From positions 1 to 64,000 of the IMG/VR virus record IMGVR_UViG_3300044712_001401: a stretch of 64,000 nucleotides of DNA. One strand, given 5' to 3'. Below, piece after piece: positions 1 through 64,000 of the stretch (position 1 is its first letter; every line of letters starts with the position of its first letter). Made by a program: the position numbers and the translations under genes. This stretch comes from a virus. The notes under the pieces were generated by a model. The model was not told the origin of the DNA, did no database searches, and saw only the letters and a program-made list of their open reading frames with translations.

Positions 1-104
1 GCTTGGGGCGTGCTTGGGGCGTGCTTGGGGCGTGCTTGGGGCGTGCTTGGGGCGTGCTTGGGGCGTGCTTGGGGCGTGCTTGGGGCGTGCTTGGGGCGTG
101 CTTG
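1..104. repeat. 11-bp tandem repeat array (iteron-like)
   Basis: Nine perfect head-to-tail copies of the 11-base unit GCTTGGGGCGT fill positions 1-99, and a broken tenth copy runs to about 104. The array continues past the left edge, so its full length is unknown. It lies just upstream of the first promoter cassette. An unbroken 11-base period can mean replication iterons or a regulator-binding array, but no initiator gene is visible here to support that. A reading frame crosses it only because the unit has no stop codon in that phase. Confidence 0.95.
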
Positions 105-162
105 CGGGCCTATAGCTTCCGGAATTATTTCTAGGATTCTTTTCAGAATTCGCGATTGTCGG

Positions 163-222
163 TTGCATCCTATGCCGACAAGGGTAGTATTACCCCATCG
201 GACGCACGGGGCGGACGAGACG
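163..222 (+). promoter_or_regulatory. Promoter cassette P1 (TTGCAT-N16-TAGTAT) plus start of GACGA leader
   Basis: The -35 box TTGCAT lies at 163-168 and the -10 box TAGTAT at 185-190, separated by 16 bases. The spacer contains CCTATGCCGAC, and the stretch after -10 (CCCCATCGGACGCACGGGGC) is also shared with the other cassettes. The leader that follows is rich in GACGA/GACGGGAGACGGGAA and ends in a Shine-Dalgarno-like GGGA before the ATG at 251. Confidence 0.8.
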
Positions 223-250
223 TAAAGACGAAAGACGGGAGACGGGAATC

Positions 251-544
251 ATGAACGCGAGCATCGAAATCGAAACCGAAGCCGAAATCGCCAACAACAT
301 CACGCTCTATTTCGACATCGTCGACGGGAAGGTTGCGGCGACCGAAATCCGGGGCGATAGCGAAGGCGAATCGGCAATCGTCGCGAGCGTCGAGGACGCC
401 TACAAGCTCGCGGAGCGGATCGCGGTAAAGCACGGCTACGACGAGGCGAACTTGAGCTATCTTTTTTCCTCGTCGATCGACTTTGCGGAGGAGTACACGA
501 GCGACGCGGCGGTCCTTGCCTTTTGTGCCGAGTTGCGGGGATAG
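251..544 (+). CDS. Small acidic protein, unknown function
   Basis: This 97-residue acidic protein is the first gene after promoter P1. Its N-terminus is an alternating Glu/Ile-rich strand, followed by an amphipathic helix; there is no Cys, signal peptide or membrane segment. The ATG sits 8-9 bases after GACGGGAGACGGGAA, the standard leader here, which fixes the start. A strong hairpin follows the stop codon. I do not recognise the family. Confidence 0.75.
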   Translation: MNASIEIETEAEIANNITLYFDIVDGKVAATEIRGDSEGESAIVASVEDAYKLAERIAVKHGYDEANLSYLFSSSIDFAEEYTSDAAVLAFCAELRG

Positions 545-554
545 CAAAAAGCAG

Positions 555-585
555 GCGAGCGGCTCTCGCGGTGAGAGTCGCTCGC
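555..585 (+). promoter_or_regulatory. Intercistronic hairpin H1
   Basis: The arms GCGAGCGGCTCTC (555-567) and GAGAGTCGCTCGC (573-585) form a 13-bp stem with one G-T pair and a 5-base loop. No T-run follows, so it is not a typical terminator. It lies between two co-oriented genes; similar hairpins occur at other gene junctions. Confidence 0.7.
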
Positions 586-625
586 GTAGTTGGACACGTC
601 GCAGCAATCACGGGGAGTGGAGACT

Positions 626-1834
626 ATGTCAACGGGAACGATGGAACTAGGAGCCAGATCAACGAGCGCGGCGAGCGTGGCTCGCGGGGCGTCGCTCTTG
701 CGTCGCGAGGGGATCGCGGTGCGGCTCAAGATCGGGCGGTTTGGGTTTTCACGGGCGTTCGACGTCGAGCAGCGGGAGCGAGCGGCCGAGGAGTTTGGGG
801 CGAGTCCCGAAGTTGTCTCGGCTCGCAAGACGATCCTGGATCGACGATCCGATGCGGTCCGCGCCATTTCGGCAGTCTTGGCGGACGCGCAAAACTACTG
901 GCGATCGATGACCATCCAGTGGCCGGAGCCGGGCGTGCGAATCATGCGGCGGGAGAAAGTCTCCGAGTTTAATACGCGGATGGACCAATTTCTCGACGAG
1001 CTACAAAACGCGGTGGTTGCGGCTGACGCTGTTTACCAATCCGAGTTATTGCCGGCGGCTCGCGAGAAGCTCGGAGAGTTGTTCGACGCGAGCGACTACC
1101 CGACAACGCTTGTCGGACAGTGGGGGCTTGCGCACGAGTATATCTCGATCGAGCCGCCGGAGTATCTGAAAGACCTAGCGCCGGATATTTACGAGCAAGA
1201 GCGGGCGCGGGTCGCGGCAAAGTTCGAGGAAGCAGTTTCGCTTGCCGAGCAAGCGTTCGCGGATGAGTTCTCCAAAGTCGTCGCGGGGCTTGTGGACCGG
1301 CTTACGCCACGGGAGGTGGTAGAGTGGGAGTCGTCGATTAAAGGCGACGTCCTGGCGGTGCTCTCGCAGGCGGTGATTGGGCAGGAGTCGGGGGACGAGT
1401 ACGAGCGACACAAGCTCGCCACGGCAAAAAAGATCGAGACGTTCGGAGCGTCGCTGCGAATCGTGGACGCAAACGACAAGCGGTCAACGCGGACGTTTGA
1501 AACGGACGAGGGAGTTAGCGAGTATCTGCGCGGGATGGCGTGCGTCATCACGGGCAGGCACGTGGAGGAAAAGACGTTTCGAGACTCGGCGGTTGGAAAC
1601 CTGACGGAGTTTTTTGAACGGTTTCGGTCGTTGTCGGTAGGCTCGAATGAGCAACTCGACGCGCTCGTAACGCAGGCACAAGAGGCGCTCGCGGGGCGTT
1701 CTGCAAGCGAGATTCGGGCCGGCGGAGAGTCGCGAAACGTCGTGCGAGAGTCGCTTGCGGCAATTTCCGAGCGGCTGGAAGAACTGGCAATCAATCGTCC
1801 TCGTCGGGCGATCGCGTTGGACGACGCGGAATAG
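626..1834 (+). CDS. Helical protein of unknown function (402 aa)
   Basis: The ATG at 626 is chosen because GGGGAG lies 8 bases upstream; longer in-frame versions lack a ribosome site. The protein is charged and almost entirely helical in appearance, with long Glu/Arg/Ala-rich stretches and no catalytic motif I can identify. It has no membrane segment. It precedes the DUF1257/DUF2997 pair in one transcription unit, so it may share their role. The family is unrecognised. Confidence 0.8.
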   Translation: MSTGTMELGARSTSAASVARGASLLRREGIAVRLKIGRFGFSRAFDVEQRERAAEEFGASPEVVSARKTILDRRSDAVRAISAVLADAQNYWRSMTIQWPEPGVRIMRREKVSEFNTRMDQFLDELQNAVVAADAVYQSELLPAAREKLGELFDASDYPTTLVGQWGLAHEYISIEPPEYLKDLAPDIYEQERARVAAKFEEAVSLAEQAFADEFSKVVAGLVDRLTPREVVEWESSIKGDVLAVLSQAVIGQESGDEYERHKLATAKKIETFGASLRIVDANDKRSTRTFETDEGVSEYLRGMACVITGRHVEEKTFRDSAVGNLTEFFERFRSLSVGSNEQLDALVTQAQEALAGRSASEIRAGGESRNVVRESLAAISERLEELAINRPRRAIALDDAE

Positions 1835-1866
1835 ACTTGCAATCGTTCCGGAGTTGGAATAGGATT

Positions 1867-1893
1867 CGGAGCGGCGGTTGTTCTGCCGCTCCG
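1867..1893 (+). promoter_or_regulatory. Intercistronic hairpin H2
   Basis: A perfect 9-bp stem CGGAGCGGC (1867-1875) / GCCGCTCCG (1885-1893) with a 9-base loop lies between genes and has no T-run. Confidence 0.65.
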
Positions 1894-1924
1894 TAGTTCA
1901 AAAGTCAAAACGAGGAGGCGTCAA

Positions 1925-2389
1925 GTGTCACACATCACCACATCGAAAATCGTCATCGGCGGAGATAAGCTCGACGAGTTCGCGGCGGCTTGTCGCGAGT
2001 GCGGCGTAGAGTTGGTTCGCGGCGCGTTGCAATTTCGGGCGTACGGAGGCGGGATGAACCCCTGCGTGCATAAGGTCGTTCTGCCTGGAAGAAAGGCGGC
2101 CTATGAAATCGGCCTGCGTCGGGCGCGAGTCAATGCGGACGGTTCGGTCGTCGAGGACGCGAACGGCTCGGCGTATGTCTTGGCGTTCGACGAGTGGGAC
2201 GGGGGCAAGGGGATGGTTCACGCGGTCGGGGAGGGGTGCGGGCGACTCTTGCAGGCGTTTGGGCGGGAGTCGATTCTTGCGACGGCTCGAAAAACTGGAG
2301 CAACGGTCGTCGAGACGCGGCTGCCGGACGGAACGGTGCGGATGACGGTCCGCCCGAAACCGATGGGGAAGGTCGCTCGCCAGTGGTAG
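1925..2389 (+). CDS. DUF1257 (Ycf35-like) protein
   Basis: The protein begins MSHITT, as DUF1257/Ycf35 proteins do, and keeps the family's features: a CGVELV segment after helix 1, a YEIGLRR strand, an aromatic FDEWDGGKG motif, and a C-terminal helix LLQAF. The start is GTG with GAGGAGG upstream (1912-1918). In cyanobacteria, plastids and some phages the family occurs next to DUF2997 proteins and an AAA+ ATPase; its biochemical role is unknown. Here DUF2997 follows directly, but no AAA+ gene is adjacent. Confidence 0.85.
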   Translation: MSHITTSKIVIGGDKLDEFAAACRECGVELVRGALQFRAYGGGMNPCVHKVVLPGRKAAYEIGLRRARVNADGSVVEDANGSAYVLAFDEWDGGKGMVHAVGEGCGRLLQAFGRESILATARKTGATVVETRLPDGTVRMTVRPKPMGKVARQW

Positions 2390-2397
2390 CCGGTAAA

Positions 2398-2417
2398 CGA
2401 TAGCTGCGGAGCTATCG
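2398..2417 (+). promoter_or_regulatory. Intercistronic hairpin H3
   Basis: A perfect 8-bp stem CGATAGCT/AGCTATCG with loop GCGG lies just after the DUF1257 stop codon. It has no T-run. Confidence 0.6.
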
Positions 2418-2457
2418 TGGCTCCGGAGACGGTAGGAAAACTTTAAAAGGTAAAGCC

Positions 2458-2655
2458 ATGTCTGGACAAGAAATCGAAGTTACGATCGCAACGAACGGGA
2501 CGGTCAAAATTGAGGCGAAAGGGACGGTCGGCAAGGCGTGCGAGTCGCTCACGAAGCCATACGAGGATGCCATCGGGGCTCGGATGGCGGTGGCGCGAAA
2601 GCCGGAATACAACCAGACGGTCCAGGCGACGGCGCAGCGTCACGCGGGGCAGTAG
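2458..2655 (+). CDS. DUF2997 family protein
   Basis: This 65-residue protein has the pattern of DUF2997: a short beta strand (IEVTIATNG), a second strand with KIEAKG, then GKACESLTKPYEDAIG leading into a helix. DUF2997 proteins are small partners encoded beside DUF1257 proteins, as here. The ATG follows a poor AAAGG site. The C-terminus is basic and probably disordered. Confidence 0.82.
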   Translation: MSGQEIEVTIATNGTVKIEAKGTVGKACESLTKPYEDAIGARMAVARKPEYNQTVQATAQRHAGQ

Positions 2656-2669
2656 CGACCAAGGCAAGG

Positions 2670-2692
2670 CGGCCGGCAAGTAACGCCGGCCG
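2670..2692 (+). promoter_or_regulatory. Intercistronic hairpin H4
   Basis: A perfect 8-bp stem CGGCCGGC/GCCGGCCG with a 7-base loop lies about 35 bases upstream of promoter P2. It could end transcription from P1 without a T-run, or stabilise the upstream mRNA end. Confidence 0.6.
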
Positions 2693-2728
2693 AGTCTCGC
2701 AAGGCTCGGACGTTTTATTGCATGCTGG

Positions 2729-2786
2729 TTGCGTCATATGCCGATTGTGGTAGTATTGAGTCGTCGGACGCACGGGGCGGACGAGA
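2729..2786 (+). promoter_or_regulatory. Promoter cassette P2 (TTGCGT-N16-TAGTAT)
   Basis: The -35 box TTGCGT lies at 2729-2734 and the -10 box TAGTAT at 2751-2756. The 16-base spacer begins CATATGCCGA, and the downstream CGGACGCACGGGGCGGACGA is shared with P1 and P6. It drives the run of genes from 2845 to the methyltransferases. Confidence 0.78.
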
Positions 2787-2844
2787 CGAAACGAGACAGA
2801 CGGTGCGGTTATGGTGTTTTTTCAAAACAACGGAGACGAAGGCG

Positions 2845-3132
2845 ATGTGTGCGACAGTTCAAGAAACGCGAAAGCCACGGCAGACAGCTTGGGTGTTTAC
2901 GAGTTTCCAACAAGCGATGGAGACATTCCGCGAGCAATCGAGCGAAAGCCCTGGCGATGTCGGGATTGCCGTGAACGAGACTGGGTTGGTGTGGCTCGTC
3001 GGCTCGCGCGAGCAGGTCGAGGAAGTCTCCAAGATGTCGATGGAGACGGCGACGATTCAGGCAATGCAAGCGGCCGGGATGACGACGGAACTGATCGAGT
3101 GGGAGCTACGGGACTCGGGACAGGCGGACTAA
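2845..3132 (+). CDS. Small protein, unknown function
   Basis: A 95-residue soluble protein starts at ATG 2845, eight bases after CGGAG. It has a Trp/Phe-rich N-terminal half with a possible beta-hairpin (GIAVNETGLVWLVG) and a C-terminal pair of helices. It has no catalytic or metal-binding motif and no recognised family. It is the first gene downstream of P2. Confidence 0.72.
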   Translation: MCATVQETRKPRQTAWVFTSFQQAMETFREQSSESPGDVGIAVNETGLVWLVGSREQVEEVSKMSMETATIQAMQAAGMTTELIEWELRDSGQAD

Positions 3133-3158
3133 CGATCGTCGTCCGAATCGATGGAACC

Positions 3159-3446
3159 GTGGAGTACGTCGACGAGCCGGAAGCCGCGCAGTATGCCGGA
3201 GGGCTCGTCGCGGGCGGGCGGACTCGCAGGGCGTCGCACGTTTGGCCGGCGGGCATTATGCGCCGGCTTGCGTTTCGTGTGCTACGCGTGGCGTTTGGCG
3301 AGCGTGGTGTAGTCGCGGGCTGGACGCGGCGGTGGCGTGGGGAGTGGGTCGTGCAAGTGATCGGCGGTGAGCGGCTCGGGCCGTTCCTGTCGCGAGACGA
3401 GGCGATCGCGGCGGAGATCGCCTATCTGAACGAGCGGATTGTCTAG
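3159..3446 (+). CDS. Small basic protein, unknown function (start uncertain)
   Basis: The frame is open from the stop of the previous gene to 3446. GTG 3159 is a tentative start; an ATC or CTA nearer 3129 is also possible because the spacing to the upstream stop is tight. The product is about 95 residues, Arg/Trp-rich in the middle, with a C-terminal segment GPFLSRDEAIAAEIAYL of the kind seen in small phage proteins. The family is unrecognised. Confidence 0.5.
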   Translation: MEYVDEPEAAQYAGGLVAGGRTRRASHVWPAGIMRRLAFRVLRVAFGERGVVAGWTRRWRGEWVVQVIGGERLGPFLSRDEAIAAEIAYLNERIV

Positions 3447-3459
3447 GAGGCGGAGTGAC

Positions 3460-4383
3460 GTGGACGGGAACAAAAAAAGCTATTCAGTCGCTAAAAATCC
3501 GTGTGCTGCGTGTCCGTATCGCAAAGACTGCCCATCGGGGGTATGGGACGCGTCCGAATACGACAAGCTGCCAGCGTACGATGCCGACACGGCAGAGCAG
3601 CCGGCAGGCGTTTTTTTGTGTCATGATGGCGACGCGGAGACGCGGCTCTGTCGGGGGTGGCTCGACGTGCACAAGGCAGATGAGCTGCTCGCGATTCGCT
3701 TGGCGGGGGCGTTCGGCGCAGACTTGACCAGGGTCTACGAGGCGGCGAGGGAGCCTACTGCGATTCCGTTGTTCGGCTCGGGGCGGGAAGCCTGCGAGCA
3801 CGGCAAGCGAGATATCGAGACGCCAAGCGAGGCGGCAATTGTCGCAACGGTAAAGCTCGTGCGGCGACATTCGCGGCTGCGGAAAGTCGCGGGTGGATTG
3901 ACCGGAAGTTCCGAGCTAGGTATAGATTTCAGGCAAGGAGAAATTTCGATGGGAAAGAAAACGGAGGCGACGCGACGCAAGAAAAGCGGCGGTCGTCAAG
4001 TGCGAAAAAGTCGCGGCGAGTCGCCAGTTCGGTGCAATGGCACGGTGTCTCGCAATACTGCCAAGGCGAGGCGGCTCGCGATTCAGGGGCGAGATCCTGG
4101 CGAGATCGCCAAACAGTGCGGCATCACTGTGGCAGCGTCAAAAGCGGTTCACAAAGAGGCGCAAGGTCGAGCCGGCGGAATCGGGGCCGACTGTACGACG
4201 AGCGACGCGGCGTGGCTGCTGGGCGTGACGGAGCGACGCGTTCGGGCGTTGTGTCAGCAGGGGCGCATCGAGGCGTCTTTGTTTGGCGGTTGGGCGTGGC
4301 GAATTATCACCAAATCGCTAATGGAGTTTGCGGACTCGGAGCGGGTCGTGGGGCGAAAGATTTCGACGGCCGGGGCCGAGTAA
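3460..4383 (+). CDS. DUF6283 zinc-binding protein with C-terminal HTH
   Basis: The N-terminal ~110 residues match DUF6283: NPCAACPYRKDCPSGVW near residue 14, then FLCHDGD and LCRGWLDVH, giving conserved Cys and His residues suited to a metal site. The centre is basic. The last ~70 residues form an excisionase/MerR-like helix-turn-helix (SDAAWLLGVTERRVRALCQQ, then GGWAWRI). GTG 3460 is preferred because AGGAGG lies 8-9 bases upstream. The two domains suggest a DNA-binding regulator, but the function is inferred. Confidence 0.75.
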   Translation: MDGNKKSYSVAKNPCAACPYRKDCPSGVWDASEYDKLPAYDADTAEQPAGVFLCHDGDAETRLCRGWLDVHKADELLAIRLAGAFGADLTRVYEAAREPTAIPLFGSGREACEHGKRDIETPSEAAIVATVKLVRRHSRLRKVAGGLTGSSELGIDFRQGEISMGKKTEATRRKKSGGRQVRKSRGESPVRCNGTVSRNTAKARRLAIQGRDPGEIAKQCGITVAASKAVHKEAQGRAGGIGADCTTSDAAWLLGVTERRVRALCQQGRIEASLFGGWAWRIITKSLMEFADSERVVGRKISTAGAE

Positions 4384-4418
4384 TTTTTGCTGCGACAGCA
4401 ACGCGAAAGGGGCTCGGA

Positions 4419-4781
4419 GTGGCGCATCTGGTGCGGTTTCCGTTTGTGCTCGACGAGGCGCTCGTGATCGTCGAAGGCGAGTGGCGAGAGTGCCGAGTCA
4501 CGGGGGCGGTGTTGGTGCTTTACACACCACGCCAGCGTTCTCGCTATCTCGACGTGCCAGACACGCCGGAACAAGTCGAGCTAGACTCAGTCGCAAAAAT
4601 TGAAAGCGTCGAGTGGGAGCATGGGAAGCTGACCGAATCTGACGCGGGTCTTCATTATCTTAGCGAATCAGCAAGGCTGCTTCGTGAAAGCGTGGAAGCA
4701 ATCTTGTTCGCAGACGAGCGGTGGCTAGTGCGGATTGTCGACGAAAACCGGGATCGATTGGCGGTGCTCAAGTGCGGCTAG
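4419..4781 (+). CDS. Hypothetical protein (120 aa)
   Basis: The start is GTG 4419. The protein opens with beta-rich segments (VRFPFVLDEALVIVEGEW and a second strand pair with a proline) and ends in two amphipathic helices. It has no Cys cluster, membrane helix or recognised family. It sits between the DUF6283 gene and another unknown gene on the P2 transcript. Confidence 0.65.
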   Translation: MAHLVRFPFVLDEALVIVEGEWRECRVTGAVLVLYTPRQRSRYLDVPDTPEQVELDSVAKIESVEWEHGKLTESDAGLHYLSESARLLRESVEAILFADERWLVRIVDENRDRLAVLKCG

Positions 4782-4801
4782 CGCTCTGTTATTCCGGGAC
4801 A

Positions 4802-5287
4802 ATGGCAGAGCTAGTTTCCGGAGCGAGAGACTCGAATCGGTTTGCGATGTTGGTCGCGTATTCTCGCGACGAGTATGAGCTTGCAATTGGCGACCGCAGC
4901 TCGCTCGTAATTACGGCCGATCCGAAGATGTTTGGCGTTGGTGCGCCGTCCGGGCGTGTCGTGTGGCTTGGGCATGGCGACGCGTTGGCCGAGGCGCGAG
5001 CGTATGCCGAGGCGAACGGCAGAGCCGGTTCGTCAAGCGTCTTTGTGCTGACGCCGGAAGTCTGGGACAGAATCGGAGCGGGGCTTGTCTGGTTGTTCGA
5101 CCATCGTGCTGGTCCAGGAGAACGCCGTCGGTGTTCCGTCGGGCGGCTCGCGTTTTGTGTCGCGGGCGATGTGCCTGCGATTGAACGCGCGTGCATCGGA
5201 GCGAAGCTGGGTAGTATCCTTGCCATGCACGCTGGGAATCCGTACCAACTCCGAGCGTCCGAATCGGAATCAATACGCGGGGGATAA
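4802..5287 (+). CDS. Hypothetical protein (161 aa)
   Basis: ATG 4802 is used; the ribosome site is poor. The first ~90 residues alternate strands and helices (FAMLVAYSRDEYELAIGD, then VFVLTPEVWDRIG). The C-terminal half is Cys/Arg-containing and less ordered. No family is recognised. It is followed after one base by the next ATG, which implies translational coupling. Confidence 0.65.
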   Translation: MAELVSGARDSNRFAMLVAYSRDEYELAIGDRSSLVITADPKMFGVGAPSGRVVWLGHGDALAEARAYAEANGRAGSSSVFVLTPEVWDRIGAGLVWLFDHRAGPGERRRCSVGRLAFCVAGDVPAIERACIGAKLGSILAMHAGNPYQLRASESESIRGG

Positions 5288-5288
5288 C

Positions 5289-5807
5289 ATGAGCAGCGAT
5301 CACTTAGAGCCGTCAGGGACACGACCGGAGCGACACGAGCGGTGCTTCTACTGCGGCGCTCCGGTTGGGTGGCCGTTACGCGAGCCGGCCGACGCGGCGT
5401 TTGTGCCGAGGACATCGGTCTTCGTAGGAGTCGTGGCGTGTCACGAGCACCAGGATGCCGGAATCGAGTTCGCGCAAGCGTTGGTGTCAAACCTGATGTG
5501 TATCGTGTCGATTCGCCACGCCGACGGCGCGACTCTTCAAGACGCCGATGACGCGGAACTGCGAGACGATTGCCTCGCGTTGGAGGCGGAACTTGATACG
5601 CTCGACATGACGCCGGAGGAGCGTCTTTTATTTCGCGCCGTGGGATCAGGAAGCGGGCGGCTCTGGCCGGACGAGCGGCGGCGAGTCTCGGACGTACTCG
5701 ATCGGTTGTTTCCTCCGCAGTGTCTTGACGGTGAGGATATCGTCGAGGATATCGTCGAGGACGGTGGCGACGAGTACGACAGCGGCGAAAGCGACGATGC
5801 GAACTAA
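5289..5807 (+). CDS. Zinc-finger-like acidic protein, unknown function
   Basis: The 172-residue product starts at ATG 5289, two bases after the preceding stop. Residues 18-30 hold a CFYCGAPVGWP knuckle, with a possible second pair at ACHEH, suggesting one zinc site. The rest is helical, and the last 30 residues are extremely acidic with a direct GEDIVEDIVED repeat. This mix can occur in small phage inhibitors, but no function can be assigned. Confidence 0.7.
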   Translation: MSSDHLEPSGTRPERHERCFYCGAPVGWPLREPADAAFVPRTSVFVGVVACHEHQDAGIEFAQALVSNLMCIVSIRHADGATLQDADDAELRDDCLALEAELDTLDMTPEERLLFRAVGSGSGRLWPDERRRVSDVLDRLFPPQCLDGEDIVEDIVEDGGDEYDSGESDDAN

Positions 5808-5810
5808 GGC

Positions 5811-6273
5811 GGCGAGCGAAAGGCGTGGAACATGAGCAGCGGCGAGTTGCGAGTTCGGAATTTGGGCATCCGTCGCGTGCGGGTGCGGGATATCGTCGAC
5901 AACCCGCGCAACTATCGGACGCACGGGGACGAGCAACGCGAGGGATTCGCGAAGACGGTGGCGGAAATCGGTTGGTACGGCTACCCGGACGTCTTTGAGC
6001 ACCCGGACTATCCTGGCAAGGTCATGCTGATCGACGGGGAGCTACGAACCCACCATTTGCTCGCCAAGTACGGGGCCGAGGCGGAAATCGAAGTCAACGT
6101 GACGGACTTCACGCCGGCCGAGGCGGCGAAGGCGTTGGCGACGCACGACCCGATTTCGGCGCTCGCGGGGTTCGACGGCCAGAAACACGCGGACTTGATG
6201 CGTGAATTGTCGTCCGTCGAGTCGTCGGCGGAGTTCCAGGGGTTTCTCGACTCGCTCGCGACGAGCCAGAACG
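5811..6273 (+). repeat. Direct duplication, left copy (ParB-domain coding)
   Basis: This 463-base stretch is repeated without indels, and with only scattered substitutions, at 7085-7547. It includes the ribosome-binding region, start codon and ParB-like domain of two adjacent methyltransferase genes. Similarity falls off sharply after the shared LATSQN coding segment. Confidence 0.9.
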
Positions 6274-7109
6274 AGCAATTCAAATCCGTCCTGGAAAATG
6301 TCTGCGTGGGAGGAAATACAAACCCGGACGACGTGCCAGACGAGCCATCTGTAGCGATGACCAGAGCGGGTGACTTGTGGCTGCTTGGCGAGCATCGGTT
6401 GCTCTGCGGAGACGCTGCAAATCTATCGCACGTCGAGCGACTCATGACTGGCAACAAGGCGGATATGCTTTTAACGGACCCGCCGTACGGGGTCAGCTAC
6501 GTCGGAAAAACAAAAGACGCGCTGATAGTAGAGAATGACAACCTCAGCGAAAAAGATCTCACGGCTCTCGTTGTTCGTGCGTTTGACAACGCGGCGGCAA
6601 TCTGCCGTGGCGGAGCGTACTGGTATGCAACGGTCCCGGCGGGACCGTTGCATATCCTCTTTGCCGACGATTGGAAGCGGCGCGGCGTGCTTCGGCAAAT
6701 CATGGTGTGGGTCAAAGACGCGATGGTGTTAGGGCACAGTGAGTATCACTACCAACACGAGCCGATTTTGTTCGGGTGGATTCCTGGCGAACGACACAAA
6801 AACTCCGACCGTACACGGACGACTATCTGGAAGTACGACCGCCCCAAAGCGAGCCGCGAGCATCCAACAATGAAGCCAGTCGCGTTGTGGGCGCAAGCAG
6901 TTACTGACGGATCGCGGACCGGCGAGGTTGTGTACGACCCGTTCCTCGGTTCTGGTACAACGATCATCGCGGCCGAGCAACTCGGGCGAAAGTGTTACGG
7001 GATGGAGCTAAGCCCAGTGTACTGCGATGTGATTGTCAATCGATGGGAAGCGTATACAGGCAGGTCTGCGACTTTGGTAGAGGCGACGAGCGAAAGGCGT
7101 GGGACATGA
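5832..7109 (+). CDS. ParB-like domain / DNA methyltransferase fusion 1
   Basis: Residues 1-130 form a ParB/Srx-like nuclease-type domain (NPRNYRTHG, then [10 protein letters not shown]). Residues ~185-420 are an N6-adenine/N4-cytosine DNA methyltransferase of the beta order: catalytic DPPYG at 216-220, then AdoMet-binding DPFLGSGTT at 369-377, and a C-terminal [14 protein letters not shown]. It most likely methylates phage DNA; no cognate endonuclease is adjacent, so it is an orphan enzyme. The stop overlaps the next ATG (ATGA). The next gene carries a near-identical N-terminal domain, so this is one of a duplicated pair. Confidence 0.92.
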
Positions 7110-7547
7110 GCAGCGGCGAATTGCGAGTGCGGAATTTGGGCATCCGTCGCGTGCGGGTGCGGGATATCATCGACAACCCGCACAACTACCGGACGCACGG
7201 GGACGAGCAACGCGAGGGATTTGCGAAGACGGTGGCGGAGATCGGTTGGTACGGCTATCCGGACGTCTTCGAGCATCCGGACTATCCTGGAAAGGTCATG
7301 CTGATCGACGGGGAGCTACGAACCCACCACTTGCTCGCCAAGTACGGAGCCGAGGCGGAAATCGAAGTCAACGTGACGGACTTTACGCCGGCCGAGGCTC
7401 AGAAGGCGTTGGCGACTCACGACCCGATTTCAGCGCTCGCGGGGTTCGACGCGACCAAGCACGCGGACTTGATGCGCGAGTTGTCGTCCGTCGAATCGTC
7501 GGCCGAGTTCAAGGGGTTTCTTGACTCGCTCGCGACGAGCCAGAACG
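7085..7547 (+). repeat. Direct duplication, right copy (ParB-domain coding)
   Basis: This is the second copy of the 463-base duplicated segment, offset by exactly 1274 bases from the left copy. Most differences are silent third-position changes, which points to a fairly recent duplication followed by divergence. Confidence 0.9.
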
Positions 7548-8674
7548 CCAAGCTCGCGGAGATGCTAAATCGAGCCGACAGAACCAAAAATGTGCGGGAC
7601 GTGCCGGCGACGGCGGCGGCCGAAGAGAGCGAGACGGTGACGCGGCGCGGCGATTTGTGGCGGCTGGGCGAGCATCGGCTGCTCTGCGGCGACTCGACGA
7701 ATGCAGAGGACGTGGCGCGGCTGATGAATGGCGAAAAGGCGGATTTGTGCTTCACGTCGCCGCCATACGGGCAACAGCGAGACTACACGAATGAAGTAAA
7801 AGAAAAGTGTCAAGACTGGGACGGCCTTATGCGTGGCGTCTTTGGCAACCTGCCGATGGCCGACGCGGGGCAGGTACTCGTCAATCTCGGACTGATTCAC
7901 CGCGAGGGCGAATGGATTCCCTATTGGGATGGATGGATTGAGTGGATGCGGACGCAGGGCTGGAGGCGTTTTGGCTGGTACGTGTGGGATCAGGGACCGG
8001 GACTTCCTGGCGACTGGGCTGGCCGCTTGGCCCCATCACATGAGTTTGTCTTTCACTTTAATAAACACGCCAAAAAGCCGGATAAGACGGTGGAATGTAA
8101 GCATGCAGGACACGTCGGCCATAACAAGGGAGGACTTCGCGACGTCGATGGCAAAGTCTTAGAGTGGTCGCACCGAAACCAACCAGTGCAAGACATGAAA
8201 ATAGCGGATTCGGTCTGTCGAGTGTCGCGTGAAAAGGCATCGTACCTGCACGGCCACCCCGCCATGTTCTCAGTTGGGTTTGCGGCTTACTTCGTTGTCG
8301 CATGGCCAGGGGCGATCTACGAACCTTTTTGCGGTTCTGGCACAACGCTAATCGCCGCCGAGCAACTCGGCCGCAAATGCTACGGCATGGAGATTAGCCC
8401 GCAGTATTGCGACGTCATCGTGCGTCGCTGGGAGTCGCTCACCGGACGACAGGCGGAACGCGTCGTGGGCGGGCCGCTCGGCGACGCAGGCTGCCGAGGC
8501 GGCTCAAATGCCGAACCGGGCAGCGCGGACGCGACGGCGGCGACGTGGGGCGGCTGGGGTGGCGGATCTCAAGCGATCGGTGACGAGGTCGGCGTCGAGA
8601 TGCGGCAGCCGACGCCGGACGAGCTTGACGCGTCCGGCGTGGTCTACGTGCGGCGTTCACGCCGAGGCGGCTAG
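7106..8674 (+). CDS. ParB-like domain / DNA methyltransferase fusion 2
   Basis: ATG 7106 overlaps the previous stop and matches the start of the paralogous gene. The N-terminal ~140 residues are almost identical to that gene. The catalytic half differs: TSPPYG at 217-222 and EPFCGSGTT from residue 406, with a different central region that probably sets target choice. An SPPY motif is commoner in N4-cytosine enzymes, so it may make a different mark. The C-terminus is a Gly/Ala-rich tail. Its stop codon overlaps that of a convergent minus-strand gene in a CTAG. Confidence 0.92.
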
Positions 8675-9585
8675 GACTTCGGCTCAATCTCCGTGCGTCC
8701 GTCGGCGGCGTAGTGGCCGGTGGGGACTCGCGTAGCGACGTCGCGGTGGACGATGGTCGGCTTGATCCAGACGATGCGCGGAATTGTGCGGCCGGGGCCT
8801 GTCCAGCGTAGCGCGTGGTGCGGGCGTCTGTAATGCGGCATCGTCTCCAACGAGCGGCCGATGTGGATTCCGTTTTCGCCCCGCCGAGCGGCGCGGGCGA
8901 CCATGACCGCTAGTTGCTCTGGCGTTGCGTCTTCGCGCTTGTGCTCGTCGCGGGCGAGTAGGACCGGCTCGACGATGTCGGGGTCGCGTTCGACGAGCGA
9001 CACGAACAACGCGGCGCTGATTCCGGTCCTCGTAAGCCACTCCGTCGCGGGCTTTCCGGTTGGGGAATCGTCGGAGTCAACGGCTCGATCGGAGTAGGGG
9101 TCGCGCCCCATTAACGTCTGGACCGATTCGTTCCAGCCAATCACTCCGAGCACGAGCCCCCGCGCTGGGCGTCGCGGGTCGTTGTGCGTGAGATAGTAGC
9201 CGTCGATGGCAAACGCAATTAGCGGCTCCTGCTCTCCGTCTAGCATAGCTTTCGGATAGAACATGACGACGGCGGTGCTGATCGCAATCGGCGGCGACGA
9301 GTGACCGAACGAGATGCTGTCGGACTCGGGGAACCGAATTGCATAAACGGATTTTTGTTGCGGCTCTGGAAGTTTGGCGGCGCTCTCACAATCTGAGAGA
9401 AACCGGACCGCCGAGGGGGCGATCGACGGCCATAGCTTGACGTAATGGCGTCCGCTATTGACCCAATCGCGGCTCGCATTCAGCAGGAGTTTCGTTTCCG
9501 TTGCCGAGAGCCCCAAGTTGAACGTCGGGTCGCGGCGAAGGAGTCTCGCGGCGTGGCGCTCAATGTCGACGTCGAAGAACTTCAT
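8671..9585 (-). CDS. Hypothetical protein (304 aa)
   Basis: This is the last gene of a minus-strand block. The first ~230 residues are mixed alpha/beta with no motif I can name. The C-terminal ~70 residues are His/Arg-rich ([20 protein letters not shown], then [10 protein letters not shown]), resembling C-terminal segments of many uncharacterised phage proteins. It overlaps the preceding minus-strand gene by ATGA. Function unknown. Confidence 0.75.
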
Positions 9586-10058
9586 CGCTTGGCTCCAGCT
9601 TTGCGGTGTGGAATTTTTGGGGTGGGAGTCGCGCTCGCAACGCTGAACGAGTCAACGCCATCGCGAAATCGCGTGAGCGTCTTTACAAACCAAATCCCAT
9701 GTCGGATGGCATCGTCTTCCGTCAAGAACAAGCCGATGACTTCTGTACCGTCGACGGTGAGGGAGTGGATGTTGCGCCCGTCTCGCGTGCGAGTCGTCTT
9801 GGCGACTGCGATTTGATAGCAATGGGCCGGGCGGGTCGTCGTGGCAACGGTGGGCTCCCGCATAGAGAGCGTTTTGTCGCGAGCGGCAATGTAGAGTTGC
9901 TCGACGGTCTCAAGCGGGCTGGGCTCGCGGCGACTCAAGACGGGGGCGAACGCAAATCGGCCACATCCGGTGCAGACAATTCGCGACGTGCGAGAGTTGG
10001 GTAGAAACGTCTTTTCCAACGCGTCTCCGCACTTGGGGCATCTTTTGGCGGGGTCCAT
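9582..10058 (-). CDS. Zinc-ribbon protein, unknown function
   Basis: The 158-residue product has an N-terminal zinc ribbon (CPKCGDAL at residues 8-15 and CTGCGRF about 20 residues later). A beta-rich central domain follows, with a conserved-looking IGLFLTEDDAIRHG segment, and then a basic tail. It is translationally coupled to the next minus gene by ATGA. The role is unknown. Confidence 0.75.
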   Translation of the reverse strand: MDPAKRCPKCGDALEKTFLPNSRTSRIVCTGCGRFAFAPVLSRREPSPLETVEQLYIAARDKTLSMREPTVATTTRPAHCYQIAVAKTTRTRDGRNIHSLTVDGTEVIGLFLTEDDAIRHGIWFVKTLTRFRDGVDSFSVASATPTPKIPHRKAGAKR

Positions 10059-10112
10059 CGGTCGTTCTCCGGGGAGTGTTGGGCGAGGCGTACGCGTTCC
10101 GGGCAGCGTCTC

Positions 10113-10559
10113 CTAGTCTGTCGCGTCGGCGAAGCCGTCGTAGATCGTGGCAAGTGGAATCCCATAGCGGCGGCTCCAAGCCTTGAGCGTCGACGCGAGA
10201 TCTCCGGACGGTCCGGTGACAATATCGAATCCGTCGACACCGGTTCGCGTTCCGTCGACGTCGACGGCATAAATCGTCGCCATCCCGTCTTCGACCGCAA
10301 ACTCAAAGCGATCTCCGGACTTGGCGGGTTGCGGCTCCGGCTCCGTCGCGGGCTGGGCGCGGAAATCTAGCAGGGCTCGTCCTGGCGCGAGATACGCCGG
10401 CCGTCGTCGTCTCCAAGCAACGGCGATGTAGGGCAACTCGGGCCGGTGCGGCAGCGTTACTTCGAGATAGCGGCAGCCGGTTCCGGCGGCGAGTTGCGCG
10501 ACGTTCGAGACGGCGATTTGCGGCGAGTAGGCGATGATTCGCGGCGTGGAGGTGATCAC
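10113..10559 (-). CDS. Hypothetical protein (148 aa)
   Basis: GTG 10559 is chosen because GGAG lies eight bases upstream on the minus strand; the longer frame runs into the neighbouring gene. The product has beta-strand-rich halves joined by a Pro/Glu/Thr-rich linker; the second half ends in a helical segment (LASTLKAWSRRYGIPLATIY). No recognised family. It lies downstream of hairpin 10580-10601. Confidence 0.68.
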   Translation of the reverse strand: MITSTPRIIAYSPQIAVSNVAQLAAGTGCRYLEVTLPHRPELPYIAVAWRRRRPAYLAPGRALLDFRAQPATEPEPQPAKSGDRFEFAVEDGMATIYAVDVDGTRTGVDGFDIVTGPSGDLASTLKAWSRRYGIPLATIYDGFADATD

Positions 10560-10579
10560 GGAATTTCTCCTAAATGAAA

Positions 10580-10601
10580 GCGGCTCGGACTTCCGAGCCG
10601 C
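10580..10601 (-). promoter_or_regulatory. Hairpin between minus-strand genes
   Basis: The arms GCGGCTCGGA (10580-10589) and TCCGAGCCGC (10592-10601) are perfectly complementary. On the minus strand the stem is followed by TTTCATTTA, so it could act as a weak terminator or attenuator between two minus-strand genes. Confidence 0.55.
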
Positions 10602-10626
10602 AGGTTGTTGTGGCTCTGGTGTTGGA

Positions 10627-10890
10627 CTAGATGCCGCGCCAGATACGCTTCGACGCGTACCTGAGTTGCGTTCCTTCGACGATGTAGACGATGCCGGGTT
10701 CGACATCCGGCGCTTTCGCGGCGGGCGTCTCGTCCTCGTCCTCGGCGGCGGCAAGGTCTGTCGAGTAGACGATGCCGGCGATCGCGTACTCGAACGGATA
10801 GCTCGGCTGCTCGGCGAGCCTCACTTCGGTGTCGCCACCAAACTCGTCCGCCATGTCTTGCAATTGTTCGATAAGTTCATGCAGAGTCAT
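10627..10890 (-). CDS. Small conserved phage protein, unknown function
   Basis: This 87-residue protein begins MTLHELIEQLQDMADEFGGD and continues TEVRLAEQPSYPFEYAI, then a VYIVEGTQLRY strand. That arrangement belongs to a small family found widely in actinobacterial and other phages and plasmids, without known function. It is the first gene of promoter P8 and uses the standard GACGACGGGAGACG leader on the minus strand. Confidence 0.8.
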   Translation of the reverse strand: MTLHELIEQLQDMADEFGGDTEVRLAEQPSYPFEYAIAGIVYSTDLAAAEDEDETPAAKAPDVEPGIVYIVEGTQLRYASKRIWRGI

Positions 10891-10944
10891 CTTGCGTCTC
10901 CCGTCGTCTTGTTTTCCAGTCGCGTCCAGCCGCTCTGTGCGTCC

Positions 10945-10985
10945 GTTCGATGCGTCAATACTACCTAAGTCGGCATATGAGTCAA
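10945..10985 (-). promoter_or_regulatory. Promoter cassette P8, minus strand (TTGACT-N16-TAGTAT)
   Basis: Read on the minus strand, -35 TTGACT lies at 10985-10980 and -10 TAGTAT at 10963-10958, with spacer CATATGCCGACTTAGG. The same CATATGCCGA spacer and downstream CGCATCGAACGGACGCAC show it belongs to the same promoter family, in inverted orientation. Confidence 0.78.
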
Positions 10986-11007
10986 CCGCAGTGTGGAAAT
11001 TCCGAGA

Positions 11008-11481
11008 TTATTTTTCCGGCTTTTCTTTTGCTGGAGTTCGCGCCGGCGGTTGCTGGAAATGCTTTTCGACGGATTGGATTATCCTGCGTAGCTCGGATGA
11101 CGCTTTCTCCGCAGTTAATGCGATCACTTCCACAACCTTAGATGGCTTTCCGATAACTGAATCGTCGGGATTCTGGAGACAGCGTTCGGATAGGACTTGA
11201 TCCGGCTCGCTCGTGTCAAGGATCTTGTTGAGTTCGGCGGCTAGGTCTTCGAGGACTCCGGACGAGTACAAAAAGCGTGGCTCGTCCGCGCGTTGGCATT
11301 CGTCGGATTCAACGTGCGCCGCGCAGCATCTCGCTAGGTTGGAAACCATGTCGGTCCATTGCACTAGGTCTTCGCGGCGAAACGCGGGGAGCGATGAGGC
11401 GTGGACTCCGCGAGCTATCGCCTTGGCGACGGAGCGGATTGAAGTTGAGTCGGCTTTGCGAGGCGCTGGACGCGGTGACAT
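11008..11481 (-). CDS. Hypothetical helical protein (157 aa)
   Basis: The ATG at 11481 is preceded on the minus strand by GGAGGC, a good ribosome site. The product is basic at both ends, with mostly helical centre segments and a Pro/Lys-rich tail (PPARTPAKEKPEK). There is no zinc motif or membrane segment and no recognised family. It is the first gene of the minus-strand block, driven by P9. Confidence 0.72.
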   Translation of the reverse strand: MSPRPAPRKADSTSIRSVAKAIARGVHASSLPAFRREDLVQWTDMVSNLARCCAAHVESDECQRADEPRFLYSSGVLEDLAAELNKILDTSEPDQVLSERCLQNPDDSVIGKPSKVVEVIALTAEKASSELRRIIQSVEKHFQQPPARTPAKEKPEK

Positions 11482-11537
11482 AAAAGCCTCCGGGAAAAAT
11501 CAGGTGGTATGTTGAAAGTCGTTCTCCTGTCGAGTAG

Positions 11538-11565
11538 ATAATACCGACGACGGAATAGCTTTCAA
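11538..11565 (-). promoter_or_regulatory. Promoter P9, minus strand (TTGAAA-N16-TATTAT)
   Basis: Read on the minus strand, -35 TTGAAA (11565-11560) and -10 TATTAT (11543-11538) are 16 bases apart. The spacer contains CTATTCCG at the position where other cassettes carry CTATGCCG. It lacks the GACGA leader of most cassettes. Confidence 0.7.
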
Positions 11566-11599
11566 TCGCGATTCGTGGTTTTTTGACGCGGGGTGTGGC

Positions 11600-12040
11600 G
11601 TGGACAGTCGAGCGGGGTTTGACGCGTTTGGTTTTTATCGCGGCGAGGACGTTGACTCCGAGCCGTCAATTGTCGCGTCGCTCGCGGACGGGGCGACGAT
11701 TCCTCGTTCTGGCGGGTTTCGGGCCGAGTTCCGGCCGGCCGATTCGTTTCGGTGGCCAGACGACGGGGGCGGGTGGGGTCGAGCCTGGGAGCCAGACGCG
11801 GAGCGTGGCAACGTCGGCGGGCGACTCGTCGACGTCAAACAGGAAGCCGTCGTCGTGCATATTCTGGTGGCGGGGCGGACGTTGTGCGAGCAGCCGTCGC
11901 GTGACGTTCCGGCGACGTGGCCGGCGGGGCACGTGTGGGTGCGCGCGACGGAGGCGGCGATGGCTACCTGTCGCGAGTGCCTGCGGCTCGCGTCCAACGT
12001 CGTCGCGGACGTTAGACGCAACAAGAGCGGCCGGGCGTAA
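11600..12040 (+). CDS. Hypothetical protein (146 aa)
   Basis: The frame starts at GTG 11600, after GGGGTG. The first half is acidic and Gly-rich, with little predicted order; the second has a strand-rich block and a CRECLRL motif near a C-terminal helix. It is the first plus-strand gene after the minus block. I do not recognise it. Confidence 0.6.
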   Translation: MDSRAGFDAFGFYRGEDVDSEPSIVASLADGATIPRSGGFRAEFRPADSFRWPDDGGGWGRAWEPDAERGNVGGRLVDVKQEAVVVHILVAGRTLCEQPSRDVPATWPAGHVWVRATEAAMATCRECLRLASNVVADVRRNKSGRA

Positions 12041-12096
12041 TCCTGTTGGGATCTGGGCGGGATCAGGTACGGACGGACAAAAATCGGAGACGTGCG

Positions 12097-12669
12097 ATGG
12101 CAAGTAACGCAGCAAAAATGCATCCGGAAATCGCGAACGCGGTCGGGCCTGGGAAGCTCGTTCGAGCCTTGACGATTTCGCAGCCGTGGGCGGACAAAAT
12201 CGCAAGCGGCGATAAGTGGGTGGAAAACCGGACCTGGGAGACCCCCTATCGGGGTGTGCTGGCAATCCATGCCGGGAAAGGCTCGCGGTATCTGACGGCG
12301 TCCGAATTGCGGGGCTATACGCGAGGAGCCGTCGTGGCGTTGGCTCGGCTCGTGGCGTGCGTTCGCTTGCAGGACGGCTCAGAACGCGTCCGAGGCTCGG
12401 CGAGGCTCACGGCGAGCCCCCACGACGCTCAAGAGTTGTCGGCGGCCGGCTTGTCGTTGGGGCACGTTCTGGCGCACGAGTACACGGAGGGGCCGGTGTG
12501 CTGGGTGCTGCGCGACGTCTGGCTTCTGGCAAAGCCAGTGCCGGCGGCCGGGGCTCAAGGGGTGTGGATGTGGGATTCTTCGGCTATGCGGCCGGATGTT
12601 GCGGGCGGCGTTGAGTCTCCGCCGGGCGAGCGTGAACGCGACGAGCGACAGCGGCGGCTGCGGATGTAG
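12097..12669 (+). CDS. ASCH (PUA-like) domain protein
   Basis: Residues ~20-60 carry the ASCH signature: LTISQPWADKIASGDKWVEN, then RTW, YRG and LAIHAGKG. The later WVLRDVWLLAKPVPAAGAQG segment closes the PUA-like barrel. ASCH domains bind RNA or modified nucleic acids and are common in phages; the ligand here is unknown. ATG 12097 follows GGAGA. The stop codon falls inside a small 11-bp repeat. Confidence 0.88.
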   Translation: MASNAAKMHPEIANAVGPGKLVRALTISQPWADKIASGDKWVENRTWETPYRGVLAIHAGKGSRYLTASELRGYTRGAVVALARLVACVRLQDGSERVRGSARLTASPHDAQELSAAGLSLGHVLAHEYTEGPVCWVLRDVWLLAKPVPAAGAQGVWMWDSSAMRPDVAGGVESPPGERERDERQRRLRM

Positions 12670-12693
12670 CGCGGATGTAGCGCGGATGTAGCG
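12661..12693 (+). repeat. Three copies of an 11-bp repeat
   Basis: CGGATGTAGCG occurs three times head to tail, spanning the end of the ASCH gene including its stop codon. It is probably slippage-generated. Confidence 0.85.
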
Positions 12694-12812
12694 CAGCTTG
12701 CCGGTGCATGCGGGGCCGGTCGTGTTCGTAGCGATATTTCGGCTGCCGCGCGATCCGGTGTGTACGAGTCGATCGAGTGGTGCAACGCAACGAAACCTGA
12801 TATTGTCGAGAA

Positions 12813-13442
12813 ATGAGCGAAAAACGACGTCCGACAATCCGGTTGCGTGCTCAATTTGGACGCAAGCGAATTTGCGTTGAGCTTTTTCCGCTTGCCGAGT
12901 TTTTGGGCAAAGTGCCGAAAGGCGAATCGCCAAACTCTGGGACCGGAGACCGGTATCGGCTGCGAGTCAACCGGCGTTGGTTTGAAACGTCTCGACGCGT
13001 GGAAGTCTACGAAGACGACGTACGAGACAGCGAACGCGAGACGGCCGAGCCGGCCGGGGAAGACGGCGACGGCCGGGCGTTGGTGCGTGTCACTCGCTCG
13101 ACGACGTGGCAATTTTTCACGCTCTCGGAGGTGTTCGCGGTGATGCGGCGTTCGCTCGCGGACTGGCGGAAACGTGCTGGGCGTCAGGCTCGCATCGAGC
13201 CGCAGGCACGCAAGAAAACGCGAGCCTCGCCAGTTCCGGAGGCGAGTGGCAGCGATCACCCGGGATCTCAGGAGGATCACCCGGGATCTCGAATTGGTTC
13301 CGGCGACGACGTGGCGCAGCACCAAAAACGGCAAGCCGGCGCTCGGGCGCAAGCCTTACTCGCGGGCTGGAGTCGTGGCGATGATATTGCCACTCAAGAG
13401 GACGTTGAAAGCGAGGCGGGAAATGTCGCAAGCCGGGTCTAA
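12813..13442 (+). CDS. Hypothetical protein upstream of terminase genes
   Basis: The 209-residue product starts at ATG 12813. The first ~130 residues are beta-rich (RLRAQFGRKRICVELFPLAE; later TTWQFFTLSEVFAVMRRSLADW), and the rest is Arg/Gln/Ala-rich and probably disordered. It overlaps the next gene by 20 bases. Its position suggests a packaging role, but nothing in the sequence proves this. Confidence 0.65.
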   Translation: MSEKRRPTIRLRAQFGRKRICVELFPLAEFLGKVPKGESPNSGTGDRYRLRVNRRWFETSRRVEVYEDDVRDSERETAEPAGEDGDGRALVRVTRSTTWQFFTLSEVFAVMRRSLADWRKRAGRQARIEPQARKKTRASPVPEASGSDHPGSQEDHPGSRIGSGDDVAQHQKRQAGARAQALLAGWSRGDDIATQEDVESEAGNVASRV

Positions 13443-14532
13443 TTCATGGGATGCGTGGATTGAAGATGCGTTCGGCGAGGACGCAAACGCGGACCAGCGG
13501 GAGCCCCGAACGGACGACGTTTCGCCTGTTGATCCGGGCGAAATCGTAGCCGACGAAAACCGCGAAGCGGATCGAGGGGAGGCAGGTGGTTCCCAGGATG
13601 TATCGGCGGGGCAAAGGAAACGAAGGCGACGTCCGGAGCGTGGGCGTGGTGGGCGTCCTCGCGAAGAGGACCGGGCAACGGCTACGGGCGGTCGGTATGC
13701 TCGCTATCTGGAAGCGGACCGCGAGCGAAAGCGGATCGCGAGGGCTGCTCAACGCGAGCTAAGGGAGCGAGCGGAGCGGGAGGCGTCGAGCGGAGCGGGC
13801 GAGACGACCGAGCCGATGGCGTCGCCAGTCGTGTCTGGTGGCGTGCGACTGGACGCGGGAGCGGACGTCGCACAAGATACGCGCGGGGCCGAAACCGCAA
13901 ACACCTTCCGGAGCACGGAAGACGGACCGGTCGCTCCAAGCCAACGAACGGACCAGCAACTCGACAACGTCGCGCGGTCGAATCATCCTCGCGACGACAG
14001 CAACAACGCGGCAGCCTCCGTGGTTGATGGTGGCTCGTCGTCGAGCGGTCCGACGTCCGGGGCCGGGGGCGTGTCGCGCGCGGCACCGAACGCGAGCGGA
14101 GCAGGCGTCCGGGAGCCGTCGGCGTATGACGACGAAAGCGGGTTGACTCACGCCGAGGAGTTGCGCCATGTCGAGCGGGCGGTGCGTCAGCGTTGGCCGA
14201 CGACACCGCAAGCGAGGCAGCTAATAGCGCAGAAGATTACGCTGCTCGCATTGTCGCCTGAGTCGTCGCCGGGGCTCTCGCTCAAGGCGGCTCGAATCTA
14301 CGTGCAGATGGAAGCTCAAAACCAATCGGACGAGCACAAAGTTCTTCCAGATCAGCTAATCACTTATGACGGAACCGCGCGGCCTGTCACAACTGACGGA
14401 CAACGAGTTGCTCTCATTAGAGCGTTGCTTGCGGAGCGACAGCGACGCGCCGCTCTCGGCGGACGAGATCGAGCGAATCGCGACGAGCCTGGGGCTGCCA
14501 TCGACACGAGACCGGAGCGGCCGGCTAACTGA
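13423..14532 (+). CDS. Candidate terminase small subunit or packaging accessory
   Basis: ATG 13423 follows GGCGGGAA. The N-terminal ~230 residues are low in complexity and highly charged. The folded part lies near the C-terminus: a helical block with TPQARQLIAQKITLLALSPE followed by YVQMEAQNQSDEHK, which resembles the helical core of small proteins encoded just before TerL in other phages. Assignment as small terminase rests mainly on position. It overlaps TerL by 167 bases in a different phase, which is long for this genome. Confidence 0.6.
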   Translation: MSQAGSNSWDAWIEDAFGEDANADQREPRTDDVSPVDPGEIVADENREADRGEAGGSQDVSAGQRKRRRRPERGRGGRPREEDRATATGGRYARYLEADRERKRIARAAQRELRERAEREASSGAGETTEPMASPVVSGGVRLDAGADVAQDTRGAETANTFRSTEDGPVAPSQRTDQQLDNVARSNHPRDDSNNAAASVVDGGSSSSGPTSGAGGVSRAAPNASGAGVREPSAYDDESGLTHAEELRHVERAVRQRWPTTPQARQLIAQKITLLALSPESSPGLSLKAARIYVQMEAQNQSDEHKVLPDQLITYDGTARPVTTDGQRVALIRALLAERQRRAALGGRDRANRDEPGAAIDTRPERPAN

Positions 14533-16102
14533 CCGCGAGTATGCCGACAAGCTCGCCTGCGAGACGAGCCTGCACGCGTTCGTTGAGCGAGCGTGGCCGA
14601 TTGTGGAACCTGGGACACCGTTTGTCGACGGTCCGCACTTGTGGGCGTTGTGTGCTCACGCGGAGGCGTTGCGGTTTGGTCTGATCCGCAATCTGCTCGT
14701 CGCGATTCCGCCGGGCTGCATGAAGTCGCTGCTGTGGTCGGTATTTTATCCTCCGTGGATTTGGTCCACCGAGCCGTCCTCGCGGTTCATGTTCGCGAGT
14801 TACGACCAAAGCCTTTCGACTCGCGACTCCGTGCGTTGTCGTTCAATCGTCGAGTCGGATTGGTATCGATCGCTCTGGGGCGACGTCGTCGCGCTTGTCG
14901 GGGACCAAAACGAAAAGACGCGGTTCGACACTGTGGCGCGGGGCTGGAGAATCGCGACCAGCGTTGGTGGGAGAGGCACGGGCGAGCACCCGGATTATCT
15001 CATCGTCGACGACCCGCTAAACGCGAAACGGGCGACGAGCGAGACCGAGCGGAAAGCGTGCGCGGCGTGGTGGGATGGCACGATGACGACTCGCGGCGAA
15101 ATCCGAGACGTCCGGCGAGCCGTGATCGCGCAACGTCTTGCGCCGGCCGATTTGCACGGGCACATCCTGGAAGTCGACGCTGGGCTCGGTGCGTGGGAAT
15201 ACTTGATGCTCCCGATGGAATACGAGCCGGAGCGGCATTGCAGCACGTCGATTGGCTGGAGCGATTGGCGCAGCGAGCCGGGGGAGTTGCTCTGGCCGGC
15301 GGCGTATTCGCGCGAAAAAGTCGATCGGCTCAAGCGTTCGCTAGGCTCAAAACGTGCGGCGGGACAACTCCAACAACGTCCGGTGTCACTTGACGGGGAG
15401 GTCTTTCAGCGGGCGTGGTTTCAGATTGTTGATGCGGCTCCGGCGGACGCCACGCGGGTTCGCTTCTGGGATAAGGCGGGGACGGAAGGCGCTGGCAAGT
15501 TCACAGCCGGCGTGCGGATGTCGTGCAAGGCCGGTGCGTTCTATATCGAGGACGTCCAGCGGGCGCAATTGTCGTTCGGCAAACGCGAGCAATTCATTCG
15601 GCAGATAGCAACGCTAGACGCGGACACCGTTGGTTACGTGCGGACGTGGCTGGAGCAGGAGCCGGGGTCCGGCGGAAAGGATTCAGGCAAGATCTCGGTG
15701 ATCTCGCTCGCGGGGTTTGACGTGCGGCTTGACGTCGTCTCGGGACAAGGCAGCAAAGTGGTGCGAGCGCAGGGGCTGTCGTCGCAAGCGGAGGCGGGCA
15801 ACGTATTCCTTGTGCGCGGGCCGTGGAACGCGACGTTTCTGGACGAAATCGAAGCCTTTCCGGGCGGCGAGTATTCCGACCAAGTCGACGCGTCGAGCGG
15901 GGCGTTCAACAAGCTCGCGCTCGGGGCCGGCGACGGAGCCGATTACGTGGGCGACGTCGTCGCAAGCGGCGAGGACGACGACGAGCGGCGGCCGTTCGGA
16001 GACGACGAGTTAGCCGAGTTGCCGGACGAGCTACGCGAGCTAATCGGCGAAATGCGGGGACTTCGCGGAAATCGTCGCGGGCGTGGGCGTAGCGACGACT
16101 AG
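14366..16102 (+). CDS. terL: Terminase large subunit
   Basis: The protein is the ATPase-nuclease motor that packages phage DNA into proheads. The N-terminal ATPase has an adapted Walker A, IPPGCMKS (residues 114-121), and Walker B LIVDDP (211-216), followed by a coupling motif region. The C-terminal RNase H-like nuclease begins near VRFWDKAGTEG and ends with an acidic GADYVGD. The length, 578 residues, is normal. The Met in place of the usual Gly before the Walker A Lys is found in some TerL families. The ATG lies inside the preceding gene. Confidence 0.95.
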   Translation: MTEPRGLSQLTDNELLSLERCLRSDSDAPLSADEIERIATSLGLPSTRDRSGRLTDREYADKLACETSLHAFVERAWPIVEPGTPFVDGPHLWALCAHAEALRFGLIRNLLVAIPPGCMKSLLWSVFYPPWIWSTEPSSRFMFASYDQSLSTRDSVRCRSIVESDWYRSLWGDVVALVGDQNEKTRFDTVARGWRIATSVGGRGTGEHPDYLIVDDPLNAKRATSETERKACAAWWDGTMTTRGEIRDVRRAVIAQRLAPADLHGHILEVDAGLGAWEYLMLPMEYEPERHCSTSIGWSDWRSEPGELLWPAAYSREKVDRLKRSLGSKRAAGQLQQRPVSLDGEVFQRAWFQIVDAAPADATRVRFWDKAGTEGAGKFTAGVRMSCKAGAFYIEDVQRAQLSFGKREQFIRQIATLDADTVGYVRTWLEQEPGSGGKDSGKISVISLAGFDVRLDVVSGQGSKVVRAQGLSSQAEAGNVFLVRGPWNATFLDEIEAFPGGEYSDQVDASSGAFNKLALGAGDGADYVGDVVASGEDDDERRPFGDDELAELPDELRELIGEMRGLRGNRRGRGRSDD

Positions 16103-16130
16103 AAACCGCATCGGTTGCGAAAAAAAACGA

Positions 16131-16193
16131 CCGCAAATCTACGTGGATAATCGCGATTTCTCGGATTCTTTCCGAGATTGTCTCGTTTGCGGT
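16131..16193 (+). promoter_or_regulatory. Inverted repeats between terL and promoter P3
   Basis: A hairpin TCTCGGA/TCCGAGA lies at about 16158-16177, flanked by outer arms CCGCAAA (about 16131) and TTTGCGG (about 16186). The structure sits immediately upstream of P3 and may end the terL transcript or bind a regulator. Confidence 0.5.
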
Positions 16194-16262
16194 TGCGTCC
16201 TATGCCGACTATGGTAGTATTACCCCATCGGACGCACGTGGCGGACGAGACGGGACGAGACG
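16193..16262 (+). promoter_or_regulatory. Promoter cassette P3 (TTGCGT-N16-TAGTAT)
   Basis: -35 TTGCGT lies at 16193-16198 and -10 TAGTAT at 16215-16220, with spacer CCTATGCCGACTATGG. Downstream CCCCATCGGACGCAC and a GACGAGACGGGAGACGAGAC leader match the other cassettes. Confidence 0.82.
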
Positions 16263-16273
16263 GGAGACGAGAC

Positions 16274-16549
16274 ATGAACGCGACGCAAACGAACGCGACG
16301 ACGACAACAACGCGGTTTTTTGAGAAGGAGACGGTCATCGTCGCGGACGTTGACGCTTTTCGCTCGGCGGCTCGCGCGGCTTGCGACTCGGCGGCTATGA
16401 CTGATGCCGAGTACGACCGGCTCCTGCACGCAGTGGAGAACAAGCGAGCCTTCCGAGTTGGAGCCGTCATCGGGAATTTCTACGGCTGCACGCTCGACGG
16501 GAAACTCGCGGGGATGTGGTTTCCGGCGGCTTGGCTCCGGAAGGCGTAG
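16274..16549 (+). CDS. Small protein, unknown function
   Basis: The 91-residue product begins with an Asn/Thr-rich stretch (NATQTNATTTTT), followed by a helical middle (AMTDAEYDRLLHAVENKR) and a beta-rich end with NFYGCTLDGKLAGMWFP. It is the first gene after P3 and is followed by hairpin H5. No known family. Confidence 0.72.
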   Translation: MNATQTNATTTTTRFFEKETVIVADVDAFRSAARAACDSAAMTDAEYDRLLHAVENKRAFRVGAVIGNFYGCTLDGKLAGMWFPAAWLRKA

Positions 16550-16564
16550 AGCGGGGTTGAAGCG

Positions 16565-16589
16565 GCGGCTCGCTATGGTGGCGAGCCGC
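16565..16589 (+). promoter_or_regulatory. Intercistronic hairpin H5
   Basis: A perfect 9-bp stem GCGGCTCGC/GCGAGCCGC with a 7-base loop. The arms use the same GGCTCGC/GCGAGCC core as H6, H7 and H9. Confidence 0.7.
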
Positions 16590-16624
16590 AAACAAGACGA
16601 GACGTAAGACGGGAGACTGGAATC

Positions 16625-17008
16625 ATGGCGAACTTCACAAGACGAATCGAGTGGTTGCAGAAGCAAATCAACGAGCAGCGGAACTGGATCGCCGAGTGCG
16701 AGGCGAGCGGGAGCTACGACGGAGAACGCGGCGACGAAATTAAGACGGCAGACGCGGACGCGCTCGCGGCCTGGGAGTTGCAGCTATTTGCGCTCTTGCC
16801 GGCGGAGGAACGCTCCGAACGGCTCGTCGTCGAGGTCGACCGGAATCGCAATACGGCGACAATCTCCGTCGTCGACGAGAGCGGGAACGGAATCGTCTTG
16901 ATGCGAAGCAGTCTCGGCGGGTGCGCTTTCTTGTCGTCCGAAGAACAAGAGCGGCGAATCCGGCTGATCGAACGACTCCGGCTCGCGGACAACGAAGGCG
17001 GGGCGTAG
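16625..17008 (+). CDS. Hypothetical protein with coiled-coil N-terminus
   Basis: Residues 1-40 form an amphipathic helix (RIEWLQKQINEQRNWIAECE), followed by a helical hairpin and a beta-rich block (TISVVDESGNGIVLM). The product has 127 residues, and the ATG follows the GACGGGAGACTGGAA leader. It is unrecognised. Confidence 0.72.
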   Translation: MANFTRRIEWLQKQINEQRNWIAECEASGSYDGERGDEIKTADADALAAWELQLFALLPAEERSERLVVEVDRNRNTATISVVDESGNGIVLMRSSLGGCAFLSSEEQERRIRLIERLRLADNEGGA

Positions 17009-17010
17009 TC

Positions 17011-17205
17011 GTGGAACGCAGCAAGCTACAGCAACGCGTCTCAGCTTGGATCGAGACGCGGGCGGACGAGATAAGCAAGCTTCTGAAACGCGACCCGAGC
17101 GGCGAAGCGGCCGTGCGGTGGGTCGCAAAAACGTGTCCGCTCTTACGTCGACGAGCAACGCTCGCGACGACGGAGAGCCAATCAAGACGGGGAGCAATCC
17201 GATGA
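17011..17205 (+). CDS. Small basic protein (64 aa), unknown function
   Basis: The start is GTG 17011, two bases after the previous stop; the stop overlaps the next ATG (ATGA). The product is an Arg-rich helical peptide with one CPLL segment. It may be a real coupled gene or only a translated spacer; the regular overlaps favour the former. Confidence 0.5.
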   Translation: MERSKLQQRVSAWIETRADEISKLLKRDPSGEAAVRWVAKTCPLLRRRATLATTESQSRRGAIR

Positions 17206-17465
17206 GCGACAAGAGGAGCGAGGATGTCGAATCGCGACCGCTCGACGTCTCGCGGCGGTTTATGTTTCGGCGCGATGGGCGAGTGGAACAAGACGGTCGG
17301 TTCTACTCCGAGCGGGAGACGGTCGACACTCTACGGTCCATCGGAGGCGACGGCGCGAATCAACTCGCAGCCATTGCGAGGAGAGAGCTACGGAAGGGGC
17401 GGTTCTGGTGTCTGACTCGGCGGCTGCGACATTACGACGAGGACGGGAACGAGGTGAATTTATGA
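17202..17465 (+). CDS. Small basic protein (87 aa), unknown function
   Basis: ATG 17202 overlaps the upstream stop. The product is basic with strand-rich halves (RRFMFRRDGRVEQDGRFYSE and RFWCLTRRLRHYDEDG). No motif is recognised. It overlaps the next gene by ATGA. Confidence 0.62.
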   Translation: MSDKRSEDVESRPLDVSRRFMFRRDGRVEQDGRFYSERETVDTLRSIGGDGANQLAAIARRELRKGRFWCLTRRLRHYDEDGNEVNL

Positions 17466-18091
17466 GCGACGAAGACGGATTGCCGTTTGGAAAATACTAC
17501 GACGGACGGAACGAGCGAGGGACGATGCCGGAAATCGATCCGTCATCGGGGCCGACGTTTGTGCTCTCGGTGTTCGACAAACGGGTCGGGGAATATGGTT
17601 GCGGGATATGCAAGACGCGGTTGATGCGGGGGCGCGACCCGGCGGACGCGGTGAAGCGGTATCGTGCGTGGCTCGCGCTCGTCTTCGCGGACATTGTCTC
17701 CGCGATGAAAGACGAGGACCGAGTTGTGGAGGAAGTCGTAGAAGTCATGCCGGAGGAGGCGACGTTCAAGCGACGTCTGGAACGGCTCCAACAAGAGCTA
17801 GACGATGCGGAGTCGGCGGGTCGGCATTATCCGGCGGACAAACTCGCGTTGCTCGTTCAAGACGTGGACGATGCACGCCGGCTGCTGGAACAAACGGTCG
17901 CGCGTCGCCAAGTGCGGTGCGAGTCGCGACGCGACCGGATACTCCGGCCGGTGCTTTGGGAGATGGAACAAATCGACGCGGGGCGAGTCGAGGCGATCGA
18001 GATTCCTGCGACGTACGGACTTCCGGTGAGCTATGCCGGTTACTGGCGCGGATTCACGACGTACGAGCCGGCGTACAATCGGCGTGGATAG
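17462..18091 (+). CDS. Hypothetical protein with CxxC and long helices (209 aa)
   Basis: ATG 17462 overlaps the previous stop. Near residue 46 is a YGCGICKTRLM knuckle. Residues 75-170 are long charged helices (FKRRLERLQQELDDAESAG), likely a coiled coil; the C-terminus is aromatic (YAGYWRGFTTYEPAYN). There is no recognised family. Confidence 0.7.
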   Translation: MSDEDGLPFGKYYDGRNERGTMPEIDPSSGPTFVLSVFDKRVGEYGCGICKTRLMRGRDPADAVKRYRAWLALVFADIVSAMKDEDRVVEEVVEVMPEEATFKRRLERLQQELDDAESAGRHYPADKLALLVQDVDDARRLLEQTVARRQVRCESRRDRILRPVLWEMEQIDAGRVEAIEIPATYGLPVSYAGYWRGFTTYEPAYNRRG

Positions 18092-18135
18092 CGGCGGAAC
18101 GGGCGATATCTCTACTAGACGACGGGAGACGACGG

Positions 18136-18543
18136 ATGCGAGTTCTACGCGGGGCGGTGACGCACTTGGCGATCCGTGGATACTTCACGCTGCAAGTTCC
18201 GGACTTGGCGGTCGGGCACGGCTCGGACGATTTCGAGGAACTTCCGGACGAGTGGTTCGTCAAGCTCAAGTGGAGCGGCGGCCGGCCGGCGCACGCGAGG
18301 GAATCCGGGTTGCTATTCCTGACTCGGATCGGCTACGATGCGAACCGCGAGAGGCTCCGCCAATCGCTGGAAACGTGGTTGCGTGGATATCCGGCCGGGC
18401 GCGGTCCTGGGCTGCAAACGTGGGAAGACTTCGAGCGAGTGGCCGAGATGCACTTTAAGAGTGTTGCGGCTCGTCTGGCGACGTACGAGCGAGCCTTGCG
18501 GGAAAAGCTCGGCGACGTGGAACGGTGGAAGGCGATTGTGTAA
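18136..18543 (+). CDS. Hypothetical protein (135 aa)
   Basis: ATG 18136 lies close to a GACGGGAGACGACGG leader. The product has a strand-rich N-terminal half and helical C-terminal half with a basic patch (FKSVAARLATYERALREKLG). Unrecognised. Confidence 0.68.
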   Translation: MRVLRGAVTHLAIRGYFTLQVPDLAVGHGSDDFEELPDEWFVKLKWSGGRPAHARESGLLFLTRIGYDANRERLRQSLETWLRGYPAGRGPGLQTWEDFERVAEMHFKSVAARLATYERALREKLGDVERWKAIV

Positions 18544-18576
18544 CACAAGGCGACAACAAAGGCAGGGGGAAACGCG

Positions 18577-18879
18577 ATGGGGATTGTCGACAAAAAGCGA
18601 TTTCGGTTGGATCAAGTTCGGGCTGGGCACGTTCCACCGCCAAAGCTGCCGACGTCGATGCAGGTTCCAAGCGACTACGCGAGCGGCGTAGCGTGGCCGT
18701 ACGACGACGAGCCGGCGCATGCTCGCGGCGGATATCCGCCGAGCGACGACGGAGGCGGGGACGGGAGCGGCGGTGGGCTCGGGTGTTTGCTCGTCCTGTT
18801 GCTCGTCGGGTTTGCGCTGATTGCGGCGGGGCTCGTCGCGGTTTCGTTCGCGTGGCTCTCGATCGCGATTGATGCGTAG
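18577..18879 (+). CDS. Single-pass membrane protein
   Basis: The 100-residue product has a soluble N-terminal half ending in a Gly/Asp-rich linker, then one strongly hydrophobic helix at about residues 69-95 (GCLLVLLLVGFALIAAGLV) reaching the C-terminus. A C-terminal membrane anchor is likely. A holin or superinfection-exclusion role is possible, but no supporting lysis gene is nearby. Confidence 0.68.
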   Translation: MGIVDKKRFRLDQVRAGHVPPPKLPTSMQVPSDYASGVAWPYDDEPAHARGGYPPSDDGGGDGSGGGLGCLLVLLLVGFALIAAGLVAVSFAWLSIAIDA

Positions 18880-18881
18880 AA

Positions 18882-19079
18882 ATGGCGATTGACGCGGCGG
18901 TGTACGTGTGGCGGGTTCGTACGCGGCTCCCGGAGCGATTCGGAGAGCGGTGCACGGTGCTCGCTCGCGGCCGAAAAAATTCGGTGCTCGTGCAATTCGA
19001 GCGAGACGGGTGGAAAGTCATCACGAGCCGGTGGTATGTCCGCCGGCTAACTGGGGAGACGGACGATGCGAAATCGTAG
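18882..19079 (+). CDS. Small basic protein (65 aa), unknown function
   Basis: ATG 18882 comes two bases after the previous stop. The product is beta-rich with an Arg/Trp core (VYVWRVRTRLPERFGERCTV), like an SH3-type or ribosome-like barrel; a segment SVLVQFERDGWKVITSRWYV follows. It overlaps the next gene by 14 bases. Confidence 0.6.
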   Translation: MAIDAAVYVWRVRTRLPERFGERCTVLARGRKNSVLVQFERDGWKVITSRWYVRRLTGETDDAKS

Positions 19080-19338
19080 CAAGACGAGCGAAGCCATCAA
19101 CGCGTTGGGCGAGGCGGCGAAAAGTCTTCCGGATGGGTACGAAATCGCGGTGCGGTTTACTCGCGACGAGTGCTCGTTGGCGTTATACGATCCGGACGGA
19201 GAGGAGCTAGACGTATACGCGGACGACTCCTGCCAGTTTGAGCAGGCGATTTGCGACGCGGTGCAGGATGCCAACAAGTGCGAAAGCGATGGCGACGGAG
19301 AGCCGATAGACGGAGATGACGATGGCGAGGACGAGTAG
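19066..19338 (+). CDS. Small acidic protein (90 aa), unknown function
   Basis: The first half forms a helix-strand unit; the second half ends in a run of Asp/Gly (GDGEPIDGDDDGEDE). It overlaps both neighbours, which supports a coupled operon. Unrecognised. Confidence 0.65.
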   Translation: MRNRSKTSEAINALGEAAKSLPDGYEIAVRFTRDECSLALYDPDGEELDVYADDSCQFEQAICDAVQDANKCESDGDGEPIDGDDDGEDE

Positions 19339-19579
19339 CGTAAACGACGAGAACGATTGGAGAATCCACCCGGCAACGCAAGAGCTAGTTTCGGTGGCGT
19401 TCGGTGCGGCGGCTCGCGTGGCCGTGCGGTTTGGACTCTCGGCGGAACAAGCCGGCGAGCTAATGACCGCAGCGTGGCATATCGTGCAAGACAAAAAAAC
19501 GCCGTCGGCGATTGCGGTGGCGGTCTCAGATTCATCAGACGCGGAGACGAACGATGGCGAGGAAACTAGGCCGGTGTGA
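19322..19579 (+). CDS. Small protein (85 aa), unknown function
   Basis: ATG 19322 lies inside the preceding gene. The product has a helical bundle look (QELVSVAFGAAARVAVRFGL and QAGELMTAAWHIVQ) and an acidic tail. There is no motif of note. Confidence 0.6.
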   Translation: MARTSSVNDENDWRIHPATQELVSVAFGAAARVAVRFGLSAEQAGELMTAAWHIVQDKKTPSAIAVAVSDSSDAETNDGEETRPV

Positions 19580-19949
19580 CGTGTGCGGCGAAGCGGCGAA
19601 GAACCAAATCAGTTGGCGGTGCTCGGGGCATTGTCGGTGCGACGACTGCGGCGCAAGTGTTGGGCTTTGCTATCGCGAGGGCGGGTTGTTTTGCGACCAG
19701 TGCTGGAATACGCGGGTCAAGCGGTTGATTGCCGAGTTTGAAAAGTCGAATGAGTCGACGGAGTTTGAGACTCAGTTGCGGTGTCCGTTTTGCGGCAACG
19801 TGCAGCAGGACGCGTGGGAGCTTAGCGCCGATGACGGGGTCACGGAGTGCGGGCGTTGCGATCGCAAATTCGAGTACACAAGGACGACTACGACGGTTTA
19901 CTCATCGAGTCGTCCAGGCAGCATAAACACGAAAGGCAGACGGCAATGA
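19554..19949 (+). CDS. Multi-zinc-finger protein
   Basis: The 131-residue protein carries at least five CxxC pairs: CDVCG, CDDCG, CDQCW, CPFCG and CGRCD. These suggest two or three zinc sites arranged as treble-clef or ribbon knuckles separated by a helical section. Such proteins usually bind nucleic acid or protein partners. It overlaps both neighbouring genes. No specific function can be given. Confidence 0.75.
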   Translation: MARKLGRCDVCGEAAKNQISWRCSGHCRCDDCGASVGLCYREGGLFCDQCWNTRVKRLIAEFEKSNESTEFETQLRCPFCGNVQQDAWELSADDGVTECGRCDRKFEYTRTTTTVYSSSRPGSINTKGRRQ

Positions 19950-20641
19950 GCACATCACAAACGCTTCGCTCGTGTCCGAGTTGCGGGCACGCTGCGCCAG
20001 TACGCGCGCCGCGAATGGTTGACGTGAACGACTACGGAGATAAGGCGGAGGTCGGTGTCGTAAAATGCACCGGATGCGGGATGCGGATGGAGACTTGCCA
20101 CGGACAAGACGAAGCGGACAAGCGGTGGAATCGTCGCGACGGCGACGGAGAAAAAGATAACGGTCTCGGGCCGTGCGGCTACGCGCGAGGCGTGACAGCG
20201 GACGAGCTACACTTGCGGGTGATCAACGCGGTCGGGCGGTGGTGTGAGCGTCGCGGCGGACGAGCGGGGCTCGACGCTCGCGACCGGTTCCTCGTCGATC
20301 ACCTGTCGCGGCCGTTGGAGCAAACGATAACTGGGGTGCTCTCGCTCTTGGCGGACGAGCTAGGCGAGCTACGCGTCGACAATATCCCCTACGATCCGAC
20401 CGATCCGGTGCGGTATCTGACGGATGACAGGGACGCACTGAATCGCAACGAGCTTGTTTTATTCGCGGGTGGGAATGGCGATTGGTACGTAGGGGTGGTC
20501 CCAGAAGGCGAGGGCTTTGGCGGTCGGTGCGTACGAATTTGCACCAGCGGCGGAGCGGCGAGTGCGGTTCCTGGGCTGGGAGTCGCAATTGCCAAGGCGT
20601 ATCTAGCGATTGCCAAAGTCACGGAAGGCGGTGGGGCGTGA
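19946..20641 (+). CDS. Lar-like restriction-alleviation domain protein
   Basis: The N-terminal ~60 residues have the Lar pattern: CPSCGH (10-15), a second pair CTGCG, and EADKRWNRRDG, which matches the conserved EA..WNRR of Lar proteins. Lar proteins modulate type I restriction-modification, so this could protect phage DNA. The remaining ~170 residues are an unrelated helical region followed by a beta-rich block. The start overlaps the upstream stop. Confidence 0.72.
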   Translation: MSTSQTLRSCPSCGHAAPVRAPRMVDVNDYGDKAEVGVVKCTGCGMRMETCHGQDEADKRWNRRDGDGEKDNGLGPCGYARGVTADELHLRVINAVGRWCERRGGRAGLDARDRFLVDHLSRPLEQTITGVLSLLADELGELRVDNIPYDPTDPVRYLTDDRDALNRNELVLFAGGNGDWYVGVVPEGEGFGGRCVRICTSGGAASAVPGLGVAIAKAYLAIAKVTEGGGA

Positions 20642-21000
20642 AAATAAAGCATGAGTGCCTCGGATGTAGGGCGACGTGGGAAACGGACCGGCTAGTTGCG
20701 GTCCCATGCGTTCGGTGCGGGAGCGGAGTTCCAGTGGACCGAAGTGTAGCTTGCGACGTCGGCGCAAGCCGTCTTGCAGCGAACGTGTTCCTCGCGGCGT
20801 TCGTGATGCTCGGGTTGTGGCGAGTGCTGGTCCCAACGTCGCTCGACGTATCGGCGACGAGCCTCCACAAAGACGCGGCGCACTTGCTGGTCGGCCTGGG
20901 GCTCGGCTATGCGATTAGGCGTCCTCGTTCGTGGGATATCGTGGTCGGAGCGGTGCTGGTCTCGCTCTGGGAGCTAGGTTTCTTTTTGGCAACTCGATAG
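20638..21000 (+). CDS. Zinc-ribbon membrane protein
   Basis: Residues 7-27 form a zinc ribbon (CLGC and CVRCG). Two or three hydrophobic helices follow (about 46-64, 80-93 and 100-117). The GTG start overlaps the previous stop. A membrane-anchored zinc protein is indicated, with the ribbon probably on the cytoplasmic side. Role unknown. Confidence 0.68.
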   Translation: MKIKHECLGCRATWETDRLVAVPCVRCGSGVPVDRSVACDVGASRLAANVFLAAFVMLGLWRVLVPTSLDVSATSLHKDAAHLLVGLGLGYAIRRPRSWDIVVGAVLVSLWELGFFLATR

Positions 21001-21067
21001 CAGCGAATGGATACGGCGAGCCGCACGGAGGCGGCCGGTGGCGAGCGCGGACGATCGGGGGCAGACG

Positions 21068-21418
21068 ATGCGACAAGACAGCGGCGCGAGCGGCATACGC
21101 GGGCGGTGGCGGTTTAAGGCGGAGTATTTCGACGCGGGAGACTTGCCGGAGCGAAACGGAAAACCTCCGATCCGGCAATACGACGGTCGTGAGGCGGGAT
21201 TCTACGCAACTTACGCTCCGGACGGTTTTGGCTGGGCTCTATTCCCGTGCCGATTCGCGACGTTGGCAGATGCCGAGCGAGCGGCGAACGTCTTGAGAAA
21301 AAAGATCGTGGAGGCGGTGGCTACGACCCATCGCGATGTTGTGTTGATGGGTGAGTCGAGCGACGGAGGGGTGCAGGGGTTCGTTGACCAAATCGTCGCG
21401 GAGTCGTGTCACTGGTAG
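21068..21418 (+). CDS. Hypothetical protein (116 aa)
   Basis: ATG 21068 follows GGGGGCAGACG. The product is mixed alpha/beta with a YFDAGDLPERN loop, a GFYATYAPDGFGWALF strand pair and a helix (LADAERAANVLRKKIVEA). Unrecognised. Confidence 0.68.
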   Translation: MRQDSGASGIRGRWRFKAEYFDAGDLPERNGKPPIRQYDGREAGFYATYAPDGFGWALFPCRFATLADAERAANVLRKKIVEAVATTHRDVVLMGESSDGGVQGFVDQIVAESCHW

Positions 21419-21428
21419 GAGACGGGCG

Positions 21429-21902
21429 ATGGCAAGCCAACTGGCGATTGACGTGGGCACGCTCGCGGCGTTTGTGCTCCTGTTGTGGCTCTCGCATCCT
21501 CGTACGTTCAAGGCGTTGGGGATGGCGTTTGGTGCGGTGCTTGGCTATACGTCGCGGCCGGCGAAGGCAGACCGTGGCGACGCGAGCGAGCCAAGCGACG
21601 ACGGGGACGAAATGGAAGCGAGACTACGGTTCGTTACGCTCTACGACTTGAACCGAGACGGCTACGGTACGACAGAGCGACGGCCGGAGAACGTCTCGCG
21701 TCTGGCTCGGCGGATGGTCGGACGTCGTATGCCGCTCGGCTGCGTCTTGCGCCGGCTCGGCATGGATTGCCCGAACGCGGATTTCTGGGTGGCCGATTTT
21801 GCCATCTATGTCGCGTGGGGCGATGTCGTGATTCCACCAACGGTTCCGGGGGCGAGTGGGATTCGTCGGCATACGGCGAGACTACTTCGGTTCGAGCCGT
21901 AA
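21429..21902 (+). CDS. Membrane-anchored hypothetical protein
   Basis: The N-terminus (residues 8-40) is hydrophobic with a polar break and may form one or two membrane helices. The remaining ~110 residues are soluble, with an acidic linker and a FVTLYDLNRDGYGTTERRPE segment. Function unknown. Confidence 0.68.
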   Translation: MASQLAIDVGTLAAFVLLLWLSHPRTFKALGMAFGAVLGYTSRPAKADRGDASEPSDDGDEMEARLRFVTLYDLNRDGYGTTERRPENVSRLARRMVGRRMPLGCVLRRLGMDCPNADFWVADFAIYVAWGDVVIPPTVPGASGIRRHTARLLRFEP

Positions 21903-21924
21903 CGTAACGCCACGGAGTTTTGGT

Positions 21925-22188
21925 ATGTCTGACGTGGCGGTGCTCGCGGCGTTATTTGCGGCCGTCCTGGGGCTGCTGACGCTGACGCTGATCGGTGCGT
22001 TGGCGTTCTCTATTGCTGGCGACGAGTCGCGACGCAGGCGACGCGTTGACGCAAACGCGGCGGAGTTCAATCGCCGCGCGGCCTGTCTTCCGGATATTGA
22101 CGCCAAACAACCAAAAGTTCTAGCCGCGAAAGAACCGCAAATCTCGCGGGGAATTCGCCTGATTTCTCTGGAGACACCAGACGAATAA
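21925..22188 (+). CDS. Small single-pass membrane protein (87 aa)
   Basis: Residues 4-30 form one hydrophobic helix (VAVLAALFAAVLGLLTLTL), followed by a very basic RRRRRVD segment and a soluble tail. A start-transfer orientation with the C-terminus in the cytoplasm is likely. It is the last gene before promoter P4. Confidence 0.66.
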   Translation: MSDVAVLAALFAAVLGLLTLTLIGALAFSIAGDESRRRRRVDANAAEFNRRAACLPDIDAKQPKVLAAKEPQISRGIRLISLETPDE

Positions 22189-22219
22189 AAAAAAGTTTCG
22201 GATTTTTGGTGCGGCGGGG

Positions 22220-22280
22220 TTGCATCCTATGCCGACGACGGTAGGATGGGGGAGTCGGACGCACGGGGCGGACGACGAGA
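22220..22280 (+). promoter_or_regulatory. Promoter cassette P4 (TTGCAT-N16-TAGGAT)
   Basis: -35 TTGCAT lies at 22220-22225 and -10 TAGGAT at 22242-22247, with spacer CCTATGCCGACGACGG. The weaker -10 and the altered bases after it suggest a weaker member of the family. The GACGAGACG...GACGGGAGACGGGAAG leader follows. Confidence 0.75.
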
Positions 22281-22310
22281 CGAAAAGACGAGACGACGGG
22301 AGACGGGAAG

Positions 22311-22718
22311 ATGACGAACCTAGCGACTCACAACGGATTCTTGACGGTCACGAGCACGCGGACGGGAGAACACCGGACCTTCCGGATTTCGACGCAGGCT
22401 GCGGACGCGGAGTTTGCACCGGGCGAACGCATCGTCGGGCTGCTCACGGGAGCGGACAACGAGCGAGACTACACGAGCTTCGCCTTCCTCAAGACGGAAG
22501 CCGACGGCTCGGTGCGGCTCATCGTCTGGAAGCGACACCGGGGCGGACAGTACGACGCGCTCGCACGGATGCTCGAAGCCTTGCCGGCGCACGAAGCCGC
22601 CGGACGCGTCGCGACGAATTTTGACACCCGGTGTCGCAAGTGCAATCGCACGCTCACGACGCCGGAAAGTGTCGCGTCTGGAATCGGTCCGGTGTGCGCG
22701 GAGTCGCTCGGGGCGTAA
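22311..22718 (+). CDS. DUF6011-type zinc-binding protein
   Basis: The C-terminal ~35 residues match the DUF6011 pattern: TRCRKCNRTLTTPESVASGI then GPVCAESLG, a three-Cys-plus knuckle with conserved LT.P.S...GIGP.C. The first ~100 residues are a beta-rich domain with HRTFRIST and RLIVWKRH strands. Phages use such proteins widely, but no role is known. It has the standard leader and is followed by hairpin H6. Confidence 0.78.
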   Translation: MTNLATHNGFLTVTSTRTGEHRTFRISTQAADAEFAPGERIVGLLTGADNERDYTSFAFLKTEADGSVRLIVWKRHRGGQYDALARMLEALPAHEAAGRVATNFDTRCRKCNRTLTTPESVASGIGPVCAESLGA

Positions 22719-22734
22719 CGACGTCGGACGAGTG

Positions 22735-22757
22735 GCGAGCCGCGCGGGGCGGCTCGC
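22735..22757 (+). promoter_or_regulatory. Intercistronic hairpin H6
   Basis: A perfect 9-bp stem GCGAGCCGC/GCGGCTCGC with a 5-base loop; these are the same arm sequences as H5 in the opposite order. Confidence 0.7.
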
Positions 22758-22798
22758 TCGCTAGGGTAGGACGAAGACTAACGACGGGAGACGGGAAG

Positions 22799-23002
22799 AT
22801 GATCGCGACTATGACGATTGGCGAGGGGTTCGCGGAGTTGCAATCGATTCGGAATGAGCGGCTGCAATACGGAGCCAACGTCAACGAGCTACGCAAGCGT
22901 TGCGACGCGGTCGGACATTGGGCTGCCCGCCAAAAGAATCGGTCGAAGCGTTTGTTCGTCTTGCTCCGCGAGGCAAGCGAGTTGAGCCGACGTCTCGGGT
23001 AG
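22799..23002 (+). CDS. Small helical protein (67 aa)
   Basis: ATG 22799 follows GACGACGGGAGACGGGAAG, the canonical leader. The product is two basic helices (FAELQSIRNERLQYGANVNE and RKRCDAVGHWAARQ). Nothing further can be said. Confidence 0.6.
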   Translation: MIATMTIGEGFAELQSIRNERLQYGANVNELRKRCDAVGHWAARQKNRSKRLFVLLREASELSRRLG

Positions 23003-23079
23003 AGTCGCGGGAGTGGTTGGTTGTCGCGGGCCGCGCGTTGCGGCTCGCGGTTTGGCGGTTCTTTTTGTGGAGTTCCAGG

Positions 23080-23445
23080 ATGGCACGGTTACAGATCATC
23101 GTGAGCGGGAAGGGGCTGCGGCGGGAGTCGGTGCATAAGTTGGTTGAGGCAGCGTTAGTCGCGAAATATGACACGGAGAACGTGAGCGTCTCGACGACGG
23201 ACGCCACGATTCCGGGGTCTCGCGCCGAGCGGTTCGCGGCTGCAATCGGCGACGTCGGCGGGGCGAAAAACGAGATGGAGTCGTTGCGCGACGAGCTACA
23301 GGGATGGCTCGACAACCTGCCGGAGTCGTTCCAGCAAGGGAACAAGGGCGACGAGTTGCAATCGGCGATCGACGAGTTGGAAGATATCGTCTCGACGTTG
23401 GAAGACGTCGAGGGGCGCGACGTAGCTTTTCCTGGGATGTACTAA
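23080..23445 (+). CDS. Hypothetical protein (121 aa)
   Basis: ATG 23080 is preceded by CAGGA. The first half is alpha/beta (LQIIVSGKGLRRESVHKLVE); the second is an acidic helical hairpin (DELQSAIDELEDIVSTLEDV) likely to form a coiled coil. Unrecognised; the stop overlaps the next ATG by one base. Confidence 0.68.
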   Translation: MARLQIIVSGKGLRRESVHKLVEAALVAKYDTENVSVSTTDATIPGSRAERFAAAIGDVGGAKNEMESLRDELQGWLDNLPESFQQGNKGDELQSAIDELEDIVSTLEDVEGRDVAFPGMY

Positions 23446-23684
23446 TGGGCAATCGCAAACGACGAGCGAAAAAGTATGGCGAGGCTCCGGCTCCGTCGGC
23501 GAACGCGTTCTACAGTTACGACCAAGAATCGGGGCTCTATCACGTCTTCGTAACGGACGGAGCCGGCCGTACGGCGGAAGTCGGTGCGCATTGCGACGAG
23601 CCAGACGCAAGCCACGCGGTTGATGCGTTGCTATGGTTTCGTAGCATTCCGCAGCCTCTTGAGCCAAAAAGGACCAAGACGTGA
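23445..23684 (+). CDS. Small protein (79 aa), unknown function
   Basis: The start is at 23445, sharing a base with the upstream stop. The product has a basic N-terminus (MGNRKRRAKKYGEAP) and a beta-hairpin (GLYHVFVTDGAGRTAEVG). It overlaps the next gene by four bases. Confidence 0.64.
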   Translation: MGNRKRRAKKYGEAPAPSANAFYSYDQESGLYHVFVTDGAGRTAEVGAHCDEPDASHAVDALLWFRSIPQPLEPKRTKT

Positions 23685-24145
23685 AGGTGTACATCTTGAT
23701 GCGCGGCTATTACGAGGATGCGACGCCGGACGCTGTCGTGAGAGAGGCTCGCAAGGCAGATGCCGAACGAATCTGCTCGCTCTGCGACGATTCGTGGCTC
23801 GTCGAGCTTGAGCTTGACGAACTACCGATGGCGGTCGATCCGGGGGCGGAACATTACACCGTCGAGCTTAAACGGGACGGTGAGCCAAAAATCCACAAAT
23901 ACTGGTCGCGACTGACGCAATCCGGAGAGCTACAAAACTCTTTTGCGGCGCTGGACGTTCGAGGACGCAAACGGTGGCGGCTAACTTGGCGCGGCTACGC
24001 TCGCTCGGCCGAGGACGCGGGGCGATCGGCAGTCGAGATGCGACGAGCCATCCTCGCGGGCGAGCTTGCGCCGGACGAACGCGGGCGATTGCCGGTGTCG
24101 CTCGACGCGGTCTCGCCAGACTGGAAAGCGACCGATGGCGGCTAG
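23681..24145 (+). CDS. Hypothetical protein (154 aa)
   Basis: The GTG start overlaps the preceding stop. The protein has a CSLC pair near residue 32, a strand-rich domain (HYTVELKRDG), and a basic RKRWRLTWRGYA block. Unrecognised. Confidence 0.66.
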   Translation: MKVYILMRGYYEDATPDAVVREARKADAERICSLCDDSWLVELELDELPMAVDPGAEHYTVELKRDGEPKIHKYWSRLTQSGELQNSFAALDVRGRKRWRLTWRGYARSAEDAGRSAVEMRRAILAGELAPDERGRLPVSLDAVSPDWKATDGG

Positions 24146-24359
24146 GCTCAAGCTCTGTTGGGTTCCGTTCTGCGACGGGCCGGCCGTCGCAACGATGCGG
24201 CTCGTCGCGCCGGACGGTACGACCGCGAGCGTGCAGGCGTGCGCCGAGCACTCGGGGAGGACGATTCAAGCAAGGTTTTCTGAACCAAGTCGAATTCCGA
24301 CCAAGGCAAGTAAACGCAAGCAACCAAGACGGAGCGAGACAGATGAGAGCGAGCGATAG
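24135..24359 (+). CDS. Small Cys-containing basic protein (74 aa)
   Basis: Residues 8-40 hold CWVPFCDGPAVATM and VQACAEHSG, compatible with one zinc site; the tail is Arg/Lys/Ser-rich. It overlaps genes on both sides, consistent with coupling. Confidence 0.58.
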   Translation: MAARLKLCWVPFCDGPAVATMRLVAPDGTTASVQACAEHSGRTIQARFSEPSRIPTKASKRKQPRRSETDESER

Positions 24360-24969
24360 CATAGAGTCAGTTTTGTCTGGGGCCGAGATTCGATTTGGGC
24401 TCGCGGCTCAAAAGAAACTCGAACGCGTCTTGGGTATGAACGTACGCGGCGAGACGTGGCAAGAGATAGCCGACGACGTCGGGTGGCAACGACGGACGGT
24501 TCGTTCTGCGTTTGAGCGGATGATTGGCGATCCGAGCACGGCCGAGATTCGCGAGTCGCTCGCGTCGGCGGTGGAGTTCATCCGCGACCTAACGCTACGA
24601 CACGGCGACTCGTGGACGGCTCCGGAGCGAAACGAGGCTGCGGCGATTTGGTATCACTCCCAACGGCTGCTCGACGCGCAGCGGAACGAGCACTTCGATG
24701 GCTCGTCGGCGATGGGTGAAGTCGTCGACGAGAGCCGGTACGTCTGGCACGGAGTCAGGGCTCGCGTCTTTACGACGACGGGGACGCTCCGGTTCTATCC
24801 GTCGATGCCGTGGCGGTTTGAAATCGAGTGCTCGACGCGTGGCACAATCCGGTTCGTCGGAGTGCCGAACTATTGCACTTCCAAACGCTCGGCCGTCGCT
24901 CGGGCGATGGCTCGCTGCCGGTGGGTTGCCAACGGGACATACGACCAGCGGTACTCACGGAGCACGTAG
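24343..24969 (+). CDS. HTH-domain protein, unknown function
   Basis: ATG 24343 follows GGAGCGAGACAG. Residues ~20-65 contain a helix-turn-helix (GETWQEIADDVGWQRRTV), similar to terminase-small or sigma-like HTHs. The C-terminal half is beta-rich (ARVFTTTGTLRFYP, FEIECSTRGTIRFVG). It is probably DNA-binding; target unknown. Confidence 0.7.
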   Translation: MRASDSIESVLSGAEIRFGLAAQKKLERVLGMNVRGETWQEIADDVGWQRRTVRSAFERMIGDPSTAEIRESLASAVEFIRDLTLRHGDSWTAPERNEAAAIWYHSQRLLDAQRNEHFDGSSAMGEVVDESRYVWHGVRARVFTTTGTLRFYPSMPWRFEIECSTRGTIRFVGVPNYCTSKRSAVARAMARCRWVANGTYDQRYSRST

Positions 24970-25003
24970 GGGACCGAACGACGAGAGCAACTGGAGACAA
25001 CTG

Positions 25004-25195
25004 GTGGCGAGTAACGCAAACGGCGCAGGAGTGCGGCTCGAAATTGAGCGGCGGGCGGACGGTTGGTGGATTGTCGAACGCAACGGAACCGGCCTGCCGG
25101 ATATGGGACCGTATCGGACGCGGGCGGAGGCGGACGACGACCGGGTTGGCGTGGCGAAGTTCTGCCGACGGAATCCGGCGTACGTCGGTCCATAG
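25004..25195 (+). CDS. Small protein (63 aa), unknown function
   Basis: GTG 25004 has GGAG seven bases upstream. The product forms a compact beta-hairpin domain (EIERRADGWWIVERNGTGLP), similar to small phage barrel proteins. It is the last gene before promoter P5. Confidence 0.58.
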   Translation: MASNANGAGVRLEIERRADGWWIVERNGTGLPDMGPYRTRAEADDDRVGVAKFCRRNPAYVGP

Positions 25196-25232
25196 CCGAA
25201 AAAAAGAAACCCGGAAATCTTGTGCGGCGGGC

Positions 25233-25275
25233 TTGCGTCCTATTCCGATGATGGTACTATGAACCAGTCGGACGA
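25233..25275 (+). promoter_or_regulatory. Promoter cassette P5 (TTGCGT-N16-TACTAT)
   Basis: -35 TTGCGT lies at 25233-25238 and -10 TACTAT at 25255-25260, with spacer CCTATTCCGATGATGG. The upstream CCGGAAATCTTGTGCGG is shared with P7, about 37.5 kb away, so these two form a subfamily. Confidence 0.78.
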
Positions 25276-25304
25276 ACGCAACAATCAACAACGGGAAACA
25301 AGAC

Positions 25305-25538
25305 ATGGCCACGAAGCAAAAATCACCGCTCGCGAAACCGGCTCCGAAGAACGGCGACGTCGTACGGCTGCACGGGTACGAGTTCACGGTAACGAACGTC
25401 CGGCAATACTCGCAGCCGGTACACGGAGAGAGCTTCGCGGTCTGCCGGTTCGAGGGGGTTTGCACCGCGAACCGAGTCAACGACACAATCCGCCGGACGT
25501 CGTACAACGGCGGAACGTACGGGTGGCGGATCGACTAG
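25305..25538 (+). CDS. Small protein (77 aa), unknown function
   Basis: The product has a Lys-rich N-terminal tail and a beta-barrel-like body (GDVVRLHGYEFTVTNVRQ; later FAVCRFEGVC). ATG 25305 is 7-8 bases after GGGAAAC. It is followed by the strong hairpin H7. Confidence 0.68.
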   Translation: MATKQKSPLAKPAPKNGDVVRLHGYEFTVTNVRQYSQPVHGESFAVCRFEGVCTANRVNDTIRRTSYNGGTYGWRID

Positions 25539-25555
25539 GCGGAGACGAGAGCGGG

Positions 25556-25582
25556 GTTGGGCTCGCGGCTCGCGAGCCCAAC
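25556..25582 (+). promoter_or_regulatory. Intercistronic hairpin H7
   Basis: A perfect 11-bp stem GTTGGGCTCGC (25556-25566) / GCGAGCCCAAC (25572-25582) with a 5-base loop. No T-run follows. Confidence 0.75.
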
Positions 25583-25611
25583 GGTATCGAGACATGAGAC
25601 GGGAGACGAAC

Positions 25612-25905
25612 GTGGCGACCTATGCGGTATTAACGCGCGACGCTCAAGGCGTCGCGTCGCTCGGGTATGTCTTGGACGACTACAACGAGGCGGAGTCGCT
25701 CCTACGCGACGAGGAGGGCTCGGCGGACGGGGAACGACGCGAGTTGTGGTCGCTCCGCGCCGGCTGGAAGCAAGCCGTTCGCGTGAGCGAGTTCGGGATT
25801 CCTTGCGACGACGGAACCGAGGAGAGCGACGTGCACTCCGCTCGTCGTCTCGCTCCGTATCTGAAAGCCAAGATTGGCGAGCTAGTGGTGGTTGTCGACG
25901 AGTAA
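25612..25905 (+). CDS. Small protein (97 aa), unknown function
   Basis: GTG 25612 is favoured over ATG 25594 because it sits 5-6 bases after GGGAGA, as in other cassette genes. The product is acidic with a strand-helix start (ATYAVLTRDAQGVASLGYVL). Unrecognised. Confidence 0.65.
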   Translation: MATYAVLTRDAQGVASLGYVLDDYNEAESLLRDEEGSADGERRELWSLRAGWKQAVRVSEFGIPCDDGTEESDVHSARRLAPYLKAKIGELVVVVDE

Positions 25906-25919
25906 CAAAGGGGGTGGTT

Positions 25920-26234
25920 GTGAATAATCGGAGCCGAAAATTCGAGCCCTACGTTCGACGGTACAAGCCGGGGGACAAGGCGGTGTCGTTGCGGACGGCC
26001 TGCCGGATGGCGTTTTACCATGTCATGGGGCGGAATTTTTTTGTGTTGTTGCAGCGGGGGAAACCGCGAGTCGTTCTCGACGTGGCTGGGAGCCGTCGCG
26101 AGTTAGAGCAGATGCAGGTGCAAGTGGCGATGGGGCGGATGACGTTTGCGAGTTGGGCTCGCGAGATTGGGCGACAGGCTCGCGGCGGAAAATTCAATCG
26201 AGCCAAGACAAAAGACAAGCGGTGGCAGCGGTGA
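25920..26234 (+). CDS. Small basic protein (104 aa)
   Basis: GTG 25920 has AAAGGGGG about six bases upstream. The protein is Arg/Lys-rich with a hydrophobic core (ACRMAFYHVMGRNFFVLLQR) and probably binds nucleic acid. It is coupled to the next gene by GTGA. Confidence 0.62.
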   Translation: MNNRSRKFEPYVRRYKPGDKAVSLRTACRMAFYHVMGRNFFVLLQRGKPRVVLDVAGSRRELEQMQVQVAMGRMTFASWAREIGRQARGGKFNRAKTKDKRWQR

Positions 26235-26512
26235 TCGAAATCAAACTACCGTTGGTTGACGTCGTCGACATAGCGTCGCTATCGGCGACAATCAATCAAT
26301 TCCGTCGCCAAGTGCCATCGTCTGACCGGGCGTTCCGCAATTGGTACGAGCGGTTATCGCCAGCGGAGCGGCGTTTATTCTTGTATCGGATTCACGCGGT
26401 CGCGGAGATGCTAGAGCCGCTCCGTCACGCTAGGGTTTCTGTCGTCGCTCAAGTGTCCGGGGCCAGCGAGTCGCAGGAACGAGATACATCCGGGGGGCGT
26501 GATGTGCGGTAA
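26231..26512 (+). CDS. Small protein (93 aa), unknown function
   Basis: The GTG start overlaps the previous stop. The product is a helical protein with a WYERLSPAERRLFLYRIHAV segment. No family is known. Confidence 0.62.
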   Translation: MIEIKLPLVDVVDIASLSATINQFRRQVPSSDRAFRNWYERLSPAERRLFLYRIHAVAEMLEPLRHARVSVVAQVSGASESQERDTSGGRDVR

Positions 26513-26912
26513 AAGTCATGAGTGGTTTTGTCCTCGTTGCTGGCGAGTGCTGGAGTGGCGCGAAGTGACGTTCCAAGAGACGCACGACGGATGCGGCGAA
26601 GGCGTCGAGAGTCGCGAGCGAATCGCGGCGAGAGCAACGCCGGAGCGTGTTTTGGCTATGATTGCGGCTCGCGGTTGGTCTTCGCACTGGACGCACCGTG
26701 GTGCGTATCTGCACTTGGAGGCGTCCGAGCTAATCGAAGCGGTGCGAGGCAAACGCGGCGACGTTGTCGACGAAGCCGGAGACGTGTTGCTCGTGTTGCT
26801 ATCGATTGTGGGAGCGGCCGGCGTGTCTTGGGGGGACGTCGAGCGCGCAGCGGCTACCAAACTCGCAAAACTAGAACGGCCGGGGCCGTATCGCGACGAG
26901 GGGACACAATGA
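26502..26912 (+). CDS. MazG-like nucleotide pyrophosphohydrolase
   Basis: Residues ~65-100 show the MazG-fold signature: LHLEASELIEAVRGKRGD then VVDEAGDVLLVLLSIV, i.e. ExxE followed by ExxD acidic ligands for Mg2+. MazG enzymes hydrolyse (d)NTPs or ppGpp-type alarmones, and phage versions tune host nucleotide pools. The first ~30 residues carry CPRCW and CGKS elements, an unusual zinc-like extension. The stop overlaps the methyltransferase start (ATGA). Confidence 0.82.
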   Translation: MCGKSHEWFCPRCWRVLEWREVTFQETHDGCGEGVESRERIAARATPERVLAMIAARGWSSHWTHRGAYLHLEASELIEAVRGKRGDVVDEAGDVLLVLLSIVGAAGVSWGDVERAAATKLAKLERPGPYRDEGTQ

Positions 26913-27964
26913 ACACCGAGAAGTCTTGGTCGGTATTGATTGGCGATGTCCGGGTTCGTCTGCGCGACGTCCCGGACGAGTCGGTGCATTGTGTGGTGAC
27001 ATCGCCACCGTATTTCTCTCAGCGTGACTACGGGATGCCGGAGCAAATCGGGCTAGAGAAGACGTCGGCGGAATATGTCGCGCAACTCGTCGCGGTGTTC
27101 CGCGAAGTTAAGCGCGTCTTGCGTCACGACGGAACGCTCTGGCTGAATCTCGGCGACAAATACGCGAGCCAAGGTGGGGCTCGCAGCTATGGCTCGTCGG
27201 ACGGCGCGGTGCGTCGGGCAGACGCTCCGGAGCGGAGAGCCCCGACGCTGCCACGCAAGAACTTGTACGGTATCCCGTGGCGTGTCGCGTTTGCCTTGCA
27301 AGACGACGGGTGGCTGCTGCGGCAGGATATTATTTGGCACAAATCGGATGCCATGCCGGAGAGCGTGACGGATCGGTGCTCGTCGGCGCATGAGTACGTT
27401 TTTCTTCTGGCTCGCGGATTCGATTACTTTTTCGATGCGGACGCCATCGCGGAGCCTGCCAGCGGAACGAGCGGCGGAGCGTGTTTCGGCAAGCAACAAC
27501 ACGATGCGGCCGGCTCCGGAGCGCAATCTCGCAGGTACGACCGGCCGGAGTACGAGACTCGCAACAAGCGAAGCGTTTGGACCATGCCGACGTCCAAGTT
27601 TGGCGGAGCGCATTTCGCGACGTTTCCGCCGGCTCTCGTCGAGCCGTGCGTTCGTGCGGGCACGAGCGAGCGCGGGTGCTGCGCCGGATGCGGCGAGCCA
27701 ATCCGTAGCGGAGGCGTCAAACGCTGGTGCACTTGCGGGAGCGAGGACGTTGCGCCGAGCGTGGTACTCGATCCGTTTGGTGGCTCGGGGACCGTCGCGG
27801 CAGTCTGCGACCTGCTCGGCGGGCGACGGACAATCCTTTGCGAGCTAAACCCGGAATACGCGGCGATGATTCCGGAGCGAGTGCGAGACGTTCGAGATGC
27901 GGCGTTCGGGCGGACGAAGCAGCGTGCGGTTCCGCCGATGCCGGGTCAAAAAGATCTTTTCTAG
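26909..27964 (+). CDS. DNA methyltransferase (N4-cytosine/N6-adenine type)
   Basis: ATG 26909 overlaps the preceding stop. Catalytic TSPPY lies at residues 31-35 and AdoMet-binding DPFGGSGT near 288-295. A Cys-rich insert (CCAGCGEPI, then WCTCGSED) sits between them at about 250-275 and probably binds zinc. This is the usual design of orphan phage enzymes modifying N4 of cytosine. It is the third methyltransferase in the window, without a nuclease partner. Confidence 0.9.
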   Translation: MNTEKSWSVLIGDVRVRLRDVPDESVHCVVTSPPYFSQRDYGMPEQIGLEKTSAEYVAQLVAVFREVKRVLRHDGTLWLNLGDKYASQGGARSYGSSDGAVRRADAPERRAPTLPRKNLYGIPWRVAFALQDDGWLLRQDIIWHKSDAMPESVTDRCSSAHEYVFLLARGFDYFFDADAIAEPASGTSGGACFGKQQHDAAGSGAQSRRYDRPEYETRNKRSVWTMPTSKFGGAHFATFPPALVEPCVRAGTSERGCCAGCGEPIRSGGVKRWCTCGSEDVAPSVVLDPFGGSGTVAAVCDLLGGRRTILCELNPEYAAMIPERVRDVRDAAFGRTKQRAVPPMPGQKDLF

Positions 27965-27975
27965 GAGACGAGACG

Positions 27976-28563
27976 ATGCCGGTGATTGTTGGGGTATCGA
28001 AAGATGGGGTTATTGAGTTCGCGACTGCGAGACTAACCGAGGAATCGGTGGAGCCACTAAACCAAATCGTCGACGAAGGCGGATATGTCGCGATGGTCGA
28101 TGGAAGGGTCACAGTGGGCGGGCGAGACGTCGAAAACGGTATTGTGCGGCCGGAGACGGCTAAGGCCGTTACGACGGTTTTCGATGTCGCGTTGTCGCTG
28201 CTGCTCCGCGTTGAGCAAGCCGGAATGATTGGCGACAAGTGGATGCGAGACATCGTCGCGAGACAGTCGCGGGCGGCTTGCGACGCGTGGGAGGAAGTCT
28301 ACCCGAATGAGGCGTGTATATCGCGGCGAGCCTGGGATCGAATCGCGGACGAGATCGCTACGCGGCATGAACGGCTGATGGCAGGCGTACTTTCGCGGCT
28401 CAACGCCATGCAGATTTCTCCGGCTCCGCAACTCGTCGAGTCAGCACGGCCGGGAGTGTTTTTGAGTGTCACGCGAGAAACCGCAACCGGCTTTCGCATC
28501 GGAATTGCCGGGGCGTTGATGACGGCTCGCGAAGTGGCGCAAGTCATGTCGCAGGCGGACTGA
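27976..28563 (+). CDS. Hypothetical protein (195 aa)
   Basis: ATG 27976 follows TAGGAGACGAG. The first ~70 residues form a small beta-rich domain (MPVIVGVSKDGVIEFATA); the middle is helical, and the end has a strand-turn block (TRETATGFRIGIAGALM). There is no motif suggesting catalysis. Confidence 0.7.
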   Translation: MPVIVGVSKDGVIEFATARLTEESVEPLNQIVDEGGYVAMVDGRVTVGGRDVENGIVRPETAKAVTTVFDVALSLLLRVEQAGMIGDKWMRDIVARQSRAACDAWEEVYPNEACISRRAWDRIADEIATRHERLMAGVLSRLNAMQISPAPQLVESARPGVFLSVTRETATGFRIGIAGALMTAREVAQVMSQAD

Positions 28564-28623
28564 ATTGGCTCGGCGGGATGCGGTTTGTTTTTTTTGGTCG
28601 AAACGCAAGACGGGGAAAGAGCG

Positions 28624-30027
28624 ATGGAAGACACGGTGAAAATCACGGAGTTGGACCTAGGCGAAATTTTCCTAGGCGAGTTGCGGAACAAGACCGCGAG
28701 AGTCGGAGTCGTCGGACTCGGAACGGTGGGGCTCCCACGGGCGGTGGCTCTGGCTCGCGCCGGATGGGACGTCGTCGGAGTCGATCGCAACGACGAGCGA
28801 CTAGCGAAGATTGCCAACGCGGCGATGTTCGGCGCTCGCCCCATCCCGGAGCCTGGGCTCCCCAATCAAATCTGCGGAGTTCCGGCCGATGACATTTTTG
28901 CGGCTGGAGAAATGGGCTTTACTGTCTACGCGTGGGACCAGTTACGAAATGAAACGGACGGCGAGCAAATCGACGTCTGGATCGTTTGCGTCTCGGCTCG
29001 CTCTCGCAAGGGAAACGACAAGCGGATGGGACCAGACTACCGACAGGTTCTGGACGCGGTGGCGCAAATCGGTGCGTTGTCGGGCGGGCGGAGTGCGCCG
29101 TTGCTGGTTGTCTTGGAGTCGCTCGTCGGTCCGGGAGCCACCCGAGCCCTGGTCGGCGAGACGCTCCAACGGATGCGACAGGAGCGTACGGTGCTTGCGG
29201 CGTACTCTCCGCCTGACTCGGGGATCGATCCGGAAAGTTTCAAGATGGTGAGTGGGACTAGCACCCTAGCGAGCCAAGCGGCTCGCGTTGTTTACGAATC
29301 GATTTTCACGCGGATATTGATCCCAGCGAAGGCGGAGGTAGTCGAAGCGTCGGCGCTCGTGCGGCATTGCCAACGAGTCACAATTCGCGCGCTTGCTAAC
29401 GAAATGTCCGATGCCCTGGCATTGATGGGAATCTCGTACGCAGACGCGTCTTTGCTCGCTCGTGATAGCGTCGGCCCGTTTGGGCATCGACACGTCTTGC
29501 CGGATGCCGGAGTCGAACCGACGGACTCCGCCGAGACGGCTCCGAGTGCGTTTGCCGATGTCGCGGATTCGTTTAGCGCAACTCCGATCATTCGGTACGC
29601 CGGCAATACGCAAGAGAGGCGATGGGAAAAGATCGTTGAACGCGTCGAGATACTCGCGGGACACTCGGGTCGCTCGCCTGGGGATGCCGAGCGCTGGCCG
29701 ATGATAATCGGGGTGTACGGGCTGCGACCGAAAGAGAGCGACGACGTCGAAGACGGTTCGGTCGGAAGCAAGATCGCGCAGGGGCTCGCGGCTCGCGGCT
29801 ATACGGTAAAGCTATTCGACGACGCGGGCGGCTCGCGTCCGACCGTCGATGATATGCGGCGGTGTTCCGTGCTCGTCTGCGTGCACGGAACGCAGGGGCT
29901 GCCGACGGAGATTCTCGCCAACGCGACGACGCAGGAGCCGTGGATTTACGACGTCAGGAACCCCCCGTCGTGCGACCGGATGCCGCGAGACTTGATCCGG
30001 CTCTGGCGAAAGTCGCTTGGCGAGTAA
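28624..30027 (+). CDS. UDP-glucose/UDP-ManNAc dehydrogenase-like protein, catalytic residues replaced
   Basis: The 467-residue product keeps the three-domain plan of NAD-dependent UDP-sugar dehydrogenases: an N-terminal Rossmann domain with GVVGLGTVGLPRA (~28-40), a central helical domain (ALVRHCQRVTIRALANEM), and a C-terminal UDP-binding domain starting IIGVYGLRPKESDD. Where active enzymes have GG.C.PKD, this protein reads FGHRHVLPD, so the catalytic Cys is His; the catalytic Lys of the central helix is Arg. It is probably not a normal oxidoreductase and may act on another substrate or only bind nucleotide sugar. ATG 28624 has GGGGAAAGA upstream. Confidence 0.82.
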   Translation: MEDTVKITELDLGEIFLGELRNKTARVGVVGLGTVGLPRAVALARAGWDVVGVDRNDERLAKIANAAMFGARPIPEPGLPNQICGVPADDIFAAGEMGFTVYAWDQLRNETDGEQIDVWIVCVSARSRKGNDKRMGPDYRQVLDAVAQIGALSGGRSAPLLVVLESLVGPGATRALVGETLQRMRQERTVLAAYSPPDSGIDPESFKMVSGTSTLASQAARVVYESIFTRILIPAKAEVVEASALVRHCQRVTIRALANEMSDALALMGISYADASLLARDSVGPFGHRHVLPDAGVEPTDSAETAPSAFADVADSFSATPIIRYAGNTQERRWEKIVERVEILAGHSGRSPGDAERWPMIIGVYGLRPKESDDVEDGSVGSKIAQGLAARGYTVKLFDDAGGSRPTVDDMRRCSVLVCVHGTQGLPTEILANATTQEPWIYDVRNPPSCDRMPRDLIRLWRKSLGE

Positions 30028-30046
30028 CCGGAATCGGAGATACGTG

Positions 30047-30619
30047 ATGCAGCGTCAGTTGCGGCTATTGGAACGCGGCGGTGTCGGAGTCGACGGGACG
30101 AGCGCGGAATACTCTCCGTGCAAGTTGTGGCGATACTCGCTAACGCGACTGTGGCGGCCGGCCGACGGGCACGACGAGCACGCGGGGAGCGTGGCGTTCG
30201 TCGCGCTCAATCCGTCGACGGCTACGGAGTACGAGGACGACCCGACGGTCCGCCGGATGATTCGGTTCGCGAAAGAGTGGGGACACGGAGGGCTCGTCGT
30301 GCTCAACGCGTTTGCGTATCGCTCGACGGACCCGCGAGGGCTCTACAACGTAGCGGACCCGGTTGGTGTCGAGAACGATTTCGCGATTCTCCGGTGGGTC
30401 GCGAGAGTCTCGCGGCTTGTCGTCGCATGGGGACGGCATGGGACACTGCACGGGCGATCGCATTACCTGTCGAGGCTCCTAGCTGACGCAAATCCGATGT
30501 GTCTTGGCACGAACGGAGACGGCTCGCCAAAGCATCCATTATACGTCGCGGCGGACACTCCCCTGCGACGATGGACCGGACGACCTATGACGCGGGCCGA
30601 CGGATGTCGTGAACCGTAA
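30047..30619 (+). CDS. DUF1643 family protein
   Basis: The protein matches DUF1643: FVALNPSTATEYEDDPTVRR, then GGLVVLNAFAYRSTDPRGL, ENDFAIL and a late VVAWGRHG. These conserved residues form an alpha/beta fold thought to be an enzyme, but its reaction is unknown. It occurs in phages and mobile elements. ATG 30047 is two codons after the alternative GTG 30044. Confidence 0.88.
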   Translation: MQRQLRLLERGGVGVDGTSAEYSPCKLWRYSLTRLWRPADGHDEHAGSVAFVALNPSTATEYEDDPTVRRMIRFAKEWGHGGLVVLNAFAYRSTDPRGLYNVADPVGVENDFAILRWVARVSRLVVAWGRHGTLHGRSHYLSRLLADANPMCLGTNGDGSPKHPLYVAADTPLRRWTGRPMTRADGCREP

Positions 30620-30635
30620 GGCTATGCGCTGTGTC

Positions 30636-30664
30636 TTGTCGGATCGTGCCGGAGCCGGTATAGT
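30636..30664 (+). promoter_or_regulatory. Promoter P10 (TTGTCG-N17-TATAGT)
   Basis: -35 TTGTCG lies at 30636-30641 and -10 TATAGT at 30659-30664, with a 17-base spacer that keeps a TGCCGGA core. It lacks the TATGCC part and the GACGA leader, so it is a diverged member. It is positioned to drive genes from 30688 toward the portal. Confidence 0.6.
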
Positions 30665-30687
30665 TCGATTCGACGGAGGGCATACTC

Positions 30688-30918
30688 ATGAGCAACGAAA
30701 TCTGCAGCGGTTGTGGTGGCGTCAATACGGGGCCAGCGGTTGCGGCTCCGTCGCGAGCGGCTCGGCACTCGCTCTGCGTGGGATGCGCGGTCGAAGCTGC
30801 CGAGATTACGAGCGAGCAGGAGCGGGCGTCGCTGTCAAGTTTGCCTGAACTGGACCGGGTTGTCGCTCCGTGGCGACGCCGGAGCCGGGCGTTCGTGCAC
30901 TCTCGCGGGGCGTTCTAA
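30688..30918 (+). CDS. Small zinc-finger-like protein (76 aa)
   Basis: ATG 30688 follows CGGAGGGCATACTC. Cys pairs CSGCGG (6-11) and CVGCAV (30-35) suggest one zinc site. The rest is helical, ending in a basic segment. Its stop shares one base with the next ATG. Confidence 0.65.
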   Translation: MSNEICSGCGGVNTGPAVAAPSRAARHSLCVGCAVEAAEITSEQERASLSSLPELDRVVAPWRRRSRAFVHSRGAF

Positions 30919-31871
30919 TGAGCTGGGAAACGGACCCGCTGTGGCTTTGCAACCCACGGCGTCCGTGCGCGGCGTGCGGAAACAATCGGCGACGTCGTCG
31001 CGCGTGCGCGGCATGCGAAGGCGTGGGCTACGCGGCAGCCGATCTGGCGGGGCTCTGGCGCGGCTCGGCGGCGTTTCTGGTGTGCGGCGGTCCGTCGCTC
31101 GCGTCGCTTCCGGAAGGCGTGTTTCGCTTGCCGGGCGTTGCGTCGTTGGGCGTGAACAACGCGGCGGCGCACGCCGGCTGCCGGGCGTTTGTCTTCGGCG
31201 ACCCGCAGTGGAAATTCTCGCACTCGCTTTTTTTGGACCCGACCGTGCTGGTGTTTGCGCCGTTCGGAAAGCTCCGGCGTTGCGTGCGAGTGCGGCTCCC
31301 TAATGGCTCGTTTCGGCAGTCGACGACCCGATTGTCGGATTGTCCAAACGTGTACGGTCTGGCGAGGACTGGCCGATTTAACGGGGCGGAGTTTTGCTCG
31401 ACACGCTGGGCACAATGGGGACGCGGCGGTGTCGATTCTGACGCTCCGTTTAGGCGTCTTGCGACGATGCTTTTGGGGCTGCGGTTGCTGGCGTATCTTG
31501 GAGCGACGCGGATTTACTTGGCCGGCGTGGACTTTGATTCGTCCGGCGGCTACGCGTGGGGCGACCCGACAACGTGCGGCGGCTCGACGTGGACCAAAAT
31601 CGGGCGGTTGCTCGACGAGTGCCGGGGGGCTATTGAGGCAGCCGGCGTCGTAGTGCGCAACGCTACGCCGGGAAGTAAGTGCGCGGCATTTCCGGCCGTC
31701 GACTTTGCCGAGGCGTTGGCCGACGCTCGCGGATTGTGCGCCTATCCACCAGATTTGCGGGGGATGTATTCGCGGCGATTGCTACGCGAAAACCTATCGG
31801 CGCATCCGGAGCCGATCTCAATTCAACAAGCCGTCGCGGAGGCGCGCCGGCAGGCGTCCGAAAGGCGATGA
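30918..31871 (+). CDS. MptE-like (DUF115) Rossmann-fold protein, paralogue A
   Basis: The N-terminus has two zinc knuckles (CAACGNN and CAACEGVG). The main domain starts FLVCGGPSLASLPEG, the G-x-G-P-S-L loop of the MptE-like/DUF115 superfamily, and continues SLGVNNAA and FGDPQWKF. Later elements include MLLGLRLLAYLGATRIYLAG and VDFD. Related proteins bind nucleotide-linked metabolites or act near glycosyltransferases (Maf family); the substrate here is unknown. A second copy lies at 60131-61624. Confidence 0.75.
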   Translation: MSWETDPLWLCNPRRPCAACGNNRRRRRACAACEGVGYAAADLAGLWRGSAAFLVCGGPSLASLPEGVFRLPGVASLGVNNAAAHAGCRAFVFGDPQWKFSHSLFLDPTVLVFAPFGKLRRCVRVRLPNGSFRQSTTRLSDCPNVYGLARTGRFNGAEFCSTRWAQWGRGGVDSDAPFRRLATMLLGLRLLAYLGATRIYLAGVDFDSSGGYAWGDPTTCGGSTWTKIGRLLDECRGAIEAAGVVVRNATPGSKCAAFPAVDFAEALADARGLCAYPPDLRGMYSRRLLRENLSAHPEPISIQQAVAEARRQASERR

Positions 31872-31999
31872 CGCCAAGGCGGACGTATCGCGCAAGACGT
31901 CCGGCCGATACAATCACTCGCGCCGAGGCTCGACGGAAGCGACGTCTGGTGACGTCGACGAGCCTGCGGCGGTTATTGCGACGACGGGAGAGCCGATGA
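31868..31999 (+). CDS. Short basic peptide gene (43 aa), tentative
   Basis: ATG 31868 overlaps the upstream stop by ATGA, and its TGA at 31997 overlaps the next ATG in the same way. That double coupling is the main reason to call it. The product is highly basic (MTPRRTYRARRPADTITRAE...) and probably disordered. It could equally be an untranslated spacer. Confidence 0.4.
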   Translation: MTPRRTYRARRPADTITRAEARRKRRLVTSTSLRRLLRRRESR

Positions 32000-32535
32000 T
32001 GGCGGAAGACTTGGAACGCGGAAACCAAAAGCCGGAGACGGAGTTTGCTGGAGTCAGAGCGGAGAACGTCGAGCCCTACGATCTTAGCGGTCGAAATATC
32101 GACGTCAGGAATTGCGGGTCGTGCGATTGTGCGCATCAGCAATTGACGGTGCGGCCGTTGGCGGCTCGACAGTCGCATGGTTTCACGCATTGCTACACGT
32201 GTCCCACGACCGGCGATCCGGTTCCCGTGGCGCTCTACAAGCACGATGGGTCGCTGGTCGAAGTCGCTCCGGCAGCGTTGCGGGCGCTAATCTCTGCGGC
32301 GGCTCGCGGGCGCTATATGGTCGCGGTGTTCGTTTCGGAAGGGGAAACGGTCCATCTGCATCGGACCACAAGTTCTTGGCCGACCGGACAGTTTGCGTTG
32401 GGGCTCAAGATGCTCGCGGACGATATCGACCGCGAAGTGGGTCCGCCGGTCACCGATACTCCGATGGAACGGGCGGAACGTCCTCGTCCGTTGGTGGATT
32501 TGTTTTCCGGCGTTCCGTCGGGCGACGTCTCGTAA
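31996..32535 (+). CDS. Zinc-knuckle protein (179 aa), unknown function
   Basis: ATG 31996 (or 31999) overlaps the upstream TGA. Near residue 37 is a NCGSCDCAHQQL motif, with a later HCYTCPTTGD, giving a likely zinc site. A strand-rich domain (YMVAVFVSEGETVHLHRTT) follows, ending in a proline-rich tail. Unrecognised. Confidence 0.65.
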   Translation: MMAEDLERGNQKPETEFAGVRAENVEPYDLSGRNIDVRNCGSCDCAHQQLTVRPLAARQSHGFTHCYTCPTTGDPVPVALYKHDGSLVEVAPAALRALISAAARGRYMVAVFVSEGETVHLHRTTSSWPTGQFALGLKMLADDIDREVGPPVTDTPMERAERPRPLVDLFSGVPSGDVS

Positions 32536-32552
32536 ATCTCGGGGGCGTCAAC

Positions 32553-32903
32553 ATGCGGCGGATATGGAAGCGGCTCCGGTTTTGGTTGGCGACACGGGCC
32601 GCACTGCAAAGGCAAGCGTCAAAAGCTCTCGACGACGTTCACGAGCTGACAAATATCCTGCGTCGCGAACAAGGAGAGCACCGCGAGACGCGCGAGACGC
32701 TCGCGGAAACGCAGTCCGAGTTGGCCGAAGCGGCTGCGGAGGAATCGCGGCTGCGTGGGACGCTTGAAGTTTGCAAGGCGCAACTGGAGATGTATGCTCT
32801 CTGGGAAGCTCGCGAGCGAGAGCGGCTCGAAGCGGAGGCTGCAATTCTGGCAGCGCGTAGAACGCTCGCGATCGGTTCGTCTCGCGGAGCGGGCGACGAG
32901 TAG
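32553..32903 (+). CDS. Coiled-coil protein (116 aa)
   Basis: After a basic N-terminus (MRRIWKRLRFWLATRAALQR) the protein is one long heptad-patterned helix rich in Glu/Arg/Ala (EHRETRETLAETQSELAEAA). It immediately precedes the portal gene, where small scaffold or regulator proteins are often found. Confidence 0.65.
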   Translation: MRRIWKRLRFWLATRAALQRQASKALDDVHELTNILRREQGEHRETRETLAETQSELAEAAAEESRLRGTLEVCKAQLEMYALWEARERERLEAEAAILAARRTLAIGSSRGAGDE

Positions 32904-32945
32904 GCACGGTTCGGACACGACGGTCAGCACCGGGGGACTCAAGCG

Positions 32946-35153
32946 ATGTCGGATTTTTTAGCGGACGCGCGACGCTCCGCGCGTTCGCGGGTGGAGATGG
33001 CTCGGCGGTCGTTTGGGCAGTCGCTGCGCAAGGCAACGAGCGGTGGCGCAGTTGTCGGCGACGCGTCCGAGCTTGGGCTCATGTCGTCGCTCGGAACGTC
33101 TGACGGATTCTCGTTTGGCGACAAAGGAGCGAGTCAAGCTCGACTCGCTCTGGCCGAGTTTCGGTCGTGGGTCTATGTCTGCGTAAACGCGATCGCGGGG
33201 CGTCTGTCGTCGCAACCGATGGTCGCCTGCCTTGTGTCGGACGACCAAAAGTCAAAGACGGGCAAGCGTAACTCGCGGCTTGACGTCACGCGGAAAAGAA
33301 AAGTTCCGGAATCGATTCGCGCGAAACTCCCAACCGCTTTCAGCATGGAGATTCTCACGAGCGGCGATATCGTCCGGACGTTAGAGCAACCCAACCCGGT
33401 GCAATCGCGCTCGCAGTTCTTGTACTTTTCGGCGGCGTCGCTGCTTTTGTGCGGAGAGTGTTATTGGGTCGCTGGGCTCGCAACTCCAGACGAAAGCGAC
33501 CAGACGAGCGACGATGGGCCGCGCGTGGAATATTGGGCGATTCCGCGAACGTGGATCAAGCCATTGCATGAGGGGCGGTTATTTTCGGGCTACGAGTTGC
33601 GGACGAGCCCCAACGCCGAACCGATTTTGTTATCGTCTTCGCAGGTCGCTCGGACGTACTTTCCTGATCCGTCGGACATCCGCGCGTGTCGTTCTCCGCT
33701 CCAAGCCGTCGCAACGTCGGTGCGTGTTGACGACCGGCTCCAAGCGAGCCAAGAGCAAGCGTTCGACCGTGGGCTCGATCCGAACCTAATCGTCACGGTG
33801 GGGCGGCTACGCGACGAGGACGGCAAGTTAGGTGATCGTCGTCCTCGTCTGACGGGGAGCCAGCGGCGACAATTGATTCGGGCCGTGCAGGAGGTCTGGG
33901 ACTCGACGGTCAACGAGGGCTACCCTGCCATCGTCGACGGTTTCATTGAGTCGGTACACAAGCTATCCAACACGCCATCCGAAATGGATTGGACCGAGTC
34001 GGGCGACGTAATCAAGCGGCGTATCTTTCAAGCGTTTCGCGTGAACCCCATCATCGTCGGGGAGATTGTCGGAGCGAATCGCGCCCAAGTCGTCGAGGCG
34101 GAGAAGCATTTTTGCGCGAACGCTGTCAACCCCATCGCGTCGGCTCTCTCGGACTCTGCGGATCGGCTCTCGCGTTCGTTTTTCGAGGGCGGCTCGTCGA
34201 CGCGTCTAACCGTATACGTCGAGCAGGCCGAGCCCACGGACCCGGATCTCGATACGCGGCGATGGGGCGACGCGCGTAAGCTGGGCGACGTAACGCGAGA
34301 CGAGTATAGAGCCGAGCTATTGGGACTGCCACCACTTGAGGACGACAACGCCACGCGCAACACCCTACTATCGACCGTCGGCGGAATTACGGGCACGGTC
34401 CAGGTTGTCACGGCGGTCGGGCAAGGCATGGTGCGCCCCGAACAAGCCCAAGCGATGTTGGAGCTATTTCTCGAAATTCCTCCGGACGTCGCGGGCCGAA
34501 TTGCCGGCGTTGGGCAGGCTCCGATCCCGGCTCTGACGCCACCGAATCCGCCGGGCGGACCAGTGCCATCGCCAGCACCGCCAAAGCCGGCCGATCCGGT
34601 GGACGACAACGAGGAGCCACCGCTTGCCGAGGACGCTCCGCCGCAGCCGGACGAGTCGCAGGAGGCGTCGTATGTGGCTCGCTATGACGTCGTACCGCTC
34701 GCGCCGACCCAATCCATGCAAGACGAAGCGGCCGTCGGTCTGGGCTTGCTAGGCGAACGCACGGTGCAAGTTTCGTCGGGGCTGCTGTCGGTGGCTCGTC
34801 GTATTGCCGGCGGAGAGCGATTGCGGGCGATCGAGTGGCGATGGCTTCGCAGCTATCTCGCACGGTGCGGAAACGCTGGGCGCAACGAGCCGGGATGGAA
34901 TCGCGACGAGGCATCTTGGCCGTCGTTGCCGGCGTTGCTCTGGACGTGTTGCGGCGGTGACGCGGCGTTCGTGCGGTCCTCGTACGTGTGCGCGTGTCTC
35001 GATACGGCCGACCGTCGCGAGGCAAAGCGGGAAAAGTTTGCCGGGGCGACGACGACGATTACGCGAGCCGACGTCAAGGCGCTCAATGCCTCGCAGCTCA
35101 ACGCGTTGATTGGAGGGGCTGCCGACCAAATCGGTGGCACGTTTCAAGGCTAG
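32946..35153 (+). CDS. Portal protein (HK97/SPP1 type)
   Basis: The portal forms the dodecameric ring through which DNA enters the capsid. Characteristic segments are SWVYVCVNAIAGRLSSQP (~75), FLYFSAASLLLCGECYW (~157), a wing with PRTWIKP, and the core TESGDVIKRRIFQAFRVNP (~350) followed by GANRAQVVEAEKHFCAN. At 735 residues it is longer than typical portals; the extra ~200 C-terminal residues are Pro-rich, then helical with a Cys pair. The gene overlaps the MuF gene by 44 bases. Confidence 0.93.
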   Translation: MSDFLADARRSARSRVEMARRSFGQSLRKATSGGAVVGDASELGLMSSLGTSDGFSFGDKGASQARLALAEFRSWVYVCVNAIAGRLSSQPMVACLVSDDQKSKTGKRNSRLDVTRKRKVPESIRAKLPTAFSMEILTSGDIVRTLEQPNPVQSRSQFLYFSAASLLLCGECYWVAGLATPDESDQTSDDGPRVEYWAIPRTWIKPLHEGRLFSGYELRTSPNAEPILLSSSQVARTYFPDPSDIRACRSPLQAVATSVRVDDRLQASQEQAFDRGLDPNLIVTVGRLRDEDGKLGDRRPRLTGSQRRQLIRAVQEVWDSTVNEGYPAIVDGFIESVHKLSNTPSEMDWTESGDVIKRRIFQAFRVNPIIVGEIVGANRAQVVEAEKHFCANAVNPIASALSDSADRLSRSFFEGGSSTRLTVYVEQAEPTDPDLDTRRWGDARKLGDVTRDEYRAELLGLPPLEDDNATRNTLLSTVGGITGTVQVVTAVGQGMVRPEQAQAMLELFLEIPPDVAGRIAGVGQAPIPALTPPNPPGGPVPSPAPPKPADPVDDNEEPPLAEDAPPQPDESQEASYVARYDVVPLAPTQSMQDEAAVGLGLLGERTVQVSSGLLSVARRIAGGERLRAIEWRWLRSYLARCGNAGRNEPGWNRDEASWPSLPALLWTCCGGDAAFVRSSYVCACLDTADRREAKREKFAGATTTITRADVKALNASQLNALIGGAADQIGGTFQG

Positions 35154-38100
35154 CGTCGAGCAGTTTGTCGCGAGATTCATTGCGGCGAACCCGACATTGA
35201 CGAAGGGGAGCGGAGCAACTCAAGCGTCTCGGCTCGTAAAGATGTTCGACGCGAAATCGGCTCTGGCCGATCTGTCGCGGCGGTGCATTAATCCGCTCGC
35301 GTCAGCGTTCGCGACTGGGGCAATCGTCGAGCGTCGGCTACACCGCGCCGTTTGCGTTGATCACAAATCCGGCGTCAAGACGACGGCCGAGGATATCGCG
35401 AGACGGCTACAAATCGACTTGCCACCGGGGATTTCGATTGGGCAAATGCCGGCGTGGCTCCGCGCTCGCGCGGCCGAGATTATCCACCGGACGTTCCAGG
35501 AGCCCTATTGGCAGCGCATACCCGAGACGACTCGCGACGATATCGAAGTGACGCTCCGCAACTCGATCGACGAGGGGCTCTCCGTCCGGGAAGTCTCGCG
35601 TCAAATCATGGAGCGACACGGGGACCAATACGACCGATGGCGATCCGTCAACGTCGCTCGCACCGAGATGACGAACGCGCTCAACGCCGGGCACGTCGAG
35701 GGGATTCGCCAGACGGCGCAAGAAACCGGCCTGCGAATTGGCAAGGAGTGGGTGAGCGTGCTCGGCACCACGACTCGCGAGACGCACGCGGACGCGGACG
35801 GGCAGCAGACACCGGACGCGGAGGGAAATTTTACATTGGCCGGCTACGAAGTTCCGTGGCCGGGGCACTGGTCGCTGCCAGCGTCCGAGCGTTGCCATTG
35901 TTTCCCGGCGGGTACTCTGGTGCGTTCTATCGGCTCAACGCAAGCCGTGATGCGGGCATGGTATGAAGGCGTTGTCTATGAAATTACGACGGTTGGCGGG
36001 CGGAGACTTTCCGTCACCGAGAACCACCCCGTACTTACCGCGAGTGGATGGGTCGCGGCTGGAAAGCTCAAGATAGGCGACCAGTTGTTCGCCACAACGA
36101 GACAAGTCGAGTCGTCCGTGGCGAATGAACAAATACAAGACGAACCAACCAGAATTGAGCAAATGTTCGAGGCGGCGCGAGAGCGATCCGTTTTTGGTTC
36201 CGGGGCGTCCGGCTACAAACTCCGCCGGTGCAGTCGTCGAGACTTCTACGGCGATGGGGAATTCTCGCAGGGCTATGTCGAGATTGTATTGATCGACAGC
36301 GACCTGCGTGCGGATCGTGAATCCGCAGCCGACAAGGTACGACGAGACCAAGACTTCTCGCGAGTAAACATTTACCTGCCGGAGTTGCTTCGTCATGGCG
36401 CGGCGGCGTCTTCGTTCAATCGGCTCAGTGGACAAGCGGCGAGCGTTCCAAGCGGCAGAAAGGACGTCGTTAGCCAAAGCGGATCGGTCGTCGTCGTCGA
36501 GCCCCGACCAGCGGCTACGTTGCCCATCGGAGTACGAGCGGATTTTGCGGCCGTTGGCTCGCAATCTTTCGGCGAGCCACGGACGACTCACCCCGTACCG
36601 TTCGGCGACGCGCTTAAGGTTCTCGCCTGCGTCGTAGTCGCGGATCATGTCGCTCAAATCGTCGCGGTCAAGTCGGCGTGTCACGTGTACGATCTCCAAA
36701 CTGAAAGCGGCCTGATTGAGGCGGGCACTGGCAATGGTGGTGTAATCGTATCAAATTGTCAATGTAGCGTTATATCGTCCGTCGTCATGGACGAAATCTC
36801 CGACGAGCCAAAGCCGGAACCGACACCGGAACCGGAGCCGACGCCACCGCCGGCAGTCGAGCCACCGCCGGCGCAAGAACCGCAGCCAATCCCGGCGTGG
36901 GAGCCTGGGACGATTCCGACGTCGGACCAACTCGGTGCGATGAGCTACGAGGAACTGCGGCGAGTGCCTGTCGAACACGTCGTTAACTTGCATCCCGAAT
37001 TGAACGACGTACATCAGCGGGTATTGAAAGCGGCGGACAAGTTCGACCGGCTTGGCGGCGCACCGCCGAAGGCGAAGCTCGACAAAGCGGCCGAGGATTA
37101 CAACAAGGCACACAAGAAGGTTTACGAGCTTGAAGCGAAATGGATGCAAGCCAACGAGCGAGGCGACAAGGAAAAGGCGAAGGCGTTGATGGAAAAAATC
37201 GACGCGGCTGCGGCGAAGTTTGAGGCGGCGAAGACCAAGTACGCGGGGATGCTCGACAAGCGATTTAAGGCGAACGAGTTCAAGACACCGGAAGAGGCTC
37301 GGCGGTCTTTCCTGGCATCCGTGGGCGTTCCGAAAGGCGAGCGATTGAAAATCTACGGAGTTAAGGCTCCGATGCATCCGCCAGAATACCGCGTCAACTT
37401 GGAGGATGGCGGGTCCGTCGTCGTCCAGTTTCAGGATCAAAATATGCTGCGGACCAGCACCGGAGATTGGGACCGCAATTCGCACGTTGGCCGACGAATT
37501 GAGGAGGCGAAAAACTTTGTCGAACCACTGATTGCGAAGCGTGGTGTCTTTGCGGAAAGCGAGCGAATTGCCAACGAAGTGGCGAACGTGCGGTTTCATC
37601 TTGGGGAGGAAGGCGTTCGCGCGCATGCGAAAGCTAAAGGGCACGACGTCACGAAATCAGATGCTCCAAACTATCGCGGTGTTTTTATCTCGCCGTCGGA
37701 CGACGTGGGGACTGTGGTGCATGAGCTAGGCCACGTCATCGAAGGGGCTCGCGGCGACGGCATGACCAAACGTGCCGAGGAGTTTCGGCAATATCGCACG
37801 GCGAAGACGCCAGACGTCCCGATGCGAAAGTACAGTCCGTTCTATTCCGAGTGGGAAATTGGCAACGAAGATCGATTTCATGGGGTCTTCGATAGCGACG
37901 CCAAGCCGGGGAAGGTATATGATGAAAAAGACAACGTTGCGAGGCGTGCTGCGTACACCGGCAAAGGCTATGGAATGTATGGCACGGAGCTAACGTCGAT
38001 GGGGCTCGAAGCGATGTATCGCGACCCGTATCGGCTCGCGAAAAACGACCCGGAGTTGTTCAAGTTCGTGATTGGGGTGTTGCGTGGAATCGTCGAGTAG
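35110..38100 (+). CDS. MuF/SPP1 gp7-like head morphogenesis protein with intein and C-terminal metalloprotease-like domain
   Basis: The host protein is a MuF (PF04233) minor head protein: VARTEMTNALNAGHVEGIRQ, then GTTTRETHADADGQ, ending at the conserved ERCH|CQC motif. An intein (residues 264-549) splits that motif. After splicing, the C-extein continues with a Pro/Glu-rich linker, a coiled-coil, and a domain with VVHELGHVIEG (HExxH at residues 871-875) and a possible third ligand at E960 or E967, typical of zinc metallopeptidases. MuF fusions to toxin or protease domains are known in other phages; cleavage activity here is inferred. The start is TTG 35110, or possibly GTG 35134. Confidence 0.92.
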   Translation: MEGLPTKSVARFKASVEQFVARFIAANPTLTKGSGATQASRLVKMFDAKSALADLSRRCINPLASAFATGAIVERRLHRAVCVDHKSGVKTTAEDIARRLQIDLPPGISIGQMPAWLRARAAEIIHRTFQEPYWQRIPETTRDDIEVTLRNSIDEGLSVREVSRQIMERHGDQYDRWRSVNVARTEMTNALNAGHVEGIRQTAQETGLRIGKEWVSVLGTTTRETHADADGQQTPDAEGNFTLAGYEVPWPGHWSLPASERCHCFPAGTLVRSIGSTQAVMRAWYEGVVYEITTVGGRRLSVTENHPVLTASGWVAAGKLKIGDQLFATTRQVESSVANEQIQDEPTRIEQMFEAARERSVFGSGASGYKLRRCSRRDFYGDGEFSQGYVEIVLIDSDLRADRESAADKVRRDQDFSRVNIYLPELLRHGAAASSFNRLSGQAASVPSGRKDVVSQSGSVVVVEPRPAATLPIGVRADFAAVGSQSFGEPRTTHPVPFGDALKVLACVVVADHVAQIVAVKSACHVYDLQTESGLIEAGTGNGGVIVSNCQCSVISSVVMDEISDEPKPEPTPEPEPTPPPAVEPPPAQEPQPIPAWEPGTIPTSDQLGAMSYEELRRVPVEHVVNLHPELNDVHQRVLKAADKFDRLGGAPPKAKLDKAAEDYNKAHKKVYELEAKWMQANERGDKEKAKALMEKIDAAAAKFEAAKTKYAGMLDKRFKANEFKTPEEARRSFLASVGVPKGERLKIYGVKAPMHPPEYRVNLEDGGSVVVQFQDQNMLRTSTGDWDRNSHVGRRIEEAKNFVEPLIAKRGVFAESERIANEVANVRFHLGEEGVRAHAKAKGHDVTKSDAPNYRGVFISPSDDVGTVVHELGHVIEGARGDGMTKRAEEFRQYRTAKTPDVPMRKYSPFYSEWEIGNEDRFHGVFDSDAKPGKVYDEKDNVARRAAYTGKGYGMYGTELTSMGLEAMYRDPYRLAKNDPELFKFVIGVLRGIVE
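35899..36756 (+). other. Intein inside the MuF gene (286 residues)
   Basis: The segment begins Cys-264 (block A: CFPAGTLVRSIGS) and ends Asn-549 before Cys-550, the +1 nucleophile. Block B is SVTENHPVLT with Thr303 and His306, followed by SGWVAAGKLKIGDQL. Block F/G is HVYDLQTESGLIEAGTG then GGVIVSN|C; the penultimate His usual in inteins is Ser here. Excision joins ERCH to CQCSV, which restores the family's Cys motif and so supports the boundaries. No LAGLIDADG or HNH motif is encoded in the intein frame. Confidence 0.9.
35935..36684 (-). CDS. Putative HTH + Vsr/EDxHD-like homing endonuclease, antisense within the intein
   Basis: Read from GTG 36684 (GGAG nine bases upstream; an in-frame TTG lies at 36699). 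Positions below count from that TTG. Residues ~14-55 form a helix-turn-helix (LKRVAERYGVSRPWLAERLR). Residues ~112-195 fit the Vsr/EDxHD nuclease plan: E115, Q132, D141 in YNLDIAL, E152 in IAVEVS, R176, and LLNSGWFVLYLF. Start and stop both lie inside the intein. Codons align exactly with the intein codons on the other strand. Nuclease activity is inferred; the EDxHD His position looks substituted. Because the aligned antisense phase is often open in this genome, length alone is not evidence; the folded motifs are. Confidence 0.72.
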   Translation of the reverse strand: MTRRLDRDDLSDMIRDYDAGENLKRVAERYGVSRPWLAERLRANGRKIRSYSDGQRSRWSGLDDDDRSALANDVLSAAWNARRLSTEPIERRRRRAMTKQLRQVNVYSREVLVSSYLVGCGFTIRTQVAVDQYNLDIALREFPIAVEVSTTAPAEFVAGRPGTKNGSLSRRLEHLLNSGWFVLYLFIRHGRLDLSRCGEQLVAYLELSSRDPSTRGKYGVVLGDGKSPPANRRNFIDNAFIPCPHHGLR

Positions 38101-38404
38101 AATTGAACCAAAGCTCACAAAGCGGATTCCGGGCGGACGTCTGGTTGCGACGCTTGATAAGTCGCTCAAGTTCGTGGTCGCGTTTGAGCCGAGCGACGAA
38201 ACGCGATTCGACGACCAAATTGAAGCCATTATTCGAGTCTCGCAGCGGATGCTCAACTCCATCGCGGACATTGCCGCGCGGTCGTTCCGGTTTGGGCCAA
38301 GCGACGGAAATAAGTTTGATGGGATCTTGCACGCGGCGGCGTCGGCGGGCGAGTGGACAATTGAGCGGCCGGAGCCAATCGACGTGGGGGAGGTTGTGTG
38401 GTAG
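38084..38404 (+). CDS. Hypothetical protein (106 aa)
   Basis: GTG 38084 follows GGGG by six bases and overlaps the MuF gene end. The product is a small alpha/beta protein (LVATLDKSLKFVVAFEPSDE, then RMLNSIADIAARSFRFG). It is probably a small head or connector gene by position; unrecognised. Confidence 0.62.
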   Translation: MESSSRIEPKLTKRIPGGRLVATLDKSLKFVVAFEPSDETRFDDQIEAIIRVSQRMLNSIADIAARSFRFGPSDGNKFDGILHAAASAGEWTIERPEPIDVGEVVW

Positions 38405-38634
38405 TCGAAATTGAAAAACGCGAGGATGGCGAGCTAGTCGTAGCGATGGCGGGCGGGGCCGGTGGCGGTATGGGGGCTGCGTCTTGCGTGCGCGTACGTC
38501 CTGACGAGTGGTGGCGTGGGTGGAAATACTCGCGGCTGGAGCGGCTTGCGGGGCGTGGCAAAGTGGATCTGCAAACTAAAGACCAACGACGCGCGGCGGA
38601 CGGCGTATCGATTGGCGGCGAACGTCCGGAATAG
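38398..38634 (+). CDS. Small protein (78 aa), unknown function
   Basis: The GTG start overlaps the upstream gene by seven bases. It contains a Gly-rich loop (AGGAGGGMG) and a Trp-rich segment (DEWWRGWKYSRLERL). It lies in the head operon; no function is assigned. Confidence 0.58.
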   Translation: MVVEIEKREDGELVVAMAGGAGGGMGAASCVRVRPDEWWRGWKYSRLERLAGRGKVDLQTKDQRRAADGVSIGGERPE

Positions 38635-38651
38635 CCGAGGAGCATAAGCAC

Positions 38652-39098
38652 GTGGCGAGAGTATCGGGAGACTTTCTGGGGCTTGTTGGCGAAATGGCGG
38701 TGCGCCGAATTGCAATGGTCTACGGCAAGCGAGCCCAACGCAACGGAGGGCGGCTGGAGTTGTCGCCAGACGAGCACCGATTGTCGCTGGTGTGTCGTAC
38801 GCTCCATCATCGGTTCCTGTCTCGTAAGTACGAGGCGAGCGAGCGCGAAGTCGACGAGATGCTCGCGTTGGCAGAACTGCTGGTTGTGGCGCACAAGCAA
38901 AACACCCACGGCGTAGCGCCGGGGCCGATTGCTGGTCGCGACGAGCCGAGCCGCTCGTTTGATATCGACCGGGCGGCGCTGATTCTCAAGACTGAAACCG
39001 AGTTGCCAGCGACGGCATACGCCGAGATTGTCGCGGCGATCCAGGGCGGCGCAATCGACGGTGGAAATCCGGACGCGATGATCGGCGGCGAGCAATGA
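38652..39098 (+). CDS. Hypothetical protein (148 aa)
   Basis: GTG 38652 is used; no strong ribosome site is seen. The protein is helical, with RLSLVCRTLHHRFLSRKYEA and EVDEMLALAELLVVAHKQN. Its stop overlaps the next start. It lies in the head region with no known counterpart. Confidence 0.62.
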   Translation: MARVSGDFLGLVGEMAVRRIAMVYGKRAQRNGGRLELSPDEHRLSLVCRTLHHRFLSRKYEASEREVDEMLALAELLVVAHKQNTHGVAPGPIAGRDEPSRSFDIDRAALILKTETELPATAYAEIVAAIQGGAIDGGNPDAMIGGEQ

Positions 39099-39367
39099 GC
39101 GGCGACGGCTCGAAGTCGTCGGGGCGTTCGTCGGCGGCGATTAACGCAGACGGCGACTCCGCGCGAGCGCTCGCGTTACTGTTGCGCGCAACGAAGAAAT
39201 TCCAGGACCGATTTCACGAATCGGTTCGTGCACGCGATACGACGTGGCATCGTCTGGCCGTAAAAGTCGATCGCGGTCGAATCGTCTCGATTCAATTGAT
39301 TCTCGACGAGTCGGTGGATGTACCCAAGCCAGACGCGGACGAACGCGAGGCGGAACCAAATAGCTGA
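39095..39367 (+). CDS. Small protein (90 aa), unknown function
   Basis: ATG 39095 overlaps the previous stop. The N-terminus is Ser-rich and disordered; the rest shows a helix (ARALALLLRATKKFQDRFHE) and a strand pair (DRGRIVSIQLILDE). It is the last gene before terminator T1. Confidence 0.6.
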   Translation: MSGDGSKSSGRSSAAINADGDSARALALLLRATKKFQDRFHESVRARDTTWHRLAVKVDRGRIVSIQLILDESVDVPKPDADEREAEPNS

Positions 39368-39381
39368 CGCGACTTGTGGAA

Positions 39382-39410
39382 TTGTTGACCTGCGACCACC
39401 GAGTTTGTAT
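39382..39410 (+). promoter_or_regulatory. Possible promoter P11 upstream of T1
   Basis: TTGTTG (39382-39387) and TTGTAT (39405-39410) are 17 bases apart. This weaker promoter would start a transcript ending at T1 about 105 bases later, with no coding sequence inside. Confidence 0.45.
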
Positions 39411-39416
39411 TGTGTC

Positions 39417-39517
39417 GCTAGTGGGCAGGTGACGTCGCTATCTAAAAGCGGCGAAGCGAGGCGACAGGCCGGGGAGCGGGCCGGCGTCCGTGGCGAATCG
39501 GACGCCGGCCTTTTTTT
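39417..39517 (+). ncRNA. Candidate ~100-nt transcript between P11 and T1
   Basis: The stretch from about 39417 to the T-run at 39517 has no good reading frame, and is bounded by a plausible promoter and a strong intrinsic terminator. It may encode a small RNA, or may simply be an operon leader end. No known RNA family is recognised. Confidence 0.3.
39479..39517 (+). terminator. Rho-independent terminator T1
   Basis: A perfect 12-bp stem GGCCGGCGTCCG (39479-39490) / CGGACGCCGGCC (39499-39510), 8-base loop and T7 at 39511-39517. It separates the portal/MuF transcript from the capsid operon. Confidence 0.93.
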
Positions 39518-39539
39518 GTTGGCGTGGTGTAGCAAGGTC

Positions 39540-39569
39540 TTGACGCAGCCACCGATAGGGTACTAGGCT
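39540..39569 (+). promoter_or_regulatory. Possible promoter for the capsid operon
   Basis: TTGACG at 39540-39545 is followed by TAGGCT at 39564-39569 (18-base spacer) or TACTAG at 39561-39566 (15 bases). It lies just after T1 and about 130 bases before the next gene. The spacing is imperfect, so confidence is moderate. Confidence 0.4.
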
Positions 39570-39702
39570 ACGCCGGACGTTCCAGGCGAACCGATGACGA
39601 ATCACGAGCCGGGGCGGAGTCTCTAGGCGCAGCGTCGAACCCACCCTTTCGACGTTTGCATCTTGGCTCCGTCTCGGCTCGTTCTTTTTGCGGGTAGAAG
39701 CG

Positions 39703-40623
39703 ATGTCGAAAAACTGCTCGTTTTATCTGGGACCGGCGGTAAACCTTTCGGCTCGAAAAGTGCGGGTCGTTTGCACGAACTATCAACCGCCCGATCTCAT
39801 TACGCAGCAGACGCTCGCGGGAAACGCGACGACGTTCTCCATCGAACTTGAGGACGATAAGAAATACGAGATTCGCTTGATCGACGTGCGCGGCGGCGTG
39901 GACGGTCTCCCGTCGTACCTGCGAGTCGATACGTCTTCCGATTTGATTCCGTTTCAGTCCGGCGAAATCGTGCTCGTATCGGCGGAGGACACTTCCTCCT
40001 CGTCGCTATCGTCGCTGTCGTCGGTATCGTCGTCATCGTCTCGCGGATCGTCGCTCTCGTCCAAGTCGAGTAGCAGCCGGTCCTCGTCGTCTCGCTCCAG
40101 CTCGTCGAGCCAGAGCAGCCTTAGCAGCTTGAGCAGCCTATCGTCGTCGTCGTCTCGCGGCTCGTCGCTGTCGTCGCTCTCGTCCAAGTCGAGTAGCAGC
40201 CGGTCCTCGTCGTCGAAGTCGTCTAGTGGCAGCTCGTCATCGTCGTCGATTACGCAATCGCTCTCGGCATCGTCTCGCTCGTCCAAGTCGAGCAGTAGCC
40301 GGTCGTCTGGTGGCTCGTCGCAGAGCAGCTTGACGTCGTCGCTCTCGTCGCTGTCGAGTTTAACCAGCAGCCGCTCGTCGTCGTCGTCGATGAAGTCGAT
40401 GACCGAATCCAGCCTCTCGTCGCTCTCGTCCGTCTCGTCGAGCCGGTCCAGTTTGTCGTCCGTCTCGTCGAGCCTATCGAGCCAAAGCAGCAGCCGCTCG
40501 TCGTCGTCCAAGTCGTCGAGTAGCAGCGTGTCGTCGTTGTCGTCGTCCTCGTCCAGCAATTCCAGCAGCAACTCCTCTTCGACGTCGAGCCAATCGGTCT
40601 CGTCGTCGTCGACGGAACCCTAA
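39703..40623 (+). CDS. Beta-domain virion protein with serine-rich C-terminal tract
   Basis: ATG 39703 begins a ~105-residue beta-rich domain (FYLGPAVNLSARKVRVVC; later IELEDDKKYEIRLID), followed by about 200 residues of SSS/SSLSSV/SSRSS repeats and a short SSTEP end. The tract uses TCG, TCC, AGC and AGT codons mixed, so it is not simple DNA slippage alone. Its position before the capsid genes suggests a head decoration protein or fibre. Similar tracts occur in four other structural genes here. Confidence 0.72.
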   Translation: MSKNCSFYLGPAVNLSARKVRVVCTNYQPPDLITQQTLAGNATTFSIELEDDKKYEIRLIDVRGGVDGLPSYLRVDTSSDLIPFQSGEIVLVSAEDTSSSSLSSLSSVSSSSSRGSSLSSKSSSSRSSSSRSSSSSQSSLSSLSSLSSSSSRGSSLSSLSSKSSSSRSSSSKSSSGSSSSSSITQSLSASSRSSKSSSSRSSGGSSQSSLTSSLSSLSSLTSSRSSSSSMKSMTESSLSSLSSVSSSRSSLSSVSSSLSSQSSSRSSSSKSSSSSVSSLSSSSSSNSSSNSSSTSSQSVSSSSTEP

Positions 40624-40641
40624 TTTTAGGAGCATCCCGAG

Positions 40642-41022
40642 ATGGCTCGGAACCGTTTGTCCGGAATCAACGTGGCGCAAGTGGTGCGTTACGTTTTGCA
40701 GGCTCCCGTCGATTCTTTCGATGCGCTGTTTAACGCGGTCGAAGCGTCCATGCAGCGGCTCGGAGTTCCGTCGAATCGACGAGCACTTCGCGACGTCGGG
40801 CACGCGAGCGTCACGATCAACTTGCGTTCGGTGATCGCGTGGGCGGAGGCACTGCCGACGCCGACCGAGGACAACCCGATTGCGACGGAGACCGTCGACG
40901 CGCTGGTGCAAATTCACGCGGCATGCTCGACTCGCTATCGGGCATCCGGATACACGGCGAAGAAGCCGTCGGCCGAGGACGTGGCAGCCGTAAACGATTT
41001 GGGCGAACGCCAAGGCGAGTAG
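40642..41022 (+). CDS. Hypothetical protein (126 aa)
   Basis: ATG 40642 follows TTAGGAGC, a good ribosome site. The product is helical (NVAQVVRYVLQAPVDSFDAL; later INLRSVIAWAEALPTPTED) with a basic C-terminus. It lies between a serine-rich protein and the capsid protease; unrecognised. Confidence 0.66.
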   Translation: MARNRLSGINVAQVVRYVLQAPVDSFDALFNAVEASMQRLGVPSNRRALRDVGHASVTINLRSVIAWAEALPTPTEDNPIATETVDALVQIHAACSTRYRASGYTAKKPSAEDVAAVNDLGERQGE

Positions 41023-41090
41023 ATGCCGGGCGAGCGTCGGTTCGGCTCCAAAAGTTGGGACGTCTGATTCGGGTCTGGAGGATTAACGCG

Positions 41091-43859
41091 ATGTCGATTC
41101 ACGAACGGTTGGTGGAGTCGCTCAAGGCGCGAGCCGTGGCGCGCGCGGGCAAGTCGGCGAACGCGTTCGGCTATGGAATCGGTTTGGCCGAAGCGTACGT
41201 CGCTCGCGCGTTTGATGAGCTTGGCTTTGGCGAGACAATCGCAGGAGCCAAGCGAGCGGACATTCTCGCGGCATCGTCCGGCAAGTTGGTGTACTGCCAA
41301 CCGGAACTGGAGATTTTCCGCAAGACGACGCGGTCCTCTCAATTTGCGGAGCTACTTCCGGACGGAATCAAAGCCCCAGACAACACGCTCTTGGTCTTTC
41401 AGAACGTGGTGACGACGCCACGCATCGATCGCGACAAAGACGTCTTGGAAACGTCTGGCGGAATGCTTGACCCGAAGGCTCCGCTGTTGTGGCAGCACCT
41501 ATACAATCTGCCGCTCGGTCCGGTGCTCGCGACGATTGAGCACACCCCCAAGGCGCTCAAGGTCGCGTGCGCAATTGTCGACGTCAACGATCTCACATCG
41601 GACGCGGCGAAATTTGTGGAGGCGGGGGTGCTCCGTATCTCGCACGGATTCCGGGCGTTGGAGTGGGACCAGCGCAAGGCGGAGCCGGGGGACGCGATGG
41701 GCGAACCGGGCTATCACATCACCAAGTTTGAGATAATGGAAGTCTCGCTGGTTTCCGTTCCGTCGAACGTCGATGCCGTGATCGAGATGTACGCCAAGGG
41801 CTCGCTCTCGTCCGACGTCGCGAAGGCGTGGGCTCGCAAGTCGTACGATGCTCGCCATCGCTCGTGGCGCGGCGTGACGCTCGACGACGCGAGCCAGACG
41901 GCGGTGGCTCCGTCCGGAGTCAAGCGAGTCGTGATTGACGACGCGACGCCGGCGAACGAGACGGAAGAACCGGCAATCGACTCCGGCGATGTTGATTCGA
42001 TTTGGGGCAAGTCAATTCCGGGCGGCGCGAAGGCGTTCGACGTCCAACGGCAAAACTTGGAGGCGTCGCGATTGGAGTACGAGTGGGTGTCGCGTTATCT
42101 CGGCACCGAAATCAAGAACGTCACGAGCCGGGACGAGCGAGCGTCGGGGGTGTGGGTCGGTACGTTCTTGTATGGCGTAGAGGAGGCGTTGGTTGGGCTC
42201 GACGCCAAGCAGGATGACTTGCGAAATCTGACGGACGACGGCAAGGAGATGCCACCCGAGTTTGCGCACGTCGAGCTAAACTCGAAAACGAGCCGCTCGT
42301 TCGTCGTCGAGGGGCTGCGTTTTTTTAAGACGGCTCGCGGACATCTGGTCGTCAAGACGTATCGGACGTGGCACGGCGTTGGTGTCTGCGCCTATGCGGC
42401 GGATCAGCAACTCGCAACCGACGTCATCGATTCAGCGTGGGCTCTCGGGCATCAGAAAAATCTGCTGCGCTACGAGGCTTTTTCTCTGTCGGGTGAGTTC
42501 TTGCCGGCGACGTCCGAGAAGTTTGACGGCTTGTTTTTGACGCCGGAAAACGAGGCGTCAGTGAAGCGAATCGTCCGCTTGCTCAACGAGAAGGGTGGCG
42601 ATCTGCCGAATCGCGGAATGATCCTGGCCGGACCGCCGGGGACTGGCAAGACGCTTTCCTCGCGAATCGTGCGCAACGAGGCGAACGCGACCTTCGTTTG
42701 GATTGCGGCGCGGGACTTTTCGCGATTTGGTGCGTACGGAACCTTCGGGATGGCGTTTGATTTGGCAAAGGCTCTCGGGCCGTGCGTCTTATGTTTCGAG
42801 GACATCGATTCGTGGATCGACGGATACTCGGTCGACCTGCTCAAGACGGAACTGGACGGAGTCGGGCGTAGTCGTGGCATCGTTACGATGCTATCGACGA
42901 ATCATCACCAGCGGTTGCCAAAGGCTCTCGTCGATCGGCCGGGGCGGTTCCATGACGTCTTGGTGTTTGATTTGCCGGACGACGCGACGCGCGCGAAAAT
43001 GATTGAACGGTGGCTGCCGGAACTTCCGGACGAGTCGCGGGCGCGAGTCGTGGAGCAAACCAAGGGCTACGCCGGCGCTCATGTTTTCGAGTTGTGCTAC
43101 TTTGCTCGCGTGCTCGGCGACGACGAGAAGATGGCGGTGGATGCGGCGGTCGATGTCGCGTTGAAAAAGATCTCGCAAGCCCGCGAATTGGTGGGAGCCA
43201 AGTCGGGCGAATCGCTGCAAGTCAAGGCGGCGCGTCCCGTGGCATACAAGCGGCTCGCGTTCGGAGTCAAGTCGGCGGAGACTCCGAGCGGCGTGGCCGA
43301 GGCGGCTCCGCCGCTACCGACTGCGGACGAGACGGTGCTAGACGGCTCCGCACGCGTCCCTGACGCGTCGAGCGGTGATCCGGGCGACGACACGGCAGAG
43401 CCAACCGAAAGCGGCGAGGCGGGCGACGGTGCGTCCGAGACAGGCGAACCGCTTGTCGGCACGTCGGGCGACCTGGAGACTCCGAAACAATCCGGCGCGA
43501 ACGTGAGAAAGGCCGGACGCGTCTTGAGCGAAAAGAACTTGACCGCGCTCAAGGAGTGCCAACAAGACATGGAGCACGTCATCGACAACGAGGAGCTAAG
43601 CCGTTCGGGGCTCGCGTTGATGGAGCGGTGCGTGGACAGAATCAAAACGGTGATTTCGACGGCTCAACCGGAAGTTGGGCCGGTCGTGGACCCGGCGTTG
43701 GCCGGGCAGGCGAGTGCGGCGGAGTCGCTCTCGGCAAAGAGTGCGTTTTCGTTGGCGCTGACGTTGTCATCGAAGCAAGAGCGTCGGCGATGGCGAGCCG
43801 CTCTCGATTCGGTGGTGGCTCGGGACGAAGACGATGACGTTATGGCGGATTTGATGTAA
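41091..43859 (+). CDS. Prohead protease / AAA+ ATPase / scaffold-like fusion
   Basis: Residues ~80-235 are an HK97-family (S78) prohead protease: His136 in LLWQHLYN, Ser184 in LRISHGFR and Glu217 in EVSLVSVPSN form the expected triad. Residues ~310-710 are an AAA+ ATPase with Walker A GPPGTGKT (514-521), Walker B VLCFEDID (acidic 570-571) and an arginine-finger/sensor region VDRPGRF, of the Cdc48/BCS1 type. The last ~210 residues are acidic, then helical, like a scaffold. Head proteases normally carry only a scaffold; an in-frame AAA+ motor is unusual. ATG 41091 has GGAGG nine bases upstream. The major capsid gene follows. Confidence 0.92.
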   Translation: MSIHERLVESLKARAVARAGKSANAFGYGIGLAEAYVARAFDELGFGETIAGAKRADILAASSGKLVYCQPELEIFRKTTRSSQFAELLPDGIKAPDNTLLVFQNVVTTPRIDRDKDVLETSGGMLDPKAPLLWQHLYNLPLGPVLATIEHTPKALKVACAIVDVNDLTSDAAKFVEAGVLRISHGFRALEWDQRKAEPGDAMGEPGYHITKFEIMEVSLVSVPSNVDAVIEMYAKGSLSSDVAKAWARKSYDARHRSWRGVTLDDASQTAVAPSGVKRVVIDDATPANETEEPAIDSGDVDSIWGKSIPGGAKAFDVQRQNLEASRLEYEWVSRYLGTEIKNVTSRDERASGVWVGTFLYGVEEALVGLDAKQDDLRNLTDDGKEMPPEFAHVELNSKTSRSFVVEGLRFFKTARGHLVVKTYRTWHGVGVCAYAADQQLATDVIDSAWALGHQKNLLRYEAFSLSGEFLPATSEKFDGLFLTPENEASVKRIVRLLNEKGGDLPNRGMILAGPPGTGKTLSSRIVRNEANATFVWIAARDFSRFGAYGTFGMAFDLAKALGPCVLCFEDIDSWIDGYSVDLLKTELDGVGRSRGIVTMLSTNHHQRLPKALVDRPGRFHDVLVFDLPDDATRAKMIERWLPELPDESRARVVEQTKGYAGAHVFELCYFARVLGDDEKMAVDAAVDVALKKISQARELVGAKSGESLQVKAARPVAYKRLAFGVKSAETPSGVAEAAPPLPTADETVLDGSARVPDASSGDPGDDTAEPTESGEAGDGASETGEPLVGTSGDLETPKQSGANVRKAGRVLSEKNLTALKECQQDMEHVIDNEELSRSGLALMERCVDRIKTVISTAQPEVGPVVDPALAGQASAAESLSAKSAFSLALTLSSKQERRRWRAALDSVVARDEDDDVMADLM

Positions 43860-43918
43860 GGCGTTTTCTCGCGGCGTCCTGGGGCGTCTCGGGTTTCTTT
43901 TTTATCGGGGAGCCAGTT

Positions 43919-45520
43919 ATGAAGATTACCGCCGGCCTGAAAACTTGGGCCGTCTCGAAGGGGCTCGCGGAAAACGCGAGCGAGTTGCAAATCAAGCGGT
44001 GCGTGGCGGACGCGTTAGCGGACGGCTCGCTCACGCATGATGATTATTTGGCGTTGACGTCGGACGCACCGAACGCCGGCGCGAAGGCGTTGCTGGAGCG
44101 AATCGCGTCCTCGTTGGAGAGCGGCGTCAAGCCGGCGGCTGCGGAGGCCGGCGCGATCAAGGGCAGCGTCGGAGGAGCCACGCCGGAACCGAAGCGGGCG
44201 AAGCCGAGCGCGTTTGAGCGGGCGTTCTCGACGGCCGATGGCGACGACGAGCCGGAGCGGGTCGTCATCGAAGTCGTGGGCGTGCACGAGCGCTACGACA
44301 ACACCCGCAAGTCGGCTCGCTTTCCCGAGCGGACGATGAAGGGGGCGAAGCACTCGCGCGCCGGGCAACTGGTGACCGAAGGCGGCGACCGTGGCGTGCG
44401 CACGATCGAGGAGCCGTCGGAGTTGGATCTTGCGCTCTGCGGGGCGTACGTCAAATTCTCGATTGCGTCGCAACTGGGCGGCGTGAATCGGGTTCCTCGC
44501 CCGCTCCGTATGACGGAGCACGATTCGCAGCTCATGCAGTACGCGTTGGCGAAGGCCAAGTGGGGCGGCGTGCTCCACGGGGAGGGGACGGACGTCGAGG
44601 GAGCCATCGGCGTGAAGGGGGCTTTGCTCACGCCGAGCCAGCAAAAGGCGCTGATCGACGACGCCACGAGCGGCGGTCTCGAAATCGCGCCGATCGCGTT
44701 CGACGACGCGGTCATCATGACTCCGCTTTTGTTCTCCGAGTTCTACCAGCGGGTGAACACGGTCCCCATCACTCGCGGCCGGCGCATCGAGGGCGCGTCG
44801 ATGGGCAACGTCACGATCTCGGGGACGGGCGGCGACGATACGAACATCCCGCTGTTCAACACCGCGAGTTTCATCGCGGCGTTCGACACGACGATCTTTC
44901 CGGTCAACGGAGCGGTCGAGATTGGGCTGGATTTCATTTCCGATTCGCCAATCGACGTGGCGAATACGGTGGTGCGTCAATACGGAAACGTGTTGCTCGC
45001 GTGGCTCGACGAGCAGGTATGCATCGGCGACGGAACGACGGAGCCGGAAGGCGTGCTGAACGCGTCGGGGACGACGTCGGTGAACGCGGAGAACGGCGCG
45101 GGCGGTCCTCCGACTGTCGGCGATTACGAGAACCTGTTGTTCGGCGTGGCAAAGGCGTTCAAGGCGGGGACGAGCCCCGACCGGATCACGTTCGGCGCGA
45201 ACGAAACGACGTACCAGCGGGCACGCGGGATCGCGGTTTCGACGACGGATCAACGCCGGGTGTTCGGGATGACGCACGAGGATTACGTGCTGTTGAACCG
45301 CACGTTCGGCATCGGCGAGTTCTTTACGAATCGCCAATCCGTCTTTGTGAACTGGGCTCGCTATCGGATGTATCGTCGGCTCGGCCTGACGATCAAGGTG
45401 ACGACCGAAGGCTCGACGCTCACGCGTAAGAACCTGATGTTGCTCACCGCGCGTGCTCGCTACGGCGGACAACTGGAAGACGGTGGCGCGGCGGCCGTTT
45501 GCGCTGACGGGCAATCGTAG
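43919..45520 (+). CDS. Major capsid protein (HK97 fold)
   Basis: The ~140-residue N-terminal part is helical and may be a scaffold or delta domain removed by the protease. The shell domain then shows LVTEGGDRGVRTIEEPSE, a long alpha helix, GLDFISDSPIDVANTVVRQY and the loop with EQVCIGDGTTEPEGVLNASG, all typical of HK97-like capsid proteins. It follows the protease gene by 59 bases and is followed by a terminator, as expected for the most abundant product. Confidence 0.9.
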   Translation: MKITAGLKTWAVSKGLAENASELQIKRCVADALADGSLTHDDYLALTSDAPNAGAKALLERIASSLESGVKPAAAEAGAIKGSVGGATPEPKRAKPSAFERAFSTADGDDEPERVVIEVVGVHERYDNTRKSARFPERTMKGAKHSRAGQLVTEGGDRGVRTIEEPSELDLALCGAYVKFSIASQLGGVNRVPRPLRMTEHDSQLMQYALAKAKWGGVLHGEGTDVEGAIGVKGALLTPSQQKALIDDATSGGLEIAPIAFDDAVIMTPLLFSEFYQRVNTVPITRGRRIEGASMGNVTISGTGGDDTNIPLFNTASFIAAFDTTIFPVNGAVEIGLDFISDSPIDVANTVVRQYGNVLLAWLDEQVCIGDGTTEPEGVLNASGTTSVNAENGAGGPPTVGDYENLLFGVAKAFKAGTSPDRITFGANETTYQRARGIAVSTTDQRRVFGMTHEDYVLLNRTFGIGEFFTNRQSVFVNWARYRMYRRLGLTIKVTTEGSTLTRKNLMLLTARARYGGQLEDGGAAAVCADGQS

Positions 45521-45661
45521 TCGAAGCGGTCGCGGGCGTTGCTCGCGGCGACAAACTAGGCGAGGCGCGACCGTAGGTGTTGCGTCTCGCGTTCGAGTCT
45601 GGCACGATGCCGGGGCGAAAGCGCCGGGTTGCAGTTTTTCCGTCGGCTGCCTCACGGCGTT

Positions 45662-45693
45662 CCGCTCGGCATCATGCCGGGCGGTTTTCTTTT
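45662..45693 (+). terminator. Intrinsic terminator T2 after the capsid gene
   Basis: CCGCTCGGCA (45662-45671) pairs with TGCCGGGCGG (45675-45684) around a 3-base loop, one pair being G-T, followed by TTTTCTTTT. It may be leaky, since the next genes have no clear own promoter. Confidence 0.72.
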
Positions 45694-45724
45694 CATGGCG
45701 ACGGAGCAAGACGGAGAATCTTAC

Positions 45725-46327
45725 GTGGCAAACGAACCACAAAACACGTCGGCCGAGCAAGACCGGGCCGTGCGGGCTCGCAGTGGCGGGCCGGCGTTCG
45801 TCGTCGAGTTTGGCGACGACAACTGCCGGACGATTACGATTAACACGCTCAAGCTCCGAGTACGTGGGCGGTTCTCGTCATCGGTGCTCCACAAGCGGCC
45901 GATGGGCGGGCGAGATATGGGGCAAGCCATGAATCGGATGCCGGACATCCCTGGCATGCGATTGAGCTTTGACCCGCGAACCAAGACGTGTCGATTGTAC
46001 GACCCGTTGGAGGCGGACAAGACGTTACTCGATCGCGTCAATTCAGCGGCGGAGGGCGTTCCGGCGATCATCAAGTCGGGCGGACGGTTTACGTTTGTGC
46101 CGGCGTCCGAGCATGACTTCTCAGACCCCGACCGGCTCAAGACGCTGCTCGTCGAGTTGCTAAACAAGGTCGAGTCCGGTTCGTGCGTTGTGGTCGAAGG
46201 CGAGCTACCAACGCGGGACCAACTGACCAAAATTCCGGGACGTCGCCTGCACGATCCGTGGAATTCGTCGGCGACGAAGCCACGCTACTCGGACGAGGCG
46301 GAGGAAGCTCTCCACGCGGCGGAGTAG
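45725..46327 (+). CDS. Hypothetical head-region protein (200 aa)
   Basis: GTG 45725 is preferred because GGAG lies eight bases upstream; ATG 45695 is possible. The protein has a beta-rich first half (FVVEFGDDNCRTITINTLKL) and a helical/acidic second half. It lies between the capsid and tail-connector genes; no homologue is recognised. Confidence 0.64.
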   Translation: MANEPQNTSAEQDRAVRARSGGPAFVVEFGDDNCRTITINTLKLRVRGRFSSSVLHKRPMGGRDMGQAMNRMPDIPGMRLSFDPRTKTCRLYDPLEADKTLLDRVNSAAEGVPAIIKSGGRFTFVPASEHDFSDPDRLKTLLVELLNKVESGSCVVVEGELPTRDQLTKIPGRRLHDPWNSSATKPRYSDEAEEALHAAE

Positions 46328-46363
46328 GAATCGCTCGCGACTCGCGAGAGAAAGACAGGACGC

Positions 46364-46519
46364 ATGAGCGCGAAGACGATGGAGCCGCAGAAGAACGCGG
46401 CGGGACCGTGCCGAGTTTGCGGCGGACGTAAGACGGTCGATGGTCCCGGTGGAAAAAAAGTCCCGTGCGTCGCGTGTCGCGGCACGGGACGTAATGGTGT
46501 CTCGACTCAAAACAAGTAG
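46364..46519 (+). CDS. Small DnaJ-type zinc-finger protein (51 aa)
   Basis: The frame MSAKTMEPQKNAAGP... carries CRVCGGRKTV and CVACRGTG, the CxxCxG knuckle pair of DnaJ-like zinc fingers. ATG 46364 follows GACAGGACGC. It is short but motif-bearing and fills the gap between two head genes, so it is probably real. Confidence 0.7.
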   Translation: MSAKTMEPQKNAAGPCRVCGGRKTVDGPGGKKVPCVACRGTGRNGVSTQNK

Positions 46520-46534
46520 CTTTAGGAGATGACG

Positions 46535-47095
46535 ATGACTCCTGCACAACTGGCGACGCTCAAGGCGGATATTCTCGCCAATCCCAACGTCAACACGATT
46601 CCGCGCAATCCCGATGGGTTCGTCTCGATTGCGGCTTGGTACAACCAAACGGCGGCTCCCGATTTCGTCGTCTGGCGAACCGACGTTCCGGTGGAAGACA
46701 TTCAGAACGCCATCGTCTATGCCAATATGACTCCGGCTCAGGCGATTCCGGCGGGGCCAACGAACGACATCCTCGCGTGGCAGTCACGGGCGCTCGCGGC
46801 GCAGGGAAAGCAGTTCAACCTGCAAAATCTGCTGCTCGGGCGAACAACGGTGAACGCGTCGCGAACCAATATTCGCGCGGCGTTCCAGGACTGTCTCACG
46901 GGATTGCCGACGAAGGCGGACGGGACGACGCAGGCGGCCGGCTGGGCGGCGGTGCAAACGGCAATGCAACGTTTGGCAACGAACGGCGAAAAGCTCTACG
47001 CGACCGGAGACGGAGCCGGCGGGGCTCCCGATACGATGACCTTCGAGGGGGCGGTGCAAGGTCAAGACGTCGAAGCGGCGTTGGCGTTGCCCTAG
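46535..47095 (+). CDS. Hypothetical structural protein (186 aa)
   Basis: ATG 46535 sits eight bases after TAGGAG; ATG 46529 is too close to it. The product begins MTPAQLATLKADILANPNVN, a helix typical of a family of small proteins encoded next to capsid genes in many siphoviruses, then DGFVSIAAWYNQTA and a later RTTVNASRTNIRAAF. Its role in the head is unknown. Confidence 0.75.
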   Translation: MTPAQLATLKADILANPNVNTIPRNPDGFVSIAAWYNQTAAPDFVVWRTDVPVEDIQNAIVYANMTPAQAIPAGPTNDILAWQSRALAAQGKQFNLQNLLLGRTTVNASRTNIRAAFQDCLTGLPTKADGTTQAAGWAAVQTAMQRLATNGEKLYATGDGAGGAPDTMTFEGAVQGQDVEAALALP

Positions 47096-47155
47096 TCGTC
47101 GGAGCCACGAGCGGACGGGCGTAGAGTTGGCGTCTCAAGCAACGAGGGAAAGATC

Positions 47156-47962
47156 GTGGGTAGCATCTCCATCAATGGATTCGGAAACGCGGCGTTGCTC
47201 CGCTCTCCGTCGCTCGACGACGTGACGATTGAGCTGTTCGGAGTTTGTCGTCGATGTCGGCTCTATCACAAAATCAGAGCGAACCCGATGTCGTTCGGGT
47301 CGCTCGCGTTCGATTGGCAGCACAAGCACCGATTGTGCGAATTGGAGACTCCCGGCTCCGTCGAGTTCATTTCGCCACGGCGAACGATGCCAAGGAATTT
47401 CGACGATCGGATTTACAATCGGCTCGGGTATGGTCCGCAATGGCTCGACTGGCGGCCGAATGCGGACGTGAAGTTGGCGTACGCGGCAGACGCGGCGATG
47501 ACGATGGACCTTTCAGCTCTCAACTCGTCGTCGACGTTTACGCTCGGCCGAGAGTCGACGGCGGTCGACAATACGGCCAATCTCTATCTCGACTTCCGGA
47601 TCACCGGAACCTACATAGCGGGCACTACGCCGACGACTCCTGCCGAGACTCGTTTGTATTTGATTATACCAACCGATGACACCCCTGCGTGGCCAGACGT
47701 GTTCGACGGGACGGATAGCAATGAAACCGTCACGAATTCAAACATACTTGATACGCTCCCGATGTTGTGGTCTGGAACCGTTGGTACGACATCCAATCAG
47801 ACGTATCCAATTATCTCAGCGATGACGGTCGCGCAAGTGCTCGGTTTTTGCCCATCGCGGTGGGGACTGTTCTTTACTCACTTTCACACCGCCGCTCTCA
47901 AGACCGATGCGGGAAATACTAACTCGATCTACCGTCAAGGTCTTTACGCCACGGTGATTTAG
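47156..47962 (+). CDS. Virion protein of unknown function (268 aa)
   Basis: GTG 47156 has GGGAAAGATC upstream. The protein is beta-rich throughout, with strands ending in aromatic residues and a central ANLYLDFRITGTYIAGTTPT. Its composition and position suggest a structural or decoration protein. Confidence 0.68.
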   Translation: MGSISINGFGNAALLRSPSLDDVTIELFGVCRRCRLYHKIRANPMSFGSLAFDWQHKHRLCELETPGSVEFISPRRTMPRNFDDRIYNRLGYGPQWLDWRPNADVKLAYAADAAMTMDLSALNSSSTFTLGRESTAVDNTANLYLDFRITGTYIAGTTPTTPAETRLYLIIPTDDTPAWPDVFDGTDSNETVTNSNILDTLPMLWSGTVGTTSNQTYPIISAMTVAQVLGFCPSRWGLFFTHFHTAALKTDAGNTNSIYRQGLYATVI

Positions 47963-49926
47963 TGCTCACGCAAGGCGTACCCTACAATCTTGGCGGACCG
48001 ATCGAGCCGCAGCACCCGTTGCATCGGGGGCTCGTCTCGCATTTCATTTGTTTGCCTGGATTGATGGGCGGAGCGAGGCTGCAAAATAGAATAGCTCCGC
48101 ACCGCTATGCTCGTTTCGTGACCAATACGACGCGACCTTCGTGGTGGTCGTCGTTTGGACGAACGGCCGGCGCTGGCTCGATCAAGTTTCAGCATAGCTC
48201 GACGAACGGCGGCTATCTCGACCAGGACTATACGGGAATCTCCGCGTATCCGTTATCGCTCGCGGCGTGGGTGTACTGCGGAGGCATCACCGATACGTTC
48301 TACCGTGCGATCCTGACGGTCGGCTCCGACGGGTCGAATCGTGGCTGGTGTAATATCGTCGTTCGCGGGACCACATCGACTTCGATGCGGTTTGGGATGA
48401 CGACAGACAACAACGACGTAGGTGGTGGATCGGCGGCCGATACAAGCACGACAAATTACTCATCCGCATGGCATCACGTAGTGGGGGTCTGGGAGTCAGC
48501 AACATCGAGAAAACTGTACGTCGACGGGCTGCTGCTTGCGACCTATACGTCGTCAGTCACGCTTGCCGCTGGAATCGCGACCGGTTCAACGTGGCTCGGC
48601 GCGCAGAACCTTCGCGGGTCTGTCTCTGGCAATACATCGCTGACCGGCTACGCAGACGATTGGAGAGTTTGGAATCGCGGCTTGTCGTCGTCGGAGGTTT
48701 GGACGCTTTACAATCTCACTCGCGTAGGTAGCCCCATGCGCTACGTGCGAGGATGTCGGATTAGTTCGATTTTGCTCGACGGAGACACGGCGGTTTCGAG
48801 CCAATCATCTTCGCTTAGCTCGCTCTCGTCTTCGCGTTCGTCGTCTTCGCGTTCGTCGCTTAGCTCGCTCTCATCGTTGTCGAGCCTGTCGAGTTCGTCG
48901 CGTTCGTCCTCGTCGATTAGCTCGCTCTCATCGTTGTCGAGCCTGTCGAGTTCGTCGCGTTCGTCCTCGTCGATTAGCTCGCTCTCGTCGTTGTCGTCGT
49001 CGAGCGTGTCGAGCCTTAGTAGCTTGTCGAGCCTGTCGACGTCTTCGCGTTCGTCGTCGTCTCGCTCGTCGTCGTCGATATCGAGCGTGTCGAGTCTCTC
49101 GACGTTGTCGAGTCAATCGAGTTCGTCGCTGTCGAGCCTGTCAAGCCAATCGAGTTCGTCGCGGTCGTCGAGTTCGTCGCTCTCGTCGCTGTCGTCGCTG
49201 TCGAGTTCGTCTCGCTCGTCGTCGAGCGTGTCGAGCCCAAGCAGTTTATCAACGCAGTCATCGCAGTCGACGTCGAGCCTGTCGAGCTTGTCGAGTGCGT
49301 CGAGCGCGTCGGTGATATCGCTATCGACTCCGTCAAGTCAGTCCAGTTTTTCGAGTTCGTCGCGGTCGAGTTCGTCTCGGTCGAGTTCGTCTCGTTCGTC
49401 GTCGTCTCGTTCGTCGTCGTCTTCGCTTAGCTCGCTTTCGTCGTTCTCGTCCTCGTCGCGGTCCTCGTCGTCGCTGTCGAGCGCGTCGAGCGTGTCGAGC
49501 CTGTCTAGCCAATCGTCGTCGCTCTCGTCCGTCTCGTCGCTTAGCTCGCTCTCGTCGTCGAGCGTGTCGAGCATTTCAAGTGCATCGAGTTCGTCTCGCT
49601 CGTCGCTGTCGAGTTTATCAAGCCTGTCGAGTTCGTCGCGGTCGTCGTCGTCGCTTAGCTCATTGTCGAGCCAATCAAGCTCGTCGGTTTCTTCGTCGAG
49701 CGCGTCGAGCGTGTCGAGCCTGTCTACCCAATCGGTTAACTCGTCGTCGTTCTCATCGTCGCTCTCGTCCGTCTCGTCGTCGTCTGTCTCGTCGTCGAGC
49801 ACGTCCGACGCGTTCGGTGGGCATCCGTGGCCTGGATACGCGACGGCTGCGGGGCGGACCGGAGAAAATGACGGGGGCGGATACGCGACGGTGTCGGGCG
49901 GCTATAGCGGCGTTGTTGTTCGCTAG
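47962..49926 (+). CDS. LamG-like lectin fibre protein with long serine-rich tract
   Basis: Residues ~55-260 form a concanavalin-like/LamG jelly roll (LSLAAWVYCGG, SAWHHVVGVWE, RKLYVDGLLLAT, ADDWRVWNRGLSSSEVW), which usually binds glycans. About 350 residues of SSLSS/SSRSS/SSVSS repeats follow, ending in a Gly/Pro-rich tail. This architecture suits a surface fibre or head decoration that binds host polysaccharide. GTG 47962 overlaps the previous stop. Confidence 0.82.
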   Translation: MLTQGVPYNLGGPIEPQHPLHRGLVSHFICLPGLMGGARLQNRIAPHRYARFVTNTTRPSWWSSFGRTAGAGSIKFQHSSTNGGYLDQDYTGISAYPLSLAAWVYCGGITDTFYRAILTVGSDGSNRGWCNIVVRGTTSTSMRFGMTTDNNDVGGGSAADTSTTNYSSAWHHVVGVWESATSRKLYVDGLLLATYTSSVTLAAGIATGSTWLGAQNLRGSVSGNTSLTGYADDWRVWNRGLSSSEVWTLYNLTRVGSPMRYVRGCRISSILLDGDTAVSSQSSSLSSLSSSRSSSSRSSLSSLSSLSSLSSSSRSSSSISSLSSLSSLSSSSRSSSSISSLSSLSSSSVSSLSSLSSLSTSSRSSSSRSSSSISSVSSLSTLSSQSSSSLSSLSSQSSSSRSSSSSLSSLSSLSSSSRSSSSVSSPSSLSTQSSQSTSSLSSLSSASSASVISLSTPSSQSSFSSSSRSSSSRSSSSRSSSSRSSSSSLSSLSSFSSSSRSSSSLSSASSVSSLSSQSSSLSSVSSLSSLSSSSVSSISSASSSSRSSLSSLSSLSSSSRSSSSLSSLSSQSSSSVSSSSASSVSSLSTQSVNSSSFSSSLSSVSSSSVSSSSTSDAFGGHPWPGYATAAGRTGENDGGGYATVSGGYSGVVVR

Positions 49927-49936
49927 GAGGTGTGTT

Positions 49937-50284
49937 GTGAGTGTCAATCTTGTCGCGCAACGACGACGGACCTTGATTCGGGAGTTCACGTTTTACGACA
50001 CGGGCGACGAGCTACTAACGATCGACGCGGGGGATGTGATCGAGGTCCGCATCGGGCGCAACGGCTCTCCCGCGTTGATTGAAATCTCGTCGGCGGGGCC
50101 GACCGCAAACGGGAGCACGTGCCAGCAAAATAACCCGTGCGTGGTTGTCTTTCACGAGGACGACGTTTCCGAATTGCACGCGGGCAACTACGATCTTGAA
50201 ATCGTGCTCGTCGACGCAAGCCGTGGCGGCGTGGAACTTGAGATTGAACGCGGCGTGTTTTCGGTCTTGGAGGCGGTGCAATGA
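49937..50284 (+). CDS. Small beta-rich protein (115 aa)
   Basis: GTG 49937 follows TAGGAGGTG, a strong ribosome site. The protein is beta-rich (FTFYDTGDELLTIDAGDVIE; later YDLEIVLVDASRGGVELEIE) and resembles the N-terminal domain of the serine-rich protein at 39703. It is translationally coupled to the connector gene by ATGA. Confidence 0.7.
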   Translation: MSVNLVAQRRRTLIREFTFYDTGDELLTIDAGDVIEVRIGRNGSPALIEISSAGPTANGSTCQQNNPCVVVFHEDDVSELHAGNYDLEIVLVDASRGGVELEIERGVFSVLEAVQ

Positions 50285-51111
50285 GCGTATTGATTTCCGA
50301 GGCTGACGTGCGGGTGTCGCTAGGAATCGCCGCGATCATCACGGACGAGGAGCGGCAGGTGCTCTCGACGGTTGTTGTCGAAGCGACCAAGGCAATCGCC
50401 GATTTTCTCGGATACGATCCGGTGCAGCGTTCGGTCACCGAGTTCTACCCGCGAGGCAATTTGGCAAGCTCGCGGCGTGGCTCGGAAGAGTTCGACTCCA
50501 ACGGAACGCGAGCCTACATCCGCAGCACTAGTGGGCGTCGTCAGACGCTCCAGCTTGCGCGGCTCCCGGTGCGATCCGTGGCGTCAGTTCGCGTCGATCT
50601 CACCGGGCGATTCGGGCAGGCGTCCGGGGCGTTTCCAGGTAGCACCGAGTTGGTTTCAGGCGTCGATTACTGGGCGGAGTTCGAGGAAGCGAACCTATGC
50701 CAATCTGGCATGCTGATTTCAACGGGGCTTTGGCCGACGGAGCCGGGCAGCGTGCGGGTCACCTACGTCGCGGGGTACTCGTCGCAGGAATTGGCGGGTC
50801 GGGCGTATACGACTGAAACCGTCGGCGGAGACGTCACGGAGTACACCAACGCCGGCGTAAACGCGTCGGCGATCGTACGAGCCGCGAAGCTCACGGCCTC
50901 CAAGTTTTTCCAAACCGAGATGTCGAACCGGAAGTCGTCGGCGACGGGGTGGCGAGCGGCCGGCTCGCTCACCGGCGAGAAGCTCGGAGACTACGCTTAC
51001 ACGAAAGACGCGATGGCGTCTCGCTCGCTCACCGGGATGGCGATTAGCCTTCCAGGGGAGGCGGCCGAGTTGCTGGAGCCCTACGTGCACTACGGCTTAG
51101 CTCGGACGTAG
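50281..51111 (+). CDS. Head-tail connector (HK97 gp6-like)
   Basis: The helical N-terminal half, with SEADVRVSLGIAAIITDEER and EATKAIADFLGYDPV, and the later VTYVAGYSS segment match the gp6/gp15 connector family that extends the portal ring. The insert between them is longer than usual. Position directly after the head genes and before head closure fits the assignment. Confidence 0.8.
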   Translation: MSVLISEADVRVSLGIAAIITDEERQVLSTVVVEATKAIADFLGYDPVQRSVTEFYPRGNLASSRRGSEEFDSNGTRAYIRSTSGRRQTLQLARLPVRSVASVRVDLTGRFGQASGAFPGSTELVSGVDYWAEFEEANLCQSGMLISTGLWPTEPGSVRVTYVAGYSSQELAGRAYTTETVGGDVTEYTNAGVNASAIVRAAKLTASKFFQTEMSNRKSSATGWRAAGSLTGEKLGDYAYTKDAMASRSLTGMAISLPGEAAELLEPYVHYGLART

Positions 51112-51123
51112 GAGGCTCTCGTC

Positions 51124-51321
51124 GTGGCCGGACAGTCAAACGGAGGCGTAACCGTATTCCTGCGAGTGGTGGTGCGGAATCGTGCGGCCGTTGCGGCGTT
51201 GATGTCGGTTGTCGACGAGCTACGCGAGATGGCGGAGGATCTGCCGTGGACGTCGGCCGGCGAAATGGCCGATCGTCTTGAGGCGTCTTTAGAGGAGCTA
51301 GACGTTGTCTCTACTCGATAA
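51124..51321 (+). CDS. Small helical protein (65 aa), unknown
   Basis: The GTG start lies 12 bases after the connector stop. The product has a strand (VTVFLRVVVRN) then two helices. It overlaps the next gene by 17 bases. Unrecognised. Confidence 0.6.
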   Translation: MAGQSNGGVTVFLRVVVRNRAAVAALMSVVDELREMAEDLPWTSAGEMADRLEASLEELDVVSTR

Positions 51322-51679
51322 CCTGCCGCACCAAGTTACGATTTCGCGGATGTCGTACGCGAGCGATTCGTATGGAAGAATTGAGTCGCTCCGACCGTTG
51401 GCGTCGGGCGTCAGCGCGTGGGTGCAAAACGCGACGCAAAGCGACATCGTCGAGTCGCAAAAACGCAAGCAAATCGTAACGCATCGGATCGCCTTTTCCG
51501 GTGTCCCATCCGTGCGGATGCGTCCCGGCGATTACGTCACGGTCACTAGCGGGCCGTCGTTCGTCGGCAGCCAATTCAAGTTTCTCAGCGCGACCGACCG
51601 TTCGGCAGGGCTTGGCGTGCTATGGATTGGGCTATTCGAGGAAAACACGCAAGACGACCCGCCGGAGGACGATTCGTGA
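51305..51679 (+). CDS. Head-tail adaptor / head closure protein
   Basis: The TTG start at 51305 gives LLDNLPHQVTISRMSYASDS, the beta-barrel opening of SPP1 gp16/HK97 gp7-like closure proteins, followed by QKRKQIVTHRI and RMRPGDYVTV. The length of 124 residues matches the family. The stop overlaps the next GTG. Confidence 0.82.
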   Translation: MSLLDNLPHQVTISRMSYASDSYGRIESLRPLASGVSAWVQNATQSDIVESQKRKQIVTHRIAFSGVPSVRMRPGDYVTVTSGPSFVGSQFKFLSATDRSAGLGVLWIGLFEENTQDDPPEDDS

Positions 51680-52014
51680 AAATTCAAGTTGCAAACGTCG
51701 ACGATTTTTTAGGCGAGCTACACTGCGAGAGCACGCGGGTGAAAAATGGCGTTGTTCGCTTTCAGGTCTATCGAACGCCGGAGCAAGACGAGCGGGTGTC
51801 GTTCGACGTCGCGGTCCTGGCAACGGCTATTTTGACGGACGACGACAAGCGGCCGGTCGCGATTCTGGAATACATCGAAGCGTGCGGTCGCGACTCGCGA
51901 AAAGAAGTCGACGCTGGGAGCCGCCGCGCGGCGGAGATTGAATTACGGATTCGCGAGGCGTGCGGAAGTTTGAACCTGTCGGTTCGTCCCGGCAAGTTTG
52001 AGCTGTTTTATTAG
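51676..52014 (+). CDS. Tail-connector region protein (112 aa)
   Basis: GTG 51676 overlaps the previous stop. The product begins MKIQVANVDDFLGELHCEST and has a strand-rich middle, with a C-terminal helix (AAEIELRIREACGSLNL). It occurs where HK97-like phages carry a short connector or tail-terminator gene; its exact role is unclear. Confidence 0.68.
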   Translation: MKIQVANVDDFLGELHCESTRVKNGVVRFQVYRTPEQDERVSFDVAVLATAILTDDDKRPVAILEYIEACGRDSRKEVDAGSRRAAEIELRIREACGSLNLSVRPGKFELFY

Positions 52015-52029
52015 AGCGAGGGCGCAAAC

Positions 52030-52500
52030 GTGGTATCAGCGGAACGCATGCGAGCCGGCCGAGCCGCGAGAATCGAGCGATACAATACGCGTCTCCGTTG
52101 GTTTGGCGACCAACTGGAAGCCGGTGTCAGAATGAGCGTTGAGGCTCGGCTGCGACTTGCGGCGCAATTGTTGCGCGACAAGGTGGTTGTCAATCTCTCG
52201 GTTCCCGTGGTCAAAGAGCGGCGGCGCGGCGCGGGCGGTCGCTTCGCTCGCGTGCGCGTGACGCAGCGCTCGCGACCGGGAGAGTTTCCGCGAGCCGACA
52301 CGACGCGACTGATGAAAGACATCTATTATGAGATGCAGGGTCGCGAAATGGCGATCGTGGGGACGACGCTTGATTACGGGTTGATTCTTGAGACGCGGAT
52401 GGACCGGGCGTTCTTGCGGCGTACGCTCCTGGAAATGCAAACCGACCTGACGAGGATTTTGACGGCTGGGCTCGGCGGCGCGGACCTGCGTATTACTTAG
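52030..52500 (+). CDS. Neck/tail-completion protein (HK97 gp10-like)
   Basis: GTG 52030 starts a 156-residue protein with an N-terminal basic helix, a conserved RPGEFPRADTTRLMKDIYYE stretch, and VGTTLDYGLILE, characteristic of gp10-like neck proteins that join the connector to the tail. The following helix (RAFLRRTLLEMQTDL) also fits. Confidence 0.8.
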   Translation: MVSAERMRAGRAARIERYNTRLRWFGDQLEAGVRMSVEARLRLAAQLLRDKVVVNLSVPVVKERRRGAGGRFARVRVTQRSRPGEFPRADTTRLMKDIYYEMQGREMAIVGTTLDYGLILETRMDRAFLRRTLLEMQTDLTRILTAGLGGADLRIT

Positions 52501-52517
52501 CTAGCGAGGAGAACGCG

Positions 52518-53027
52518 ATGACGACACCGGCTGGGCGCGGAGCGTGGACGTTGACGAAGGCGATTCGTGCGAAGTGGACCGCTTCGTCTCCGTCGCTCGA
52601 CAACGCTTTTCGCGCGTATTGGACGATGCCGACAGAAACCCGAGTTCCTGTCTTATCGCTTGGGGAGGCGCGACCGTCGACGCCGGGGCCGTACGCAGTC
52701 TTCGCGACCGAGTTTGTGCGGCACGTCGCGGCGATGACCGGAGTCGAGCGAGACACCGAAAACCAGTTGCAAGAATACTGGGTCCGAATCCGGATTCACG
52801 CCAAGCAAACCGCGAGCGTTTCGGCTCTCGGAGTTGCGGCTGCTCTCGCGACGTTGGTGGCTTCGGAGTTTGACTCTCGCTCGCGTCGTCTCGACTTAAC
52901 GCCGGATGCCTTGGTGTCTCAACGTCGGATGGGCGACGTCGTGGTCGAACAAGACGATGTCGCGGAGATCGAGCTATCATGGCTCGTCGTCGTCGATTGC
53001 GTCTATGAAGGGCCAGTGGTATCCTAG
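52518..53027 (+). CDS. Tail terminator-like protein
   Basis: The protein has the tail-terminator pattern: an N-terminal helix (LTKAIRAKWTASSPSLDNAF), a YAVFATEF strand, and a beta sheet with WVRIRIHAKQ; the end is ELSWLVVVDCVYEG. It follows the neck gene and precedes the tail-tube genes, the usual place for this ring protein. Confidence 0.72.
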   Translation: MTTPAGRGAWTLTKAIRAKWTASSPSLDNAFRAYWTMPTETRVPVLSLGEARPSTPGPYAVFATEFVRHVAAMTGVERDTENQLQEYWVRIRIHAKQTASVSALGVAAALATLVASEFDSRSRRLDLTPDALVSQRRMGDVVVEQDDVAEIELSWLVVVDCVYEGPVVS

Positions 53028-53082
53028 CGGCGAATTCTTGCGCGACGACGGTTGACAAATTAGCAACTCGGGGGACGTGGCG

Positions 53083-53748
53083 ATGGGCGAGCGAACTGGC
53101 GAGGCGCAAATCAAGATCACGGTCGGCGGGAATATCTACAACACTTCCGGCCTGAACGTGTCGACGTCGATCATTGGCGCGGCAATTACGAAGCTCACGC
53201 TCGAATCGGGCATTGAGGCCGACGAGTTTAACCGGGCGTGGCAAAGCATCGACCGCACGCTCGCATCGGGCGCAAGTGAGACGCTCGATTTGTACGACTT
53301 CGCGACGCTCGACATCGGAGGCGGCGCGGGGAACGACGTGCTCGGGCAGGCGTTGACGATGGAAGAAATCGTCTGTCTGGTGATCGTGCAAGAAGAGGGT
53401 CCGGGGCGACTTGAAATCAACGAGACTCCGCCGGCCAACGTGATCGCGTGGCTTGGCTCGCATACCGTGGCGAACGGCGGGGCACTCAAGGCGGGTGGCG
53501 TCCGGCTCTGGTTGGAGTCGGACGCTGACGCGTTGGACATCACCGATGCGTCCTCTCACAAGGTGACGTTTAAGGCGAACGGCGGAGCGGTCACGTACTC
53601 AATTTACATTCTCGGACGTCACGACGATAACGAGTCGTCATCGTCAAGCCTGTCATCGTCCTCGTCGTCGTCCTCGTCTCGCTCGTCGTCTTCGCGGTCG
53701 AGTTCGTCAAGCGTATCGTCGCTGTCGTCCTCGTCCTCGTCTCCGTAG
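53083..53748 (+). CDS. Tail or decoration protein with serine-rich tail
   Basis: ATG 53083 has GGGGGA seven bases upstream. The ~180-residue N-terminal domain is beta-rich (AQIKITVGGNIYNTSGLNVS) and ends near a KVTFKANGGAVTYSIYILG segment; a 40-residue serine-rich tract (SSSSSL, SSRSS, SSVSS) follows. It sits beside the major tail-tube gene, so it may be a second tube or a tail-surface protein. Confidence 0.7.
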   Translation: MGERTGEAQIKITVGGNIYNTSGLNVSTSIIGAAITKLTLESGIEADEFNRAWQSIDRTLASGASETLDLYDFATLDIGGGAGNDVLGQALTMEEIVCLVIVQEEGPGRLEINETPPANVIAWLGSHTVANGGALKAGGVRLWLESDADALDITDASSHKVTFKANGGAVTYSIYILGRHDDNESSSSSLSSSSSSSSSRSSSSRSSSSSVSSLSSSSSSP

Positions 53749-53822
53749 TCGTTTCGGTTGGGGTTTGTCGAGGCGGAACGGCAACCCGCAAATAGTTCCA
53801 CAACTCGCGGGAGTATTGTTCT

Positions 53823-54257
53823 ATGACCACACCTGCCGACGGCTCGACTGCTCGCTCTGGCGAGCTTGGCAAGGCCGTAATCGAAGACACGTTGGTGGCT
53901 CGCATCACGAAGTGGAGCCTGGAGGATTCCGTTGGAGAGTCGGCTTGGGGCGACTCGGACAGCGAAGGCTACACGAACCGGAAGGCAGCGCGAAAGGATT
54001 GCACCGGCTCGCTGGAGGGCAAGTTCGACGAGGACTCTCCGGTCTATGACTTGTTCGCCACGGGCGACATCGTCGAGTTGGTATTGTGGGAGACGGCCAC
54101 CGATTACTGGGCGTTTCCGCGAGCGCTGATGAAGAACTTCAAAATCACCTACGACCAAGACACCAAGGAGGTCGTCGGGTGGACCGCCGATTTTGGCGCG
54201 GACGGCAAGTTCTATCGGCCGGGAGCGGTCGGGGCTCCGGCGCACACCCTGCCGTAG
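53823..54257 (+). CDS. Major tail tube protein
   Basis: ATG 53823 begins a 144-residue protein with the tail-tube layout: LVARITKWSLEDSVGESAWG, then RKDCTGSLEGKFDED, DIVELVLWE, and a terminal AFPRALMKNFKI plus VGWTADFGADGKFY. Such proteins polymerise as hexameric rings around the tape measure. A strong terminator follows, as suits a highly expressed structural gene. Confidence 0.84.
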   Translation: MTTPADGSTARSGELGKAVIEDTLVARITKWSLEDSVGESAWGDSDSEGYTNRKAARKDCTGSLEGKFDEDSPVYDLFATGDIVELVLWETATDYWAFPRALMKNFKITYDQDTKEVVGWTADFGADGKFYRPGAVGAPAHTLP

Positions 54258-54305
54258 TCGCACTTGCGGCGATAATCGGTGGGCAACTAGGTACGGCAAT
54301 TCCGA

Positions 54306-54338
54306 GCCGTTCGGCGAAGTGCCGGACGGCTTTTTTTT
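54306..54338 (+). terminator. Intrinsic terminator T3 after the tail tube gene
   Basis: GCCGTTCGGC (54306-54315) and GCCGGACGGC (54321-54330) form a 10-bp stem with one T-G pair and loop GAAGT, followed by T8. It would lower tape-measure and chaperone transcript levels relative to the tube. Confidence 0.88.
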
Positions 54339-54363
54339 ATTTTGACAGACGGAGACGGTGTTT

Positions 54364-55077
54364 ATGTCGGCGGATCGGATGGAAGCGGTGGTGCGGCGCG
54401 AGCGCGTCGTCGATATGCCGGACGGAAAGAAAATGGTGATTACGGGGCTCGGGCTACAAGACTTTGTCGCGGCTCGGGACGAGGCGTTGCGGCTCTACCG
54501 TCGCGCGCACGTGCAGGCGGTTGAAGACATCGCAGACTTGATTGCGGATGAGGACGAGCGACAACGACGCCGGATGAAGGCGTTTGACGAAGCGCAATCG
54601 ATGACGGTGGATTCGTTGCCTACTCGCGTCGTTTCAATTCCGGTGCGAGACCGCGCCGGGCGTCCCGTTCGTGCGGTCGGCAAGCCGGGCGAGTATATGA
54701 CGGTGCAACGCGAAACGGAGTACACCATCTGGTGGATGAGCGAGACGCCGTCGGGGCGTCTATTTATGACGTGGCGTTCGTTGCGCGGAGCACCGGGGCA
54801 GGAATCCATTACGCTGGACGAGGCGGATACGATTTTCCGGGACGCGGCAGCACAACTGCAATCGATCGCGAACGAGGTCGGAGAGTTGTCGAGTACGTCG
54901 CTATTGGCCGACGATGCAACGGTGGAGACGCTGGGAAACTCAACAGGCCGGACGTCGTCGAACCCCACGGGCGGCCGGCCGGAAGTGGCGACAGCAGCGG
55001 CGGGGCTATCGAGGCGACAGCGTCGCAACTTGGCGAGGCTGGAACGCCGGCGAAGTCGGCGAGACGGCCGGGCGTGA
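54364..55077 (+). CDS. Tail assembly chaperone, first reading frame
   Basis: ATG 54364 lies nine bases after GGAG; a nearby GTG is too close. The 237-residue helical protein has a basic C-terminus and sits directly before the tape-measure gene, where chaperones are encoded. Its stop overlaps a GTG in the next phase (GTGA). No classic slippery heptamer is evident, so separate initiation is more likely than frameshifting. Confidence 0.75.
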   Translation: MSADRMEAVVRRERVVDMPDGKKMVITGLGLQDFVAARDEALRLYRRAHVQAVEDIADLIADEDERQRRRMKAFDEAQSMTVDSLPTRVVSIPVRDRAGRPVRAVGKPGEYMTVQRETEYTIWWMSETPSGRLFMTWRSLRGAPGQESITLDEADTIFRDAAAQLQSIANEVGELSSTSLLADDATVETLGNSTGRTSSNPTGGRPEVATAAAGLSRRQRRNLARLERRRSRRDGRA

Positions 55078-55451
55078 ATTGGGCGGTCGTCGCGAGAAAG
55101 ATTTGTGAAGCCTACCCTGGGGTAACGACGGACGCGGTCGGACGGATGACGATTGACCAAATTCTGGTTATGGTTTTGCCTATCAAGCAACTCCAAGCTA
55201 CGCATGGGGTGGTCGAAATTTCGACGGCCGAGGCTGCGGCGTTGGGGCTTGTGCGGCGCGACAGTAACGGCGAGTCACTCGTTCAACGCATCCGGGCATC
55301 CGAAGAACACCGTAGGAAAGTGGCAGCGGCGAGGGCCGAGCGGAAAGAAGAGCGGCGGCGACGTCGCGAGAAACGGCGAGCGGAAATCGAGCGGCAGACG
55401 AAGGCCGATCGTGCTCAACGGCGCAAAGAGCGGCGGCGACGTCGCAGGTAG
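55074..55451 (+). CDS. Tail assembly chaperone, second reading frame
   Basis: The GTG at 55074 overlaps the previous TGA. The 125-residue product has a helical body (AVVARKICEAYPGVTTDAVG; DQILVMVLPIKQLQATHGV), then an extremely Arg-rich end (ERRRRREKRRAEIE). In most siphoviruses this region is reached by a programmed frameshift; here it appears to be re-initiated. Confidence 0.7.
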   Translation: MNWAVVARKICEAYPGVTTDAVGRMTIDQILVMVLPIKQLQATHGVVEISTAEAAALGLVRRDSNGESLVQRIRASEEHRRKVAAARAERKEERRRRREKRRAEIERQTKADRAQRRKERRRRRR

Positions 55452-55481
55452 AGCGGACGACGGGCGGTTTTTGGGGGGCTT

Positions 55482-57494
55482 ATGGCTGCATCTGTAAAAC
55501 TCGCCGAGGCGTTCGTTGCGCTCACAATGAATCTCGGCGGATTGCGAGAAGGGCTCTCATCCGCCAAGTCGGAGATCTCCGCCGGCGTTGCTGGATTTCA
55601 ATCGCTGCTGGGTGGGCTTGGCTTGGCGGGCGGACTGGGTGGGTTCTATCTGGGAGCCGAGGCGGCTGCCGATTCTGCGCTGCGCGGAATTGACGCGCAA
55701 GCGAGGCTCGCGGCCGCGCTCAAGGCTACTGGAGGAGCGGCCGGATTTTCGGCGGAGGAGTTGGCTTCGTGGGCGGGTGAATTGCAAGACGCAACCAACA
55801 TCGAAGATGAAACCATCATGGAATCGATGGCGCTCTTGTCGACGTTCAAGAGCGTGCAAAACGACGTGTTCAAACGTGGAACGCAAGCGGCTCTCGACTT
55901 AGCAAAGACGGGGTTCGGCTCGGCGGAGTCGCAAGCTGTCGCGCTGGGAAAGGCGTTAGAGAATCCAACAAAGGGCATTACGGCGCTCGGGCGGTCCGGC
56001 GTTACGTTTACGGATGCCGAGAAGGCAAAGATCAAGGAGCTACAAAAGAGCGGCAATCTCTACGAGGCGCAGCTTGTCATCTTGAACGCTGTCGAGGGGC
56101 AGGTCAAAGGCGTCGCGGAAGCCATGCGAAACACGCCGGCGGGGCAATACGAGGCGGCGAAAATCGCGCTCGGAGATTTGCAAGAGGAGCTAGGCGGAGC
56201 CGTCTTGCCTAGTCTTACGCGATTCAAGCAGCAGGTCGTCTCGGCGGCCGGCGTGGGGCTCGTCTTCGCGAAGGGGCTCCTGGCGGTCAATGACGCGTTA
56301 GGCGGGATGCCTGGAACACTCGCGGCCGTTTCGTCTGGCGTCATGGCGGTCGCGGCGGCGCTCAAGGCGGCGCGGCTCGCGGGTCTCACGTTCGGCGCTG
56401 CCATGCGGACCGCATTGATTGGGACCGGCGTTGGTATTTTGCTGGTGGCGTTGGGCTCGATAGCCTCGCTGATTTGGTCGGCGATTGAGGCGGCGATCGA
56501 GTTCGCAAAAACGCAGGGCGAGTGGGAGGGAATTGTCGCGCAGTTTTCGGTTGCGTGGGAAAACGTGGTCGCTTCGTTCGACGCGATTTGGCAATCGCTG
56601 GTTTCAATTGCGACGTCGGCGCTTGCGGCAATCGGCATCGACATTGAGACAACGACAGAGGACGGCTTGTCGTCGTTTGGCTCGTTCGTGCTCTCGGCGA
56701 TTCAATGGTTTGCGGACTTGGCGGTGAACGCGTCCGAGTGGCTGCGAGTCATTGCCGAGAACGCCGGGACCGTTTGGGAAATGGTGAAAAACGGTCTCTG
56801 GGTCGCGTTGCTCTTCATGGGCGATTTGCTGATGAACTGGCCGGGTGTTTGGTCTTACATGAGCGGGCGAGTGTTACGGTTCTTCTGGGACATGCTGATG
56901 TCGTTGATCGACTTCCTGGCGAAAGCCCTGGAAGTAATGGCGAACGCGGTCGGGGAGTTTGTGGGGTGGCTCTGGGACGCAATCAAAGCGGCTATCACCG
57001 GAGACGCAATCCCAGATTTTTTCGCGTCGCTCTCGTCGAGATTGATGCAAGAAGCAGCCGACGTTGGGACCGCGTTTCAAGACGGCTGGAACAAGGCGGG
57101 GATGTCGCTTACGTGGCAGCCATCGGCGGCGTTTACGAACGCGATTAAAGAGCAGGAGCGACTCGCCGATAAGTTACTAGACGCAAAGGCGCAGCTAGAA
57201 GCCGGCCGTGGCGGGCGTCTTGCGGACCTTCTCAAAGGTGACAAGAAAATCGGCAATGGAAACGCGGACCGAAAAGTTGAAATCAGCGCGGCCGAGCTAA
57301 AAGTTCCCAGCGGGTTCATCCAGTTTGACGCGCTCGGAAAAAGTTTCCAAGACGCGATGATTGAGAAGAACGACCCAGCCAAGCAAACGGCGAAAAATAC
57401 CGACCTGATGCGACAAGCGGCGGAGCGTCAAGAGCAACTCTTGAAAGACATCAAGGCGAACACGGAAGACGAAGATCAGGTTGCGGACGACTAG
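55482..57494 (+). CDS. Tape measure protein
   Basis: ATG 55482 follows GGGGGG. The protein opens with MNLGGLREGLSSAKSEISAG, the usual tape-measure helix, continues with long alpha-helical segments, and has a hydrophobic region at about residues 275-335 and again near 440-490 that may insert in the host membrane during injection. At 670 residues it predicts a tail of roughly 100 nm by the usual rule of thumb. It sits between chaperones and tail-tip genes. Confidence 0.9.
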   Translation: MAASVKLAEAFVALTMNLGGLREGLSSAKSEISAGVAGFQSLLGGLGLAGGLGGFYLGAEAAADSALRGIDAQARLAAALKATGGAAGFSAEELASWAGELQDATNIEDETIMESMALLSTFKSVQNDVFKRGTQAALDLAKTGFGSAESQAVALGKALENPTKGITALGRSGVTFTDAEKAKIKELQKSGNLYEAQLVILNAVEGQVKGVAEAMRNTPAGQYEAAKIALGDLQEELGGAVLPSLTRFKQQVVSAAGVGLVFAKGLLAVNDALGGMPGTLAAVSSGVMAVAAALKAARLAGLTFGAAMRTALIGTGVGILLVALGSIASLIWSAIEAAIEFAKTQGEWEGIVAQFSVAWENVVASFDAIWQSLVSIATSALAAIGIDIETTTEDGLSSFGSFVLSAIQWFADLAVNASEWLRVIAENAGTVWEMVKNGLWVALLFMGDLLMNWPGVWSYMSGRVLRFFWDMLMSLIDFLAKALEVMANAVGEFVGWLWDAIKAAITGDAIPDFFASLSSRLMQEAADVGTAFQDGWNKAGMSLTWQPSAAFTNAIKEQERLADKLLDAKAQLEAGRGGRLADLLKGDKKIGNGNADRKVEISAAELKVPSGFIQFDALGKSFQDAMIEKNDPAKQTAKNTDLMRQAAERQEQLLKDIKANTEDEDQVADD

Positions 57495-57514
57495 ACCGCT
57501 CCGGGAGGTTAGTT

Positions 57515-58441
57515 ATGGGCTCTGATATTGACGACGCGCGCCTAGCTACCGATGGCGGGATTCCGTACAAGCTCATGGAGGGCTATCCGCGAATCTCCGC
57601 AAGCGACGACGGCTGCTCAGCGGAGGAGCAATACTTGATTCGCTCGCGAGACGTCGCGGCGTTCTTTGCGGAATCGATGCCTCCGCCGATTGTGTTTCTT
57701 GATTTCATTACGCAGCCGGCGCGGCGGCGTATGCCGGGAACCGGATTCTTGGTGACAAAGGAGGTTTCGTTCGAGCCATTCGACAAAACGAAACCGGGCG
57801 ATCCGTTTCGCGTTGATCCGTCGGCGGCGTCCGGAACCTATTCAGATTTGTACGTCGCGAATATCAAGTACGAGACAGGGCAGGAGAGCGACGAGACAGA
57901 GCACGACGAGAACAAGCCGGAGACGTTTCTGGAGCATGACGTCAACGTGGGCGGCGAGTTCCTTAGTATTCCGCCAGCAAAGACGAAGATTGTCGAAGAC
58001 GACCTAGGGACTCCGCAATCGTACGGCGCAGCGGTGGACAATCCGGATCGCAATTCTCCGGTGCAAAAAATCGTCGCGACGATGGAGCATAACTTGCGGT
58101 GGAAGTTCGTGCTCGTGCCTCCGTGGGAAGAAATTCTGCGACAGTTAGGCCACGTGAACCGCGCACGTCATGCGGTTTTTTTTGACTCGCCCGCCGAGTG
58201 CGTTTTGTTCATGGGAGTGAGTGGGAAGCGGCAGTACCTTTGGAACGGCGCAAGCGTCGTCGTACAACCGTGGAGTCTCGACTACAAGTTTTCCGCGAAA
58301 GAGATTACCGAGGGCGCGAACACCTGGGGTTGGAATCACGTGTACTCTCCCGACAAGGGAAAGTTTGTGCGGCTATTTCGCGCGGGCGGGCTGCCGTTGT
58401 ACGAGTCTGCCGATTTCACGCTTCTATTTAAGAAGGGGTAG
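57515..58441 (+). CDS. Distal tail-region protein (308 aa)
   Basis: ATG 57515 follows CGGGAGGTTAG. The protein is beta-rich and acidic, without a recognised domain. Position directly after the tape measure, before the tail-tip protein, suggests a distal tail or baseplate hub component. A strand-rich end (VRLFRAGGLPLYESADFTLL) could form a barrel. Confidence 0.7.
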   Translation: MGSDIDDARLATDGGIPYKLMEGYPRISASDDGCSAEEQYLIRSRDVAAFFAESMPPPIVFLDFITQPARRRMPGTGFLVTKEVSFEPFDKTKPGDPFRVDPSAASGTYSDLYVANIKYETGQESDETEHDENKPETFLEHDVNVGGEFLSIPPAKTKIVEDDLGTPQSYGAAVDNPDRNSPVQKIVATMEHNLRWKFVLVPPWEEILRQLGHVNRARHAVFFDSPAECVLFMGVSGKRQYLWNGASVVVQPWSLDYKFSAKEITEGANTWGWNHVYSPDKGKFVRLFRAGGLPLYESADFTLLFKKG

Positions 58442-58444
58442 AAC

Positions 58445-60118
58445 GTGCCACGCGAGCCGATGAGAGAGCACTCCGGGACCGGCGCTTACAAGGTCTCCGG
58501 AAAATGGCTTACGCAGCATGCGCGGCTGCACAATGCCGATTTGTTGGGGAACGGCGTTGGATGGGACCGCCGCACGAAGGGACACATCGGCGCGCAAAAC
58601 TCCGACGAGCCACTTCGTATTGGGCCGGCGACGATTGTTGAAGTTGTATCTGGCGAGGCGTTCACGTATCGCGCGCGGTTTCGTTGGTGGTCGGGGACGT
58701 CTGGAATTTGGCAAGAAATGCAGGAAGACCTGCTGCTTGATTCGTCGGCATACTGGGAGGGCATCGTCTCAGACGAATCGGTTGAAGTCGGCATCTCGGG
58801 TGTGTGCTCGTTGCTCTCGGACGCGAGCAACTCTCCGGTGGCCGGGCCGGCGTTTGGTGCGATTCCAACGTTTTACGCAGGCGATGTGGTGATTGCTTAT
58901 TGGGACTCCGTGCGGCAGCGGCTCATTCCGATTATTTCTCCGCCGGAGCCAGAAGCGCAAGCCGAGTTCGTTTCGCTCACGCAGCAAGCGATTGCGTATC
59001 GAGCCGACCGCCCCGATTCAAACTATGTCGAGGCGTATATTGAAGTCTTGTTGCCGGCCGGTTCCTGGACGCGTCGCGCAAAGATTTGTTGGCCGGTTCC
59101 TCGTTACGACCGGGGGCGGTGGTACGATAGCCGGTCAGGCTTTTTGACGTTCTACGCACCGAACGCGTTGGGCTCAACTACGAGCGTTCGGATGCGTTTT
59201 GTGTCGTCCGTTTCGTCTTACGAAATTGACGTTCTTGAAGCTCGTCTGCGGTTCTACCCAATTGCGAGATTGTCAGTTGGAGCTACGGGGACCGGCTCGA
59301 CTGTCTCGGGGCGTTCTGGCGGAACCGTAAAGACGGGTTTTGCTGTCATCGGTGGAACGCCGGGGCGATTTGCCGATTCGCCCTATTTTTCGACTGCCGG
59401 CGGACCGGTCGATATCAGCTATTCGGACGCGTGCGACGGCTGGGTTATCGGTCTGGAATACTCGGCGATAATTGGCAACATCGAGCAATCATCGTCTGCC
59501 TCGTCGTCGTCTAGTTCGTCGTCGAGCAGCAGCAGCTCGTCTAGTTCGTCTAGCTCGTCGTCGAGCAGTAGCAGCTCGTCGAAGTCGTCATCCTCGTCAA
59601 GCGAGTCGTCAGAGCACACCTACTGCTACTGCGTGGTTGTCTCGGACGTAATTTGCAACTTGGACGGAACGGTCGCGGCCGTATGTTATACGACGCTGAC
59701 GCTGCCGATGGTCAATGGTAGCTGCGCGACTGTGTGCGGCACTCAATACTGCGTCCCGTGCGGCGAACGGTCCTCCGCATCGTCGATGTCGTCGGTGTCG
59801 TCGCAGTCGTCTCGCTCGTCGTCGTCGCACTCGTCTTCGTCGAAGTCGTCTTCGTCTTCGTCGTCTTCGTCGCACTCGTCTTCGAGCAAGTCGAGCGTGT
59901 CAAGTTTGTCGAGCGTGTCGAGCAACTCGGCGACGTCGATCAGCGCGTTGCTATTTTGCGAGGGCGGCTGCTTGTGGGTGGCGACGCAAGTAGAGCCGTA
60001 CGTTTGGGACACTCCGCCGGTCGATACGTGCGAGGCGGGCTGCGAGTGTCCACCCCCGTCGCGTCCAACTCCGACGGGACCAGAAGACCAACTCTATGAT
60101 TTTTGCGTGCCGAGCTAG
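58445..60118 (+). CDS. Tail-tip or receptor-binding protein with two serine tracts and Cys-rich inserts
   Basis: The first ~330 residues are beta-rich (AFTYRARFRWWSGTSGIWQE; WPVPRYDRGRWYDSR). A run of more than 40 residues, almost all Ser, follows, then a Cys-rich module (TYCYCVVV, VCGTQYCVPC), a second serine tract, and a final Cys-rich end (CEAGCECPP). Alternating Ser linkers and disulphide or zinc modules suggest a flexible, exposed tip protein. The GTG start lies three bases after the previous stop. Confidence 0.76.
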   Translation: MPREPMREHSGTGAYKVSGKWLTQHARLHNADLLGNGVGWDRRTKGHIGAQNSDEPLRIGPATIVEVVSGEAFTYRARFRWWSGTSGIWQEMQEDLLLDSSAYWEGIVSDESVEVGISGVCSLLSDASNSPVAGPAFGAIPTFYAGDVVIAYWDSVRQRLIPIISPPEPEAQAEFVSLTQQAIAYRADRPDSNYVEAYIEVLLPAGSWTRRAKICWPVPRYDRGRWYDSRSGFLTFYAPNALGSTTSVRMRFVSSVSSYEIDVLEARLRFYPIARLSVGATGTGSTVSGRSGGTVKTGFAVIGGTPGRFADSPYFSTAGGPVDISYSDACDGWVIGLEYSAIIGNIEQSSSASSSSSSSSSSSSSSSSSSSSSSSSSSSKSSSSSSESSEHTYCYCVVVSDVICNLDGTVAAVCYTTLTLPMVNGSCATVCGTQYCVPCGERSSASSMSSVSSQSSRSSSSHSSSSKSSSSSSSSSHSSSSKSSVSSLSSVSSNSATSISALLFCEGGCLWVATQVEPYVWDTPPVDTCEAGCECPPPSRPTPTGPEDQLYDFCVPS

Positions 60119-60130
60119 ACGGAGCGAGCG

Positions 60131-61624
60131 ATGAGGCGGAGACGACGAAGCGGTGGCGGAGTGTCGTCGGCAATCGCGAGATATCGCGAGGCGATGGGGC
60201 GATGGAAAGCGGCCGGCAGTCCGCTTCGGACACCACAACGGATTGAGTACATCCACAAAAAAATTTGTCGGCCGTGCACTCATTACAAACCATTGCTCGG
60301 CGATTTTGGGGTCTGTCGGCTTTGCATGTGCAGCCTGAACTTAGGCAATCGCATGAACAAGCTAGCGTGGGCAACCGAAGAGTGTCCGGACGACCCGCCA
60401 AGGTGGCTTGCGGAGATTCCGGTTCCGGCGTCGTCCTCTCCGGTGAGCGGCGTTGCTCTCGGGGGCGACGTCCAACTAGACCAGACGGAGATAGACGGCA
60501 TGACGGACCAACCGACGGTGGCGGAGACAGGCGATCGAGAAGAGAATACCGGGCGACGAGCCAGAATCGAACGGCGCGCCGCGCGGCGAGCCGCAAGGCG
60601 AGCGGCGCGAGAAGCAGAACGGCAATCGGCGGATGCAGGGGCTTTAGATCACGTCGTAGCGGACGCGTCCGCCGGGGCGTTGGCAGAATCCGTCGAGCGA
60701 CGCCGGCGACGTCGCGAGCGACGAGCGGCTCCGCCGGCTATATCGCTTCCGGCAAACGCCGACCCGCTGGAGTTATTTGGCAAAAATAGCGAGCCAATCG
60801 GCCACGCGTTGCGCAACTTGTGGGCTCCTGCGCCGGCGTTTCTGGTGTGCGGAGGACCGTCGCTCCGCTCGCTCGACGTCTCTCTGCTCGGGCAGCGTGG
60901 CGTTGTCTCGCTAGGCGTGAACAACGTCGCGGGGTTCGCGCCCGTGCGCGCTTTCGTGTGCTCGGACCCGCCGGAAAAGTTTCATCACGGGATCTGGCTG
61001 GACCCAGCGATTCTCAAGTTTGTGCCACGACCAAAACTCCCGAAACGGATTCGCGCCAAACGCGAGGATGGCTCGTTCGCGTTTACGTCAATGAGAGTCG
61101 CGGACTGCCCATCAACTTTTGCCTTTACGCGAGATTCCGAGTGGGAGCCGGAAAACTTCTTGCGACGTCCGGCGGCGACGTGGGGCGTTGGCAAGGGCGC
61201 GGCGGAAAAGACCGGACGTCCGAAGCAATTTTGTACGATGCTGCTCGGGCTGCGGCTACTCTGTTATCTCGGCGCGCGTCGCGTGTACTTGCTAGGCGTT
61301 GATTTTGCGATGGGACCAACGGACGAGAGCGGAGCCGGGAACGGATACGCGTTTAACGAGCGGCGAGACGTCGACGCGGCGGCGAGCAACAACGCCAAAT
61401 ACAAAGACGTTGCAAAGCTCGTCGCGGAGCTGCGGCCGACGTTCGAGGCGGCCGGCGTCGAAGTGTTTAATTGCAACGCGTCTTCGGCACTGACGGCGTT
61501 TCCGTTCGTGTCGTTCGAGGACGCGATTGCCGACGCTCGCCACCATATTCCGCCAGAGCCGTTTGACTTGCTCGGGTGGTACGACAAAGACGACGAGCGA
61601 GAGCGAAAAGCCGACGCGGATTAA
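60131..61624 (+). CDS. MptE-like (DUF115) Rossmann-fold protein, paralogue B
   Basis: Residues ~50-95 hold a zinc-knuckle region (RPCTHYKPLL, CRLCMCSLNLG); a long Arg/Ala-rich linker follows. From ~235 comes FLVCGGPSLRSLDVSLL, then SLGVNNVAG and SDPPEKFHHG, as in the copy at 30918-31871, ending with MLLGLRLLCYLGARRVYLLG. The shared core argues for intragenomic duplication. It ends the tail operon, so a role in modifying virion or envelope glycans is possible but unproven. Confidence 0.76.
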   Translation: MRRRRRSGGGVSSAIARYREAMGRWKAAGSPLRTPQRIEYIHKKICRPCTHYKPLLGDFGVCRLCMCSLNLGNRMNKLAWATEECPDDPPRWLAEIPVPASSSPVSGVALGGDVQLDQTEIDGMTDQPTVAETGDREENTGRRARIERRAARRAARRAAREAERQSADAGALDHVVADASAGALAESVERRRRRRERRAAPPAISLPANADPLELFGKNSEPIGHALRNLWAPAPAFLVCGGPSLRSLDVSLLGQRGVVSLGVNNVAGFAPVRAFVCSDPPEKFHHGIWLDPAILKFVPRPKLPKRIRAKREDGSFAFTSMRVADCPSTFAFTRDSEWEPENFLRRPAATWGVGKGAAEKTGRPKQFCTMLLGLRLLCYLGARRVYLLGVDFAMGPTDESGAGNGYAFNERRDVDAAASNNAKYKDVAKLVAELRPTFEAAGVEVFNCNASSALTAFPFVSFEDAIADARHHIPPEPFDLLGWYDKDDERERKADAD

Positions 61625-61653
61625 GGCAAACCGCAAATAAAATCCGCAAGTGC

Positions 61654-61729
61654 GGTCGATTTTACGAAAAAAGAACCTGCGGTTTTCATGCAGGAAACCG
61701 CAGGATTTCGTGAATCGACCATTTTTTTT
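61654..61729 (+). terminator. Nested palindrome and T-run ending the tail operon
   Basis: Three nested complementary pairs occur: GGTCGATT (61654-61661)/AATCGACC (61713-61720), ACGAAA/TTTCGT, and CCTGCGGTTT (61676-61685)/AAACCGCAGG (61695-61704). T8 follows at 61722-61729. It likely terminates the tail transcript, and the outer palindrome may also bind a regulator. Confidence 0.78.
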
Positions 61730-61750
61730 GGTGGATTGCGTGCAGTGGGC

Positions 61751-61815
61751 TTGCATCCTATGCCGACTGTGGTAGTATTACCCCATCGGACGCACGGGGC
61801 GGACGAGACGAAAAG
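61751..61815 (+). promoter_or_regulatory. Promoter cassette P6 (TTGCAT-N16-TAGTAT)
   Basis: -35 TTGCAT lies at 61751-61756 and -10 TAGTAT at 61773-61778, with spacer CCTATGCCGACTGTGG. The downstream CCCCATCGGACGCACGGGGC is identical to P1, more than 61 kb away. The leader GACGACGGGAGACGGGAAAC follows. Confidence 0.85.
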
Positions 61816-61839
61816 ACGAGACGACGGGAGACGGGAAAC

Positions 61840-62679
61840 ATGAACGCCAACGAAATGACCTTCGGGATCGAAATCGAAACGCACGCCGGAGCCCAAGCCA
61901 TCGCGGCGGGGTTGGTCGTCGGAGGCTACGGAGTTGGAACCCAAGTCCCCTACCTTCCGGCCGGCTGGAAAGCGAGCCGAGACGGGTCAATCAACGCACC
62001 GGCCGGGCGAGTTTCGGCCGAAATCGTCTCGCCCATCCTGAAAGGCGAAGAGGGCTTGCGGCAAGTGGTCGAAGTCGTGCGAGCCTTGAATGCTCACGGA
62101 CACCAAGTCAATGCGTCGTGCGGCGTTCACGTTCACGTGGGGTTCGACCCCCGGCTGCCGGCCGAAAAGCTCGCTCGGCTTATGTCGGCCGTATCGCACC
62201 TGGAACGAGCCTTGTACGCCATCACGGGCACGAAGTCGCGAGAACGTGGTCACTATTGCGGCGGAATCCGCAAGTATGGCAATGTCAACGAAGCCAAGCG
62301 GAACATGGACCGGAGCCGGTATCACCTGCTCAACATCACCAACTTGGCTTCCGGCCGTCGGCCGACCGTGGAGTTCCGCGTGTTCTCCGGCTCGCTCAAC
62401 GAAGTCAAAATCGCGGGCTGGGTTCAAGTGGCTCTCGGCATCGTCGAGCGAGCCTTGAGCACGACCCGCGCCCCGAAGTGGGAGCCGAACGCTCGCAAGC
62501 TGTACGCCGGAACGGCGACCAGCGAGTGCCTTCGCCTGTTGCAATATCTCGGGTGGTATTTCGCCCCGGAAACGACCAAGCACTGGGGTTGGCTTGGTAA
62601 CGTCGTCGCGTTGAAAGACGTCCGCAAGATGTTCCGCCGGCTCGCCAAGAAGTACGACGCGGAACCGGCCGTCGCCTAG
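61840..62679 (+). CDS. Amidoligase family enzyme (GS/GCS-like COOH ligase)
   Basis: The N-terminus FGIEIETHAG carries the E-x-E metal site of the glutamine-synthetase/gamma-glutamylcysteine ligase superfamily; CGVHVHVGFDPRLP, then RPTVEFRVFSGSLN, are the further conserved blocks of the phage amidoligase family (PF12224). These ATP-dependent enzymes join carboxylates to amines. The partner substrate is unknown; the GATase encoded downstream could supply ammonia. ATG 61840 follows GACGGGAAAC. Confidence 0.86.
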   Translation: MNANEMTFGIEIETHAGAQAIAAGLVVGGYGVGTQVPYLPAGWKASRDGSINAPAGRVSAEIVSPILKGEEGLRQVVEVVRALNAHGHQVNASCGVHVHVGFDPRLPAEKLARLMSAVSHLERALYAITGTKSRERGHYCGGIRKYGNVNEAKRNMDRSRYHLLNITNLASGRRPTVEFRVFSGSLNEVKIAGWVQVALGIVERALSTTRAPKWEPNARKLYAGTATSECLRLLQYLGWYFAPETTKHWGWLGNVVALKDVRKMFRRLAKKYDAEPAVA

Positions 62680-62692
62680 TCGGACGCGAGCG

Positions 62693-62717
62693 GGGGGCGG
62701 CTCGCGGAGCCGCCCCC
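62693..62717 (+). promoter_or_regulatory. Intercistronic hairpin H8
   Basis: A perfect 11-bp stem GGGGGCGGCTC/GAGCCGCCCCC with a 3-base loop GCG lies after the amidoligase stop and just before P7. Confidence 0.75.
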
Positions 62718-62762
62718 GTTCGGGGCTCGCAAAAAGAAAACCGGAAATCTTGTGCGGTGGGC

Positions 62763-62815
62763 TTGCATCCTATTCCGATGGTGGTAGTATTACCCCATCG
62801 GACGAACGCAACGCA
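62763..62815 (+). promoter_or_regulatory. Promoter cassette P7 (TTGCAT-N16-TAGTAT)
   Basis: -35 TTGCAT lies at 62763-62768 and -10 TAGTAT at 62785-62790, with spacer CCTATTCCGATGGTGG. The upstream GGAAATCTTGTGCGG is shared with P5. The leader ACGGGAGACGGGAATC precedes ATG 62833. Confidence 0.82.
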
Positions 62816-62832
62816 AACGGGAGACGGGAATC

Positions 62833-63129
62833 ATGAACGCCAACGAAACGAACGAAGTGCGAAACGAAGACAAGCCGGTGCTCGTTGGAATCCTGCGTAA
62901 CGCGAGCCGTCTTGGCTCGACGCTCGCAGACCTAGCGGCGGACACTGGTTTTACGGCTGCACGAATCGCGGCCGTTGCCAAGCGATACGAGGGGCGACGC
63001 TTTCGCGGCGGAGTCATCACCTATGTCGCGCCGCAGTCCGGCTCGTTCAAGTCCGCCTGCCCTGGAATCAAGAACCCGCGAACGGGCATCTCCGGCCGAG
63101 TTCCGGCCGAAGTTTTCGTGACGCGTTAG
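62833..63129 (+). CDS. Small protein in the amidoligase operon (98 aa)
   Basis: The protein begins with MNANET, like the amidoligase start, and has a helix pair (GILRNASRLGSTLADLAADT, then FTAARIAAVAKRYEG) that could be a small HTH, followed by a beta end (VITYVAPQSG). Its place between the amidoligase and amidotransferase genes makes it a candidate substrate, carrier or regulator, but no motif fixes this. Confidence 0.66.
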   Translation: MNANETNEVRNEDKPVLVGILRNASRLGSTLADLAADTGFTAARIAAVAKRYEGRRFRGGVITYVAPQSGSFKSACPGIKNPRTGISGRVPAEVFVTR

Positions 63130-63184
63130 ACGAGACAAAACGGAACGAGACTAAACGAACAACTAGACGACGGGAGAGATTACG

Positions 63185-63874
63185 ATGTGCGGAGTTTTTG
63201 GTTTTGTGGCGAACGGGGATCGCGGGCCGAGTCTCAAGATGCTGCGTCTTTTGGCAAAAGAAACACAATCGCGAGGGCGTCACGCGTTCGGCTTGGCGTA
63301 CGTCAACCACGACGACGAAACGGTGCGGACGTGGAAGGCTCCGGGCGACGCCGACCAGCACTTGGCGCAGCTCGACGAAGTCGCAAATGCCCGCATCGTC
63401 ATCGGGCATTGCCGGTGGGCAACGCACGGATCGCCAGACGATAACGGCAACAACCACCCGCATGAAATCCGTAAGAGCGGCGGGTGGCTTGTCCACAATG
63501 GGGTCGTGCGCAATTATCGCGAAATCGTCAAGGCGTGCGGCGCTCGCATGCGGACGGAGTGCGACTCGGAAAGCCTTGCCATCCTGCTCGGCAAGCTCAA
63601 CGGAAGTGTCTCCCGTCGGCTCGCGAAAATGGCAGAGCTATCGTCGGGGGTCTTGGCGGTGCTGTCGATCATGCCGGGCGACGACGGCAGGCTGCGTCTC
63701 GGGGCAGTCCGTCGCGGTAATCCGTTGCACTATGCGGTGTCGCGTCACGGATACTATTTCGCGAGCTTGCCAAATGGGCTCGGCTACGCTCGCGAGTTTC
63801 CGGATTTGACGTCGTGGGAGTTCAACGGCGCAAAGCGACAAGCTGCGGCCGTCGTCGCGACGCTCCAAGCGTAA
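63185..63874 (+). CDS. Class II glutamine amidotransferase
   Basis: Cys2 immediately follows the initiator Met, as required for Ntn-type glutaminases (MCGVFGFVANG). Conserved blocks GHCRWATHGS and HNGVVRNY are present, and ECDSESLA aligns with the usual D-S/T-E element. The enzyme hydrolyses glutamine to give ammonia for a partner synthetase; here that is probably the amidoligase two genes upstream. No synthetase domain is fused. Confidence 0.92.
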   Translation: MCGVFGFVANGDRGPSLKMLRLLAKETQSRGRHAFGLAYVNHDDETVRTWKAPGDADQHLAQLDEVANARIVIGHCRWATHGSPDDNGNNHPHEIRKSGGWLVHNGVVRNYREIVKACGARMRTECDSESLAILLGKLNGSVSRRLAKMAELSSGVLAVLSIMPGDDGRLRLGAVRRGNPLHYAVSRHGYYFASLPNGLGYAREFPDLTSWEFNGAKRQAAAVVATLQA

Positions 63875-63914
63875 CGCGATTACGTGACGCACGGCGAGGC
63901 GTTCGCTACGATGT

Positions 63915-63935
63915 GCGAGCCTATCGACGGCTCGC
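63915..63935 (+). promoter_or_regulatory. Intercistronic hairpin H9
   Basis: A perfect 7-bp stem GCGAGCC/GGCTCGC with a 7-base loop TATCGAC, the same arm core as H5-H7. Confidence 0.62.
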
Positions 63936-63985
63936 GCGTGGCGAGAGTTTTAGACGGACCGGAAAAGCTCAGACGGAGAGAGACG

Positions 63986-64000
63986 ATGGAACATAGACGA
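63986..64000 (+). CDS. Start of next gene, cut by the window edge
   Basis: ATG 63986 lies seven bases after GGAGAG. Only five codons (MEHRR) are visible, so the product cannot be identified. The ribosome site and the spacing from the previous gene support a real start. Confidence 0.45.

Follow-up and report, generated by a model that had tools for sequence, protein, structure and literature searches.

Two tandem ParB-methyltransferases of a phage that probably share a ParB half and differ in the descent of their catalytic halves

The stretch of viral DNA analysed here, called the window, is 64,000 nucleotides long (positions 1 to 64,000 of IMG/VR record IMGVR_UViG_3300044712_001401). It carries two neighbouring genes, A and B, that begin with nearly the same sequence and end with different ones, and the question is how such a pair came about and what it would do for a phage. 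The best overall explanation, which is considered probable, is that A and B are two complete phage methyltransferases with the same ParB front half and with catalytic halves of different descent. The reading frames of the two genes overlap by ATGA, and the coordinates of their features are collected in Table 1.

Table 1. Features of genes A and B and of the repeat that they carry (positions in the window)
Feature	Position	Strand	Remarks
Gene A	5832..7109	+	ParB domain and DPPY-type beta-class DNA methyltransferase, 425 aa, predicted m6A
Gene B	7106..8674	+	ParB domain and SPPY-type beta-class DNA methyltransferase, 522 aa from ATG at 7106, predicted m4C
Repeat copy 1	5811..6276	+	21-base leader with ribosome-binding-like AAAGG, and ParB half of A
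Repeat copy 2	7085..7550	+	Leader and ParB half of B
GELR, ParB P motif (GxxR, Box II) of A	6036..6047	+	From sequence; in B at 7310-7321
Linker of A, unrelated to the linker of B	6273..6368	+	ParB/MTase border, where A-B similarity ends; model pLDDT <50 at residues 150-161
Family-constant segment of A ending NKADML, just 5′ of motif IV	6369..6473	+	In B at 7649-7753; swaps in relatives have their left border here
Catalytic motif IV TDPPYG of A	6474..6491	+	P217, P218 and Y219 invariant
Catalytic motif IV TSPPYG of B	7754..7771	+	T217, P219, P220 and Y221 invariant
Catalytic cassette of A, motif IV and target-recognition region up to motif I	6474..6941	+	Borders from swaps in relatives
Catalytic cassette of B, motif IV and target-recognition region up to motif I	7754..8326	+	Borders from swaps in relatives
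Motif I FLGSGTT (SAM binding) of A	6942..6962	+	3′ constant segment begins; from alignment
Motif I FCGSGTT (SAM binding) of B	8327..8347	+	From alignment
Low-complexity C-terminal tail of B	8462..8671	+	No counterpart in A or aligned relatives; predicted disordered

The common part is a direct repeat of 466 bases, ungapped and at an offset of exactly 1274, in which 36 bases differ (92.3% identity). A match of this length and identity is far beyond chance. The first 300 bases are 95% identical, and third codon positions hold 24 of the 34 coding differences. The preliminary description had reported a repeat of 463 bases at this offset with mostly silent changes, which agrees with these values. 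It had also called the duplication recent, but dS is 0.26 and dN 0.026 (NG86, codons 1-147, A versus B), and with 92% identity over the entire repeat the copies are not very recent. The leader of copy 2 sits within the 3′ end of A and codes for the last residues of A. The end of the repeat is abrupt. Right past position 6276, at about codon 147, the similarity of A and B drops to background (3-7 of 20 bases), and a weaker similarity reappears only at two family-wide segments (75% and 77% at the DNA level), the block just 5′ of motif IV and the block around the FxGSGTT of motif I. GC3 is lower in both catalytic halves (0.64-0.67) than in the ParB halves (0.82-0.84).

The N-terminal halves of A and B have no ParB match in Pfam, and both match the ParB-like PHROGs 8071/620. 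A profile built from 26 ParB halves and compared with the PDB retrieved Noc (7nfu, E 3e-13), Spo0J (1vz0, 4e-12), and ParB (6t1f, 4e-9). The GxxR motif is conserved across the fusion family, with G in 243 of 244 members and R in 216. Judged from these profiles, the N-terminal halves are true ParB/Noc-type domains with GxxR, and the ParB label of the preliminary description was sound. According to one survey, the nucleotide preference of the ParB-CTPase fold cannot be predicted from sequence (PMC12704722).

The C-terminal halves of both proteins contain PF01555 and match DNA methyltransferase PHROGs. Both show the beta-class order of a TDPPY or TSPPY motif IV, a target-recognition region, and an FxGSGTT motif I, and the difference in motif IV described earlier (DPPYG versus TSPPYG) is confirmed. 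In the model of A (mean pLDDT 86), the methyltransferase half is nearest in the PDB to CcrM (6pbd) and M.BceJIV. The model of B (mean pLDDT 77) is nearest to M.BceJIV, CcrM, an Adineta m4C enzyme, and others, with PvuII among the structure matches. The matches of B are a mixture of m6A and m4C enzymes, and structure comparison does not decide between these two for B. The tail of B has a pLDDT of about 31-54 over residues 460-522 and a GC content of 0.75. As a rule, a DPPY motif indicates m6A and an SPPY motif m4C. The profile of the DPPY clade places m6A enzymes on top (HpyAVI, CcrM, BceJIV, MboIIA) and PvuII near the bottom. In the profile of the SPPY clade, PvuII (m4C, E 7e-11) stands just over CcrM (1e-10), and M.BceJIV (m6A) stands above both. 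Motif IV and profile similarity together lead to the prediction that A forms m6A and B forms m4C.

The two halves of these genes have different trees. In the tree of ParB halves, A and B are sisters (SH-aLRT 98), and the gene of locus L001 is next. In the tree of catalytic halves, all SPPY enzymes form one clade and all DPPY enzymes another, and A and B stand apart. The AU test rejects uniting the catalytic halves of A and B (p 3.3e-11). The SPPY (S) or DPPY (D) label has to change 16 times on the ParB tree, with starred branches forcing at least 9 of these changes, and once on the catalytic tree. Sister ParB halves joined to catalytic halves from two clades indicate recombination at the ParB/MTase border. 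On the evidence of the trees, A and B are products of such recombination and not one uniformly diverging duplicate. The catalytic half of A is about 80% identical to those of loci L006-L022, and that of B about 70% to those of L086-L096. The ParB halves of these same genes are less than 40% identical to those of the window, or cannot be aligned with them. The nearest ParB half is that of L001 (62%), which bears a third catalytic type.

A simple old duplication, in which the catalytic half evolved faster and no exchange took place, is practically excluded. It could draw on the fast divergence of target-recognition regions, which is general for methyltransferases. The motif I block, however, aligns gap-free between A and B and its synonymous sites are saturated (pS 0.76), against a dS of 0.26 in the adjacent repeat, and each catalytic half has closer kin in other phages than in the other gene of the pair, as the AU test shows. 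Uniform divergence across both genes, which the preliminary description had named as the contrary case, was thus looked for, and the divergence is not uniform.

The preliminary description had proposed duplication plus domain replacement. The common ParB half with replaced catalytic halves is strongly supported by the trees, the AU test, and dS, whereas a recent duplication is only one possible history. The data fit an internal duplication followed by replacement, the capture of two alleles, and a conversion of the ParB halves equally well, and either half may be the original one. Two-allele capture is a variant of the best explanation, in which a phage with the ParB half and catalytic half of A recombined with a relative bearing a nearly identical ParB half and a B-type half, and no internal duplication ever occurred. 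This is a real possibility, albeit doubtful. Such allele pairs, with ParB halves 95-99% identical and different cassettes, occur in single-gene relatives, and the ParB-half dS of 0.26 could be the divergence of sister phages. Repetition of the 21-base leader is expected under either model. Against it, no single-gene phage of this ParB lineage is nearer than L001; a scan of viral contigs with the ParB half of the window found only L001, and a scan of genome contigs found none.

Tandem pairs of ParB-methyltransferases are found elsewhere as well. Among the 44 pairs found, the window's included, all 44 consist of one SPPY and one DPPY enzyme, although most are kin by descent and the count does not represent 44 independent trials. 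The order is S-D in 43 pairs, largely from AcaML1-like phages, and the window has the only D-S pair. In the AcaML1-like pairs, the ParB halves are 42-69% identical and mostly sort by gene type in the ParB tree, and these pairs are, by this sequence evidence, an old duplication. The window has the only pair whose ParB halves are each other's nearest relatives, and they fall outside the AcaML1-like ParB clade. The D-S order together with the sister ParB halves implies that tandem S+D pairs arose at least two times.

An ancient tandem pair, whose catalytic halves are old paralogues and whose ParB halves were homogenised by gene conversion, is an improbable origin for A and B. AcaML1-like phages commonly have S+D pairs whose ParB halves have diverged, and a conversion tract could stop at the ParB/MTase border. 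The reversed gene order, the position of the window's ParB lineage outside the AcaML1-like clade, and the closeness of its cassettes to those of single-gene phages all speak against conversion.

The exchange of catalytic parts behind a constant ParB half was followed in 244 non-redundant ParB-methylase fusions, which were collected by homology to chosen queries, so that counts in this set are not frequencies. Clusters were formed by single linkage, with ParB clusters at the ≥90% or 80% level. One ParB cluster of 35 members (≥90%) contains 22 cassette clusters, including both DPPY (predicted m6A) and SPPY (predicted m4C) types. At the 80% ParB level, the cassette type of A occurs behind 14 ParB clusters and that of B behind 32. 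In single-gene phages, ParB halves that are 95-99% identical carry differing catalytic cassettes, and pairs at 97-99% carry S-type or D-type halves.

Comparison of the DNA of sister phages (L006/L133, L059/L156, L059/L103, L011/L093, L070/L153, and L063/L133) shows left flanks 91-97% and right flanks 89-96% identical over 0.6-3.6 kb, with 453-581 bp replaced between them. Exchange of this kind is frequent among the related phages, and its usual unit, replaced exactly in these sister phages, is motif IV plus the target-recognition region. Its left border recurs just 5′ of motif IV, at ...AEDVERLMAGAKAD followed by xxTDPPY or xxTSPPY, and its right border just 5′ of motif I, at DPFxGSGTT. The constant flanks comprise ParB and the segment to AKAD on the left, and, on the right, everything from motif I FxGSGTT through the stop codon. 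Between A and B of the window the difference extends beyond the central cassette to the entire methyltransferase half, and the event is therefore not a standard cassette swap.

The swap cases come mostly from metagenomic contigs, which in general carry a risk of chimeric assembly. Mis-assembly across the conserved ParB and motif I segments is nevertheless a very improbable source of the swaps. Many contigs stop just 5′ of the gene, as at branching assembly graphs, and this speaks for chimeras. At least nine ParB/cassette combinations, on the other hand, recur in two or more separately assembled metagenomes, and this recurrence argues against chimeras. Mis-joining of short shared DNA cannot produce genes whose ParB halves are about 30% identical while their cassettes reach 96% identity. 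The pair of the window comes from a single contig, with 36 differences between its ParB copies. The 45 Gordonia and 18 Streptococcus isolate phage records contain no swap and conserve the whole gene, which suggests that frequent exchange depends on the lineage.

A scan of genomes with an L006-like ParB half gave only a dozen complete fusions, all of the DPP type, and no S/D swap in an isolate. The matches are mostly from planctomycete genomes and are mainly stand-alone ParB-like proteins; the L006-like ParB relatives L323-L390 come mostly from Pirellulales, Thermoguttaceae, and other planctomycetes. This hints at planctomycete hosts for the L006-like phages and possibly for the phage of the window. 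One planctomycete MAG, JAJFFH01, has three ParB-methyltransferases in one genome bin (L324, L331, L334), two of which agree at 89% in their ParB halves but at only 59% in their cassettes. The isolates Lacipirellula limnantheis and Aeoliella straminimaris (L366 2968-4742 and L376 2986-4777) encode a ParB-like protein that stands alone and is related to the ParB halves of the phages. Next comes a fusion of a P-loop ATPase and a GNAT acetyltransferase-like domain (PF00583, PHROG 11143), which is perhaps a further modification enzyme that works with a ParB protein of this kind.

Fusion of ParB to methylases and en bloc exchange of recognition domains are both already known. Fusions of the ParB-CTPase fold to N6_N4 methyltransferases in phages have been surveyed (PMC12704722), and 36 are reported from Paracoccus phages (PMC6536676). 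The second work applies the name ParB-TLS to modification genes that are flanked by the gene of a ParB-like protein and that of the large terminase, and suggests targeting during packaging (PMC6536676). The known fusions, as presented there, resemble the genes of the window in having an N-terminal ParB fold and a C-terminal PF01555, in occurring in phages, and in often lying near terminase genes. In the text available, these works report the fusion and its distribution, whereas cassette exchange behind a constant ParB half and S+D pairs are not described.

Gp24 and Gp25 of the Acidithiobacillus phage AcaML1 (JX507079) are, like A and B, tandem overlapping ParB-methyltransferases, one SPPY and one DPPY. 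Their ParB halves, about 62-64% alike, diverged long ago and belong to another lineage, their order is opposite, and their catalytic halves share 52% (B type) and 43% (A type) identity with those of the window. In type III modA alleles of bacterial R-M systems, the DNA recognition domain of an adenine methyltransferase is swapped en bloc between constant ends (PMC3311624), as in the phage fusions. In contrast to modA, the phage unit includes motif IV, allows a DPPY-to-SPPY switch, lies behind ParB, and is accompanied by no restriction enzyme that was seen. None of the neighbouring ORFs that were tested matches an endonuclease in PHROGs, and many of them match nothing. Duplicated type I hsdS genes (PMC7394358) and domain movement in H. 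pylori (PMC3077401, PMC3983042) alter specificity by recombination of repeated or conserved segments, and duplicated hsdS genes also place specificity genes side by side (PMC7394358). As described in the accessible parts of these reports, separate specificity subunits or recognition domains only are involved, while the phage unit carries the catalytic motif and a predicted change of base. The literature search found neither an exchange including motif IV with a predicted base switch behind a constant ParB in phages nor the S+D pairing rule, and this absence is no proof of novelty.

In the proposed course of events, recombination at the ParB/MTase border, which the trees show, placed two unlike catalytic halves behind nearly the same ParB half. 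Acting at different sequences, the DPPY enzyme would form N6-methyladenine and the SPPY enzyme N4-methylcytosine. With both marks on its DNA the phage could escape host restriction, and cassette exchange could let a lineage change its mark. The weakest step is that the ParB half may bind nucleotide and DNA and act as a common loader or targeting part. A link to packaging is possible because the gene adjoins the large terminase gene in several relatives; the ParB-methyltransferase gene is adjoining or near the terminase gene in L001, L006, and L093. The terminase gene of the window (14366-16102) is 5.7 kb from B and not adjacent. In L001, the large terminase (2321-4828, 835 aa) lies directly 5′ of the ParB-methyltransferase, and a part of it at about residues 365-630, with intein-like sequence, is left uncovered by its PHROG matches.

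That the ParB half has a separate role, for example nicking host or rival DNA as a nuclease, or acting as a nucleotide switch, rather than guiding the enzyme, is rather unlikely. The ParB domain of the ParB-methylase Bce_0392 is reported to be a nonspecific nickase (PMC5512222), and ATP binding is possible for fusions of the ParB fold to SAM methyltransferases (PMC12704722). Against this, regulation would be needed if a protective enzyme carried a nuclease.

With the ParB half as a guide, a broader reading can be offered tentatively, at somewhat less than even confidence. ParB-methyltransferases would be a combinatorial modification system of phages, with a constant ParB loader and an exchangeable cassette of motif IV and recognition region. 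One recombination would switch the base between adenine and cytosine, and S+D pairs would have arisen at least twice because two marks protect better. A single odd gene pair thereby leads to a testable rule, that phages retain the ParB half while the half for catalysis and recognition is traded, apparently with a change even of the modified base. Should methylation data bear this out, it would be a fast route to an altered modification pattern, comparable to the exchange of specificity domains in bacterial R-M systems but extending to the catalytic motif. Natural sets of enzymes with near-identical ParB halves and unlike catalytic halves make the role of the ParB half directly testable.

Other genes of the window were noted as well. 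A third DNA methyltransferase is encoded at 26522-27964 (+), with the sequence TSPPYFSQRDYG, PF01555 (E 8e-38), and PHROG 67; the profile used found no ParB half in it. The true start of this gene is probably an internal ATG (MNTEKSW) near 26906. The genes at 28585-30027 (+) and 60131-61624 (+) are possibly sugar-related, the first with a weak match to UDP-glucose dehydrogenase (PHROG 9148) and the second with one to sialyltransferase (PHROG 4603). A DUF1643 protein is encoded at 30017-30619 (+) (PF07799, E 4e-39).
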